A DNA stretch of 46,193 nt, taken from a bacterium. GTDB lineage: Bacteria; Verrucomicrobiota; Verrucomicrobiia; Limisphaerales; JAJXZI01. The stretch spans positions 1 to 46,193 of the forward strand of contig JAJXZI010000339.1 of assembly GCA_021780115.1 (NCBI GenBank), written 5' to 3'. This document shows positions 1 to 46,193 of this stretch, in pieces. The stretch's first letter is position 1; every line of letters begins with the position of its first letter. The notes below the pieces were generated by a model that had not been told where the DNA came from, did no database searches, and saw only the letters and a list, made by a program, of their open reading frames with translations. Both the position numbers and the translations under genes were made by a program.

Positions 1-2
1 AG

Positions 3-1874
3 AAGCAAGTTACCACACTGAAGGCCGCTGCTGCCGTGTTGGGCGAGCGGATTCCTGACAGTGCGAACTGGTCGCTCCTTCTTGAGTACCCCATCCCTCG
101 CCGGCAGAAGCGAATCGACGCCATTCTCTTGGCCTCCGACGTCATCTTGTGCCTGGAGTTCAAGACGGAGGAGAAAACGCACAGCCGACAAGCGCAGCAG
201 CAAGCCGAGGACTACGCGCTTGACCTGCGGGACTTTCACGAGCAGAGCCGAGGCCAGCGCATCGTGCCAGTCTCGGTGGCGCTCAAGGCTGAATCCGTGG
301 AAGACGAGCGATCAGTTCACACAGACGACCCTGTCCGTCCGGTCGTTTTAGCCTGCGCTCCCGACCTTGGCCAACGCATCGCGTCTGCGTTTCAAAACGA
401 GACCCGTTTAGATCATCCGTCGATTGACGCGACAGCCTGGGATCTATCGGCGTATCGGCCAGTGCCAACCATCATTGAGGCCGCCGAGGCGCTCTTCGCC
501 GGGCACAACGTCCGCGAGATTGCCCACTCCTACGCCGGAGCGATCAACCTCACGCTCACATCGGATAAGCTGGTGGAAATCATCCAGCGCGCTCAGCGGG
601 AGCGACTCAAGGTGGCGTGCTTCGTGACCGGAGTTCCGGGCGCAGGCAAGACACTGGCGGGACTGAACGTGGTCCACAACCCGGTGCTGCGGCAACAGGG
701 CCGTCCCCCCGGCGTCTTTCTTTCAGGCAACGGCCCGCTGGTGAAAATCGTCTCCGCTGCCATCGCGCGCGACTTTCGGCGACGGACCAACGCGGGCGGC
801 GGGGAGAGAACGACTGGAACTTTCATTCAGAACGTCCACGCCTTCGTTCGCGACGCGCTCGACAAGCCAGACAAGGCGCCTGCTGAGAACGTCATCGTGT
901 TCGACGAAGCCCAGCGCGCCTGGGACGCGGCCCATAACGCGAAGAAGACCGGTTCCGAACTGTCAGAGCCGGAAACCGTGTTGTCCATCATGGACCGGCA
1001 TCGCGACTGGGCCGTCGTGGTCGCGCTGGTGGGTGGCGGACAGGAAATCCACAACGGCGAAGCGGGACTGGCTGAATGGGGTCGCAGTCTGTGCGCGCGG
1101 TTCCCGCACTGGCGCATAGCGGTTTCGCCTCAAGCTCTCGCGGGTGACACCAGTGTTTCTGGGCATCGGCTATTTCCAGACGGAAACAGCGTTCCTTCGC
1201 CGCTCATCCAAGAGCCGGCGCTTCATCTCGAAGTAAACGTCCGCTCCTTTCGGGCACGGCGCCTTGCTGACTGGGTGGAAGCCCTTCTGGCTAACGATGC
1301 CTCGAAAGCTTCCGCCATCGTCTGCGACTTGCAGGATTTCCCGTTAACGCTGACGCGTTCGCTTGCGACGGCGCGGGCGTGGCTTCGGGAGTACGCACGC
1401 GGCCTTCGTCGGTGCGGACTGGTTGCCAGTTCTGGTGCGATTCGCCTCCGCCCTGAGGGACTCGAACTATCGTCCGGTTTCCGCCAGGGCAATCGCGATC
1501 TCTACGTTCACTGGTTCCTCGCAGAACCGTCAGACGTGCGCTCCTCGAACCAACTCGAAGTGGCGGCTTCTGAATTCGAATGCCAGGGCCTGGAACTCGA
1601 CTGGGTTGGAGTCTGCTGGGGTGGGGACTTGCTTCGGAACCTCCACAGTGGAGGCTGGGTTTTTCGGTGCTTCTCCGGCAGCCGCTGGGGCAGCGTCACA
1701 AAGGACATCGACAGGCAATACCTTCTCAACACCTACCGCGTTTTGATGACCCGCGCTCGTGAAGGCATGGTCATTTGGGTGCCGACTGGAGACGCGAGCG
1801 ACCCCACGCGGTCTCCGTCTGAGTTCGATGCGGTTGCCGACTACCTCAGCCGCTGCGGCATGCCGAGACTGTAG
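3..1874 (+). CDS. DUF2075-family DNA/RNA helicase with putative N-terminal PD-(D/E)XK-like region; 5' end truncated by window edge
   Basis: Walker A GVPGAGKTLAG, Walker B VIVFDEAQRAWD, C-terminal helicase-like YLLNTYRVLMTRAREGMVIW; frame stays open upstream of the GTG at 36 to the window edge (KQVTTLKAAAAVLGERIPD). Confidence 0.8.
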   Translation, partial: KQVTTLKAAAAVLGERIPDSANWSLLLEYPIPRRQKRIDAILLASDVILCLEFKTEEKTHSRQAQQQAEDYALDLRDFHEQSRGQRIVPVSVALKAESVEDERSVHTDDPVRPVVLACAPDLGQRIASAFQNETRLDHPSIDATAWDLSAYRPVPTIIEAAEALFAGHNVREIAHSYAGAINLTLTSDKLVEIIQRAQRERLKVACFVTGVPGAGKTLAGLNVVHNPVLRQQGRPPGVFLSGNGPLVKIVSAAIARDFRRRTNAGGGERTTGTFIQNVHAFVRDALDKPDKAPAENVIVFDEAQRAWDAAHNAKKTGSELSEPETVLSIMDRHRDWAVVVALVGGGQEIHNGEAGLAEWGRSLCARFPHWRIAVSPQALAGDTSVSGHRLFPDGNSVPSPLIQEPALHLEVNVRSFRARRLADWVEALLANDASKASAIVCDLQDFPLTLTRSLATARAWLREYARGLRRCGLVASSGAIRLRPEGLELSSGFRQGNRDLYVHWFLAEPSDVRSSNQLEVAASEFECQGLELDWVGVCWGGDLLRNLHSGGWVFRCFSGSRWGSVTKDIDRQYLLNTYRVLMTRAREGMVIWVPTGDASDPTRSPSEFDAVADYLSRCGMPRL

Positions 1875-1923
1875 GCGAGACTGCCTGGGGCGGCTGGCAG
1901 CATTTTGGAACTCGTGCTTCAGT

Positions 1924-2181
1924 TCAGTTGAGGGATGAATTCCCAGTGACTTCAAGCGCGACTGGCCAGCCGCTGCGGGCGTAGCGGCGGCGCTTGGCCT
2001 CTTCTATCTCGGGCAGGACGAGTTGCGCTTCGGGCCAGGATTCCTCGTCCCTGCCGTAGTCCAGCGCGTTGTCGGGGTGCAGGCCGGGGAAGAGGAAGAG
2101 CAGCGCGTGCCAGCCGCGGAGGAATTCCTCCTTGGGCAACGCCCGCAAGGCGCGCCGATCCAGCTTGGCCAAGCACTCCAA
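1924..2181 (-). pseudogene. Possible remnant of a small protein (LAKLDRRALRALPKEEFLRGWHALLFLFPGLHPDNALDYGRDEE), frame broken upstream by a hairpin repeat
   Basis: Protein-like composition in this frame; only a TTG start; upstream segment KALPPAADALRSLIAGDGISLTKQKN lies in another frame, with the 2208-2326 palindromic element between. Confidence 0.3.
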
Positions 2182-2207
2182 CTCGTGGGCGACGGCGGCG
2201 CGGGAAT

Positions 2208-2326
2208 GGGGAGCACACGCGGCCCGCGTGTCGTTCGCGACGGCCCGCCGCGAACCATCGAGAGTCTGACTGGAGGTGCGTTCGGCGAGACCGCCGAACG
2301 CGGCAGGCGGGCCGCCTGCGCTCCCC
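2208..2326. repeat. 119-bp quadruple-hairpin palindromic element (REP/MITE-like)
   Basis: GGGGAGC...GCTCCCC termini enclosing four consecutive hairpins: ACACGCGG-c-CCGCGTGT, GTTCGCGACGG-c-CCGCCGCGAAC, GCGTTCGGCG-agac-CGCCGAACGC, GCAGGCGG-g-CCGCCTGC. Confidence 0.85.
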
Positions 2327-2485
2327 AGAAACTCCTTCGGCGCCGGGCCGGTTGATATTGATCTCCTTCTCCACCGCCTTGGACTGCGGTCCGCCGGTGG
2401 GTTTGGCGTTCTTCTGCTTGGTCAGCGAAATGCCGTCGCCGGCAATCAGGGAGCGGAGTGCATCCGCGGCGGGCGGAAGCGCTTT

Positions 2486-3442
2486 TTACTTCCAGTACGG
2501 GCACCGCACCCAGCGCTGCGGCTCGACTTCCACCAGTTCGGGAATCGCGCGGGAACACTCCGGTTTCGCGATCGGGCAGCGCGGCGCGAAGCGGCAGCCG
2601 GGCGGGAAATCACCGTGGCGCGGCACGGTGCCGGGGATCGTCGCCAACCGGGTGGCGCCGCCGCCGGGTTTCGGCACGGAGTGGATCAGCGCCCGGGTGT
2701 AGGGATGCCACGGCCGGCGCAGCAACTGCGCCGCGGGCGCCCGCTCCACGATCTGTCCGGCATACATCACCGCCACGCGGTCGGCCATGTCGCCGACGAT
2801 GCCCAGGTTGTGCGTGATGAGCAGGATGGCCATGCCGAGGCGCTGCTGGAGGTCGCGGAGCAGTTCGAGAATTTGTGCCTGGATGGTCACGTCGAGCGCG
2901 GTGGTCGGCTCGTCGGCCACCAGCAGCTTCGGCTCGCTGGCCAGCGCCATCGCCAGCATCACCCGCTGCTGCATCCCGCCGGACATCTGCCACGGGTAAT
3001 CCCGGAGGCGCGCTTCCGGCGCGGGGATTTTCACCAGTTGGAGCAGGCGGACCACCTCCGCGTCCGTCGCCTGGTCCGGGCGATGCAGCTTGAGGGACTC
3101 CTTGATCTGGCTGCCGACGCGGAAGACCGGGTTCAGCGACACGCCCGGTTCCTGGAACACGTAGCTCACCACGCCGCCGCGAATCCGGCGCAACGCGGCC
3201 GGGGTCATCCGCAGCACGTCGTGGCCGTCGAGCAGGATTTCGCCGCCGGCGTAGCGGGCGGGCGGCGTCGGCACCAGCCGGGCGATGGACAGGGCGGTGA
3301 CGCTCTTGCCGCAGCCGCTCTCGCCCGCCAGGCAGAGTGTTTCCCCGGTCCCGACGGTCAGGGACACCCCGTCCACGGCGCGCAGGCTCGTTTCGCCGGT
3401 GACGAAGTCGAGCGTCAGGTTCCGGATTTCGAGCAGCGGCAT
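2486..3442 (-). CDS. Oligo/dipeptide-type ABC transporter ATP-binding protein (OppD/DppD-like)
   Basis: Walker A GESGCGKS, signature [15 protein letters not shown], Walker [14 protein letters not shown]-terminal Cys-containing [14 protein letters not shown]; start trimmed to [13 protein letters not shown]. Confidence 0.9.
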
Positions 3443-3629
3443 GGAGGCGGGGCGGCTGGGCCGGACTGGTGGTTCGCGGGCACGCCGCCTTGGGTAAATC
3501 ATCCCCGGGGCGAAGGAAAGTCCGAATGCCGGCCCACGCGGCCGCATCCCCCGGCGCGCGGCGTGACGGCGGCTGGTTGACGGGGTCGCCGGGCGCCGGC
3601 ACCTTGGCGGCGCCTCTTGAGGCAAACGC

Positions 3630-4118
3630 ATGGCCGAAATCGTCCCAGCCTACGCGGGCAGCGAATTGCAGGCGGTGAAGTCGCTCATCGTCGAATACGC
3701 CGTCTCGCTGCAGTTCCACCATTGCTTCGACACCTTCGCGGACGAGTTGGCCCGGCTGCCGGGCGAATACGCGCCGCCGACCGGCCGGCTGTTCCTGGCG
3801 CGGCACGCGGGCGAACCCGCCGGCTGCGGGGCGCTGCGGCGCAATCCCGACGGCGTGGCCGAAATGAAGCGCCTCTATGTCCGGCCCCAGTGCCGGGGAT
3901 TGGGCCTCGGGCGGAGGTTGGCGGAAGCGCTGATGCGGGAAGCGCAGCGCGCCGGCCATCGGCGGATGCGCCTCGACACGTTGCCGTCCATGACCGCGGC
4001 CATTGCGCTCTACCAGTCGCTGGGGTTCCAGCGGGTCGCCGAAGCGGTGCGCTGCGGCTCTTCGGTCCCGTCGTTGCTGATGGAACTGGATTTCCCGGCG
4101 CCGCAACCGCCGGGGTGA
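3630..4118 (+). CDS. GNAT family N-acetyltransferase
   Basis: KRLYVRPQCRGLGLGRRLAEALMREA acetyl-CoA binding motif. Confidence 0.85.
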   Translation: MAEIVPAYAGSELQAVKSLIVEYAVSLQFHHCFDTFADELARLPGEYAPPTGRLFLARHAGEPAGCGALRRNPDGVAEMKRLYVRPQCRGLGLGRRLAEALMREAQRAGHRRMRLDTLPSMTAAIALYQSLGFQRVAEAVRCGSSVPSLLMELDFPAPQPPG

Positions 4119-4168
4119 ACGCGTCCGGTTTCGGATTTGACCGCTGCCGCCGCGGCCCACCCAAAACA

Positions 4169-4196
4169 TTGTCCGCCCGGTGGTGTTTGCTAAAGT
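4169..4196 (+). promoter_or_regulatory. Predicted sigma70-like promoter: TTGTCC-N16-TAAAGT
   Basis: -10 ends 7 nt before the ATG at 4204. Confidence 0.5.
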
Positions 4197-4203
4197 GGGC
4201 CAG

Positions 4204-4809
4204 ATGCCAGTCGATGCCGATGCCGAGCTGATGCGCCGCGTCAAGCGCGGCGACATGCGCGCCTTCGCCGAACTGGTGGACAAATACCAGCAGCCGGTGA
4301 TGAACCTGCTGGCGCGCACGTTGCGCGACGAGACCGAGGCGGAGGACCTCGCCCAGAACGTCTTCGTCCAGATCTTCAAGTCGGCGGACCGCTACCGCGA
4401 ATCGGCGAAGTTCACCACCTGGCTGTACACCATCGCGCGCAACCTGTGCCTGAATGAAATCCGCCGTCGCGCGCGCCACCCGGCCGAACCGCTCGACGGC
4501 CCGCCGACCGAACACGCCGACCAGCCCGCGCGCCAGTACGAGGACCGGAAGGTGTTTTCGCCGCCGGACGCGCTGCTCCACGGCGAACTGGAGGAGAAAA
4601 TCGAGGAGGCGTTGGCCAGCCTGCCGGAGAACCAGCGCACCGCCCTGTTGCTCTGCCGGCAGGAGGAATTGAGTTACGAGGAAATCGCGACGGTGCTGGG
4701 CTGTTCGGTCGCGGCCACCAAGTCGCTCATCCATCGCGGGCGGGAAACGCTGAAGCAGAAATTGAAGCCGTATCTGCAAACCGGCGCGTGGAAGGACGCG
4801 CCAAAATGA
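4204..4809 (+). CDS. ECF-type RNA polymerase sigma factor
   Basis: Region 2 EAEDLAQNVFVQIFKSADRYRESAKFTTWLYTIARNLCLNEIRRR; region 4 ELSYEEIATVLGCSVAATKSLIHRGRETLKQKL. Confidence 0.92.
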   Translation: MPVDADAELMRRVKRGDMRAFAELVDKYQQPVMNLLARTLRDETEAEDLAQNVFVQIFKSADRYRESAKFTTWLYTIARNLCLNEIRRRARHPAEPLDGPPTEHADQPARQYEDRKVFSPPDALLHGELEEKIEEALASLPENQRTALLLCRQEELSYEEIATVLGCSVAATKSLIHRGRETLKQKLKPYLQTGAWKDAPK

Positions 4810-4854
4810 AAGCAACTTTGGCGCGCGGACGGTTTTTATATTGCTGAAAACCCG

Positions 4855-5349
4855 ATGAACAACGCCTCGCTTTACCAACGGCTGCGGGAAACCGGCTGGC
4901 GGCGCGACCTCAGCGGCGCGGAGACGGCCGAGTTGCGCGCCTGGCTCGCCGCGCATCCGGAGGCCCGGCCGGACTGGGAACTGGAAGAGCAGTTGACCCG
5001 GTCCCTGCGCGGGTTGCGGGCGGTGCCAGTGGCGTCGAACTTCACGGCGCGCGTCCTCCAGGCGGTGGAGACGCAGTGCGACGTCCCGGCGCGCGCGGCC
5101 GGGCGGCGCTGGTGGCGTCCCTTGGTCTGGGCGCCCCGTTTCGCCTGGCTGGCGGTGGCGCTGGCGGCGGGACTGTTCACCTACCATCAGCACGAAGCCG
5201 CCCAGCGGCACGCGCTCGGCGAGAAGATTGCCGCCGTTTCCAACGTGAAGACCGTGCCGAGTCCGGAAATCCTCCAGGATTTCGACGCGATCCGCCGCCT
5301 GGGGCAGGCCCCGCCCGCCGACGTGGCCCTGCTGAAGGTCCTGGAATGA
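4855..5349 (+). CDS. Putative anti-sigma factor / single-pass membrane protein
   Basis: Immediately downstream of the sigma factor; central TM segment RFAWLAVALAAGLFTY. Confidence 0.6.
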   Translation: MNNASLYQRLRETGWRRDLSGAETAELRAWLAAHPEARPDWELEEQLTRSLRGLRAVPVASNFTARVLQAVETQCDVPARAAGRRWWRPLVWAPRFAWLAVALAAGLFTYHQHEAAQRHALGEKIAAVSNVKTVPSPEILQDFDAIRRLGQAPPADVALLKVLE

Positions 5350-6293
5350 GGCTCCGCCCGGCGAGAAATCTGATCGCCGCCGCGCTCCTGGTGGTGCGGC
5401 TGCCCGCGTTCGCCGCCGACGCCCCGCCGGCCCCGAACAGCGCCCCGCCCGCCCGGTGCCCGGTGGATTTCTTCCGCGAACTGCTGGCGATGGACCCGGA
5501 CGAGCGGCCCCGGGCGCTGACGAACCGTCCGCCGGAACTGCGGCAGCAAATCCTCGTCAAAGTGCGCGAATACGAGGCGCTCCCCGCGGACGAACGCGAA
5601 CTGCGGCTGCGGGCGACGGAGTTGCGCTGGTATCTGGTTCCCTTGCTCGCGCTGCCCCGGGTCCGGCAGACCGCGCAGCTTGGAAGCATTCCCCCCAGCC
5701 TCCGCAAGCTGGTGGAGGCACGGCTCGTGCAGTGGAACCTGTATCCGCCCGGCCTGCAGAAGCAACTCCTGGAAGACGACCAGAACACGCAGCTTTACCT
5801 CCAGTTCGCGGCCGGCACCCCGAGGCAAAAGCAGACGCTGTTGCAAAGCCTGACCCCGGCGGAGCGGCAGAACATGGAGCGAAAGATCCTTTACCCGCCG
5901 GGGCTGGATCATTCCCTCAGCGGACTGGGCCAGTTCCTCGATCTGACGGCCGAGGAGAAGAGCCGGGTGCTGGCGTCCCTTTCGGAGACGGAACGTCAGC
6001 AGATCGCCCGGACGCTGCGGATGTTCGAGGACCTGCCGCGCCCCCAGCGCCTCCAGTGCGTGCGCTCGTTTGAGAAGTTCGCCGGACTCAGCCCGCAGGA
6101 ACAGCAGCGGTTCCTGCGGAATGCCGAACGCTGGGAGGCCATGACGCCCGCCGAGCGCGACACCTGGCGCAAGCTCGTCCAGCAGGCCCAGTCGCTGCCG
6201 CCCCTGCCGCAGGGACTCGACGAGCCGCCGCCGCCGCCGGTTTCGACCCCGCCGGCTGCCTCCGCCATGCCGGTCGTGACGAACGGCAACTGA
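5346..6293 (+). CDS. Secreted DUF3106-like protein
   Basis: ATGA overlap with previous gene; signal peptide; repeated LTPAERQ / LSETERQQI / MTPAERDTWR motifs. Confidence 0.6.
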   Translation: MRLRPARNLIAAALLVVRLPAFAADAPPAPNSAPPARCPVDFFRELLAMDPDERPRALTNRPPELRQQILVKVREYEALPADERELRLRATELRWYLVPLLALPRVRQTAQLGSIPPSLRKLVEARLVQWNLYPPGLQKQLLEDDQNTQLYLQFAAGTPRQKQTLLQSLTPAERQNMERKILYPPGLDHSLSGLGQFLDLTAEEKSRVLASLSETERQQIARTLRMFEDLPRPQRLQCVRSFEKFAGLSPQEQQRFLRNAERWEAMTPAERDTWRKLVQQAQSLPPLPQGLDEPPPPPVSTPPAASAMPVVTNGN

Positions 6294-6332
6294 GGGCCAC
6301 GCGGACGAACCGACTCCCGGAACCCGGCCGCC

Positions 6333-7430
6333 TCACCGGGGGATCCACCCAACCGCTTGCGCCGCCTTGACCAAGAAATAGGCCGCCACCCCGCTGGCCG
6401 GGATGGTCAGAATCCAGGCCCAAATGATCCGCTCGACGACGGTGAGCCGGAGCGCGTTGAACCGCTTGGCACAGCCGACGCCCATGATCGACGCCGAGAT
6501 GGCGTGCGTGGTGGAAACGGGCATCCCAAGCGCCGCCGCCGCGAGCAGTACCGTGGCGCCGGTGGTTTCGGCCGCGAAGCCGTGGACGGGATGGAGCCGG
6601 ACCATTTTGTGGCCGAGCGTTTTGATGATGCGCCAGCCGCCGGCGGCCGTGCCGGCACACATGGTCAGCGCGCAGACGACCTTGATCCACACGGCGATTG
6701 CGAGCGGTTGGCCGGGCGGCGGCTCGGGCAATTTCAGGAAGCTGAGCCAGCCGGGAAGACTGGTGAACAGCCCCGCCGCCGTGGCCGTCGCCAGCGCGAG
6801 CGCGAGGATGCCCATCGTTTTCTGCGCGTCATTGGTGCCGTGGCTGAACCCCATGTAGGCGGCACTGAGCAACTGGAGTTTGCCGAAGACCCGGTTCACC
6901 TTGGCCGTCCGCCAGTTGCGCAGGACGAAATAAAGAAACCCCATCAAGAGGAACCCGCCGACAAAGCCGCAGATCGGCGAACTCACCATGGGCACGACCA
7001 CTTTCCAGAGCACGCCCTTGCCCTCCCACCAATGGCTTTTGCCGGGGATGGACCAGATGATCACGCCCCAATTGTTGCTCGTCGCCGCGAGACAGGCGCC
7101 GCACAGACCGCCGACGAGTGCGTGGGACGAACTGGACGGCAGGCCCAGCCGCCAGGTGATCAGGTTCCAGACGATCGCGCCGAGCAGCGCGCAAATGAGG
7201 AGCGGCGAGGTGACGACCTTGGCGTCCACCAGGCCGGAGGCGACGGTCTGGGCCACGGCGGTGCCCCAGAGGGCGCCCAGCAGGTTGGTGGTGGCGGCCA
7301 GCACCACGGCCTGGCGCGGCGTCAGGACTTTGGTGGAAACGACGGTGGCGATGGAGTTGGCCGTGTCGTGGAAGCCGTTGATGTATTCGAACACCAACGC
7401 CACCAGGATGACGGTGAGGATGAGCGTCAT
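6333..7430 (-). CDS. PiT family inorganic phosphate transporter
   Basis: FEYINGFHDTANSIATVVSTKVLTPRQAV and SHGTNDAQKTMGI PiT signatures. Confidence 0.93.
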   Translation of the reverse strand: MTLILTVILVALVFEYINGFHDTANSIATVVSTKVLTPRQAVVLAATTNLLGALWGTAVAQTVASGLVDAKVVTSPLLICALLGAIVWNLITWRLGLPSSSSHALVGGLCGACLAATSNNWGVIIWSIPGKSHWWEGKGVLWKVVVPMVSSPICGFVGGFLLMGFLYFVLRNWRTAKVNRVFGKLQLLSAAYMGFSHGTNDAQKTMGILALALATATAAGLFTSLPGWLSFLKLPEPPPGQPLAIAVWIKVVCALTMCAGTAAGGWRIIKTLGHKMVRLHPVHGFAAETTGATVLLAAAALGMPVSTTHAISASIMGVGCAKRFNALRLTVVERIIWAWILTIPASGVAAYFLVKAAQAVGWIPR

Positions 7431-7540
7431 GGCTGCGCGGACGTTGCGGCGGAGGGCCGTGCGGGCAACAAAGCCGAAATCCGAGGACGCTGCGCGCTGT
7501 CGCGCCCCGGCGGCCGGCCATTCACGCGGACGGGCATGGC

Positions 7541-8170
7541 TCAGGAATTCTTCAGGACGATGTGCATGACCACGTTGCCGGCGTCGCGGCAGCGGTCGAT
7601 CACTTTCTCCATCAACTCGTAGAGGTCGCGGATGACCATGGCGCGGATGGCTTCGAAGCGCCCACTGTAGAGGTCGCGCAGCAACTCCATCATCAGCTTG
7701 TCGGCCTCGCCTTCGACATAGTGGAGCTTGTCGTTGAGTTCCTTGATTCGCTCCAGGTGCCGGATGTCGCGGAGTTGGTGGACCATCGTGCGGACCACAT
7801 CGGTGGCCTTCTCCATCATCTCGGCCTGGCGGGCAAAGTCCACGCCCTCCAGGTGGGGCGCGGCCAGGACCAGGCGCTCGGCGAATTTCTCGACAGTCTT
7901 GGGGATTTTATAGAGCGCCAGGGACAGCGCCTCGATGTCTTCGCGGTCCAGGCCGGTCACGAAGGTCTTCACCAGTTCTTCGCTGATCTGCTCGGCGATC
8001 CGCTTCTCTTTGCGGCGGGCGAGCACCAGGTCGTCGAGATGGCCGGCGCTGCGCGGAGACTGCAGGAACCGGATGACCAGCCGGACGCTCTCGTCGGCTT
8101 CCTGCGCGGCCGCTTCCAAGAGACCGTAGAAGCGATCCCCTTTGCCGAAGATTTGCTGAAGGGAAAACAT
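7541..8170 (-). CDS. DUF47 / PhoU-like phosphate transport regulator
   Basis: MFSLQQIFGKGDRFYGLLEAAAQEADESV...DLYELMEKVIDRCRDAGNVV; directly upstream of the PiT gene. Confidence 0.9.
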   Translation of the reverse strand: MFSLQQIFGKGDRFYGLLEAAAQEADESVRLVIRFLQSPRSAGHLDDLVLARRKEKRIAEQISEELVKTFVTGLDREDIEALSLALYKIPKTVEKFAERLVLAAPHLEGVDFARQAEMMEKATDVVRTMVHQLRDIRHLERIKELNDKLHYVEGEADKLMMELLRDLYSGRFEAIRAMVIRDLYELMEKVIDRCRDAGNVVMHIVLKNS

Positions 8171-8383
8171 AACGCCGCCAGTTCGCCGGGAAGCGTCGGA
8201 AAAGTCCACGAAAAAGCGCGTCCCATTTCCGGTCGGAAACGAGCGCAAGCACGAACCACCGGAACCCTCGGGCCGACGGTGGTGCCGGCGAACGACTCGC
8301 CGGCTCGTTGGCCCAAAAAAGGGCAAACAATTGCCAAGAATCGGAAGGCGGTGTTCCACGACTCCGGCTAATCTCCGCGTCAG

Positions 8384-8458
8384 AGATGTCGCGGGGTGCG
8401 GCTCGCCTGCGGAACTGGCTTGGCAGGCATTTCGGGAGAACCCACTTCGCTGACATCT
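8384..8458. repeat. Nested inverted-repeat element in the DUF47-acuC intergenic region
   Basis: AGATGTC (8384-8390)/GACATCT (8452-8458) around GCCTGC (8405-8410)/GCAGGC (8423-8428); shares 11-mer CAGGCATTTCG with the element inside the MFS gene. Confidence 0.5.
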
Positions 8459-8703
8459 GGACCTCGGCGCGGAGGAAACCTCACCATCCCGCTCGCGGCA
8501 GGCCGTTCGCACCGCATAGCGGGCTGGCATCGCAACTGGACGCCGGATGCGCGGTCCTCCCCCCGGGAGGCCGTGGACATCGGACAGGATGAGATGACAT
8601 TGGAACGCGAACACGCTGTCACGCACGACGCGGAAACATCCCTCAGGCGTGCCGCCCGACGCGACTGGCTTCCAGCGCGGACGCGGAAACGCGCACCCCA
8701 GCC

Positions 8704-9882
8704 ATGAACGACCGCAAGCTGATCTTCCTTTATCCGCCGGAGGTCGAGGCGTTGAGCTACCCGGCCGATTGTCCGTTCAAGACGCAGCGGGCCGGTCTCA
8801 CGCGGCAACGGCTGATTTCCTTCGGGCTGCTCGGGGTGGAAGGGCGCCAGGAAGTGGCGCCCCGGGAGGCATCCCTGGCCGCGCTTCGGGAATTTCACAC
8901 CGCGGCCTACCTGGAGGAATTGCAGCGCGCTGCCGCGGGGGATCTGACGGTGGCGGGGTTCCGCATGGGCCTCGGCGGACCGGATACGCCGGTGTTCAAG
9001 GACATGTTTGCCTATGGCGCCTGGGCCTGCGGCGCGGCGCTCACGGCGGCCGACCTGTTGCTGGCGGGCGAGGCGGACGTCGCGTTCAACCTGCTGGGCG
9101 GTTTCCATCATGCTCACGCCGCCAGGGCCGGCGGCTTCTGTTATCTCAACGACGTCGTGCTGGCCTGCCAGCGGCTGGCCGCGGCCGGCAAGCGCGTCGC
9201 CTGCCTGGACGTGGACGCCCACCACGGCGACGGCACGCAGGCGGCGTTTTACCACCGCAATGACGTGCTGACGATCTCGCTCCACGAGAGTGGTCGGACG
9301 CTTTTCCCCGGCGGCGGTTTTGAGGATGAGATCGGCGCAGGCCCGGGCCGGGGTTACAACGTGAATGTCCCGCTGCCGGCGGACACCTACGACGAGGCCT
9401 TTCTGCTGGCGTTTGACGGCGTGGTCACGCCGCTGCTCGGCGCCTACGAACCGGACGTGCTCGTACTCGAACTGGGCATGGACACGCTGGCCGGCGACCC
9501 CCTCACGCACCTGCACCTGACCAACAACGTCGCGGCGGAGATTGTCAAACGGGTACTGCGCCTGCGGCGGCCGATCCTCGTCGCCGGCGGCGGCGGCTAC
9601 CACGTGGAGAACACGGTGCGCGGCTGGGCGCTGGCGTGGCGGACGTTTTGCGGCGAGGGCGAAGAAGATGATTTCAGCCTGGGGCTGGGCGGCGTCCTGC
9701 TCGGCAGCGCGGAATGGGCGGGCGGGCTGCGCGACCGCGAGTTGGTGGTCACGGCGGAGCGACGCCGGGCCGTCGAGCCGGAGTTGCGAGCCACAATGGA
9801 AACCGTTATCAAGCACGTCTTCCGGCATCATGGTCTTGGGACGTATTCCGCTGTGGGCTGCGATCCAGTCCGGAGCGGTTGA
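8704..9882 (+). CDS. Histone deacetylase / AcuC-family lysine deacetylase
   Basis: [57 protein letters not shown] class I HDAC motifs. Confidence 0.9.
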
Positions 9883-9947
9883 CAGGGCCAGCCGGTTTTG
9901 CCGAAACGCAAACGATCACGACCGAAACCAAACCTGAAAGGAACCAC

Positions 9948-11930
9948 ATGTCAGAGCCCAACAAAACCGTTTCCACCAGTTCGCTCATGCAGGAAAACCG
10001 GACGTTCCCGCCGTCGCCCGAAGTCGTCCAACGCGCCCACATCGACGCCGCGCGGTACCAGGCGATGTACCAGCGCTCCATCCAGGAGCCCGGCCCGTTC
10101 TGGCTGGAACAAGCCGGCACGCTGGAGTGGTTCAAGAAACCGACCGTCGGCCGCAAGTATGTCTGGGACACCGCGGCGCGCCAGATCGAGCACACCTGGT
10201 TCGAGGACGGCCAGCTCAACGTCGCCGTCAACTGCCTGGACCGCCACTTGAAGACCGCCACGCGCACCAAGCCGGCCATCATCTGGCAGGGCGAGCCGGA
10301 GAACGACGTGGTGACGCTGACCTACGAGCAGTTGCACCGCGAGGTCTGCAAATTCGCCAACGTGCTCAAGTCGCTCGGCATCGGCAAAGGCGACCGCGTC
10401 TCGGTTTACCTGCCGATGATCCCGGAGCTGCCCATCGTGATGCTCGCCTGCGCCCGGCTCGGCGCGATCCACTCGGTCGTCTTTGGCGGCTTCAGCGCCG
10501 ACGCGCTCGCCGGCCGGATCAACGACTCCGCCTGCAAGCTGCTGGTCACCTCGAACGTCTCGCTGCGCGCCGGCAAGAGCATCCCGCTCAAGACGATGGC
10601 GGACGAGGCGCTCAAGCAGACCGCCAGCGTGGAGAAGGTGATCGTCGTCAAGCGCAACGAGACGCCCTGCCACCTGACGCCGGGCCGCGATGTCTGGTAC
10701 CACGACCTCATGGCCCAGGCAGGCACCGATTGCCCGCCCGCCGTCAACCACGCCGAGGATCCGCTCTTCATCCTCTACACCTCCGGCTCCACCGGCAAAC
10801 CCAAGGGCGTCGTCCACACCACCGCCGGCTACCTGCTGCACTGCGCGCTCAGCCACAAATACATCTTCGACGTTCACGAGGACGACATCTACTGGTGTAC
10901 GGCGGACATCGGCTGGGTCACCGGCCACAGCTACATCTGCTACGGCCCGCTCTGCAACGGCGCGACCAGTCTCATGTTCGAGGGCGTGCCCACCTTCCCC
11001 GACGCCGGCCGTTTCTGGCAGATCGCCGCCAAGTTCAAGGTGACAGTCTTCTACACCGCGCCGACGGCGATCCGCTCGCTCATCCGGCTCGGCGAGGAAT
11101 GGCCGAACAAGCACGACCTGAGCACGCTCCGCACGCTCGGCTCGGTGGGCGAACCGATCAATCCCGAGGCCTGGATCTGGTATCACCGCGTCATCGGCAA
11201 AGGCCGCTGCCCCATCGTCGATACTTGGTGGCAGACCGAGACCGGCGGCATCCTCATCACGCCGTTGCCCGGCGCCCACGTGCTCAAACCCGGCAGCGCC
11301 AACCGCCCGTTCTTCGGCGTCGAGCCGTGTGTGCTGCGCGACGACGGCCAGCCCGTCGCGCCGAACGAAGGCGGCAAACTCTGCATCCAGAAGCCGTGGC
11401 CCGGCATGATGCGCACCACCTGGGGCGACCACGACCGGTTCATCGACACCTATTTCACGATGTATCCGAACATCTATTTCACCGGCGACGGCTGCCGGCT
11501 GGACGAGGAGGGCGATTACTGGCTGATGGGCCGCATCGACGACGTAGTGAACGTCTCCGGCCACCGCATCGGCACCGCCGAAGTCGAGAGCGCGCTGGTG
11601 AGTCATCCGAAAGTGGCCGAGGCCGCCGTGGCGCCGATGCCGCACGACATCAAAGGCCAGGGCCTCTATGCCTTCGTCACGCTCAAGGAAGGCGTGCATG
11701 AGAGCGAGGAACTCAAGAAGGAACTCGCCGGCCATGTCCGCAAGGAAATCGGGCCGATTGCCGTGCCGGACAAAATCCAGTTCGCGCCCGGCCTGCCGAA
11801 GACGCGTTCGGGCAAAATCATGCGCCGCATCCTGCGCAAGATCGCTGAGAACGCCGTGGACCAGATCGGCGACACCCAGACGCTGGCCGACCCGCACGTG
11901 GTCGAGGCGCTGGTGAAGGGCAAACAATAA
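9948..11930 (+). CDS. acs: Acetyl-CoA synthetase (acetate--CoA ligase)
   Basis: [52 protein letters not shown] preceded by AAAGGAACC. Confidence 0.96.
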
Positions 11931-11936
11931 ACCAAT

Positions 11937-11961
11937 CCCTCGGCGCCCGGTGCGTCGAGGG
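11937..11961 (+). terminator. Hairpin downstream of acs (terminator-like, no U-tract)
   Basis: CCCTCGGCGC-ccggt-GCGTCGAGGG, 10-bp stem with one G-T pair, 7 nt after the TAA. Confidence 0.4.
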
Positions 11962-11968
11962 AAACAGC

Positions 11969-11996
11969 GCCGCCGGGGGTGCGATGCCCCGGCGGC
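11969..11996. repeat. Perfect 10-bp stem hairpin
   Basis: GCCGCCGGGG-gtgcgatg-CCCCGGCGGC. Confidence 0.6.
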
Positions 11997-12054
11997 TGCC
12001 TGAGTGTCTTCGGACAGCCGGAACCGGACTTCGGGACCGGGGCGTTGAAGATGA

Positions 12055-12128
12055 AACGCAGAGACGCAGAAAACACTGAGAGCCGCGGAGAAGAGAGGTT
12101 CTCTGGGACTCCTCTGCGCCTCCGCGTT
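12055..12128. repeat. Inverted-repeat element
   Basis: AACGCAGAGACGCAGA (12055-12070) versus reverse complement of TCTGCGCCTCCGCGTT (12113-12128), 14/16 matching. Confidence 0.6.
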
Positions 12129-12213
12129 GCGCCAACGACCTCGCCCGGCGTCACTGGCGGCTTCCGTTGCAGGCTTCTGGCTTTGAATTTTGGACTTCGA
12201 ACCCTGAACTCCC

Positions 12214-13530
12214 ATGACAACTGAAACCAGTCCCCAGACACCGGCGACCCATCGTGGCTGGCTCGTCACCTTCGCCGGCACCGGCATCAACCTCGCCCTC
12301 GGCGTGCTCTACGCCTGGAGCATCTTCAAGGGCGCCATCCAGAAAGATTTCGGCTGGGAGGCCGCGTCGCTCAACGACCCCTACTCGGTCTGCTGCCTGG
12401 TCTTCGCCTTCTCGATGATCCTGGCCGGCCGGTGCCAGGACAAGTTCGGCCCGCGCCTCACGGCCTTCGTCGGCGGGCTGCTCGTGGGCCTGGGATTCTT
12501 TGTCGCGTCCCGCACGACCGGCTATTGGTCGTGGGTCATCGGCTTTGGCGGGCTGGCGGGCATGGGCATTGGTTTTGGTTACTCATCGGCCACGCCGCCC
12601 GCGCTCAAATGGTTCCCGCCGGCGCGGACCGGCCTGATCGCCGGCCTGGTGGTCGCGGGCTTTGGGCTGGCGTCGGTCTATATCGCGCCGCTGTCAAAGC
12701 ATCTGCTGGCGACGCGCGGCGTGTTGCCGGCGATGCAGTTCTACAGCGTCGCGTTCCTGATCGTCGTGTGCGGACTCTCGTTGTTGCTCGCCAATCCGCC
12801 GCCGGGCTACGTCGCGGCGTCGAGCGGGCCAGGCATTTCGCCTGTCTCTGGGAGGCGGGAAGCCCGTCCTGCCTTGAGCGCCACGCCTACGGAGATGCTC
12901 CGCACGCCGACTTTCTACCTGCTTTGGGTCATCTACTTTATCGGCGCCGGCGCCGGTCTCATGGTAATCAGCAGCCTCAGCGGCATGGCCACGAAGAGCC
13001 TGGGGGGGGCGGCCTTTGTGGCCGTGGCCGTGCTCGCGATCGGCAACGCCGCCGGGCGCATCCTGGCGGGGATCCTCTCCGACAAGATCGGGCGGCGCTG
13101 GACCCTGATGCTGGTCCTGCTCATCCAGGCGACGCTCATGTTCATCGCGATTCCGGTGACCGCCGCCAAAGACACGGCGGCGGTGGTGATCGTGCTCGTC
13201 GCCGCGCTGATCGGCGCGAACTACGGCGCGAACCTTTCGCTTTTCCCCTCGTTCACGAAGGACTTATGGGGGCTGAAGAGTTTCGGCGTGAACTACGGCC
13301 TGGTCTTCACCGCGTGGGGCGTGGGCGGCTTCGTGTTGAGCCGCTGGCAGCAAATGCTCACCTCCCGGAGCGGCGGCAGCTACACCAGTTCGTTCCTCAC
13401 CGCCGGTGTCCTGCTCCTCGTGGGCGCCGGGCTGACGCTGTTGTTGAAGCCGAAGCAAACCACGCCGGCGCCCGTCGCCGCGGGATCCGCGCCCGTGGAG
13501 CGGCGTGGCGAAGCGGCGTCGGTGAAGTGA
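12214..13530 (+). CDS. MFS transporter, OFA (oxalate/formate antiporter) type
   Basis: GWLVTFAGTGINLALGVLYAWSIFKGAIQKDFGWEAASLNDPYSVCCLVFAFSMILAGRCQDKFGPR; multiple TM helices. Confidence 0.9.
   Translation: MTTETSPQTPATHRGWLVTFAGTGINLALGVLYAWSIFKGAIQKDFGWEAASLNDPYSVCCLVFAFSMILAGRCQDKFGPRLTAFVGGLLVGLGFFVASRTTGYWSWVIGFGGLAGMGIGFGYSSATPPALKWFPPARTGLIAGLVVAGFGLASVYIAPLSKHLLATRGVLPAMQFYSVAFLIVVCGLSLLLANPPPGYVAASSGPGISPVSGRREARPALSATPTEMLRTPTFYLLWVIYFIGAGAGLMVISSLSGMATKSLGGAAFVAVAVLAIGNAAGRILAGILSDKIGRRWTLMLVLLIQATLMFIAIPVTAAKDTAAVVIVLVAALIGANYGANLSLFPSFTKDLWGLKSFGVNYGLVFTAWGVGGFVLSRWQQMLTSRSGGSYTSSFLTAGVLLLVGAGLTLLLKPKQTTPAPVAAGSAPVERRGEAASVK
12822..12880. repeat. In-frame hairpin repeat inside the MFS gene (central loop)
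   Basis: CAGGC-atttc-GCCTG then GGCGGG-aag-CCCGTC; encodes atypical SGPGISPVSGRREARPALS. Confidence 0.5.
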
Positions 13531-13576
13531 CGCGCGCCTCCGCACAGACACCACCCAACCCGAACCGTAGAGTTCC

Positions 13577-14935
13577 ATGAAATCAATCGTTGCCGAGTCG
13601 GTCCGACGCCCCCCCACCTTCACCCCGCTCCGCGGCGCCGCCGCGCTGGCCGCGCTTTCCGCCTCGCTGGCGCCCGCTCCCGCGGCGAACACCAACTTCG
13701 CCTTCAAAGCCGAGGCGAGCGTCCAGGAGACGTACGACAGCAACGTGTATCTCCAGGACGTCACACCGCACTTCAACCCCGCGCTGGTGCATCCCGGGGC
13801 CGTCCTAGCCCAACCGCTCTACGGCTCGTTCGTCAACACCGCCACGCCGCGTCTGGCCTTCGACTACCAGCCGGACGACGCCTTCCACGCCGCCGTGAGT
13901 TACGCGCCCGAGGTGGTGATTTTCGACCGGGCCTCCTCGGAGGATCACGTCACCCACCGCGGCGTCGTCAACCTCGGCGGCCAGACCGGCGCGCTGACGT
14001 GGGAGCAGGCGGACAATTTCACCTGGATTGACGGCAACGATTACGGCCTGGACTTCGGCGGGCCGGGCATGGCGCCGGCCATCGGCGGCATTCCCACCCG
14101 CGACCGTCGCTCGGCCTTCATTTACCGCGGCGGGTTGAAGCTGACATACACCCTGGACAAATGGTTCCTGCGCCCGGTGGCGAGCGGTTACATCCACGAC
14201 TTCTTCACTCAGCAAATCCCCAATGTCGCCACGCCCGGCTTCGCCGGCTACGACCCTTACTATGAAAACTACGTGGACCGCAAGGATGTCAACGGTGGCT
14301 TGGACGTGGGCTACCAAGTCCTGGACAAGACGTGGCTCGTCGCCGGCTACCGTTATGGCTCCCAGTTCACCGGCAATCTTATCGGCGCCACGCTTAACGG
14401 CGTGCCGCTCCACTATGACAGCCTCTATCATCGCCTGCTGGTCGGCGTGGAAGGCCAGCCCACCGACTGGGCCAAACTCACCACGGCGCTGGGACCGGAG
14501 TTGCACCACTTCACCGACGTCACCGCGCCGAAATTCAACCGGAACCTGGTGGCGATGTACATTGACGCCTGCGGCGCGTTCCAGTTGACGAAACAAGACA
14601 CGCTGACGCTGCTGGCCAAACGCTTCCTCCAGCCATCCTACGCCAGCGCCTCGGTCTATAACGACGTGACTTACAACATCAACTGGCGGCGCCGGCTGAA
14701 CGACCATTTCAATTGCGGCGCCGGCTTCCAAGCCTACGAAGGCGACTGGGCCGCGCCGATCATCCGCGACGACTGGATTTACACCGCCAACGCCTCCCTG
14801 AGCTATAGCTACGACAAGCACTGGGGCGGCGAGTTGGGTTACTCCTATGATTTCGCGCTCAGCCAGTTCCCGGGCTTTGCCGGCCGCGGCTTCACCCGGC
14901 ACATGGTCTGGCTGGGAGTCAAATACACCCTCTGA
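13577..14935 (+). CDS. Outer-membrane beta-barrel protein
   Basis: Signal peptide, [12 protein letters not shown] start, alternating aromatic strands, terminal [12 protein letters not shown]. Confidence 0.75.
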
Positions 14936-15039
14936 GCCGCGCCGCGTTGGCGGACGGCGCCGGCCAGACGCGCGGCGCTTTCCCCGCCGGCGAACAATCT
15001 CCTTTCCCGGCGCGCGGCGTGTGTCCTACCCTCCGCGTG

Positions 15040-15837
15040 ATGAATCCTGCGGCCTTGATCACCGGCGCGTCGCGCGGCATTGGACGCGGCATCGCCTTGG
15101 AGTTGGCGCGCCTCGGCTACGACCTCATCGTCAACTACGCCGCCCACGAAACCGCCGCCCGGCAGACCGCCACCGACTGCGTGGCGGCAGCGAACTCCGC
15201 CGGCCACGCCCTCCGCGTTGAGACCTGCCAGGCGGACATCAGCCTTGCCGCCGATCGAGCGAAGCTCCTTGCATTCACCCGGCAGCGATTCGGCCGGCTG
15301 GACCTGCTGGTGAACAACGCCGGCATCGCGCCAACGGTGCGCGCCGACTTGCTCGACGCCAGCGAGGAGAGCTTTGACCGCCTCATCGCCCTCAACGTCA
15401 AAGGCCCGTATTTTCTCACTCAACTCGTCGCGCGCTGGATGATCGCGCAACGCGCGGCTGGCATTCTGCCACCGGGGGCCGGCCCGAAAATCATCACCAT
15501 CTCCTCCATCAGCGCCTACACCGCCTCGACGAATCGCGGCGACTACTGTGTTTCCAAGGCCGCGCTTTCCATGCTCACGCCGCTCTTCGCCGCGCGCCTG
15601 GCCGAACACGGCATCTGGGTCTATGAAATCCGCCCCGGCCTCGTCGCCACCGACATGACCGAGCCGGTGAAGGCAAAGTATGACCCACTCATCGCCGAGG
15701 GTCTGACGCCGATCCGGCGCTGGGGCACGCCGGAAGACGTGGGCAAAGCCGTCGTGGCGATCGCGCAGAACTTACTGCCGTTCAGCACCGGCGAGGTGAT
15801 CAACGTGGACGGCGGGTTTCACTTGCGGCGGCTGTGA
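15040..15837 (+). CDS. SDR family oxidoreductase (3-ketoacyl-ACP reductase-like)
   Basis: [52 protein letters not shown]. Confidence 0.92.
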
Positions 15838-15898
15838 ACGGAGCTGGCTGCGGGAACGTGCTCGACGCCGGAGGGCGGATTCTGGCAAGTAGAGCGGC

Positions 15899-16882
15899 GT
15901 GATTATCAGCCGGACCCCCTTGCGGATGAGTTTCGTGGGCGGCGGCAGCGATCTGCCGGTGTTCGCCCGCCGCTTCGGCGGCGCGGTCGTCTCCACGGCG
16001 ATCGACCAGTTCGTCTATGTCACGGTCAACCCGAAGTTCGACGAGAAAATCCGGGTCAGCTATTCCCGCACCGAGGAGGCCCGCTCCGTGGACCGCATCC
16101 GGCATCCGTTGGTGCGCGAGGCCATGCGGCTGCTCCGGATCGACGGCGGGATTGAGATCACGTCCATCGCCGACATTCCGGCCAAAGGCACCGGGCTGGG
16201 CAGTTCCAGTTCGTTCACGGTCGGCCTGCTCCACGCGCTGCACGCCTACGCCGAACGTTACGCCAGCGCCGAGCAACTCGCCCGGCAGGCCTGCGAGATC
16301 GAGATCGAGCGCTGCGGCGAGCCGATTGGCCGGCAGGACCAATACGCCGCGGCCTTCGGCGGGCTGAATTTCATCCAGTTCCACCCCGACGATTCCGTCA
16401 CCGTGGAGCCGATCATCTGCCGGCGCGAGACGATCCGGCAACTCCAGGCCCACCTGCTGACGTTCTACACCGGTCTGACGCGCAGCGCCGCCAGCATCCT
16501 GCACCAGCAGCAGGGCGCGGTCGCCAGCGAGAGGAAAAAGCAGGCGGTGATGCGCCGCATGGTGGCCCTGGCCCATCAACTCTGGCGGGAACTGCAACAA
16601 AACCGCGTGGCCGCGTTTGGGGAAATCATCCACGAAAACTGGCTTTTGAAAAAGAGCCTGGCCCGCGGCATCAGCAACGAGCGGATCGACGATTGGTACG
16701 CCCGGGCCCGCCAGGCCGGCGCGCTCGGCGGCAAACTGCTCGGCGCCGGCGCGGGCGGCTTCCTGATGTTCTACGCGCCGCCGGAGCGGCACGACGCCAT
16801 CGCGCGGGCGCTGCCCCGGCTGCGCCGCATGGATTTCCACTTCGAGCCGCAGGGCAGCCGGATCATCTTCGTGCATCACTGA
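15899..16882 (+). CDS. GHMP kinase, D-glycero-D-manno-heptose 7-phosphate kinase-like
   Basis: IISRTPLRMSFVGGGSDLP, KGTGLGSSSSFTVGLLHAL, GALGGKLLGAGAGGFLMFY. Confidence 0.88.
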   Translation: MIISRTPLRMSFVGGGSDLPVFARRFGGAVVSTAIDQFVYVTVNPKFDEKIRVSYSRTEEARSVDRIRHPLVREAMRLLRIDGGIEITSIADIPAKGTGLGSSSSFTVGLLHALHAYAERYASAEQLARQACEIEIERCGEPIGRQDQYAAAFGGLNFIQFHPDDSVTVEPIICRRETIRQLQAHLLTFYTGLTRSAASILHQQQGAVASERKKQAVMRRMVALAHQLWRELQQNRVAAFGEIIHENWLLKKSLARGISNERIDDWYARARQAGALGGKLLGAGAGGFLMFYAPPERHDAIARALPRLRRMDFHFEPQGSRIIFVHH

Positions 16883-16892
16883 TGCGGCCGGG

Positions 16893-16921
16893 TTGACCCG
16901 CGCCCGCGCCGCTCCTACCCT
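16893..16921 (+). promoter_or_regulatory. Predicted promoter: TTGACC-N17-TACCCT
   Basis: -10 ends 12 nt before the ATG at 16934. Confidence 0.55.
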
Positions 16922-16933
16922 GCCGCGAAGCCG

Positions 16934-17818
16934 ATGACCAAAGGCAAGCAAGTGGCCGTGACGGTGGCCTCCGGGCCGCCGGCCGAAAAGCTGGATTACA
17001 CCTTCACCAGCTTCGCGCAGAACCCGTTCCTGGAACTGCACGCCTTCATCGTGGACACCCGGCTGCCGGAACGCCGGCTGCCGGGCGTCACCTATCACCT
17101 GAAGGCGCCGGACCCGGCCTTCTCGCATCCGATGCGGGACCTGTATTATCGGCGGTGGAGTTTCCTGGACGAACTGGACGCGGAGTTTGCGCTGGTGGTG
17201 GACAACGGCGACGTGCTTTGCCTGCAGCCGATGCCGGAAATCCCCGCGCTGCTGCGCGGGGCGGCCGTGGCCGCCGCCGTCGAGCACGAAGGCGGGCGTT
17301 ATCTGGCCGGGCAGAAATACGTGAGCTGCTACCTCAACGCCGGCGTCACCTTCTGGGACGTGCCGGCGAGCCGGGAGATCCGCCGCCAGATCGTGGCGCG
17401 CGGCCGGGCGCGCTTCCGCAGCGTGGAAGACCAACTGACGCTGAACGAGGTCCTGCACACGCTCTACTGGGACCAACTGGTGATTTTGCCCAGCCAATTC
17501 AACTACCGCGCCGACCTTGACCACGGCCGCAGAGGTTGGCCCGTGGTGGATTCACTCGACGGCGTTGTCATTTACCACAATCCCTTTGGCATCGCGACCG
17601 CCAAGGAACTCCGCCCCGTAAAGCCACGCGCTGTGCTGTCCGAACTTGAGGCGGATACGAGGCCACTGACGCGGCGCGAGCAATTCTGGCGGCAGATGGC
17701 ACACCGCCGGGAGCCGCATTTCATGCATCACTCGCTGTTCAAAGATCTCTTGGATGCGCGGAAAGGCGGCTTGATCAGGATCCTCAGGGCCTTTTGGGGG
17801 AGCGCCCGCGGCAAATAG
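16934..17818 (+). CDS. Putative GT-A-type glycosyltransferase (GT8-like)
   Basis: ALVVDNGDVLCLQPMPEIPALL, YVSCYLNAGVTFWDV, EDQLTLNEVL. Confidence 0.6.
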   Translation: MTKGKQVAVTVASGPPAEKLDYTFTSFAQNPFLELHAFIVDTRLPERRLPGVTYHLKAPDPAFSHPMRDLYYRRWSFLDELDAEFALVVDNGDVLCLQPMPEIPALLRGAAVAAAVEHEGGRYLAGQKYVSCYLNAGVTFWDVPASREIRRQIVARGRARFRSVEDQLTLNEVLHTLYWDQLVILPSQFNYRADLDHGRRGWPVVDSLDGVVIYHNPFGIATAKELRPVKPRAVLSELEADTRPLTRREQFWRQMAHRREPHFMHHSLFKDLLDARKGGLIRILRAFWGSARGK

Positions 17819-17919
17819 GCGAGACCTCGCCGCGCAACGCGCTGGCCGGGCGGACATCTGGGGTTGATCTCCTCCACCGGTATTCAGCTTACCTGCCCCG
17901 GTCTGCAAAATCGGCAACG

Positions 17920-17948
17920 TTGACCACCCGGGGCACAGGTGCTACCTT
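17920..17948 (+). promoter_or_regulatory. Predicted promoter: TTGACC-N17-TACCTT
   Basis: Upstream of the prepilin-like ORF at 18003. Confidence 0.55.
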
Positions 17949-18002
17949 CTCGCAACTTCTGATTGCCAGCAAATTCGTGCTGGAACCATCAAAGACTAGA
18001 AT

Positions 18003-18776
18003 ATGCAAGACCTTCGCAACCCCGGCAGGCGATGGGGAACAAGCGCCTGCGGGCCACAAACTGTGCCCCGCTTTGCCGTGCCCGACAAAACGGCGTTCAC
18101 TTTGATTGAACTCCTCGTGGTCATCGCCATTATCGCCATCCTCGCCGCCCTGCTTCTGCCCTCGCTCAGTACGGCGAAGAACTCCGCCGCCCGGACGCAA
18201 TGCCTGAACAACCTGAAGCAGGTGGGAGCCGCGATGCTGCTGTACACTCAGGACAGCGGGGATTACTTCCCGACGCATGATGAATGGCCGACCTACGGCG
18301 GACAACGGGGCGATAGTTCTTTGTACAGCGCAAACCTGTATGATGTCACCAACCGGCCGCTCAATGTCTATGCCGGAAACGTGGGGGTCTTCCACTGTCC
18401 TCGCGACAAGGGTGATGCTTTTTATGGTGTCAGCACTTCCTGCTGGCAGGCCTATGGCACCAGCTATTTGGTGGAGTTCGGAGAAGACAATTTCCGGATA
18501 AGCTATGTGACGGCGAAACGCGGCGGAGGCTGGGGAGGCCCCCCCGTCAAGGCGGGAGCGTTGGTGCGGACGGCCAACAAGATCCTCTTGGGGGACTGGC
18601 CGATGCACCCCAACCGCCCGTTGAACGACCGGCGCACGCAATGGCACAACTTCGGAGACAAGCGCGCCTTTGACATCGTCTTTGCGGACGGCCATGCCGT
18701 TTATTGCACGTTCCCGCCGACGTACACCGCTGCGGACCAAGGGATGCCCGGCGATCCGAACTATCTTTGGTGGTGA
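18003..18776 (+). CDS. Prepilin-type N-terminal cleavage/methylation domain protein
   Basis: [62 protein letters not shown]. Confidence 0.88.
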
Positions 18777-18851
18777 GCCGTAGTTTCGTCCCAACAGGGA
18801 CCGCGCAGGGTGGCTTCAGCGCGAAAGGCTCCGGGCAATTCCGCCGCAGGG

Positions 18852-19361
18852 TCAAATCTTCTCCAACTCGAAGTACACGTTGTCGTACAGGTTGAACAGG
18901 AAGTACCGCAACACGCTGCGCAGAGGAATCAGGTTCCGCAACTTGTGGCGCAGGGATTTCCTGTGGGCCACAAGATTGGCTTTCAAGATGCGGAAGCGAT
19001 AGGGCGTGTAGAAGCTGTATTCGAAGCCGTCGCTGAAGTAATTCATGGTGGCTTCGGTAAAAAAATGTTTGTGGGTCGGATCCTGGAACGCCCAATCACT
19101 CTTGGCGTAGGGCACAATGATCCGCAGGGTCCCGCGCACCCGGAGGATGCGGTGTAGTTCTCCCATGACCCGCGGGATGTCTTCCAAGTGCTCGAGAACG
19201 TTGTCCATGAAGATCTCGGTGGCGGAATCGGCCTCCAGCGGATAGGGAAACGTGTCCAGGTCGAAATACCGGTCGGCCTTGACCCGCGGGTTGACGTCAC
19301 AGTTGAGATAGTCCTCCAAGTACTGGCGGCCGCAGCCGAGGTTGATGCGGAGAGGTTTCAT
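18852..19361 (-). CDS. SAM-dependent methyltransferase
   Basis: LRINLGCGRQYLEDYLNCDVNP...EIFMDNVLEHLEDIPRVMGELHRILRVRGTLRIIVPY. Confidence 0.88.
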   Translation of the reverse strand: MKPLRINLGCGRQYLEDYLNCDVNPRVKADRYFDLDTFPYPLEADSATEIFMDNVLEHLEDIPRVMGELHRILRVRGTLRIIVPYAKSDWAFQDPTHKHFFTEATMNYFSDGFEYSFYTPYRFRILKANLVAHRKSLRHKLRNLIPLRSVLRYFLFNLYDNVYFELEKI

Positions 19362-19379
19362 GGCAGTTGCAGCCGCAGA

Positions 19380-20483
19380 CTATGGTGAAGTGAGAACGCC
19401 GGCAAAAAATTTCTCGTAGCGTTCCGCCAGCGAATCCCAACTGAAGGCGCGGACCCAGGACTTGGCGGCCCGGCCCAGGGCGGCGCGGCGGGCGGGATCG
19501 CGGGCCAGCTCCAGCATCGCTTGGCCGAAGGCGGAGACGTCGAAGGGCGGCACCTTCACGCAGCACGACGCCGGCAGCCACGCCAGTTCCGGGATCGAAA
19601 ACAGCACGATCGGAACGCCGTAGCAGGCCGCTTCCAACAGCGTCAACGGAAAGCCCTCGAAGCGCGACGGCATTACGAGGAACATCGCCCGGCGGAACGT
19701 TTCGGCTTTTTGCCTGTCTTGGACCCGCCCCACCAGGAGCACCCGCGCCGCCAGGCCCCATTCCTGGATTCGCCGCTGCAGAAGATCCTCATCCCGCGCA
19801 ATGCCGGAGCCAGCGATGACCAGCGGCGGCGCCAACTCGGCTGCCACTTGCCGGTAGGCATCCACCAGCATGTCCAGCCCCTTCTGTTCCACGTCCAAGC
19901 GCCCCAGAAACAGGATGCTCTCCTCGGATTTCTCGACCGGCTGGTTGATCAAGGCCTGGTCCACGCCGTTCGGGATCACTTCCACCCGCATCCGTGCGTT
20001 GGCCCGGAGCAGTTCGGCCCGGATTGGTTCGGAAAGTGCGACGGCGTAGCGGTAAGTCTTCAAGCCCACCCGCTCCAAGACTTGAAACGGCAGTTTGTAT
20101 TTCTTTGCCATCGCCTTGCCGGGCAGATTCTGGGTGACAATGATGACCGGCTGGCGGGTGAAAAACTGGAGGCACGCCGTGGAGAATGGGGGCGTGAGGC
20201 TCTCAAACCAGACGGCGAAATCCCGGCGGGCCGCCTGGGCCGGCAAGGCGAAATGGAAGAAGATCTGCCCCAGCCGTGGTCCCCCCGCCGCTGAACCGAT
20301 CCGCTCATAACTCACGTTGTCCACCGTTTCATCCCGGCATCCGGGATACTTCCCGGTGAGCACCGTGACGTCATGTCGGGCGGCCAGCCTTCGAGCGATC
20401 TCGTGGATGGCCGCGGCCCCGCCGCCCGCGTAGAACGGGTTCTTGAGGTCGTCGTAGTTGGAAAAGATGATTTTCCGCCTCAT
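19380..20483 (-). CDS. Glycosyltransferase family 4/GT-B
   Basis: AAAIHEIARRLAARHDVTVLTG, VIPNGVDQALI, ILFLGRLDVEQKGLDMLVDAY, MPSRFEGFPLTLLEAACYGVPIV. Confidence 0.9.
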   Translation of the reverse strand: MRRKIIFSNYDDLKNPFYAGGGAAAIHEIARRLAARHDVTVLTGKYPGCRDETVDNVSYERIGSAAGGPRLGQIFFHFALPAQAARRDFAVWFESLTPPFSTACLQFFTRQPVIIVTQNLPGKAMAKKYKLPFQVLERVGLKTYRYAVALSEPIRAELLRANARMRVEVIPNGVDQALINQPVEKSEESILFLGRLDVEQKGLDMLVDAYRQVAAELAPPLVIAGSGIARDEDLLQRRIQEWGLAARVLLVGRVQDRQKAETFRRAMFLVMPSRFEGFPLTLLEAACYGVPIVLFSIPELAWLPASCCVKVPPFDVSAFGQAMLELARDPARRAALGRAAKSWVRAFSWDSLAERYEKFFAGVLTSP

Positions 20484-20514
20484 GGACGATGGACAAACGC
20501 GCGGAACTGCATCC

Positions 20515-21615
20515 CTATGGCCCGCCGCGCGCCTGGCGCTCCAGCCAGTCGCAGGCGGGCGGCAGAACGCGCTCCCATTGGAGGGACTTCGCGCGCTCCC
20601 AGGCCTGCCGCCGGAAGTGTTCGTAGCGATCCGGCGAGCGCAACATCTGCCGCAGGGCTTCGGCAATGGCCTCCGGACTTTCCTCCGCCACGACGATGCC
20701 CGTTTCGCCGGGAATGGTGGAGTCCACCAGGCCGTCCACCGGATAGACCACCGCCGGCGTGCCCAGGGCGTTGGCCTCGATGACGTTCAGCCCCCAACCC
20801 TCGCGCAGGGAGGTGTGAACCAGGAAGTGCGCGGCGCGCATCTCCCGCTCTTTCTCGGCCTCGGACAGCGGCCCGGCGAAAGAGACTCGCGCGTCGAGCT
20901 TCCACTCGGCGACCCTCCGCCGCAACTCGGCCTCCATGTCGCCGGTCCCCACGATGCGCAGCCGCGCGTCCAGGCCGGCGTCGGCCAGCCGCTGGACGAC
21001 CCGGAGGGCGTGATTGACCCGCTTGTTGGGCGCCAACCGCGAGACGGTCACGAGCCGCAACGGCGGCGCCAGGGGCTTGGCTTCGAGCGTGGCCAGCGGT
21101 TGGGTATCCACGCCGTTGGGGAATACGCTGACGCTCGGGACGCCGTGGGCGTGCAGCGCCTTGCGGGTGGACTCGGACGGTGTCCAGAAGGGGACGCCGC
21201 GATAGAGCGAGTGGGTCCAGCGCTCCTGCCATCGGCCCAGGCTGTTGAGCGGCCAGCGGTAGAAGGCGTTCCAGATCGGACCGAGCACCTCGTGGATGTA
21301 GGCGACGCAGTGGGTCCGGCACCACCAGGGGGCGAACCACGGAATCCCGTGATGCTGGTCCACAACCAGGTCAAAGCACGGCTGGCGGCGATACCAGCGG
21401 ATCGCTTCGACGATGGAGGCGCCGCTGCCGCCGCCCCGGACGAAGGTGATGCCCTGATTGACCTCCTCACGCTTGGCTCCGGGAAAATCATTGGCGAACC
21501 AGACGGCCTCGTGTCCCCGTTGCACCAGGGCGGACCAATAGGCCAGAGTGACTTTTTCCGCCCCGCCCGCCTTGGGGTTTTTGGGATCCCGCCAGTTGAG
21601 CATCAGGAAGCGCAT
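20515..21615 (-). CDS. Glycosyltransferase family 4/GT-B
   Basis: GGAEKVTLAYWSALVQRGHEAVW, VFPNGVDTQPL, VSRLAPNKRVNHAL, HTSLREGWGLNVIEANALGTPAVVY. Confidence 0.9.
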   Translation of the reverse strand: MRFLMLNWRDPKNPKAGGAEKVTLAYWSALVQRGHEAVWFANDFPGAKREEVNQGITFVRGGGSGASIVEAIRWYRRQPCFDLVVDQHHGIPWFAPWWCRTHCVAYIHEVLGPIWNAFYRWPLNSLGRWQERWTHSLYRGVPFWTPSESTRKALHAHGVPSVSVFPNGVDTQPLATLEAKPLAPPLRLVTVSRLAPNKRVNHALRVVQRLADAGLDARLRIVGTGDMEAELRRRVAEWKLDARVSFAGPLSEAEKEREMRAAHFLVHTSLREGWGLNVIEANALGTPAVVYPVDGLVDSTIPGETGIVVAEESPEAIAEALRQMLRSPDRYEHFRRQAWERAKSLQWERVLPPACDWLERQARGGP

Positions 21616-21734
21616 GCAACAAGCCTTGGGGCGCGGTCAGCGAATGGAATCCAGTTCCGTCACGCCGAAAGATTCGTCGGGCGCGCCTTCCGGAAGCAAG
21701 TCCGTTTGCGCCGGTCCCTGGCGTGGACCGACGG

Positions 21735-22220
21735 TCACGGGCGGGCCATCTGCGCCAGCAGGGCGGTGGTCGATTTGCCGGGCACAAACGGAATGAGGAC
21801 GATCCGCCCGCCCGCCGCCTCCACGATCCGGCGCTCGTCCGGGTTCAGGGTTTCGAGCGTGTAGTCGCCGCCTTTGACGTAGATGTCGGGCTGGGCGGCG
21901 GCCAGGAAAGCCGTCGCGGTCCGGCCGGCGAAGACGCAGGCCGCGTTCACGCTCTCCAGCGCGGCCAGCACCGCCGCGCGTTCGGTTTCAGGATTGAGGG
22001 GACGACTCGGGCCTTTGAGCTCGCGCACCCCGCTGTCGCTGTTCACCCCCACGAGCAGCGCGTCGCCGTGGTTGCGGGCCGCTTCCAGGTAAGTCACGTG
22101 TCCGAGGTGCAGGAGGTCAAAGCAACCATTGGTCACGACCAATCGCCGGCCGCTCGCGCGCATTGCCTGGCGCCAAGCCGGAAGCCGGTCCCACGGAATG
22201 ATCTTCTCGCGGAAATTCAC
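21735..22220 (-). CDS. rfaE2: D-glycero-beta-D-manno-heptose 1-phosphate adenylyltransferase (RfaE2 domain)
   Basis: VVTNGCFDLLHLGHVTYLEAAR, KGGDYTLETLNPDERRIVEAAGGRIVLIPFVPGKSTTALL; GTG at 22220 preferred over the ORF start at 22316. Confidence 0.88.
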   Translation of the reverse strand: MNFREKIIPWDRLPAWRQAMRASGRRLVVTNGCFDLLHLGHVTYLEAARNHGDALLVGVNSDSGVRELKGPSRPLNPETERAAVLAALESVNAACVFAGRTATAFLAAAQPDIYVKGGDYTLETLNPDERRIVEAAGGRIVLIPFVPGKSTTALLAQMARP

Positions 22221-22278
22221 GGGACATTTTGGCCCCAGGTTCTGCCCGTTGGCAATGAGTTTCCCGGCGCGATTCCTT

Positions 22279-22307
22279 TTGACGCTGTCCGGCGGTTGCC
22301 CTAGCGT
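22279..22307 (+). promoter_or_regulatory. Predicted secA promoter: TTGACG-N17-TAGCGT
   Basis: Hexamers with 17-nt spacer, 27 nt before the secA ATG; lies just upstream of the preferred rfaE2 start. Confidence 0.55.
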
Positions 22308-22334
22308 CGGCGACACTGTGTTTTACACACCACG

Positions 22335-25300
22335 ATGATCGGGTATATCGTCAAGAAAGTCATCGGCTCCAAGAATGACCGGGAGGTCCGGCGGCTCCGG
22401 CAGAACTTGGTACCGAAGATCAACGCCGCCGAACAGCAGTACCAGTCGCTGTCCGACGAGCAGCTCCGCGCCAAGACGGCGGAGTTTCAGGGGCGCATTG
22501 AGGACGCCCGGAAACAGCGGGGCTATTACGAGCTGACCGCCGAGGCCCGCAAGCTGGAGTCGGAACTCCGCAGCGACGAGGCGAAGATCGAGCGGCGCAA
22601 GGCCTTCGAGATCGAACAGCAAATCCTGGCGGACATCCTGCCGGAGGCCTTCGCGGCGGTGAAGAGCGCCTGCCGCCGGCTCTGCGGGAAGGAAGTCATC
22701 GTGCGCGGGCATCCGCTGCTCTGGGACATGATCCCATTCGATGTGCAGCTTATCGGCGGCTGGGCGCTGCACAGCGGGCGCATCGCGGAAATGGCCACCG
22801 GCGAAGGCAAAACCCTCGTGGCCACCATGCCAGTGTATCTGAACGCGCTGGCCGGCCACGGCGTGCATGTCGTCACGGTGAACGATTACCTGGCCGCCCG
22901 CGACAGCGAGTGGATGGGCGCGGTCTATCAATTCCTGGGCCTGACGGTGGGGTGCATCCTGCACGACCAGCCGCCGGCGGTCCGCCGGGAGCAATACAAC
23001 GCCGACATCACCTACGGCACCAACGCCGAGTTCGGCTTCGATTACCTGCGCGACAACGGCATGGCCTCGCGCAAGGAGGAACAGGTCCAGCGCGGGCATT
23101 ATTACGCCATCGTGGACGAGGTGGATTCGATCCTGATCGATGAAGCCCGCACGCCGCTGATCATCAGCGGCCCCTCGATGGCCGTGCTCGACAACGACTA
23201 CGCCCAGTACAAGCCGCAGGTCGAGTCGCTCGTCCGGGCGCAGGAGCGTCTGTGCGGCCGGTTTCTGTCCGAGGCCGAGGCGTTGATCCGCAAGCGGCAC
23301 CCGGCCGAGGGCTCCGAGCCGCCGAACCGCGAGGAACTTGAACGCCAAATCGGCCTGCTGCTTTTCCGCGTTAAGACGGGCACGCCCAAGTCCGACGGCT
23401 TGATGAAGCTGCTGGAGAATCCGGAGAACCTGGGGCTGATGAACAAGGCGGAGCTGGAAATGCACGCCGACCAGAAGAAGGTGCAGCTTTACGCCGAGAA
23501 GGAGGAATTGCTCTTCGCCATCGACGAAAAGGGCCACGAGGCCGACCTGACCGAGAAAGGGCGCAATTTCCTGAGTCCGAACGATCCTGACGCTTTCATG
23601 CTGCCGGACATCACGGTGAAGATCCACGAGATCGACGCCGGCCCGGAGACCGACGCGCGCAAGCGGATGGAGGCGAAAACGAAGCTCCAGCAGGAATACG
23701 AGGCCAAGGCCCAGCGCATCCACTGCATCTCGCAATTGCTCAAGGCCTATTCCCTCTACTTCAACGACATCCAATACGTCGTCCAGGAGAACAAAGTCAT
23801 CATTGTGGACGAAAACACCGGCCGGCTGATGACGGGCCGGCGCTGGAGCGACGGGTTGCACCAGGCCGTCGAGGCGAAGGAAGGCGTCGAAATCGAGCGA
23901 GAGACGCAGACGCTGGCGACGATCACCATTCAGAACTACTTCCGCCTGTATCAGAAGCTCGCCGGTATGACCGGCACGGCGGAGACCGAGGCGTCCGAGT
24001 TCTGGGACATTTACAAACTGGGCGTGCTGGTCATCCCGACGAACAAGCCGGTGGCGCGCAAGGACGCCAACGATTCCGTCTATAAAACCAAGCGCGAGAA
24101 ATACGACGCCGTCCTCCGGGAGATTCAAGACGTCCACGCCCAGGGCCGGCCGATCCTCGTCGGCACGATCTCCGTCGAGGTAAGCGAGTTGCTCTCGAAG
24201 ATGCTCAAGAAGACCGGCATCATCCATTCCGTCCTGAACGCCAAGTTCCACCAGCAGGAGGCCGAAATCGTCGCCCGCGCCGGCCAGCGCGGCGCCGTCA
24301 CCATCGCGACGAACATGGCCGGCCGCGGCACGGACATTAAACTCGGCCCCGGCATCCCCGATGTCGGCGGCCTGCACGTGCTTGCCACCGAACGGCACGA
24401 GGCGCGGCGCATTGACCGGCAATTACGCGGCCGTTGCGCGCGCCAGGGCGACCCCGGCTCGTCGCACTTTTTTATCTCGCTGGAGGACGATCTGATGCGC
24501 CTGTTCGGCTCCGACAAGATCGTCAAGTACATGGAGCGGATGGGGCTGGAGGAAGGCCAGGAGCTGGAGCATCCGCTGCTGAACCGCTCCATCGAGCAGG
24601 CGCAGAAACGCGTCGAGCAGCACAACTACCAGATCCGCAAACGCACGCTCGAATACGACGACGTGATGAACAAGCAGCGCGAAGTCGTGTACGGCTTCCG
24701 CAACGAGATCATCCACGGCGAAGACGTGCGGGACCGCCTCATGGACATCATGGAGGAGGTGGTGCTGGAGAAGGTGCGGCAATTCACCACGGCGGAATTC
24801 GATCCGAAGGAGTGGAAGGTCCGCCCCCTGGCCGACTGGGTGAACCTTAACTTCCCCCTCGGCATCCCGGAGGAGGAATTGGCCAAAGCCGCGCAGGCCG
24901 GCAGGGAGGAGCCGCTCAAAGCGTCGCTGTACGACGGGCTGAGCGCGGCCCAATTCGCCGTCTGCACCTTCATCGCCGATGCCGTCCGCAAGGCGTACGA
25001 CTTGAAGGTGAGCTTCGAAGAAGCCGAGGCGCTCAAGGCGGTGGAGCGCTTCACCATTCTCAGCGCGATTGACCGGCTGTGGCAGGAGCACCTCTACGAG
25101 ATGGACAGCTTGCGTTACAGCATCGGCCTGCGGGCGCACGGTCAGCGCGATCCGCTCATCGAATACAAGGCCGAAGCGTTCAAGATTTTCGAGGACTTGA
25201 TGGTCGCCATCAAATCGGAGATCTGCCACAATATCTTCCGGAGCGCCTCCAGCCTGATGGCCTTCGAGAATTTCCTGCGTAACATCCCGCAGAAGACCAC

Positions 25301-25505
25301 CCACCAGGCCGCCAGCGCCTTCGGCGGGACTGCGCCGGCCGGTGGCACGCCGGCCGCCGGCTCGGCCAAGGCCAGCGACGTCGTCAGCGAAGCCGCCGCC
25401 GCGCTGGAAAAGGCCAAACCGGTCCGCACCGGCCCGAAGGTGGGCCGCAACGACCCCTGCCCCTGCGGCAGTGGCAAGAAATACAAGCATTGCTGCGGGC
25501 GTTGA
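22335..25505 (+). CDS. secA: Preprotein translocase subunit SecA
   Basis: MATGEGKTLVATMPVYLNAL, VDEVDSILIDEARTPLIISGP, TNMAGRGTDIKLG, C-terminal zinc motif NDPCPCGSGKKYKHCCG. Confidence 0.98.
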   Translation: MIGYIVKKVIGSKNDREVRRLRQNLVPKINAAEQQYQSLSDEQLRAKTAEFQGRIEDARKQRGYYELTAEARKLESELRSDEAKIERRKAFEIEQQILADILPEAFAAVKSACRRLCGKEVIVRGHPLLWDMIPFDVQLIGGWALHSGRIAEMATGEGKTLVATMPVYLNALAGHGVHVVTVNDYLAARDSEWMGAVYQFLGLTVGCILHDQPPAVRREQYNADITYGTNAEFGFDYLRDNGMASRKEEQVQRGHYYAIVDEVDSILIDEARTPLIISGPSMAVLDNDYAQYKPQVESLVRAQERLCGRFLSEAEALIRKRHPAEGSEPPNREELERQIGLLLFRVKTGTPKSDGLMKLLENPENLGLMNKAELEMHADQKKVQLYAEKEELLFAIDEKGHEADLTEKGRNFLSPNDPDAFMLPDITVKIHEIDAGPETDARKRMEAKTKLQQEYEAKAQRIHCISQLLKAYSLYFNDIQYVVQENKVIIVDENTGRLMTGRRWSDGLHQAVEAKEGVEIERETQTLATITIQNYFRLYQKLAGMTGTAETEASEFWDIYKLGVLVIPTNKPVARKDANDSVYKTKREKYDAVLREIQDVHAQGRPILVGTISVEVSELLSKMLKKTGIIHSVLNAKFHQQEAEIVARAGQRGAVTIATNMAGRGTDIKLGPGIPDVGGLHVLATERHEARRIDRQLRGRCARQGDPGSSHFFISLEDDLMRLFGSDKIVKYMERMGLEEGQELEHPLLNRSIEQAQKRVEQHNYQIRKRTLEYDDVMNKQREVVYGFRNEIIHGEDVRDRLMDIMEEVVLEKVRQFTTAEFDPKEWKVRPLADWVNLNFPLGIPEEELAKAAQAGREEPLKASLYDGLSAAQFAVCTFIADAVRKAYDLKVSFEEAEALKAVERFTILSAIDRLWQEHLYEMDSLRYSIGLRAHGQRDPLIEYKAEAFKIFEDLMVAIKSEICHNIFRSASSLMAFENFLRNIPQKTTHQAASAFGGTAPAGGTPAAGSAKASDVVSEAAAALEKAKPVRTGPKVGRNDPCPCGSGKKYKHCCGR

Positions 25506-25565
25506 GACGCGGCGAAGCCGGCCGCGCCGGCGGCGGGGCGCCCGAAAAATGTGCGGAATATTCGG

Positions 25566-25595
25566 TTGACAACTTTGGCGGGACCGGCTTAAAGT
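25566..25595 (+). promoter_or_regulatory. Predicted promoter: TTGACA-N18-TAAAGT
   Basis: Consensus -35 with -10-like hexamer upstream of the FecR-domain gene. Confidence 0.6.
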
Positions 25596-25642
25596 AGCGC
25601 CAGTCAACCGGAATTGTATCGTTCATGAGATCAGGAGCCTCT

Positions 25643-26476
25643 ATGAGACTGACACGTAATTTAGCGAACGCAGCGGTGTCGTGCGGCATTGCCGTGATGA
25701 TGGCGGCGGGCGTGGCCGGGGCCTTCGCCCAGACGGGCCAAGGATCAGCCAAGGTCGTCCGCGTCGTTGGCGATGCGCGTTATTCCTTCGGCAACAACGA
25801 GTGGCACCCACTGCGTGAGGGCGACATCGTCAAACCGGGCACCGTGCTGCAGACCGCCTCCAAGTCGGAAGTGGACTTGGTGCTGGCCGATACCGAAGAA
25901 TCGCTCAGCGCGCAGGTTCTTCAGCCGTCGATGTCCTACAAACCGGAGGGCCAGGCAACGGCGAACACGATCCGGATGTACGAAAACACCGTGTTGAGCG
26001 TGGACAAGCTGGCCGCGATGCAAACGGGAGCAGACTTGGTAACCGAAACGCAGCTTGATCTGCGGGCGGGCAAGATCTTCGGCAGCGTGAAGAAAATGTC
26101 GGGCGCCTCCAAATACGAGATCAAATACCCGAACGGCGTCGCCGGCATCCGGGGCACCGTCTTCCTCATGCATGCGGACGGCACCTTGAGCATCTATTCA
26201 GGCTCAGCCCTGCTGGCTTTTCTTAAGGCCGATGGAACCACGGGCACCCAGGTCATCAATGCCGGTTTCATGTTTGAAGCCCCGACGGGCCAGTTGTTGG
26301 CCCTCTCCACCGCTCCCGGGCTGGACTACCAGGACATTATTGTTGCGCTCAAGCAAATCGGACCGCTGCCTCCCGGCGCGCCGCCTTCGGCCTTCGCTCA
26401 GGACAAGACCGTTAACTGGGTTTCGCCGTCGACCGGTGGGCGGGTAAGCGGCCCGCGCGGCGGCGAAGGTCCCTAG
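25643..26476 (+). CDS. Secreted FecR-domain protein
   Basis: Signal peptide; SAKVVRVVGDARYSFGNNEWHPLREGDIVKPGTVLQTASKSEVDLVL; KYPNGVAGIRGTVFLM. Confidence 0.85.
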   Translation: MRLTRNLANAAVSCGIAVMMAAGVAGAFAQTGQGSAKVVRVVGDARYSFGNNEWHPLREGDIVKPGTVLQTASKSEVDLVLADTEESLSAQVLQPSMSYKPEGQATANTIRMYENTVLSVDKLAAMQTGADLVTETQLDLRAGKIFGSVKKMSGASKYEIKYPNGVAGIRGTVFLMHADGTLSIYSGSALLAFLKADGTTGTQVINAGFMFEAPTGQLLALSTAPGLDYQDIIVALKQIGPLPPGAPPSAFAQDKTVNWVSPSTGGRVSGPRGGEGP

Positions 26477-26522
26477 TTAGCGCGTTGCGGGCGACGTGGA
26501 ATCGCGCTCGCTGACCCTTTTT

Positions 26523-26555
26523 CCCAGAGCGACCTTGGGTTGCTCTGGGTTTTTT
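26523..26555 (+). terminator. Rho-independent terminator
   Basis: CCCAGAGCGACC-ttg-GGTTGCTCTGGG followed by TTTTTT; 12-bp stem with one G-T pair. Confidence 0.92.
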
Positions 26556-26572
26556 CTGTACGTTCCCATCCC

Positions 26573-28954
26573 GTGAAGCCCAGGCTGGCTCGACGTCTTC
26601 CCGCCCTCCTCGCGGCCGGCATCATTCTCGCCGTGTGCCTCCTGCGCATTGGGCGGTTGGGGTTGTTCGAGCAACTGGAATGGAAGACCTTCGATTGGCG
26701 GGCACGCGTGGCGACCCGGCTCGACCATCCCACCGCCCCCAACCTCGGATTCGTCTTCATGGACGACGAGAGCATTGCGGCGGTGAACCGAGGGCTGCTG
26801 GGTTCACGCTACGGTCTTTACTGGCCGCGCCACGTCTATGGACGGCTCGTCCGGGAGTTGTCAGCCCAGCACGCCGCCGCGGTGGCCTTCGATGTCCTGT
26901 TCGCCGAACTGCGTCCCGATCAGGCGGCCATTCCCGTGCGCGACACTCCCGATCACGCGTTGGAGAAGTTTCTTCAGCAACTCCATCCGGGAGGGAAGTT
27001 GACGAAATTGGAAGGCGCGATCTGGGTGGAGTCAGATGATTTTTTTGCGTGGCAACTCCATCGCGCCGGCAATGTGATCGTGGCCGCGGAGAAGGAAGTG
27101 CCGGCGCACGATTTGTTCCGCGCGAATGCCTTCCAACTTGGGGACATCTCAGCGGAGAAGGATGCGGATGGCGTGCTGCGCCGCGCCCGGGCCTATCGGA
27201 CCTACCGCCATTGGCACCCCCTGTTTCTGAAGGCCGCCAGCGAATACGGCCTGGATTTAAGCCGGGCCCGTCGCGAACCGCACCAAATAATCCTGCCCCA
27301 GGCCGGGGGCGATGTGGTCCGGGTCCCTCTCGACACCAACGGGTGCTTCGCCCCCGCCGATTTCGTGGGCGCCCAACTGGCCGCGGGCCTGCCGCCTCGG
27401 GCCAAGCCCTACACCGACCAGCGCGTGTGGCAGATGGGCATCGTCTTGGCGGCGGAGGAACTGAAACTGGACCTGGCCCACGCCGAGGTGGATCCGCGGC
27501 GGGGCCGGATCACGCTGCATGGCCCGAACGGCGTGCGGCGGGTCATCCCGATCGATGCGGACGTTTTTTTTTACATCAACTGGGAACTCCCGCCCACCGA
27601 CCCGCGGGTGACGAAGGAGTCAATCGCCAGCCTGCTCCGCCAAGACCTGCTGCGCGCCGCCGGAGATGCGGCCGCCTTGACCAATCGGTGGCGGGACAAA
27701 CTGGTGGTCGTCGGCTCGAGCGCCACGGGCAACGACCTGACGGATCGCGGCGCCACCCCGTTGGAAAAAGACGCCCTGTTGGTCAGCAAGCACTGGAACG
27801 TGGCCAACGCGGTCCTTACCGGCCGCTTCGTCCAGCGCAGCCCCCTGGCCGCCGATTTGGCACTCATCGCGCTGCTCGGCCTCAGCACGGCCTTACTGAC
27901 CTGGCGGCTGCGCCCGCTCACCGCCGCCGCAAGCGTCCTGGTATTGGCCGGTGCCTGGTGCGCGGCGTGCGTCTGGATTTACGTGGAATACCGCTGGTGG
28001 TTGCCCCTGGTGCTGCCGGTCCTGGGCGCGTTGCTGGTTGAGCACGTCGGCCTGCTCACCTACCGCGTGGTCTTCGAAGAACGCGAACGGCGGAGGGTAA
28101 GATCGTTTTTCACCAGACTGGTATCTCCGAACATTGTCCAGGAGTTGCTCGCGGCGGAGGAGCTTTCCCTGGGCGGCGCCCGCCGGGAAATCACCGTGCT
28201 CTTTGCCGACGTGCGCGGCTTCACTGAGTTGACCGACCGAAGCGACGAGGCGGTGGCCACGCGGGTGCGGCAGGAAGGGCTGCGTGGCGCGGCGGCCGAG
28301 GCGCTCTTCGACCAACAGGCCCGCGAAACGTTGCAGACGGTCAACCTCTATCTGGCGACCGTGGCCGACATCGTCAAGCGGCACGAAGGCACGCTCGACA
28401 AGTTCATCGGTGATTGTGTGATGGCGTTCTGGGGAGCGCCGACGGCCAACCCACGGCATGCGCTGGCCGGCATTCACGCCGCGATGGACGCGCAGCGGGC
28501 GATCCACGAACTGAACCGCCAGCGCTCGGCGGAGAACCAGCGGCGCGAACAGGAAAGCGCCGCGCGGGTTGCCATCGGGCAGACGCCTCTGACCCCGCTG
28601 CCCCTGTTGCTGCTCGGCAGCGGGATCAACACCGGCTGGGCCACGGTCGGGCTGATGGGGTCGGAGGCCCACATCGTCAACTACACCGTCTTTGGCCGGG
28701 AAGTGAACCTGGCCAGCCGGCTGGAGAGCCTTTCGGGGCGCGGTCGCATCGTGATCGGCCAGGCCACCTTCGAGGCCGTCCAGCGTGACGATCCCGCGCT
28801 GGCGGCCCGGTGTCTGGCGCTGCCGCCCGCCACCGTCAAGGGCATCCGCGGCACCGTGACCGTGTACGAGGTGCCGTGGCGGGCGGACGGCGAGGGGGCG
28901 GCGACGGCGGCGATGCCGGGCGCAGACGGCGGACCCGGCCACGTTTCCACCTAG
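26573..28954 (+). CDS. CHASE2 domain adenylate/guanylate cyclase
   Basis: FVFMDDESIAAVNR...WPRHVYGRLVRELSAQHAAAVAFDVLFAE (CHASE2); TM segments; ITVLFADVRGFTEL...DKFIGDCVMAFWGAP (class III cyclase); GTG start after the terminator. Confidence 0.92.
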   Translation: MKPRLARRLPALLAAGIILAVCLLRIGRLGLFEQLEWKTFDWRARVATRLDHPTAPNLGFVFMDDESIAAVNRGLLGSRYGLYWPRHVYGRLVRELSAQHAAAVAFDVLFAELRPDQAAIPVRDTPDHALEKFLQQLHPGGKLTKLEGAIWVESDDFFAWQLHRAGNVIVAAEKEVPAHDLFRANAFQLGDISAEKDADGVLRRARAYRTYRHWHPLFLKAASEYGLDLSRARREPHQIILPQAGGDVVRVPLDTNGCFAPADFVGAQLAAGLPPRAKPYTDQRVWQMGIVLAAEELKLDLAHAEVDPRRGRITLHGPNGVRRVIPIDADVFFYINWELPPTDPRVTKESIASLLRQDLLRAAGDAAALTNRWRDKLVVVGSSATGNDLTDRGATPLEKDALLVSKHWNVANAVLTGRFVQRSPLAADLALIALLGLSTALLTWRLRPLTAAASVLVLAGAWCAACVWIYVEYRWWLPLVLPVLGALLVEHVGLLTYRVVFEERERRRVRSFFTRLVSPNIVQELLAAEELSLGGARREITVLFADVRGFTELTDRSDEAVATRVRQEGLRGAAAEALFDQQARETLQTVNLYLATVADIVKRHEGTLDKFIGDCVMAFWGAPTANPRHALAGIHAAMDAQRAIHELNRQRSAENQRREQESAARVAIGQTPLTPLPLLLLGSGINTGWATVGLMGSEAHIVNYTVFGREVNLASRLESLSGRGRIVIGQATFEAVQRDDPALAARCLALPPATVKGIRGTVTVYEVPWRADGEGAATAAMPGADGGPGHVST

Positions 28955-28986
28955 TCATCGCGGCCTTGGCTGCTACATTGGTGCTG

Positions 28987-29481
28987 ATGCGCACGGTCAT
29001 TTACCCTGGCAGTTTTGACCCGATCACCAATGGGCACTTGGACGTCATCCGGCGGGCGGCCAAGTTGTTCGACCGGATGGTCGTGGCGGTGGCCATCAGC
29101 GAGAGCAAGCACCCGCTGTTCAACCTGCGGGAGCGTTTCGACCTGGTGGCCCGCGCCGTCGAAGACCTGCCCAACGTGGAGACGGACACCTTTGAGGGGC
29201 TGCTGGTGGAGTATGTCGATAAGCAGGCCGCCCAGGCGGTGTTGCGCGGCTTGCGGGCGGTGTCGGACTTCGAGTTCGAATTCCAGCTTGCCCTGATGAA
29301 CCGCAAGCTGAACGACCGCTTTGAAACCATTTTCATGATGCCCAAGGACACTTACACCTTCCTCAGCTCGAGCATCGTGAAGGAGATCGCGCGGCTGGGC
29401 GGCGACGTGAGCAGCTTTGTGCCGGCGCACGTGCGGGACGCGCTGGCGGAGAAGTTCGCGGCCGCGGCGGCCTGCGTTTGA
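28987..29481 (+). CDS. coaD: Phosphopantetheine adenylyltransferase
   Basis: RTVIYPGSFDPITNGHLDVIRRAAKLFD; TYTFLSSSIVKEIARLGGDVSSFVP. Confidence 0.96.
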   Translation: MRTVIYPGSFDPITNGHLDVIRRAAKLFDRMVVAVAISESKHPLFNLRERFDLVARAVEDLPNVETDTFEGLLVEYVDKQAAQAVLRGLRAVSDFEFEFQLALMNRKLNDRFETIFMMPKDTYTFLSSSIVKEIARLGGDVSSFVPAHVRDALAEKFAAAAACV

Positions 29482-29488
29482 CGTGAAT

Positions 29489-29977
29489 ATGGCGCTACTG
29501 GTCAACCTTCGGCATCTGGCGGTCCGGGAGGCCGTCTTGGAAGGCGAGCTCCCGGCCGCCGACCTCGACTTGGAGACCGGCGACGCAATCATCCGCGTCA
29601 CGCAGCCGTTGTGCTATGACGTGGTGGTGGAGAAGGTGAACGAAAGCCTGCTCGTTCGTGGACGGCTTCAGATCGTGCTCGATTGCCGATGCGTGCGGTG
29701 CTTGGAACCCTTCCCGCACGCGATCCGGCTGGAGGGCGGATTGTGCGAACTGCCGCTGCAAGGCGAAGAAGCCGTGGCGGTGACGAATGACTGCGTGGAC
29801 TTGACGCCTCATTTGCGCGAGGATATTCTGCTCGAGTTTCCCGCACATCCGGTGTGCAAGCCGGATTGCCGCGGAGTGCTGATCAAGTCCTTGAGTCCTG
29901 GACAAACCCTTGGCACGGACGGACCGGGCGAGCAGGCGTCCTCTGCGTGGGACGAATTGGACAAACTGAAACTTTAA
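29489..29977 (+). CDS. DUF177 / YceD-family protein
   Basis: CRCVRCLEPFPHAI...DLTPHLREDILLEFPAHPVCKPDCRG; immediately upstream of rpmF. Confidence 0.85.
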   Translation: MALLVNLRHLAVREAVLEGELPAADLDLETGDAIIRVTQPLCYDVVVEKVNESLLVRGRLQIVLDCRCVRCLEPFPHAIRLEGGLCELPLQGEEAVAVTNDCVDLTPHLREDILLEFPAHPVCKPDCRGVLIKSLSPGQTLGTDGPGEQASSAWDELDKLKL

Positions 29978-29982
29978 GATTT

Positions 29983-30171
29983 ATGGGCGTACCTAAGAGA
30001 AAACCATCGCACAGTCGTCAGCGGATGCGTCGGGCCTACAACAGCGTGCTGAAGCTCCCGCAGCTCAACCAATGCCCGCAATGCAGCGCCCCGTACGTGC
30101 CGCACCGGGTCTGCCCGGCCTGCGGCTACTACAAGGGCCGCCAGGTCGTCACCGTCACCACCGGAGCTTGA
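29983..30171 (+). CDS. rpmF: 50S ribosomal protein L32
   Basis: MGVPKRKPSHSRQRMRRAYNSVLKLPQLNQCPQCSAPYVPHRVCPACGYYKGRQVV. Confidence 0.96.
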   Translation: MGVPKRKPSHSRQRMRRAYNSVLKLPQLNQCPQCSAPYVPHRVCPACGYYKGRQVVTVTTGA

Positions 30172-30213
30172 TTCGCGTCCCGGGCCGCCGGCCCCGGCCG
30201 CCGTCGTGCGTCT

Positions 30214-31260
30214 ATGCGGATTGTTGTGGATGTCATGGGTGGCGATCACGGTTGCGGGGTCGTCATCGAAGGCGTCCGCCAGGCGCTGGCGCAGAACGAC
30301 AAGATCACGACCGTTTTTCTCGTCGGCAATCAGGCGGAGATTCAGCCGGCCATCGCCGCGCACAAACTGCGCGACCCGCGGGTACAGGTCGTGCATGCCA
30401 GCGAGGTCCTCACCATGGAGGACAAGCCCATCGATGGCCTGCGCAAGAAGAAGGATTGCTCCATCGCCCGCGCCGTGGACCTCATCAAAGAGGACAAGGC
30501 GGAAGCCCTCATCTCGCCCGGCAACACCGGGGGCGTCGTCGCGGCCTCCACGATCAAACTGCGCCCGCTGCCCGGCGTCGATCGTCCTGGCATCGCCACG
30601 GTGATTCCGGCGCCGGAAAACTACTTCGTCCTCCTCGACGCCGGCGCCAACGTCGAATGCCGCCCCGTCCACCTGGCGCACTACGCCATCATGGGCAGCG
30701 TCTATTCCCGCGAGATTCTGGGCTACCAGCGGCCCCGCGTCGGCCTGCTCAACGTGGGCACCGAAGAGGTCAAGGGCAACGACCTCACCCAGGAGGCGTT
30801 CAAACTGTGCAAGCAGATCGACCTCAATTTCATCGGCAACGTCGAGGGTCATGACCTGTTTGAGAACCGGGTGGACGTCGTTGTCTGTGACGGATTCGTC
30901 GGCAACATCGTGCTCAAGACCTGCGAAAGCCTGGCGCTGGGGATCTTTGGCTGGCTGCGGCGCGAGTTGAAAAGCTCGCCCAAGCGCATCCTCGGCGCCC
31001 TGCTTGTGAAAGGCGCCCTACGGACCATTAAGCGCCGCATGGATCCCGACGGCTACGGCGGAGCGCCACTGCTGGGCCTCAACGGCAATGTGATGATTAC
31101 CCACGGCTCCGCGCGCGAACGGGCCATCATGAACGCCATCCGCGTCACCAGCGAAAGCATCCAGCATCACGTCAACGACCTCATCTGCCAGGAAATCGCC
31201 CGCGCCAATGAACGGTTTGCCGCGGCCAAGGCCGGCCCGCCGGTCGCCGCTTACGCATGA
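30214..31260 (+). CDS. plsX: Phosphate acyltransferase PlsX
   Basis: MRIVVDVMGGDHGCGVVIEGVRQAL; LISPGNTGGVVAAST; VCDGFVGNIVLKTCE. Confidence 0.96.
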   Translation: MRIVVDVMGGDHGCGVVIEGVRQALAQNDKITTVFLVGNQAEIQPAIAAHKLRDPRVQVVHASEVLTMEDKPIDGLRKKKDCSIARAVDLIKEDKAEALISPGNTGGVVAASTIKLRPLPGVDRPGIATVIPAPENYFVLLDAGANVECRPVHLAHYAIMGSVYSREILGYQRPRVGLLNVGTEEVKGNDLTQEAFKLCKQIDLNFIGNVEGHDLFENRVDVVVCDGFVGNIVLKTCESLALGIFGWLRRELKSSPKRILGALLVKGALRTIKRRMDPDGYGGAPLLGLNGNVMITHGSARERAIMNAIRVTSESIQHHVNDLICQEIARANERFAAAKAGPPVAAYA

Positions 31261-32294
31261 CTGCCCCCGCTCCGAAGAAGTTCAAAAATCCCCGCGCCCA
31301 GTACAACTTTCAAGGCCGTACCTGCTCGATCACTGGCGTCGGCTCCTACGTCCCCGAGCGGGTGCTGACCAACGCCGAACTGGAGAAGCGCGTCGAGACC
31401 ACCGACGAGTGGATTGTCACCCGCACCGGCATCCGGGAACGGCGGCTCGCCGCGAAAAACGAGTGCACCTCGGACATGGCGACGCAGGCGGCGCTGCGGG
31501 CGATGAAACGGGCCGGCGTCACCGCCGAGCAACTCGACCTCATCATTGTCGCCACCGTCACGCCGGACATGGTGTTCCCGTCCACCGCCTGCCTGGTGCA
31601 GCGCAAGCTCGGCGCGCGCCGAGCGGCGGGTTTCGACTTGGAGGCCGCCTGTTCCGGCTTCATTTACGGCCTCGAAATCGGCCAGCAGTTCATCATGTCG
31701 CGAACCTACGACACCGTGCTGGTCATCGGCGCTGAGAAGCTCTCCACCATCGTCAACTGGAAGGACCGGAACACCTGCGTGCTCTTCGGCGACGGCGCGG
31801 GCGCGGCCATCCTGCAAAACCGCCCGCAGTCCCACGGCCTGCTCACGGCCGTCATGGGCGCCGACGGCGACAAGGCCGATCTGTTGTGCGTGCCCGGCGG
31901 AGGCAGCCGCTGTCCGGCGTCGTCTGAATCCGTCGCCGCGGGCCTGCACTTCCTGCGCATGGAAGGACGGGAGACGTTCAAGAGCGCCGTTCAGGCCATG
32001 TGTACCGCCGCCGCCGAGGCGATGCGGCGCTGCGAAATCGAAATCAGCCAGATCAAGTGCGTCATTCCCCACCAAGCCAACCGCCGAATCATCGACGCGG
32101 TCGGCGAGCGGTTGGGGGCGCGGCCGGAGCAGCTCTTCATCAACGTCGATCGCTACGGAAACACTTCCGCCGCCTCGGTGGCCATCGCGCTGGATGAGGC
32201 GGTGGACTCGGGCCGCATCCAGCGGGGCGATTTGGTCCTGCTGGTGGTCTTCGGAGGCGGGTTGACGTGGGGCGCGGCGGTGATCGAATGGTGA
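31257..32294 (+). CDS. fabH: 3-oxoacyl-[acyl-carrier-protein] synthase III
   Basis: ITGVGSYVPERVLTNAEL; FDLEAACSGFIYGLEIG; VIPHQANRRIIDAVGERLG; ATGA overlap with plsX. Confidence 0.96.
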   Translation: MTAPAPKKFKNPRAQYNFQGRTCSITGVGSYVPERVLTNAELEKRVETTDEWIVTRTGIRERRLAAKNECTSDMATQAALRAMKRAGVTAEQLDLIIVATVTPDMVFPSTACLVQRKLGARRAAGFDLEAACSGFIYGLEIGQQFIMSRTYDTVLVIGAEKLSTIVNWKDRNTCVLFGDGAGAAILQNRPQSHGLLTAVMGADGDKADLLCVPGGGSRCPASSESVAAGLHFLRMEGRETFKSAVQAMCTAAAEAMRRCEIEISQIKCVIPHQANRRIIDAVGERLGARPEQLFINVDRYGNTSAASVAIALDEAVDSGRIQRGDLVLLVVFGGGLTWGAAVIEW

Positions 32295-32304
32295 GAACGC
32301 GAAT

Positions 32305-32332
32305 TTGACCTTTCGGGGCGCTGTGCTAGGGT
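32305..32332 (+). promoter_or_regulatory. Predicted promoter: TTGACC-N16-TAGGGT
   Basis: -10 ends 11 nt before the ATG at 32344. Confidence 0.55.
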
Positions 32333-32343
32333 CTGGCGGGTTT

Positions 32344-32676
32344 ATGAGTGCACGAAAGCTTACTGGTTCGGGCGGGTTTGAACAACGTGGCGTCACCGTC
32401 GAGGCCCGTCAGACTCGACTGTCTTTGTCTCCGGAATCGGTGCTGATTCGCAAGAACGGCATTGAGTTTCGCAGCCTCTCGCCGTTCGCCCAATGGACGG
32501 AGATGACCGTTACCTTGCAGTCGCCGGTGGGCGACGGCCGGGTGCATTGCACCGGCGTCGTCGTCGCCTGCACGGGAAACCGGCACAGCGGCTACCATGT
32601 CTCGCTGCTGTTCACCGGCCTCACCAAGCAGTCGCAGGCCCGGCTGAGCTTGATGGCGGGTGCCGAAGTGCCCTGA
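32344..32676 (+). CDS. PilZ-like domain protein
   Basis: EFRSLSPFAQWTEMTVTLQ...VHCTGVVVACTGNRHSGYHVSLLFTGLTKQSQARLS. Confidence 0.5.
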   Translation: MSARKLTGSGGFEQRGVTVEARQTRLSLSPESVLIRKNGIEFRSLSPFAQWTEMTVTLQSPVGDGRVHCTGVVVACTGNRHSGYHVSLLFTGLTKQSQARLSLMAGAEVP

Positions 32677-32882
32677 AGCCCGCTCCCCCTGCGTTCCTGG
32701 TTAACGAGGATCCTGCCGCGCGGATTATCGGCACGAGCGTGGCCTTTCGGTTCGCGTTTCCTGGTTTCTTCTGAACTGGCGCTCAGCCCGGCGCTGCGTC
32801 AGCCGGCAGGCGGGAATTTCGTTTGCCCTTCCTCGGTTTTCCGGGCTGGCGCCTGATGGACTGATCCTGTTACCCTCCGCGC

Positions 32883-33971
32883 ATGGAAACGTTTCATCGA
32901 ATCCTGAAAACCGGCGTGGAGGGCGGCGCCTCCGACGTGCATCTGAAAATCGGCACGCCGGTCATCTTCCGCATCAACCGGCAACTGCTGGCCATCGAAT
33001 GTCCGTATCCGACGGCCGAATGGATGAACGCCGTGGTGGACAAGCTGACGCCGGCGCATTTGAAGAAGCGGCTGGAAACCGAGCGCGAGATTGATTTCTC
33101 CTATTTCGTGCCGGGCATCGGCCGGTTCCGCACCAATCTCTTTCAGCAGCGCGGCGAGTTCTGCCTCGCCATGCGCGCCGTCAAGACCGCTGTGCCCACC
33201 TTCGAGGAACTCGGCCTGCCGGAGACGCTCAAGCGCATCGCCGAGTCGCCCCGCGGCATCGTCATGCTGGCTGGCTCGACCGGCTGCGGCAAATCCACCA
33301 CGCTGGCCGCCATGCTCGAACACATCAACTCCAACTTCAAGAAGCACATGATCACCCTCGAAGATCCAATCGAATATGTCTTCGAAGACAACCAGTCCGT
33401 GGTCGAGCAGCGCGAGGTTGGCCTAGACACGCTCTCCTTCCACCACGCCCTTAAACACGTCCTGCGCCAGGATCCGGACGTCATCATGATCGGCGAAATG
33501 CGCGACGCCATCAGCTTCCAGGCGGCGATGAGCGCGGCGGACACCGGCCACCTGGTGCTCACCACCCTGCACACCACCAGCGCCGCGCAGTCCGTCAGCC
33601 GCATCCTTGATTTTTTCAAGGCCGACGAGCGTGAGCAGGTGCGGCGCCAGCTCTGCGGCACGCTCCAGGCCGTGGTGTGCCAGCGCATGGTGAACACGAT
33701 CGCGGGCAGCATGACGCCCGCCGTCGAAATCATGATCAACACGCCCACGGTGAAGAAGCTCATCGAAGAGAATCGCCTGGACAAACTGCCCGCCGCCATC
33801 GAGACCGGCATGGACGACGGCATGCAGAACTTCAACCAGGCCCTCTTCCAGTTGGTCAAGGACGGCAAGGTCTCCGAAAAGGAGGCCCTGACCAAGGCCA
33901 GCAACCCGCAGGCGCTGGAAATGAACTTCAAAGGCATCTTCCTCGACGAAGGCCGGAGAATCCTGGGCTGA
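32883..33971 (+). CDS. pilT: Type IV pilus twitching motility protein PilT
   Basis: GGASDVHLKIGTPVIFRINR; GSTGCGKSTTLAAMLEHIN; LRQDPDVIMIGEMRD. Confidence 0.95.
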   Translation: METFHRILKTGVEGGASDVHLKIGTPVIFRINRQLLAIECPYPTAEWMNAVVDKLTPAHLKKRLETEREIDFSYFVPGIGRFRTNLFQQRGEFCLAMRAVKTAVPTFEELGLPETLKRIAESPRGIVMLAGSTGCGKSTTLAAMLEHINSNFKKHMITLEDPIEYVFEDNQSVVEQREVGLDTLSFHHALKHVLRQDPDVIMIGEMRDAISFQAAMSAADTGHLVLTTLHTTSAAQSVSRILDFFKADEREQVRRQLCGTLQAVVCQRMVNTIAGSMTPAVEIMINTPTVKKLIEENRLDKLPAAIETGMDDGMQNFNQALFQLVKDGKVSEKEALTKASNPQALEMNFKGIFLDEGRRILG

Positions 33972-34041
33972 GGCGGGAACCGGAGTCGGGCTTTCCGGTG
34001 GTCAAGTCACTGGCGATCGGGGGCGAGCCGCGCAACCGGCC

Positions 34042-35415
34042 TCACGCCCGCTCGACCACGTAGATATCCTCGGTCTTGAGGTGCTTGAGGATCATCTCCA
34101 CAGTGCGGTCGATGGCGCCCAGGTTCTGCCGGACGACGAGTTGCGCGTTGTGCCCCAGTTCCCGGCGCCGGGCTTCGTCCGCCAGCAGTTCGCCCAGGAC
34201 TTTTTCCAGTTCGCCTGCGTCGCGGACCTGCACCGCGCCCTTGCCTTCGACAAACGCCCGGGCAATCGCCCCGAAATTCTGCATGTTCGGTCCGAACATC
34301 ATGGCCTTGCCCAGCGCCCCCGGCTCGATGGGATTCTGGCCGCCCTGCGCGGTGAGGCTCTTGCCGACAAAAATCACCGCGGCGTGCTCGTAGAAGAACT
34401 TGAGTTCGCCGGTGGTGTTGACGAGCAGGCAGTCCGTCTGGCCCGGGGCAAAGTGCGTCTTGGCCATGATCTCGCTCCGATAGACAAACTTCACCCCCCG
34501 CGCCTCCAGCTCGCGCCCCACCTGCCGGCCCCGCTCGTGGTGGCGCGGCACCAGCACCAGGAACAGATCCGGGAACCGCGGCCGCAGGCGCAGGAAGGTT
34601 TCCGCCAGGACCGCCTCTTCGCCGTCGTGCGTGCTCCCGGCCACCAGCAGGCACGGCGACTCGGGCGCGCCAATCTGCCGCAGCAGGTCCGGCACGTCCA
34701 GCAGGTGCCGCTCCTCCACGCGGGCGCTATCGTACTTGAGGCTGCCCACCACGTGGATCGCCTCCGGACGGCACCCCAGTTCGCGCAGCTTGGTGGCGTC
34801 GGCCTCGCTTTGGGCGCCCACCGCCGTGAGCGCGGCAAACAGGGGGCGAAACAGAAACCCATAGCGCTTGTAGCCGTCGAAGGACCGCTGCGAGAGCCGC
34901 GCGTTGACCAGGAACACGGGACGGCCTTTGTCTTTGAGGCGCCAGATGAAGTTGGGCCAGATTTCCCCTTCCACCAGCACCACCGCCTCCGGATCAATGG
35001 TCGCCAGCGCCCGCGCCACGCATTTACGCCGGTCGATGGGGTAATAGATCTTCGTGATGTGGGCCGGCAGTTTGCGCCGCAGCTCGGCCATGCCGGTGCT
35101 GGTGGTGGTGGAGACGACAATCTTGAGGTTGGGCACGCACGGCTCGAGCGCGCGGATCAACTGGGTGCAGATGTTCACCTCACCCACGCTCACCGCATGC
35201 ATCCAGATCACGTGGCGGTTCGTCAACGCCTGCTTCACTTTGTGATCAAATTGCCCGAAGCGCTGCCGGAAACCCTCCTGCCAGCCGCCCCGCCGCCACA
35301 TCCGCAGCAGGTAGTACGGCGCTGAGAGCAGCAAGCCGAGCGTGAAGACGATGTTGTAAATGGTGCGCACTGCGAACGAAACATCCGGAAGCAATCCGGA
35401 GGAGGAGGGTGCCAT
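34042..35415 (-). CDS. waaA: 3-deoxy-D-manno-octulosonic acid transferase (Kdo transferase)
   Basis: VIWMHAVSVGEVN; EGEIWPNFIWRLKDKGRPVFLVNARLSQRS; VFVGKSLTAQGGQNPIEPGALGKAMMFGPNMQNF. Confidence 0.95.
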   Translation of the reverse strand: MAPSSSGLLPDVSFAVRTIYNIVFTLGLLLSAPYYLLRMWRRGGWQEGFRQRFGQFDHKVKQALTNRHVIWMHAVSVGEVNICTQLIRALEPCVPNLKIVVSTTTSTGMAELRRKLPAHITKIYYPIDRRKCVARALATIDPEAVVLVEGEIWPNFIWRLKDKGRPVFLVNARLSQRSFDGYKRYGFLFRPLFAALTAVGAQSEADATKLRELGCRPEAIHVVGSLKYDSARVEERHLLDVPDLLRQIGAPESPCLLVAGSTHDGEEAVLAETFLRLRPRFPDLFLVLVPRHHERGRQVGRELEARGVKFVYRSEIMAKTHFAPGQTDCLLVNTTGELKFFYEHAAVIFVGKSLTAQGGQNPIEPGALGKAMMFGPNMQNFGAIARAFVEGKGAVQVRDAGELEKVLGELLADEARRRELGHNAQLVVRQNLGAIDRTVEMILKHLKTEDIYVVERA

Positions 35416-35506
35416 GCCGAACGGGAAGACGACAGGTTTTTTTCGGCGGTTACACCGACCCGCAAAAAAGCTTGGCAGCGCGGACCCACCCGCCAACTTG
35501 TCCGCG

Positions 35507-36160
35507 ATGCATTGCCTCGTCACCGCCGGCCCCACCTACGAGCCGCTGGATCAAGTCCGGCGCCTGACGAATTTCTCCACCGGCCGGCTCGGCACGGAGC
35601 TGGCCAATTTCCTCACCGACCGCGGCCATCGCGTCACGCTCCTGCTGGGCCAGCAGGCCACCTGGGGCGGCGGACGCCGCGCGTCGCGCGTCGAGTCCTT
35701 CACCACCGGCCGCGACCTGAGCGAGCGCCTGCGGGCACTGGCGGGCGAACCGGTGGACGCCGTCTTCCATGCCGCCGCGGTGGGCGACTTCGCCTTCGGC
35801 AAAGTCTGGCTCCAAACACCGCTCGGCGAGCGGAGGGAGGTCAGCGCCGCCAAGTTCCCGACGCGCGCCGGCACGCTGCTGGCTGAACTCCGTCCCACGC
35901 CGAAAATCATCGCCCACTTGCGCGGCTGGTTTCCGACGGCCCAATTGGTGGGCTGGAAATTCGAAGTGGAAGGCGACCGGGCCGGCGCCCTGCGCCGCGC
36001 GGAAGGCCAACTCGCCGAAACGGCGACCGACGCCTGCGTCGTGAACGGTCCCGCTTACGGCGACGGCTTCGGCCTGCTCACCCGAGGACAGACGCCCGTT
36101 CACCGGCCGGATTCACCCGGTCTGTTCGCCGCGCTGGCTGACTTCCTGGCGCCCAAGTGA
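35507..36160 (+). CDS. Phosphopantothenate--cysteine ligase (CoaB domain only)
   Basis: CLVTAGPTYEPLDQVRRLTNFSTGRLGTELANFLTDRGHRVTLL; no CoaC flavoprotein domain in frame. Confidence 0.82.
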   Translation: MHCLVTAGPTYEPLDQVRRLTNFSTGRLGTELANFLTDRGHRVTLLLGQQATWGGGRRASRVESFTTGRDLSERLRALAGEPVDAVFHAAAVGDFAFGKVWLQTPLGERREVSAAKFPTRAGTLLAELRPTPKIIAHLRGWFPTAQLVGWKFEVEGDRAGALRRAEGQLAETATDACVVNGPAYGDGFGLLTRGQTPVHRPDSPGLFAALADFLAPK

Positions 36161-36199
36161 ACCGCCGGGCGTCCGTTGGCTCCGGCGCCGGGTTTCGCG

Positions 36200-36228
36200 T
36201 TGAAGCAGGCCGCTCGCGCTTGTATGGT
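36200..36228 (+). promoter_or_regulatory. Predicted recG promoter: TTGAAG-N17-TATGGT
   Basis: -10 ends 8 nt before the ATG at 36237. Confidence 0.5.
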
Positions 36229-36236
36229 CGCCCGCC

Positions 36237-38381
36237 ATGACCGCGCGCCCGCCGAGTCCGGACGTTCCCCCGCTCGCCCGCCCCGTCGGCACGCTCTGGG
36301 GCGTCGGCCCGGAACGCGCGGCGCAACTGGCCCGCCTCGACCTCCGCACCACCGAGGACCTGCTGCTGCACCGCCCGCGCCGCCACGAGGACCGCCGCCA
36401 CGCCCGGCCAATCGCGAAGTTAAGCGCCACCGAAGCCGCCACCGCGCGCGGCAGCGTCGTGGCGATGGGCGTGAACCGTTACCGCAAAGGCGCCAAGTCG
36501 GTCTTCGAATTGATCCTCGACGACGGCACGGCGCGGCTCCACTGCCGGTGGTGGAACCTGCCGTTCCTGGAAAAATACTTCGCCGTGGGCGACGACGTCT
36601 TCGTTTTCGGCCGGCTGAGCGGCTTGAAACCGCGCACGATGGACCATCCGGAGACGGAAGTCGTCGAGACCGGCGAGGAGAATTTCATCCACCTCAACCG
36701 CCTCGCGCCGGTCTATCCGCTCACCGAGGGTCTGCCCCAGCGCTGGTTGCGGGCGCTGGTCTGGCGCACGCTCGAGCGCTTTGAATCCCAGATCGTCGCG
36801 CCGTGGCCGGACCTGGAGTCCAAGGTCCAAAGTCCAAAGCCCACCGTCAGTCCCGCCGCGGGCACCGCCTCCGAGGCCCATCGGAGCTTGGATTCCGGCC
36901 TCTGGACCGCGCTGCCTTCGCGCGCCCACGCCATCCGCCAGCTTCACTTCCCGGAGACACGGGAAGACGCCGAACGCGCGCGGCAGCGGCTGGCGCTGGA
37001 CGAATTCATCGCCCTGGAACGCGACATCCAATCCCGGCGCCGGAGGTTTGAAGCCAAGGCGCGCGGCTGGCCGTGCGGCGGGGACAACCGATGCATCAAA
37101 CCGTTTCTTGCCCGGCTGGGCTTCACGCTCACCGCCGCGCAGACCCGCGTGCTGCGTGAAATTCGCCGCGACCTGAACGGCCCGCACCCGATGCGGCGCC
37201 TGCTGCAGGGCGATGTCGGTTCCGGCAAGACGGTTGTCGCGGCCTGCGCGGCGCTGATGGCGGTGGAGAGCGGGTTCACCGTCGCGCTGATGGCGCCGAC
37301 GGAAATCCTGGCCGGGCAGCATTTCGCGAATTTCACCCGCTGGTTCGGGCCGCTGGGCGTGGCGGTCGAATTGCAGACCGGCAGCCACAAGACAGCCGTT
37401 GAGCGTCGCGCGTCGGGCGCCGGGGGCCAGGCGGCGCTTGGGCTTTCGGCCGCCAGCCCGCGGCCCGCGCCCCTCGTCATCGGCACGCACGCCTTGATCC
37501 AATCCGGTTTCGAGCCGGAAAACCTCGGCCTGGTCATCATTGACGAGCAGCACAAGTTCGGCGTGGCGCAGCGCGAACAACTCGTCCGCAAGGGCCGCTA
37601 CCCGCACCTGCTGGTGATGACGGCCACGCCGATCCCGCGCACGCTGGGCCTGACGCTCTACGGCGACCTCGACCTCTCGGTGATTGACGAGCTGCCCGCC
37701 GGCCGCGGGCGGGTGCGAACGTTTGTGCGCGCCGCCGACAAGCTGCCGCGGGTCTGGGCGTTCATCCACGGCCGGCTCGACGAGGGACGGCAGGCGTATG
37801 TGGTCTATCCGCGCATTGAGGAGACGGCGGGCGACCTCAAGGCCGTGACCACGGAATTTGAAACCGTGACGGCGGCGCTCGCCCCGTACCGCGCCGGCCT
37901 GCTGCACGGCCGGCTCGCCAGCCGCCAGAAGGAGGAGATCATGGCTGCGTTCCGCGCCAACGCCGTTCAGGTGTTGGTGGCCACTTCACTCGTCGAAGTG
38001 GGCGTGGACGTGGCGAACGCCACCGTCATGCTGATCGAGAACGCCGAGCAGTTTGGCCTGGCGCAACTGCACCAGTTGCGCGGGCGCATCGGCCGCGGCG
38101 CCCACGAGTCGTATTGCATCCTGATCTCCGCCGCGTCGAACGCCGAGGCCCGCGAACGGCTCCGCGTGTTGGAGGAGACGAGCGACGGCTTCCGCATCGC
38201 CGAGGCGGACCTCAAACTGCGCGGCCCGGGCGAGTTGCTCGGCCAGCAGCAGAGCGGCCTGCCGCGCTTCCGCTTCGGCGATCTGCGCCAGGACCTGGAG
38301 TTGATCCGCTGGGCGCGCGAGCTGGCGAGGCAGCTCCCGGAGAGCGGTGCGGCGCTGGACGCAGCCCGTTCCCCCGCTTGA
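36237..38381 (+). CDS. recG: ATP-dependent DNA helicase RecG
   Basis: LLQGDVGSGKTVVAACAAL; IIDEQHKFGVAQREQL; TATPIPRTLGLTLYGDLDLSVIDELPAGR; QLRGRIGRG. Confidence 0.96.
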   Translation: MTARPPSPDVPPLARPVGTLWGVGPERAAQLARLDLRTTEDLLLHRPRRHEDRRHARPIAKLSATEAATARGSVVAMGVNRYRKGAKSVFELILDDGTARLHCRWWNLPFLEKYFAVGDDVFVFGRLSGLKPRTMDHPETEVVETGEENFIHLNRLAPVYPLTEGLPQRWLRALVWRTLERFESQIVAPWPDLESKVQSPKPTVSPAAGTASEAHRSLDSGLWTALPSRAHAIRQLHFPETREDAERARQRLALDEFIALERDIQSRRRRFEAKARGWPCGGDNRCIKPFLARLGFTLTAAQTRVLREIRRDLNGPHPMRRLLQGDVGSGKTVVAACAALMAVESGFTVALMAPTEILAGQHFANFTRWFGPLGVAVELQTGSHKTAVERRASGAGGQAALGLSAASPRPAPLVIGTHALIQSGFEPENLGLVIIDEQHKFGVAQREQLVRKGRYPHLLVMTATPIPRTLGLTLYGDLDLSVIDELPAGRGRVRTFVRAADKLPRVWAFIHGRLDEGRQAYVVYPRIEETAGDLKAVTTEFETVTAALAPYRAGLLHGRLASRQKEEIMAAFRANAVQVLVATSLVEVGVDVANATVMLIENAEQFGLAQLHQLRGRIGRGAHESYCILISAASNAEARERLRVLEETSDGFRIAEADLKLRGPGELLGQQQSGLPRFRFGDLRQDLELIRWARELARQLPESGAALDAARSPA
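36814..36910. repeat. In-frame SKVQSP-type repeat insertion in recG
   Basis: GAGTCCAAGGTCCAAAGTCCAAAG at the left end, imperfectly inverted CTTGGATTCCGGCCTCTGGACC at the right; encodes LESKVQSPKPTVSP...RSLDSGLWTA. Confidence 0.6.
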
Positions 38382-38508
38382 CTTCGCGGCGGTTCGCCTG
38401 TTGCATCGGGGCATTGCTGGATGCGGGCGGAACGCAAAACCGGCCGGGACGCAAACGTAAACCGGCCCTGGGCGGACTGATCTTCCCGCACGACGACACC
38501 GATAATTT

Positions 38509-40164
38509 ATGGCAACCATTCCGATCACCAACCGGCCAAAACTGAAACGCAACCAGGTCCAGCTCATCGCCAGCGGCGACTTGCGCCTCTCGGCCAACCA
38601 GGCCTGCTGGCCGGCCCAGCAGCAGATGGAGCAGGCGTTCACCGCCGCCGTCGAGGCGGAAGGTGGCCAAGTCGTCCGCGGTCATCCGTACAAGCCGGAC
38701 CAGCAGCACGGTTTCATCGGTTCGCAGCGCGAAGGCCTGGAGGTCTTTCGCCAACTGGATCCCGACGCGCCCTTGGTCGTGGCCGAGGCCGTCTGGCAGT
38801 ACTCGCACCATGTCCTGGCGGGGTTGACCACGCATCGCGGGCCGATCCTGACGGTGGCCAATTGGTCCGGCCAGTGGCCCGGCCTCGTGGGCATGTTGAA
38901 CCTGAACGGCTCGCTCACCAAGGCCGGCGTGGAATACTCCACGCTCTGGAGCGAGCAGTTCACCGACGATTCCTTCCGCCTGCGCCTGGGCCGGTGGCTG
39001 CGCACCGGCAAGACCTCCCACCGCATCAGCCACGTCCAGCCCTTCCGCCACGCGAAGTTGGGCGGACCCGCGGCCGAGTTGGGCCAAACGCTCGCCGGCC
39101 AGCTCCGCGCCGGGAAGGCCATCTTGGGCATCTTCGACGAAGGCTGCATGGGCATGTTCAACGCGATCGTCCCCGACGCCTTGCTGCACGCCACCGGCGT
39201 CTTCAAGGAACGGCTGAGCCAGTCCGCGCTTTACCACGAAACCACGCGGGTCGGTGACGCGGAGGCCCAGGCCGTGCGCGCCTGGTTGGAGCGGCGCGGG
39301 ATGAAGTTCGCCACCGGCCCGGACGACGCCACGGATTTGACCGACGCCCAAATCCTCGGGCAGTGCCAGATGTATGTCGCCGCGTTGCGCCTCGCGGACG
39401 ACTTCGGCTGCGACTGCATCGGCATCCAATACCAGCAGGGCCTGAAAGACCTGCTGCCGGCGAGCGACTTGGTGGAAGGCATGCTGAACAACACCGACCG
39501 GCCGCCCGTGAAATCCCGCGACGGCCAACGCGAGCTCTATGCCGGCCAGCCGCTGCCGCACTTCAACGAGGTGGACGAATGCGCCGGCCTCGACGGCCTC
39601 CTGACCGGTCGCGTCCACCAGGCGCTGGGCCAGCCGGTGGAAAACACGCTCCACGACGTGCGCTGGGGCGATTGGGACCAGAGCGGCACCGTGAAAGATT
39701 ACGTGTGGGTCTTCGAGATCAGCGGCTCGGCGCCGCCGGCCCACTTCATCAACGGCTGGGCGGGCGCGGAAGGTTTTCGGCAGCCGCCCATGTATTTTCC
39801 CAAGGGCGGCAGCACCTTGCGCGGCATTGCCAAACCGGGCGAGATCGTCTGGTCGCGCATCTACGTGGACCGCGGCCTGAAGATGGACATCGGCCGGGCC
39901 GGCGTCGTGGCCTTGCCGCGCGAAGAGACCGAGCGCCGCTGGCAAGCCACCACCTGGCAGTGGCCGATCATGCACGCCGTCACCTACGGCGTGTCGCGCG
40001 ACCAGCTCATGGCCAAACACCAGGCCAACCACATCCAGGTCGCCTACGCCGCCGACGCCAAGGCGGCGGACAAATGCCTCGTCGCCAAGGCCGCGATGGC
40101 CGAGGCGTTGGGCATCAAGGTCAATCTCTGCGGCACGCGGAAGGACGGCAAACCGTGGGCGTGA
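38509..40164 (+). CDS. L-fucose/L-arabinose isomerase-family protein
   Basis: [54 protein letters not shown]-terminal [10 protein letters not shown]. Confidence 0.8.
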
Positions 40165-40177
40165 CGCGTTTGTAGTC

Positions 40178-40192
40178 CCGGCTTCAGGCCGG
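40178..40192. repeat. Short hairpin downstream of the isomerase gene
   Basis: CCGGC-ttcag-GCCGG. Confidence 0.4.
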
Positions 40193-40257
40193 CAGCCACG
40201 GCCGCGAAGGAAATGGCCAATGCCCCGCACCGCGTCTCGGAACGCCAGTTCGCGCGC

Positions 40258-40361
40258 CAGCGTTTTGGACTGCGGCGGCCCTCAGCCGCTTTTCGACAAC
40301 CCGCTCCCCACGCTCGGTCGCTGTCCAAAGCGCCAGAGGACTGGCACAGTCCAAAACGCTG
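40258..40361. repeat. 104-bp element with perfect 15-bp terminal inverted repeats
   Basis: CAGCGTTTTGGACTG (40258-40272) ... CAGTCCAAAACGCTG (40347-40361). Confidence 0.8.
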
Positions 40362-40566
40362 CCGCGCCAGACTCAGCCCCGCGTGCTGCCAGGCGTTACC
40401 AGGAACCGGGATGCGCCTGCGGTCTTTGGCTCACCTGTCTTTTCGCTTGCCAGACGGTGGGGCCGGTGAGACAAACGCGCCAAGCGTCAGCAGACGCAAG
40501 CCGATGAACGATCTGGGAACAACGGGCCAAAACCGTGGCCGAACACGGGCGGGGGGAATTGTTCTG

Positions 40567-40614
40567 CCGCGAGCGGTTGTTCCCAGGCAAATGACCGGGA
40601 ACAACCGCTTGCGG
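40567..40614. repeat. 18-bp stem hairpin immediately left of the cassette boundary
   Basis: CCGCGAGCGGTTGTTCCC-aggcaaatgacc-GGGAACAACCGCTTGCGG, one G-T pair. Confidence 0.8.
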
Positions 40615-40625
40615 TCGAATACCTG

Positions 40626-41589
40626 TTAGGTGCCTAGCCGCATGAGCACACTCAACCAACCAAACTTAGACAAGCTCAGACAGAAGTTAGCGCCACATCC
40701 GTTGCACCTTGGTGTCATTCTGGATGGAGCAGTGACGAGCTTTTCAGACAGCGCGAACCCGCTCCGCTTTTCTAATACCGCAACTGGCCTTCGCGAGCTA
40801 CTTCGCGAGTTGTTTGTCGCGATCTCGCCTGACCGGAGTATTCAGGATTCCACTTGGTTTACTCCCGATCCGACCTCACAGACTGGTGTGACGCGCCGCC
40901 ACCGCACGCTGTTTGCGGTATATTCTTACCTTGACCCACAGCATTTCCCTACCAACTTTGCTTCCAGTGTCGAGGCACTTGCCGCGCAAATCGGTAAGCA
41001 AGTTGGGGCGCTGTCGGCATTCACGCACATCACCAAGGCAAGTCTCGCCACTCCTGAGCAGGCTGCCATTGCCTGCTTCGACTCAACGGTTCGATTATTT
41101 CTTCGCCTATTCGACGCGATTGACTCCGCCCGGGAGCACCTACGAGATGCACTCCAGATTGAGCTTCAGGAGCGTTTGTCCGATATTTTTACATCCGAGT
41201 TCTTTGATGAGCTTGATATTCTTTCCACTCACACACGCCCTCAAGACGCCGAGGATGTCGAGGTTGAGATTGAAGACATCGGCAAGGAAGCAATTACATT
41301 CTCCGGCACTGGCAGTGTCTTGTGTGACCTTCAGTATGGCTCTGACGGTGACTGTCGGCGGGGCGATGGCTTGGAGTTCAGTGATTCGTATCCTTTCACA
41401 TTCTCCGGCGAGGCACGCACGTCCAGTCCCCGCGACGTGACGGTAGATCGTGGCGATATATCCGTAGATACAAGTTCGTTCTATGAGTAGCCCGGCACCT
41501 AACAAGTCGCCGGAGCCAACGCCGGTTGGCGCTGTCAGTTCCGCTTCGCGGTTCACGGTTTTTGGCCCGGCGTGGCTCAGCTTTTTTCG
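40626..41589 (+). mobile_element. Putative integron gene cassette 1
   Basis: Starts TTAGGT after G40625; ends at G41589 of attC1; its R'' ACCTAAC is exactly complementary to GTTAGGT at its own 5' junction; single ORF in array orientation. Confidence 0.82.
40642..41490 (+). CDS. Cassette-encoded protein, tentatively related to predicted pPIWI-associating nucleases
   Basis: ATG 16 nt into the cassette; LRELLRELFVAISPD..STWFTPDPTSQTGVTRRHR and VLCDLQYGSDGDCRRGDGLEFSDSYPFTF; family assignment from memory of motifs only. Confidence 0.4.
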   Translation: MSTLNQPNLDKLRQKLAPHPLHLGVILDGAVTSFSDSANPLRFSNTATGLRELLRELFVAISPDRSIQDSTWFTPDPTSQTGVTRRHRTLFAVYSYLDPQHFPTNFASSVEALAAQIGKQVGALSAFTHITKASLATPEQAAIACFDSTVRLFLRLFDAIDSAREHLRDALQIELQERLSDIFTSEFFDELDILSTHTRPQDAEDVEVEIEDIGKEAITFSGTGSVLCDLQYGSDGDCRRGDGLEFSDSYPFTFSGEARTSSPRDVTVDRGDISVDTSSFYE

Positions 41590-41595
41590 TTAGGC
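41497..41595 (+). other. attC1 integron recombination site
   Basis: R'' ACCTAAC; spacer AAGTCGCCG; L'' GAGCCAACGCCGG pairs with L' CCGGCGTGGCTC leaving one extrahelical A; R' GTTAGGC. Confidence 0.85.
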
Positions 41596-42286
41596 TCAAG
41601 CGAACATGGACTCCATCCTGAAATCATTCTCGATCGGCTTTCTTCTCCGGAGTGTTTTCTCGGGAGTGTTCTTCGTGATCTCCTATTATGTGGCCTCGCA
41701 TAGCCCGGCGGACTTATTGAAGATCGACGGCAAGATGTTTCTCTCGCTTGGCCTACCGGCAGCGCTGTTCGCAGGCGTTACAACCTACGGCTTGCATCGT
41801 TCTCTGTTCTATCCGGTCATTGAGTTCTGCTACGACAGTAATCGTGGCAAGGCCCTCCGAAAGCGCAGGCCCTTGATCCGTGATGCGACGATACGCACGC
41901 TCTTATGGCGATGGAGCGCAGACGACGCGACCAGTGCGACACTCAGGCGCCCGCGACAGAATAGGCACTTCAACACGTGGGCCGACTTCATACATCTTCA
42001 GTACGCTTCGGCCCAGTGTATTGTTTTTGGTGCCGTTGTCGGTCGTGTTGTTGTCCCCGGCGAGCATCCACCTTATTGGCCGCTCATCAGTCTTGCAGTT
42101 CTCCTATTCATTGCTGCCCTTGTCTCAGATTGGCGAACACATTCGGTTTTGGATCATATCAGGAATGAGCCTAACAAGTCGCTGCACGCAACAGCCGCCG
42201 CGCTGGGCAGTTGACCGGTTTATGAAACTTGAACATCATCATTGCATCTCACGTCCCGCTCCGGCGGCTGTGCGTGAGCTTTGGCG
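41590..42286 (+). mobile_element. Putative integron gene cassette 2
   Basis: Starts TTAGGC after G41589; ends at G42286; its R'' GCCTAAC is exactly complementary to GTTAGGC at its own 5' junction. Confidence 0.82.
41606..42214 (+). CDS. Cassette-encoded multi-pass membrane protein of unknown function; C-terminal tail encoded by attC2
   Basis: Hydrophobic segments SGVFFVISYYVA, FLSLGLPAALFAGVTTYGL, CIVFGAVVGRVVV, WPLISLAVLLFIAALV; tail NKSLHATAAALGS lies in attC2. Confidence 0.65.
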   Translation: MDSILKSFSIGFLLRSVFSGVFFVISYYVASHSPADLLKIDGKMFLSLGLPAALFAGVTTYGLHRSLFYPVIEFCYDSNRGKALRKRRPLIRDATIRTLLWRWSADDATSATLRRPRQNRHFNTWADFIHLQYASAQCIVFGAVVGRVVVPGEHPPYWPLISLAVLLFIAALVSDWRTHSVLDHIRNEPNKSLHATAAALGS

Positions 42287-42292
42287 TTAAGC
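42169..42292 (+). other. attC2 integron recombination site
   Basis: R'' GCCTAAC; spacer AAGTCGCTG; L'' CACGCAACAGCCGCCG pairs with L' CGGCGGCTGTGCGTG leaving one extrahelical A; spacer AGCTTTGGC; R' GTTAAGC. Confidence 0.88.
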
Positions 42293-42344
42293 CTTGGCGG
42301 GAAAGGGCCAATCCCTGACGATGACGATCCGCAGGAGGCGTCCG

Positions 42345-43886
42345 ATGGAACCGGGGCTGGCGTCAGCAGCGGAAAGCCGGTTTCATTTACCCTTTCTGCT
42401 CATCGGCCTTTGTCTCCTCGCCACCACCGCCGGTTCCTTTGCCGCTTCCTACGTTCCTTCCTCGCTCACGCCGCCGGCCCCGGCGCGCGAGTTCCGCGGC
42501 GTGTGGCTGGCCACGGTCAACAACCTCAACTGGCCGTCGCGGCCCGGCTTGAGTTCCGCCCAGCAACAGGCCGAGTTGATCGCCCTCCTGGATCGCGCGG
42601 CGCAACTCCAGCTCAACGCCGTCCTTTTCCAGGTGCGCCCGGCGTGCGACGCGCTCTACGCCTCGCGCCTCGAGCCGTGGTCCGAGTATCTCACCGGCGC
42701 GCAGGGCCGGGCGCCGTCGCCGTTCTACGATCCGCTGGCGCTGGCCGTGGCGGAGGCGCACCGGCGCGGGCTGGAATTGCACGCCTGGTTCAATCCCTAC
42801 CGCGTGCGGCACGCGTCGGCCAAGGGAGCGGTCGCCCCGGACCATGTCAGCCGGCGGCGCCCCGAGCTGGTGCGCCGCTACGGCCCGCAGCTCTGGCTCG
42901 ATCCCGGCGAGCCGGCGGTGCAGGACTATTCGCTGTCGGTGGTGCTGGATGTGGTGCGCCGTTACGACGTTGATGGCGTCCACTTCGACGATTACTTCTA
43001 TCCCTACAAGGAGAAGGACGCCGCGGGCAACGAACTGGACTTTCCGGACGAGGCGAGTTGGCGGCGCTACGGCGCGCGCACCGGCCTGAGCCGCGACGAT
43101 TGGCGGCGCGAGAACGTGAACACCTTCCTCCGCCGCGTCTCTCAATCCGTCCACGCCGCCAAGCCGTGGGTCAAGTTTGGCATCAGTCCCTTCGGCATTT
43201 GGCGTCCGGGCAATCCGCCGTCGGTTCAAGGCTTCGACGCTTACGCCCAACTCTACGCCGACTCGCGGAAGTGGCTCGCCAATGGCTGGCTCGACTACTG
43301 CGCCCCGCAGCTTTACTGGGCCGTCGGGGCGAAGGAACAGAGTTTTCCCGCGTTGCTCAAGTGGTGGACGGAGCAGAATCCGCTGGGCCGACACCTGTGG
43401 CCCGGGCTGAACGACGCGAAGGTGGGCGGCGGCCCGGCGGGCTGGCCGGCGAGCGAGATTGTGAATCAAATCCGGCTCACGCGCCGGCAGCCGGGCGCGG
43501 GTGGCGTCATCCATTGGAGCATGAGCAGCCTGATGACCGCGCGCGGCGGCCTGGCGGAGGCGCTGGCGCGGGAGGTTTACGCGCAACCGGCCTTGGTCCC
43601 GGCGTCGCCGTGGCGCGGCAACGCCGCCCCGGGCCGCCCGGTCCTGACGCTCAGCGGCGCTCCGGGCCGAATCCGCGCCCGGTGGCGCCGTGATCCGGCC
43701 GGGGACGTCGTCCGCCTGTGGCTCCTGCAAACGAAGACCCGCGGCGTGTGGGCCACGGAGATTTTCCCCGCGACGGCGAGCGGCGGCACCCTCATCGGCC
43801 GCGTGCCGGACGTGGTGGCCGTCACCGCCGTCGGCCGCACCGGGCTGACCAGCGCGCCGGCCGTGCTCGCGCGGAAAGGAGATTGA
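42345..43886 (+). CDS. Glycosyl hydrolase-like family 10 (GHL10/YngK-like) secreted protein
   Basis: REFRGVWLATVNNLNWPSRPGLSSAQQQAELIALLDRAAQLQLNAVLFQVRPACDALY; GLELHAWFNPYRV; VHFDDYFYPY. Confidence 0.9.
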   Translation: MEPGLASAAESRFHLPFLLIGLCLLATTAGSFAASYVPSSLTPPAPAREFRGVWLATVNNLNWPSRPGLSSAQQQAELIALLDRAAQLQLNAVLFQVRPACDALYASRLEPWSEYLTGAQGRAPSPFYDPLALAVAEAHRRGLELHAWFNPYRVRHASAKGAVAPDHVSRRRPELVRRYGPQLWLDPGEPAVQDYSLSVVLDVVRRYDVDGVHFDDYFYPYKEKDAAGNELDFPDEASWRRYGARTGLSRDDWRRENVNTFLRRVSQSVHAAKPWVKFGISPFGIWRPGNPPSVQGFDAYAQLYADSRKWLANGWLDYCAPQLYWAVGAKEQSFPALLKWWTEQNPLGRHLWPGLNDAKVGGGPAGWPASEIVNQIRLTRRQPGAGGVIHWSMSSLMTARGGLAEALAREVYAQPALVPASPWRGNAAPGRPVLTLSGAPGRIRARWRRDPAGDVVRLWLLQTKTRGVWATEIFPATASGGTLIGRVPDVVAVTAVGRTGLTSAPAVLARKGD

Positions 43887-43945
43887 GTTCGCGCGCCGGC
43901 GCCGCCAGCCTTGTCAAGGCCCGGCCCGGGGGCGAAACTTCCGTC

Positions 43946-44899
43946 ATGCGAGTTCCCGCACGACGATTCCCCGCCCCGACGTGTTGCGCCATCGCGCTGG
44001 CCCTTTTCCTCGGCGCGGATCCCCGCGCCGGCTCGGCGGCGCCGGCGCTGGCCTTCAAGCGCGCCGCGGACGGCGGCTTCGCGTTCGACACGGGCCAACT
44101 GCGGGGCCGGTTGCGGCCGGGCGGCCGGGCGCTGGGACTCTGTTCGGTCATCCATGAGCCGACCGGCGCGGCGTTGGACCGCAGCAACGGCCTGTTCAGC
44201 CACTACCGCGTGTTCACCGCGGATCACCGCTACGGCGGCGGCGCCTGGGACTGGCCCGGCACGGCACGGCTGCGGGACGACGGCGCGGTGGAAGTCGAGT
44301 GGCCCGCCGCGGAAGGCCGCCCGTTCGCGCTGCGAGCCGTCTATCGCTGGCACGATCCCGCCACGCTCGATCTGGAGACCAGCGTCACCGCCCACGCGGA
44401 CCTGCCGGGATTCGAGTCTTTTCTGGCTTCCTATTTCAGCGAGCCGTTCACGAACTGTCTCGTCGAAGCGCGGTCGGGATTCGCGGCGGACAGCGGCGCG
44501 CGGTTCATCGAAGCAACCCAGTCGGTCGGCGACTGGCAGATGTTCACGCGCGATTTGAGCGTCCTGACGTTGATCACTGACGGTCGCTGGAAACGGGAGC
44601 CGAACCCGGTCAACTGGGTCATCGTTGGGCAATGGGCCGAACCGCTCGGACTGCGCCGCGCGCCGGCGCTCGGGCTGACCGCCGTGGTCATGGCGGCGCC
44701 GGAAGACTGCTTCGCCCTGGCCACGCCGCAGGAGGCCGACGGCCATCGCTCGCTCTACCTGTCGCTGTTCGGGCGCACCGTGAAGGCGGGCGAAACGGCG
44801 CGGGCGCGGGCGCGGTTGGTGGTCGGGACGGACCTGACGGAACGGCGCGCGGTGGAGTTGTATCAGCGTTACCTCACCCAGCCCGCGCAACCGCGATGA
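43946..44899 (+). CDS. Secreted hypothetical protein
   Basis: Signal peptide MRVPARRFPAPTCCAIALALFLGADPRAGSAA; codon-biased ORF. Confidence 0.6.
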   Translation: MRVPARRFPAPTCCAIALALFLGADPRAGSAAPALAFKRAADGGFAFDTGQLRGRLRPGGRALGLCSVIHEPTGAALDRSNGLFSHYRVFTADHRYGGGAWDWPGTARLRDDGAVEVEWPAAEGRPFALRAVYRWHDPATLDLETSVTAHADLPGFESFLASYFSEPFTNCLVEARSGFAADSGARFIEATQSVGDWQMFTRDLSVLTLITDGRWKREPNPVNWVIVGQWAEPLGLRRAPALGLTAVVMAAPEDCFALATPQEADGHRSLYLSLFGRTVKAGETARARARLVVGTDLTERRAVELYQRYLTQPAQPR

Positions 44900-44921
44900 G
44901 CGCGGTGGCCGAACGGGGCGG

Positions 44922-45218
44922 TTAATCGCCGAAGAGTTTCCGCAATTGCTCCCGCGCGGCCGTTTCGCGGCCCTGCGTGCCTGCTTTCGGCACCCACGAC
45001 CGGGAGGCGAACTCGAACCACTCGCAGAAGTTGGCCCGGTGTTTCTCCAGCACCGGCTCGCTCCGCCGGTCCCGGCACTGCTGCGCCGCGCGCGGATCGT
45101 AGCCCACGCAGTTGAGGCAGACGCGGAGGTCCGCGCCGCACCGGCCGCAGGTTTCCAAACGGCCCGGCTGGCCGGTCAGGGTGTAGTCCGTTCCGCAAGC
45201 GTGGCAATGGCGCGTCAT
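44922..45218 (-). CDS. Small Zn-ribbon-like Cys-rich protein
   Basis: CHACGTDYTLTGQPGRLETCGRCGADLRVCLNCVGYDPRAAQQC. Confidence 0.65.
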   Translation of the reverse strand: MTRHCHACGTDYTLTGQPGRLETCGRCGADLRVCLNCVGYDPRAAQQCRDRRSEPVLEKHRANFCEWFEFASRSWVPKAGTQGRETAAREQLRKLFGD

Positions 45219-45494
45219 GCGCGGAGGCTACCCCGGCGCGCCCGGTTTTCCAGTCCGGAACGATGATGTCTCCCACCCCGTTACCCACCGCTTGGCGCCT
45301 GCTGCCGGCGGGCGAAGTCCGTTGCGCGCCCGTTCAACTTCCGGCCGGGTGGGCGCGGAAAACGAAGTGAACGCGCTTCCGGGCCGTCGCCCCCGACGCA
45401 ATACCGGCTTGCCGGCCAGTGGGCCAGCCGTGTAACAGTTCCCGCGTCTGCCGTGTCCTGAGAGGCTGTATGGCCTTGTCGGGCTATCCGGTGA

Positions 45495-46088
45495 ATGGAC
45501 GAATCAAGCCAGGCGATCGCGGCGTTGCTGCCCGGGGCGCGGGCGCGCGACGCGGCGGCGGCCGAGGCGCTGGTGGCGGCGCTCTATCCGGTGGTGATGG
45601 CGGTCGTCGAGCGCCGGCGCCCCCGGAGCGTGGACGCGGAGGATCTGGCCCAGGAGGTGTTCCTCAAATTGTTCCAGCATCTGGACGATTTCCGCGGCGG
45701 CGGGCCGGAACTCATCGCGTGGGTCCGGCGCACGGCGTTCACGACCTGCCTCAACCAGCATCGCCGGCGCAAGAGCCGGCCGGAACTGCGTTGGGCCGAC
45801 CTGTCGGACGAGCAGGTCGCGGCGCTGGAGGCCGTCCACGCGGCCACCGCCGACCCGACGCCCGCGGAGCAGGCGGGTGGGCGCGATTTGCTCGAGGCGC
45901 TGTTGTCGCGGCTGGCGCCCAAGGAACGGCTCCTCGTGGAATTGGTGGAGGTCGAGCAGCGCGGCGGGGAGGAAGTCCAAGCCCTGACGGGCTGGAGCGC
46001 GGTGAACATCCGCGTCCGGTTGTTCCGGGCGCGGCGCAAGTTGCGCCGTCTCTTCGGCGAACTGGTGAAAGAGCATGAACGCGATTGA
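45495..46088 (+). CDS. ECF-type RNA polymerase sigma factor
   Basis: VDAEDLAQEVFLKLFQHLDDFRGGGPELIAWVRRTAFTTCLNQHRRRKS; C-terminal region-4-like helices. Confidence 0.85.
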   Translation: MDESSQAIAALLPGARARDAAAAEALVAALYPVVMAVVERRRPRSVDAEDLAQEVFLKLFQHLDDFRGGGPELIAWVRRTAFTTCLNQHRRRKSRPELRWADLSDEQVAALEAVHAATADPTPAEQAGGRDLLEALLSRLAPKERLLVELVEVEQRGGEEVQALTGWSAVNIRVRLFRARRKLRRLFGELVKEHERD

Positions 46089-46193
46089 CCCCCAATTGAA
46101 ACGCCTGTTCGCGCTGGCGCGCCGGAGCGGGCCGGAGCCGGCGGCCGCGCCGCCGGCGTGGTTCGCCCGGCGGGTGGTGCGACGCTGGCTGGC
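46075..46193 (+). CDS. 5' end of a putative anti-sigma/membrane protein, truncated by window edge
   Basis: ATG overlaps the end of the sigma gene; open frame MNAIDPQLKRLFALARRSGPEPAAAPPAWFARRVVRRWL. Confidence 0.5.
   Translation, partial: MNAIDPQLKRLFALARRSGPEPAAAPPAWFARRVVRRWL

Follow-up and report, generated by a model that had tools for sequence, protein, structure and literature searches.

The window analysed here, 46,193 bases in length, is the whole of contig C336 of a MAG (G000; 5.15 Mb assembly, 344 contigs, 86% complete). It carries two putative single-gene cassettes behind a structured leader, with the following features:

40438-40624, plus strand: leader (array-head element), directly 5' of the crossover base and ending AATACCT
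40625-40631, plus strand: crossover heptamer GTTAGGT (G^TT) at the leader/cassette 1 junction, exact reverse complement of attC1 R''
40625-41588, plus strand: cassette 1, bounded by the crossover points 40625 and 41589
40642-41490, plus strand: ORF1 (282 aa), predicted nuclease with matches to Pfam pP_pnuc_1/pP_pnuc_2 and PADLOC Aga_Nuclease
41497-41595, plus strand: attC1, with R'' ACCTAAC (41497-41503), R' GTTAGGC (41589-41595) and one extrahelical base
41589-42285, plus strand: cassette 2, bounded by the crossover points 41589 and 42286
41606-42214, plus strand: ORF2 (202 aa), a family-less protein with hydrophobic segments, its 3' end overlapping attC2
42169-42292, plus strand: attC2, with R'' GCCTAAC and R' GTTAAGC (42286-42292), of a separate attC subtype

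A first-pass annotation of this DNA had reported two attC-like sites at these positions with these R'' and R' sequences, and the sequence bears this out. When all 46,193 bases were scanned on both strands for the attC architecture (R''=RYYYAAC, R'=GTTRRRY, an L''/L' stem of at least 10/11 and one extrahelical base), attC1 and attC2 were the sole matches, against a mean of 0.02 matches (maximum 1) in 100 first-order Markov controls. The single extrahelical base per L''/L' stem that the annotation described is found both by the scan and by DNA folding, in which the bottom strand of each site forms an R stem and an L stem with a one-base bulge (z = -2.21 for attC2). The two sites thus have inverted R''/R' and L''/L' boxes, an extrahelical base and a foldable bottom strand, and they lie 573 bp apart in the same orientation. 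When 16 further attC sites of G000 were used for a sequence profile and both window sites were excluded, the profile recovered attC1 with an E-value of 2e-18 and attC2 with one of 0.0032, the weaker score of attC2 being due to its belonging to another attC subtype. Among 18 attC sites of this genome the stem covaries, with double changes in 10 of 13 pairs. The covariance-model check that the annotation had proposed gave 89.6 bits for attC1 and 70.2 bits for attC2 with model R1, which was built from G000's own sites and has both window sites in its training set (the E-values of R1 and of the leader models R2 and R3 below are rough). We regard 41497-41595 and 42169-42292 as attC sites that close two predicted one-gene cassettes.

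In both window cassettes R'' and the 5' heptamer of the same cassette are reverse complements, the pattern that the logic of a circular cassette calls for; the annotation had recognized this pairing, and it is exact in 11 of the 12 cassettes measured in G000. The lower GC content that it had noted was also confirmed: the array has a GC content of 0.546, compared with a mean of 0.656 (sd 0.034) for 1-kb windows of the contig, and it is the GC minimum of the contig, with all four of the lowest windows falling there. Among 29 GHL10 orthologues with flanking sequence, the isomerase gene was adjacent in none and no cassettes were present upstream, leaving no empty site to compare. An inverted repeat (CCAGCGTTTTGGACTG / CAGTCCAAAACGCTG) lies at 40248-40362, between the isomerase gene and the leader. 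An Rfam microRNA match at 40252-40367 was dismissed, as it scored 27.8 against a cut-off of 168.

ORF1 is probably a defence nuclease, because it matches Pfam pP_pnuc_1 and pP_pnuc_2 (1.8e-28 and 9.1e-20) and PADLOC Aga_Nuclease (Aga-type; 8.1e-61). Relatives of ORF1 with less than 60% identity are found on 57 plasmids, and no recognisable Argonaute or PIWI partner was identified in the two cassettes. The locus would thus be a case of a putative defence nuclease carried in a cassette outside any recognised integron. ORF2 has no Pfam or PADLOC match and only a sub-cut-off NCBIfam match. Other cassettes of G000 encode ankyrin, thioredoxin-like, zinc-ribbon and DUF1559 proteins as well as numerous unknown proteins, as is usual in environmental cassettes.

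attC sites across the genome and the search for an integrase

The wider search for attC sites that had been suggested, performed with R1 on G000, identified about 30 sites (E < 1e-3) on 18 contigs. Ten of these contigs either gave training sites or overlap an array that did so (C307 and C265 join end to end), and the remaining eight (C289, C157, C193, C82, C276, C134, C155 and C322) hold no training site. The ends of C307 and C265 overlap inside an attC site, so the assembler has probably divided one array between these contigs; the G000 assembly is broken by attC repeats.

No match to the integron integrase model TIGR02249 was found on C336, in keeping with the annotation's report of no visible integrase, and none was above the cut-off in G000, where the best match scored 85 bits against 265. 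The best G000 matches were rejected as IntI proteins: they comprise a XerC-like protein (C154), a XerD-like protein (C136) and other tyrosine recombinases, with these calls made from score and reading. By the same measure, G001 (the only other genome of the family) has two strong IntI proteins (418 and 411 bits), and IntI is above the cut-off in 67 of 196 sampled genomes of the order, several of which have two or three copies. The order seems to be integron-rich and little described, and because the clade is integron-rich, the missing intI of G000 may reflect loss or MAG incompleteness. As about 30 attC sites are spread over 18 contigs with no intI above the cut-off, we take the window array to be one among many dispersed short arrays.

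Structure, copies and dispersal of the leader

The first-pass annotation began the feature at 40625, which is correct as the start of cassette 1; this start left out the leader at 40438-40624, which was therefore missed. The window leader contains a TTTTCGCTTGCC motif, a decayed hairpin 1 and a strong hairpin (GCGGTTGTTCCC/GGGAACAACCGC) with a small nested hairpin. When it is aligned with the leaders of 13 other array heads, the element is seen to be approximately 190-217 nt in size, with three covarying hairpins and the end AAT-N2-CTG^TT. Specifically, the 5' part of the 14-leader alignment reads TTTT-N-GCTTGCC and then ATGCAAGC; hairpin 1 is GGATAAACCGCA/TGCGGTTTATCC, hairpin 2 is TAAACCGCA/TGCGGTTTA followed by CCGGAAAACCCGG, and hairpin 3 is AACCGC..GCGGTT followed by AAT-N2-CT and then G^TT. 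AAACCGCA occurs in the leader up to three times per orientation, and the right arm of hairpin 2 can alternatively pair with the left arm of hairpin 3.

Both sides of the three helices have changed in a compensatory manner in 6/13, 5/12 and 5/7 pairs, double-change cells number 44 (19.1 +/- 3.4 when shuffled), and 83.5% of cells are paired, compared with 43% or less in slid controls. The DNA fold of the window leader has a z-score of -4.35, and this copy, a training member of both leader models, scores 73.3 bits with R2 (40573-40631) and 53.6 bits with R3 (40514-40624). The covariation supports a structure and not an RNA function over a DNA function: because palindromes can stay paired by copying between their arms, it is silent on RNA versus DNA. 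No match to the leader was found in Rfam, plasmids or viral contigs, and literature searches covering openly accessible papers turned up no description of such a dispersed leader.

The hairpin leader recurs at array heads on C140, C154, C68 and C307 of G000. R2, trained on these four leaders and that of C336, identified three further copies in the same genome: downstream of those on C13 and C124 lie cassettes whose attC types are absent from R1, and that on C235 runs out at the contig end. All of the intact G000 leaders that can be followed (7/7) head an array. Following analysis of 196 genomes of the order with R2, nine copies were found in G192, which belongs to another family, and one weak copy in G151. 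As R2 had seen only G000, the nine G192 copies constitute a blind prediction. R1 places a same-strand attC site downstream of six of these nine leaders, and in seven of the nine the leader-end heptamer (GTTCGGC, GTTAGCC, GTTAGAC or GTTAGGC) is exactly complementary to R'' of the next attC. The two remaining leaders meet a contig end and an IS630-like insertion (identified by reading), respectively.

When intact copies are counted (eight in G000 and nine in G192), exact complementarity between the leader-end heptamer and the next R'' is found at 13 of 17 heads, namely C336, C140, C154, C68, C13 and C307 and the seven in G192. At C307, for example, the leader end reads GTTAGGC and the first attC opens GCCTAAC (both read from the sequence), while the C124 heptamer is one base off. 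The heptamer itself varies over the agreeing copies (GTTAGGT, GTTGGAA, GTTCGGC, GTTAGCC, GTTAGAC and GTTAGGC). No leader match was obtained on eight or more further attC contigs of G000, in some cases owing to contig ends, and a leader is detectable only if its 3' part is fairly intact. In one array without a leader match, on C36, copies of a direct repeat around CCTCCCATCCATGAGCCGCCCT..GTTGACTTC lie on either side of the first cassette (L018 6735-6760 and 7365-7400). When 85,462 species genomes, a set from which own-genome records may be left out, were scanned with a strict core pattern, only the record of G192 (JAKANS01, MAG WY5.bin88) matched. The leader is therefore rare, and the evidence comes from essentially two genomes, both of them fragmentary low-coverage MAGs.

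The leader subtypes of G000 and G192 intermix (support 0.99-1.0), and no flanking genes are common to the leader loci of the two genomes, between which only translated leader/attC sequence matched. Within G192, the 98% identity between the leaders of C219 and C7 spans exactly 217 nt and stops at the crossover; the DNA to the left of the two leaders is unrelated and the cassettes to the right differ. The leaders of C142 and C16 behave in the same way at 83% identity. G192 also has 3'-truncated or decayed leaders without cassettes (C296:12702-12812 and C71:2228-2340), and the leader can therefore exist without cassettes. In two arrays of this genome, C142 and C137, the final crossover marks the beginning of a common element of approximately 290 nt (72% identity), downstream of the last attC. 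A 3' trailer general to arrays was rejected because only these two have one, and the leader thus does not form the left half of a larger element common to arrays.

Comparison with attI, CALINs and attG sites

Integrons are usually described as a single array with one attI beside one intI, while scattered CALINs are usually explained as the result of decay or as attG accidents. To our knowledge, CALINs have no common head element. The end of the leader, CAATAACTG^TT, resembles the cores of the intI-linked attI sites of G192 (CAATTAACTTG^TT) and G001 (TATTCAACTG^TT). The leader is also like attI, the primary recombination site, in its G^TT crossover, at which the first cassette begins exactly, in the newest cassette abutting it and in its AT-rich CAAT..CTG end. 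It differs in lying away from intI, in being multi-copy, in its three covarying hairpins and in moving as a unit. It does not adjoin intI, since G000 lacks intI above the cut-off and the intI genes of G001, G181 and G192 have other attI regions. The hairpin leader is absent from the intI-linked attI regions examined (G001, G192, G181 and others). Because these regions are without hairpins, we conclude from the sequences that the leader is not a copy of the examined attI sites, although its last bases are attI-like.

With at least two attC sites close together in the same orientation and no intI in the 46-kb contig, the window corresponds to a CALIN in the IntegronFinder usage (PMC9024848); it differs in that its genome has about 17 such loci, which are dispersed and several of which are leader-headed. 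The first-pass annotation had offered a CALIN or a secondary-site insertion. Its integrase-less array is well supported, but this pair of explanations is incomplete: the array belongs to a genome-wide set, and the insertion point, at the end of a conserved leader, is no random secondary site. The CALINs found at seven conserved Xanthomonas loci and described by their neighbouring genes (PMC12444791) similarly amount to numerous intI-less arrays in a genome, apart from its main integron, but unlike the leader-headed arrays they are defined without a common head element. In accounts of attG sites that cite Loot et al. 2024 (PMC12444791 and PMC12901181), insertions are distributed over many loci with a short consensus. 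The arrays described here likewise have cassettes at scattered genomic positions, but with a recurring homologous element of approximately 200 nt that is conserved and far longer than the consensus given in those accounts. In class 1 and class 2 integrons, a deltaattI can replace the attC of a cassette (PMC12901181). Similarly, at C142:18357-18430 of G192 (L169 1460-1580), the attC of cassette 1 is replaced, after R'' GGCTAAC, by a leader fragment; in contrast to deltaattI-type cassettes, this fragment derives from the hairpin leader and not from attI1 or attI2.

Possible roles of the leader

In our view the leader is probably an attI-like landing pad, dispersed and movable, that serves an IntI acting in trans. 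The two cassettes, one with the predicted defence nuclease ORF1 and the other with the unknown protein ORF2, would have been inserted at the 3' end of the leader, which would be the equivalent of attI, physically apart from intI. IntI would act in trans, its gene having been lost from or being missing in the incomplete MAG, or the protein being provided by another replicon or cell. We infer that IntI recombines the folded bottom strand of the incoming attC with G^TT at the leader end, and the newest cassette would therefore always abut the leader. As a discrete unit, the leader would have been copied to numerous loci, in a manner that we likewise infer, giving rise to many short arrays and not one long array; the hairpins might help recombination, perhaps by extrusion or through repeated binding sites (AAACCGCA). 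It is an evenly balanced question whether the leader constitutes a new integron component, a mobile, multi-copy, multi-hairpin pad uncoupled from intI that allows many arrays to be served by one IntI and that crosses families. Counting against the landing pad are the lack of intI above the cut-off in G000, the attI regions without hairpins, the restriction of the evidence to essentially two genomes, the leaderless arrays, the cassette-free copies and the fragmentary, low-coverage state of the MAGs.

The same observations bear on other explanations. The leader could be an unrelated dispersed palindromic repeat of the REP or IS200/IS605-derived MITE type, with an attG-like hairpin end at which cassettes have been inserted opportunistically. 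This would account for a hairpin-rich, multi-copy sequence of about 215 nt that moves as a unit and has truncated, array-free copies, but we consider it unlikely, given that every intact G000 copy that can be followed heads an array and that copies end exactly at the crossover, with the final bases AAT..CTG conserved beyond the hairpins. An ordinary CALIN, in which intI of one or more ancestral integrons was lost or left unassembled and the leader is the corresponding attI, copied by duplication or rearrangement, is a decidedly unlikely explanation. The intI-linked attI cores do end like the leader, the order is rich in IntI, the MAG is incomplete and arrays lie at contig ends; however, the three-hairpin leader is missing from the examined intI-linked attI regions, even at the intI of the nine-leader genome G192, and the unrelated flanks on both sides of leader copies and their abrupt ends are unlike segmental duplications.

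There is little to recommend a leader with the chief role of a promoter or 5' UTR regulatory RNA, selected because leaderless arrays would be silent. The leader is upstream of all first cassettes in the same orientation and could adopt alternative pairings, but no sigma-70-like promoter or terminator was found in the window leader or the G192 C142 leader, the leader matches no Rfam family, and the analogous riboswitch claim for class 1 integrons is contested (PMC9410878). That the array and its attC sites are chance palindromes has been refuted for practical purposes: apart from the weak leave-out score of attC2, all of the evidence (the control scans, the conserved attC family of G000 and the heptamer complementarity) is against it.

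If the leader is indeed a landing pad, a conserved movable head element would explain the many short arrays of some genomes and would open cassette capture at numerous loci to direct testing, and the leader would serve as a sequence handle for finding such systems. The G000 arrays on C68 (L023 5700-5880) and C13 (L084 4640-4466, minus strand) differ in their leaders and cassettes and have the same 3' flank (97% identity over 168 bp), which is the start of an ilvD-like gene. The similarity of C13 to the C68 flank then breaks off abruptly. This suggests that the common flank was carried along by recombination or that it represents a strain variant.
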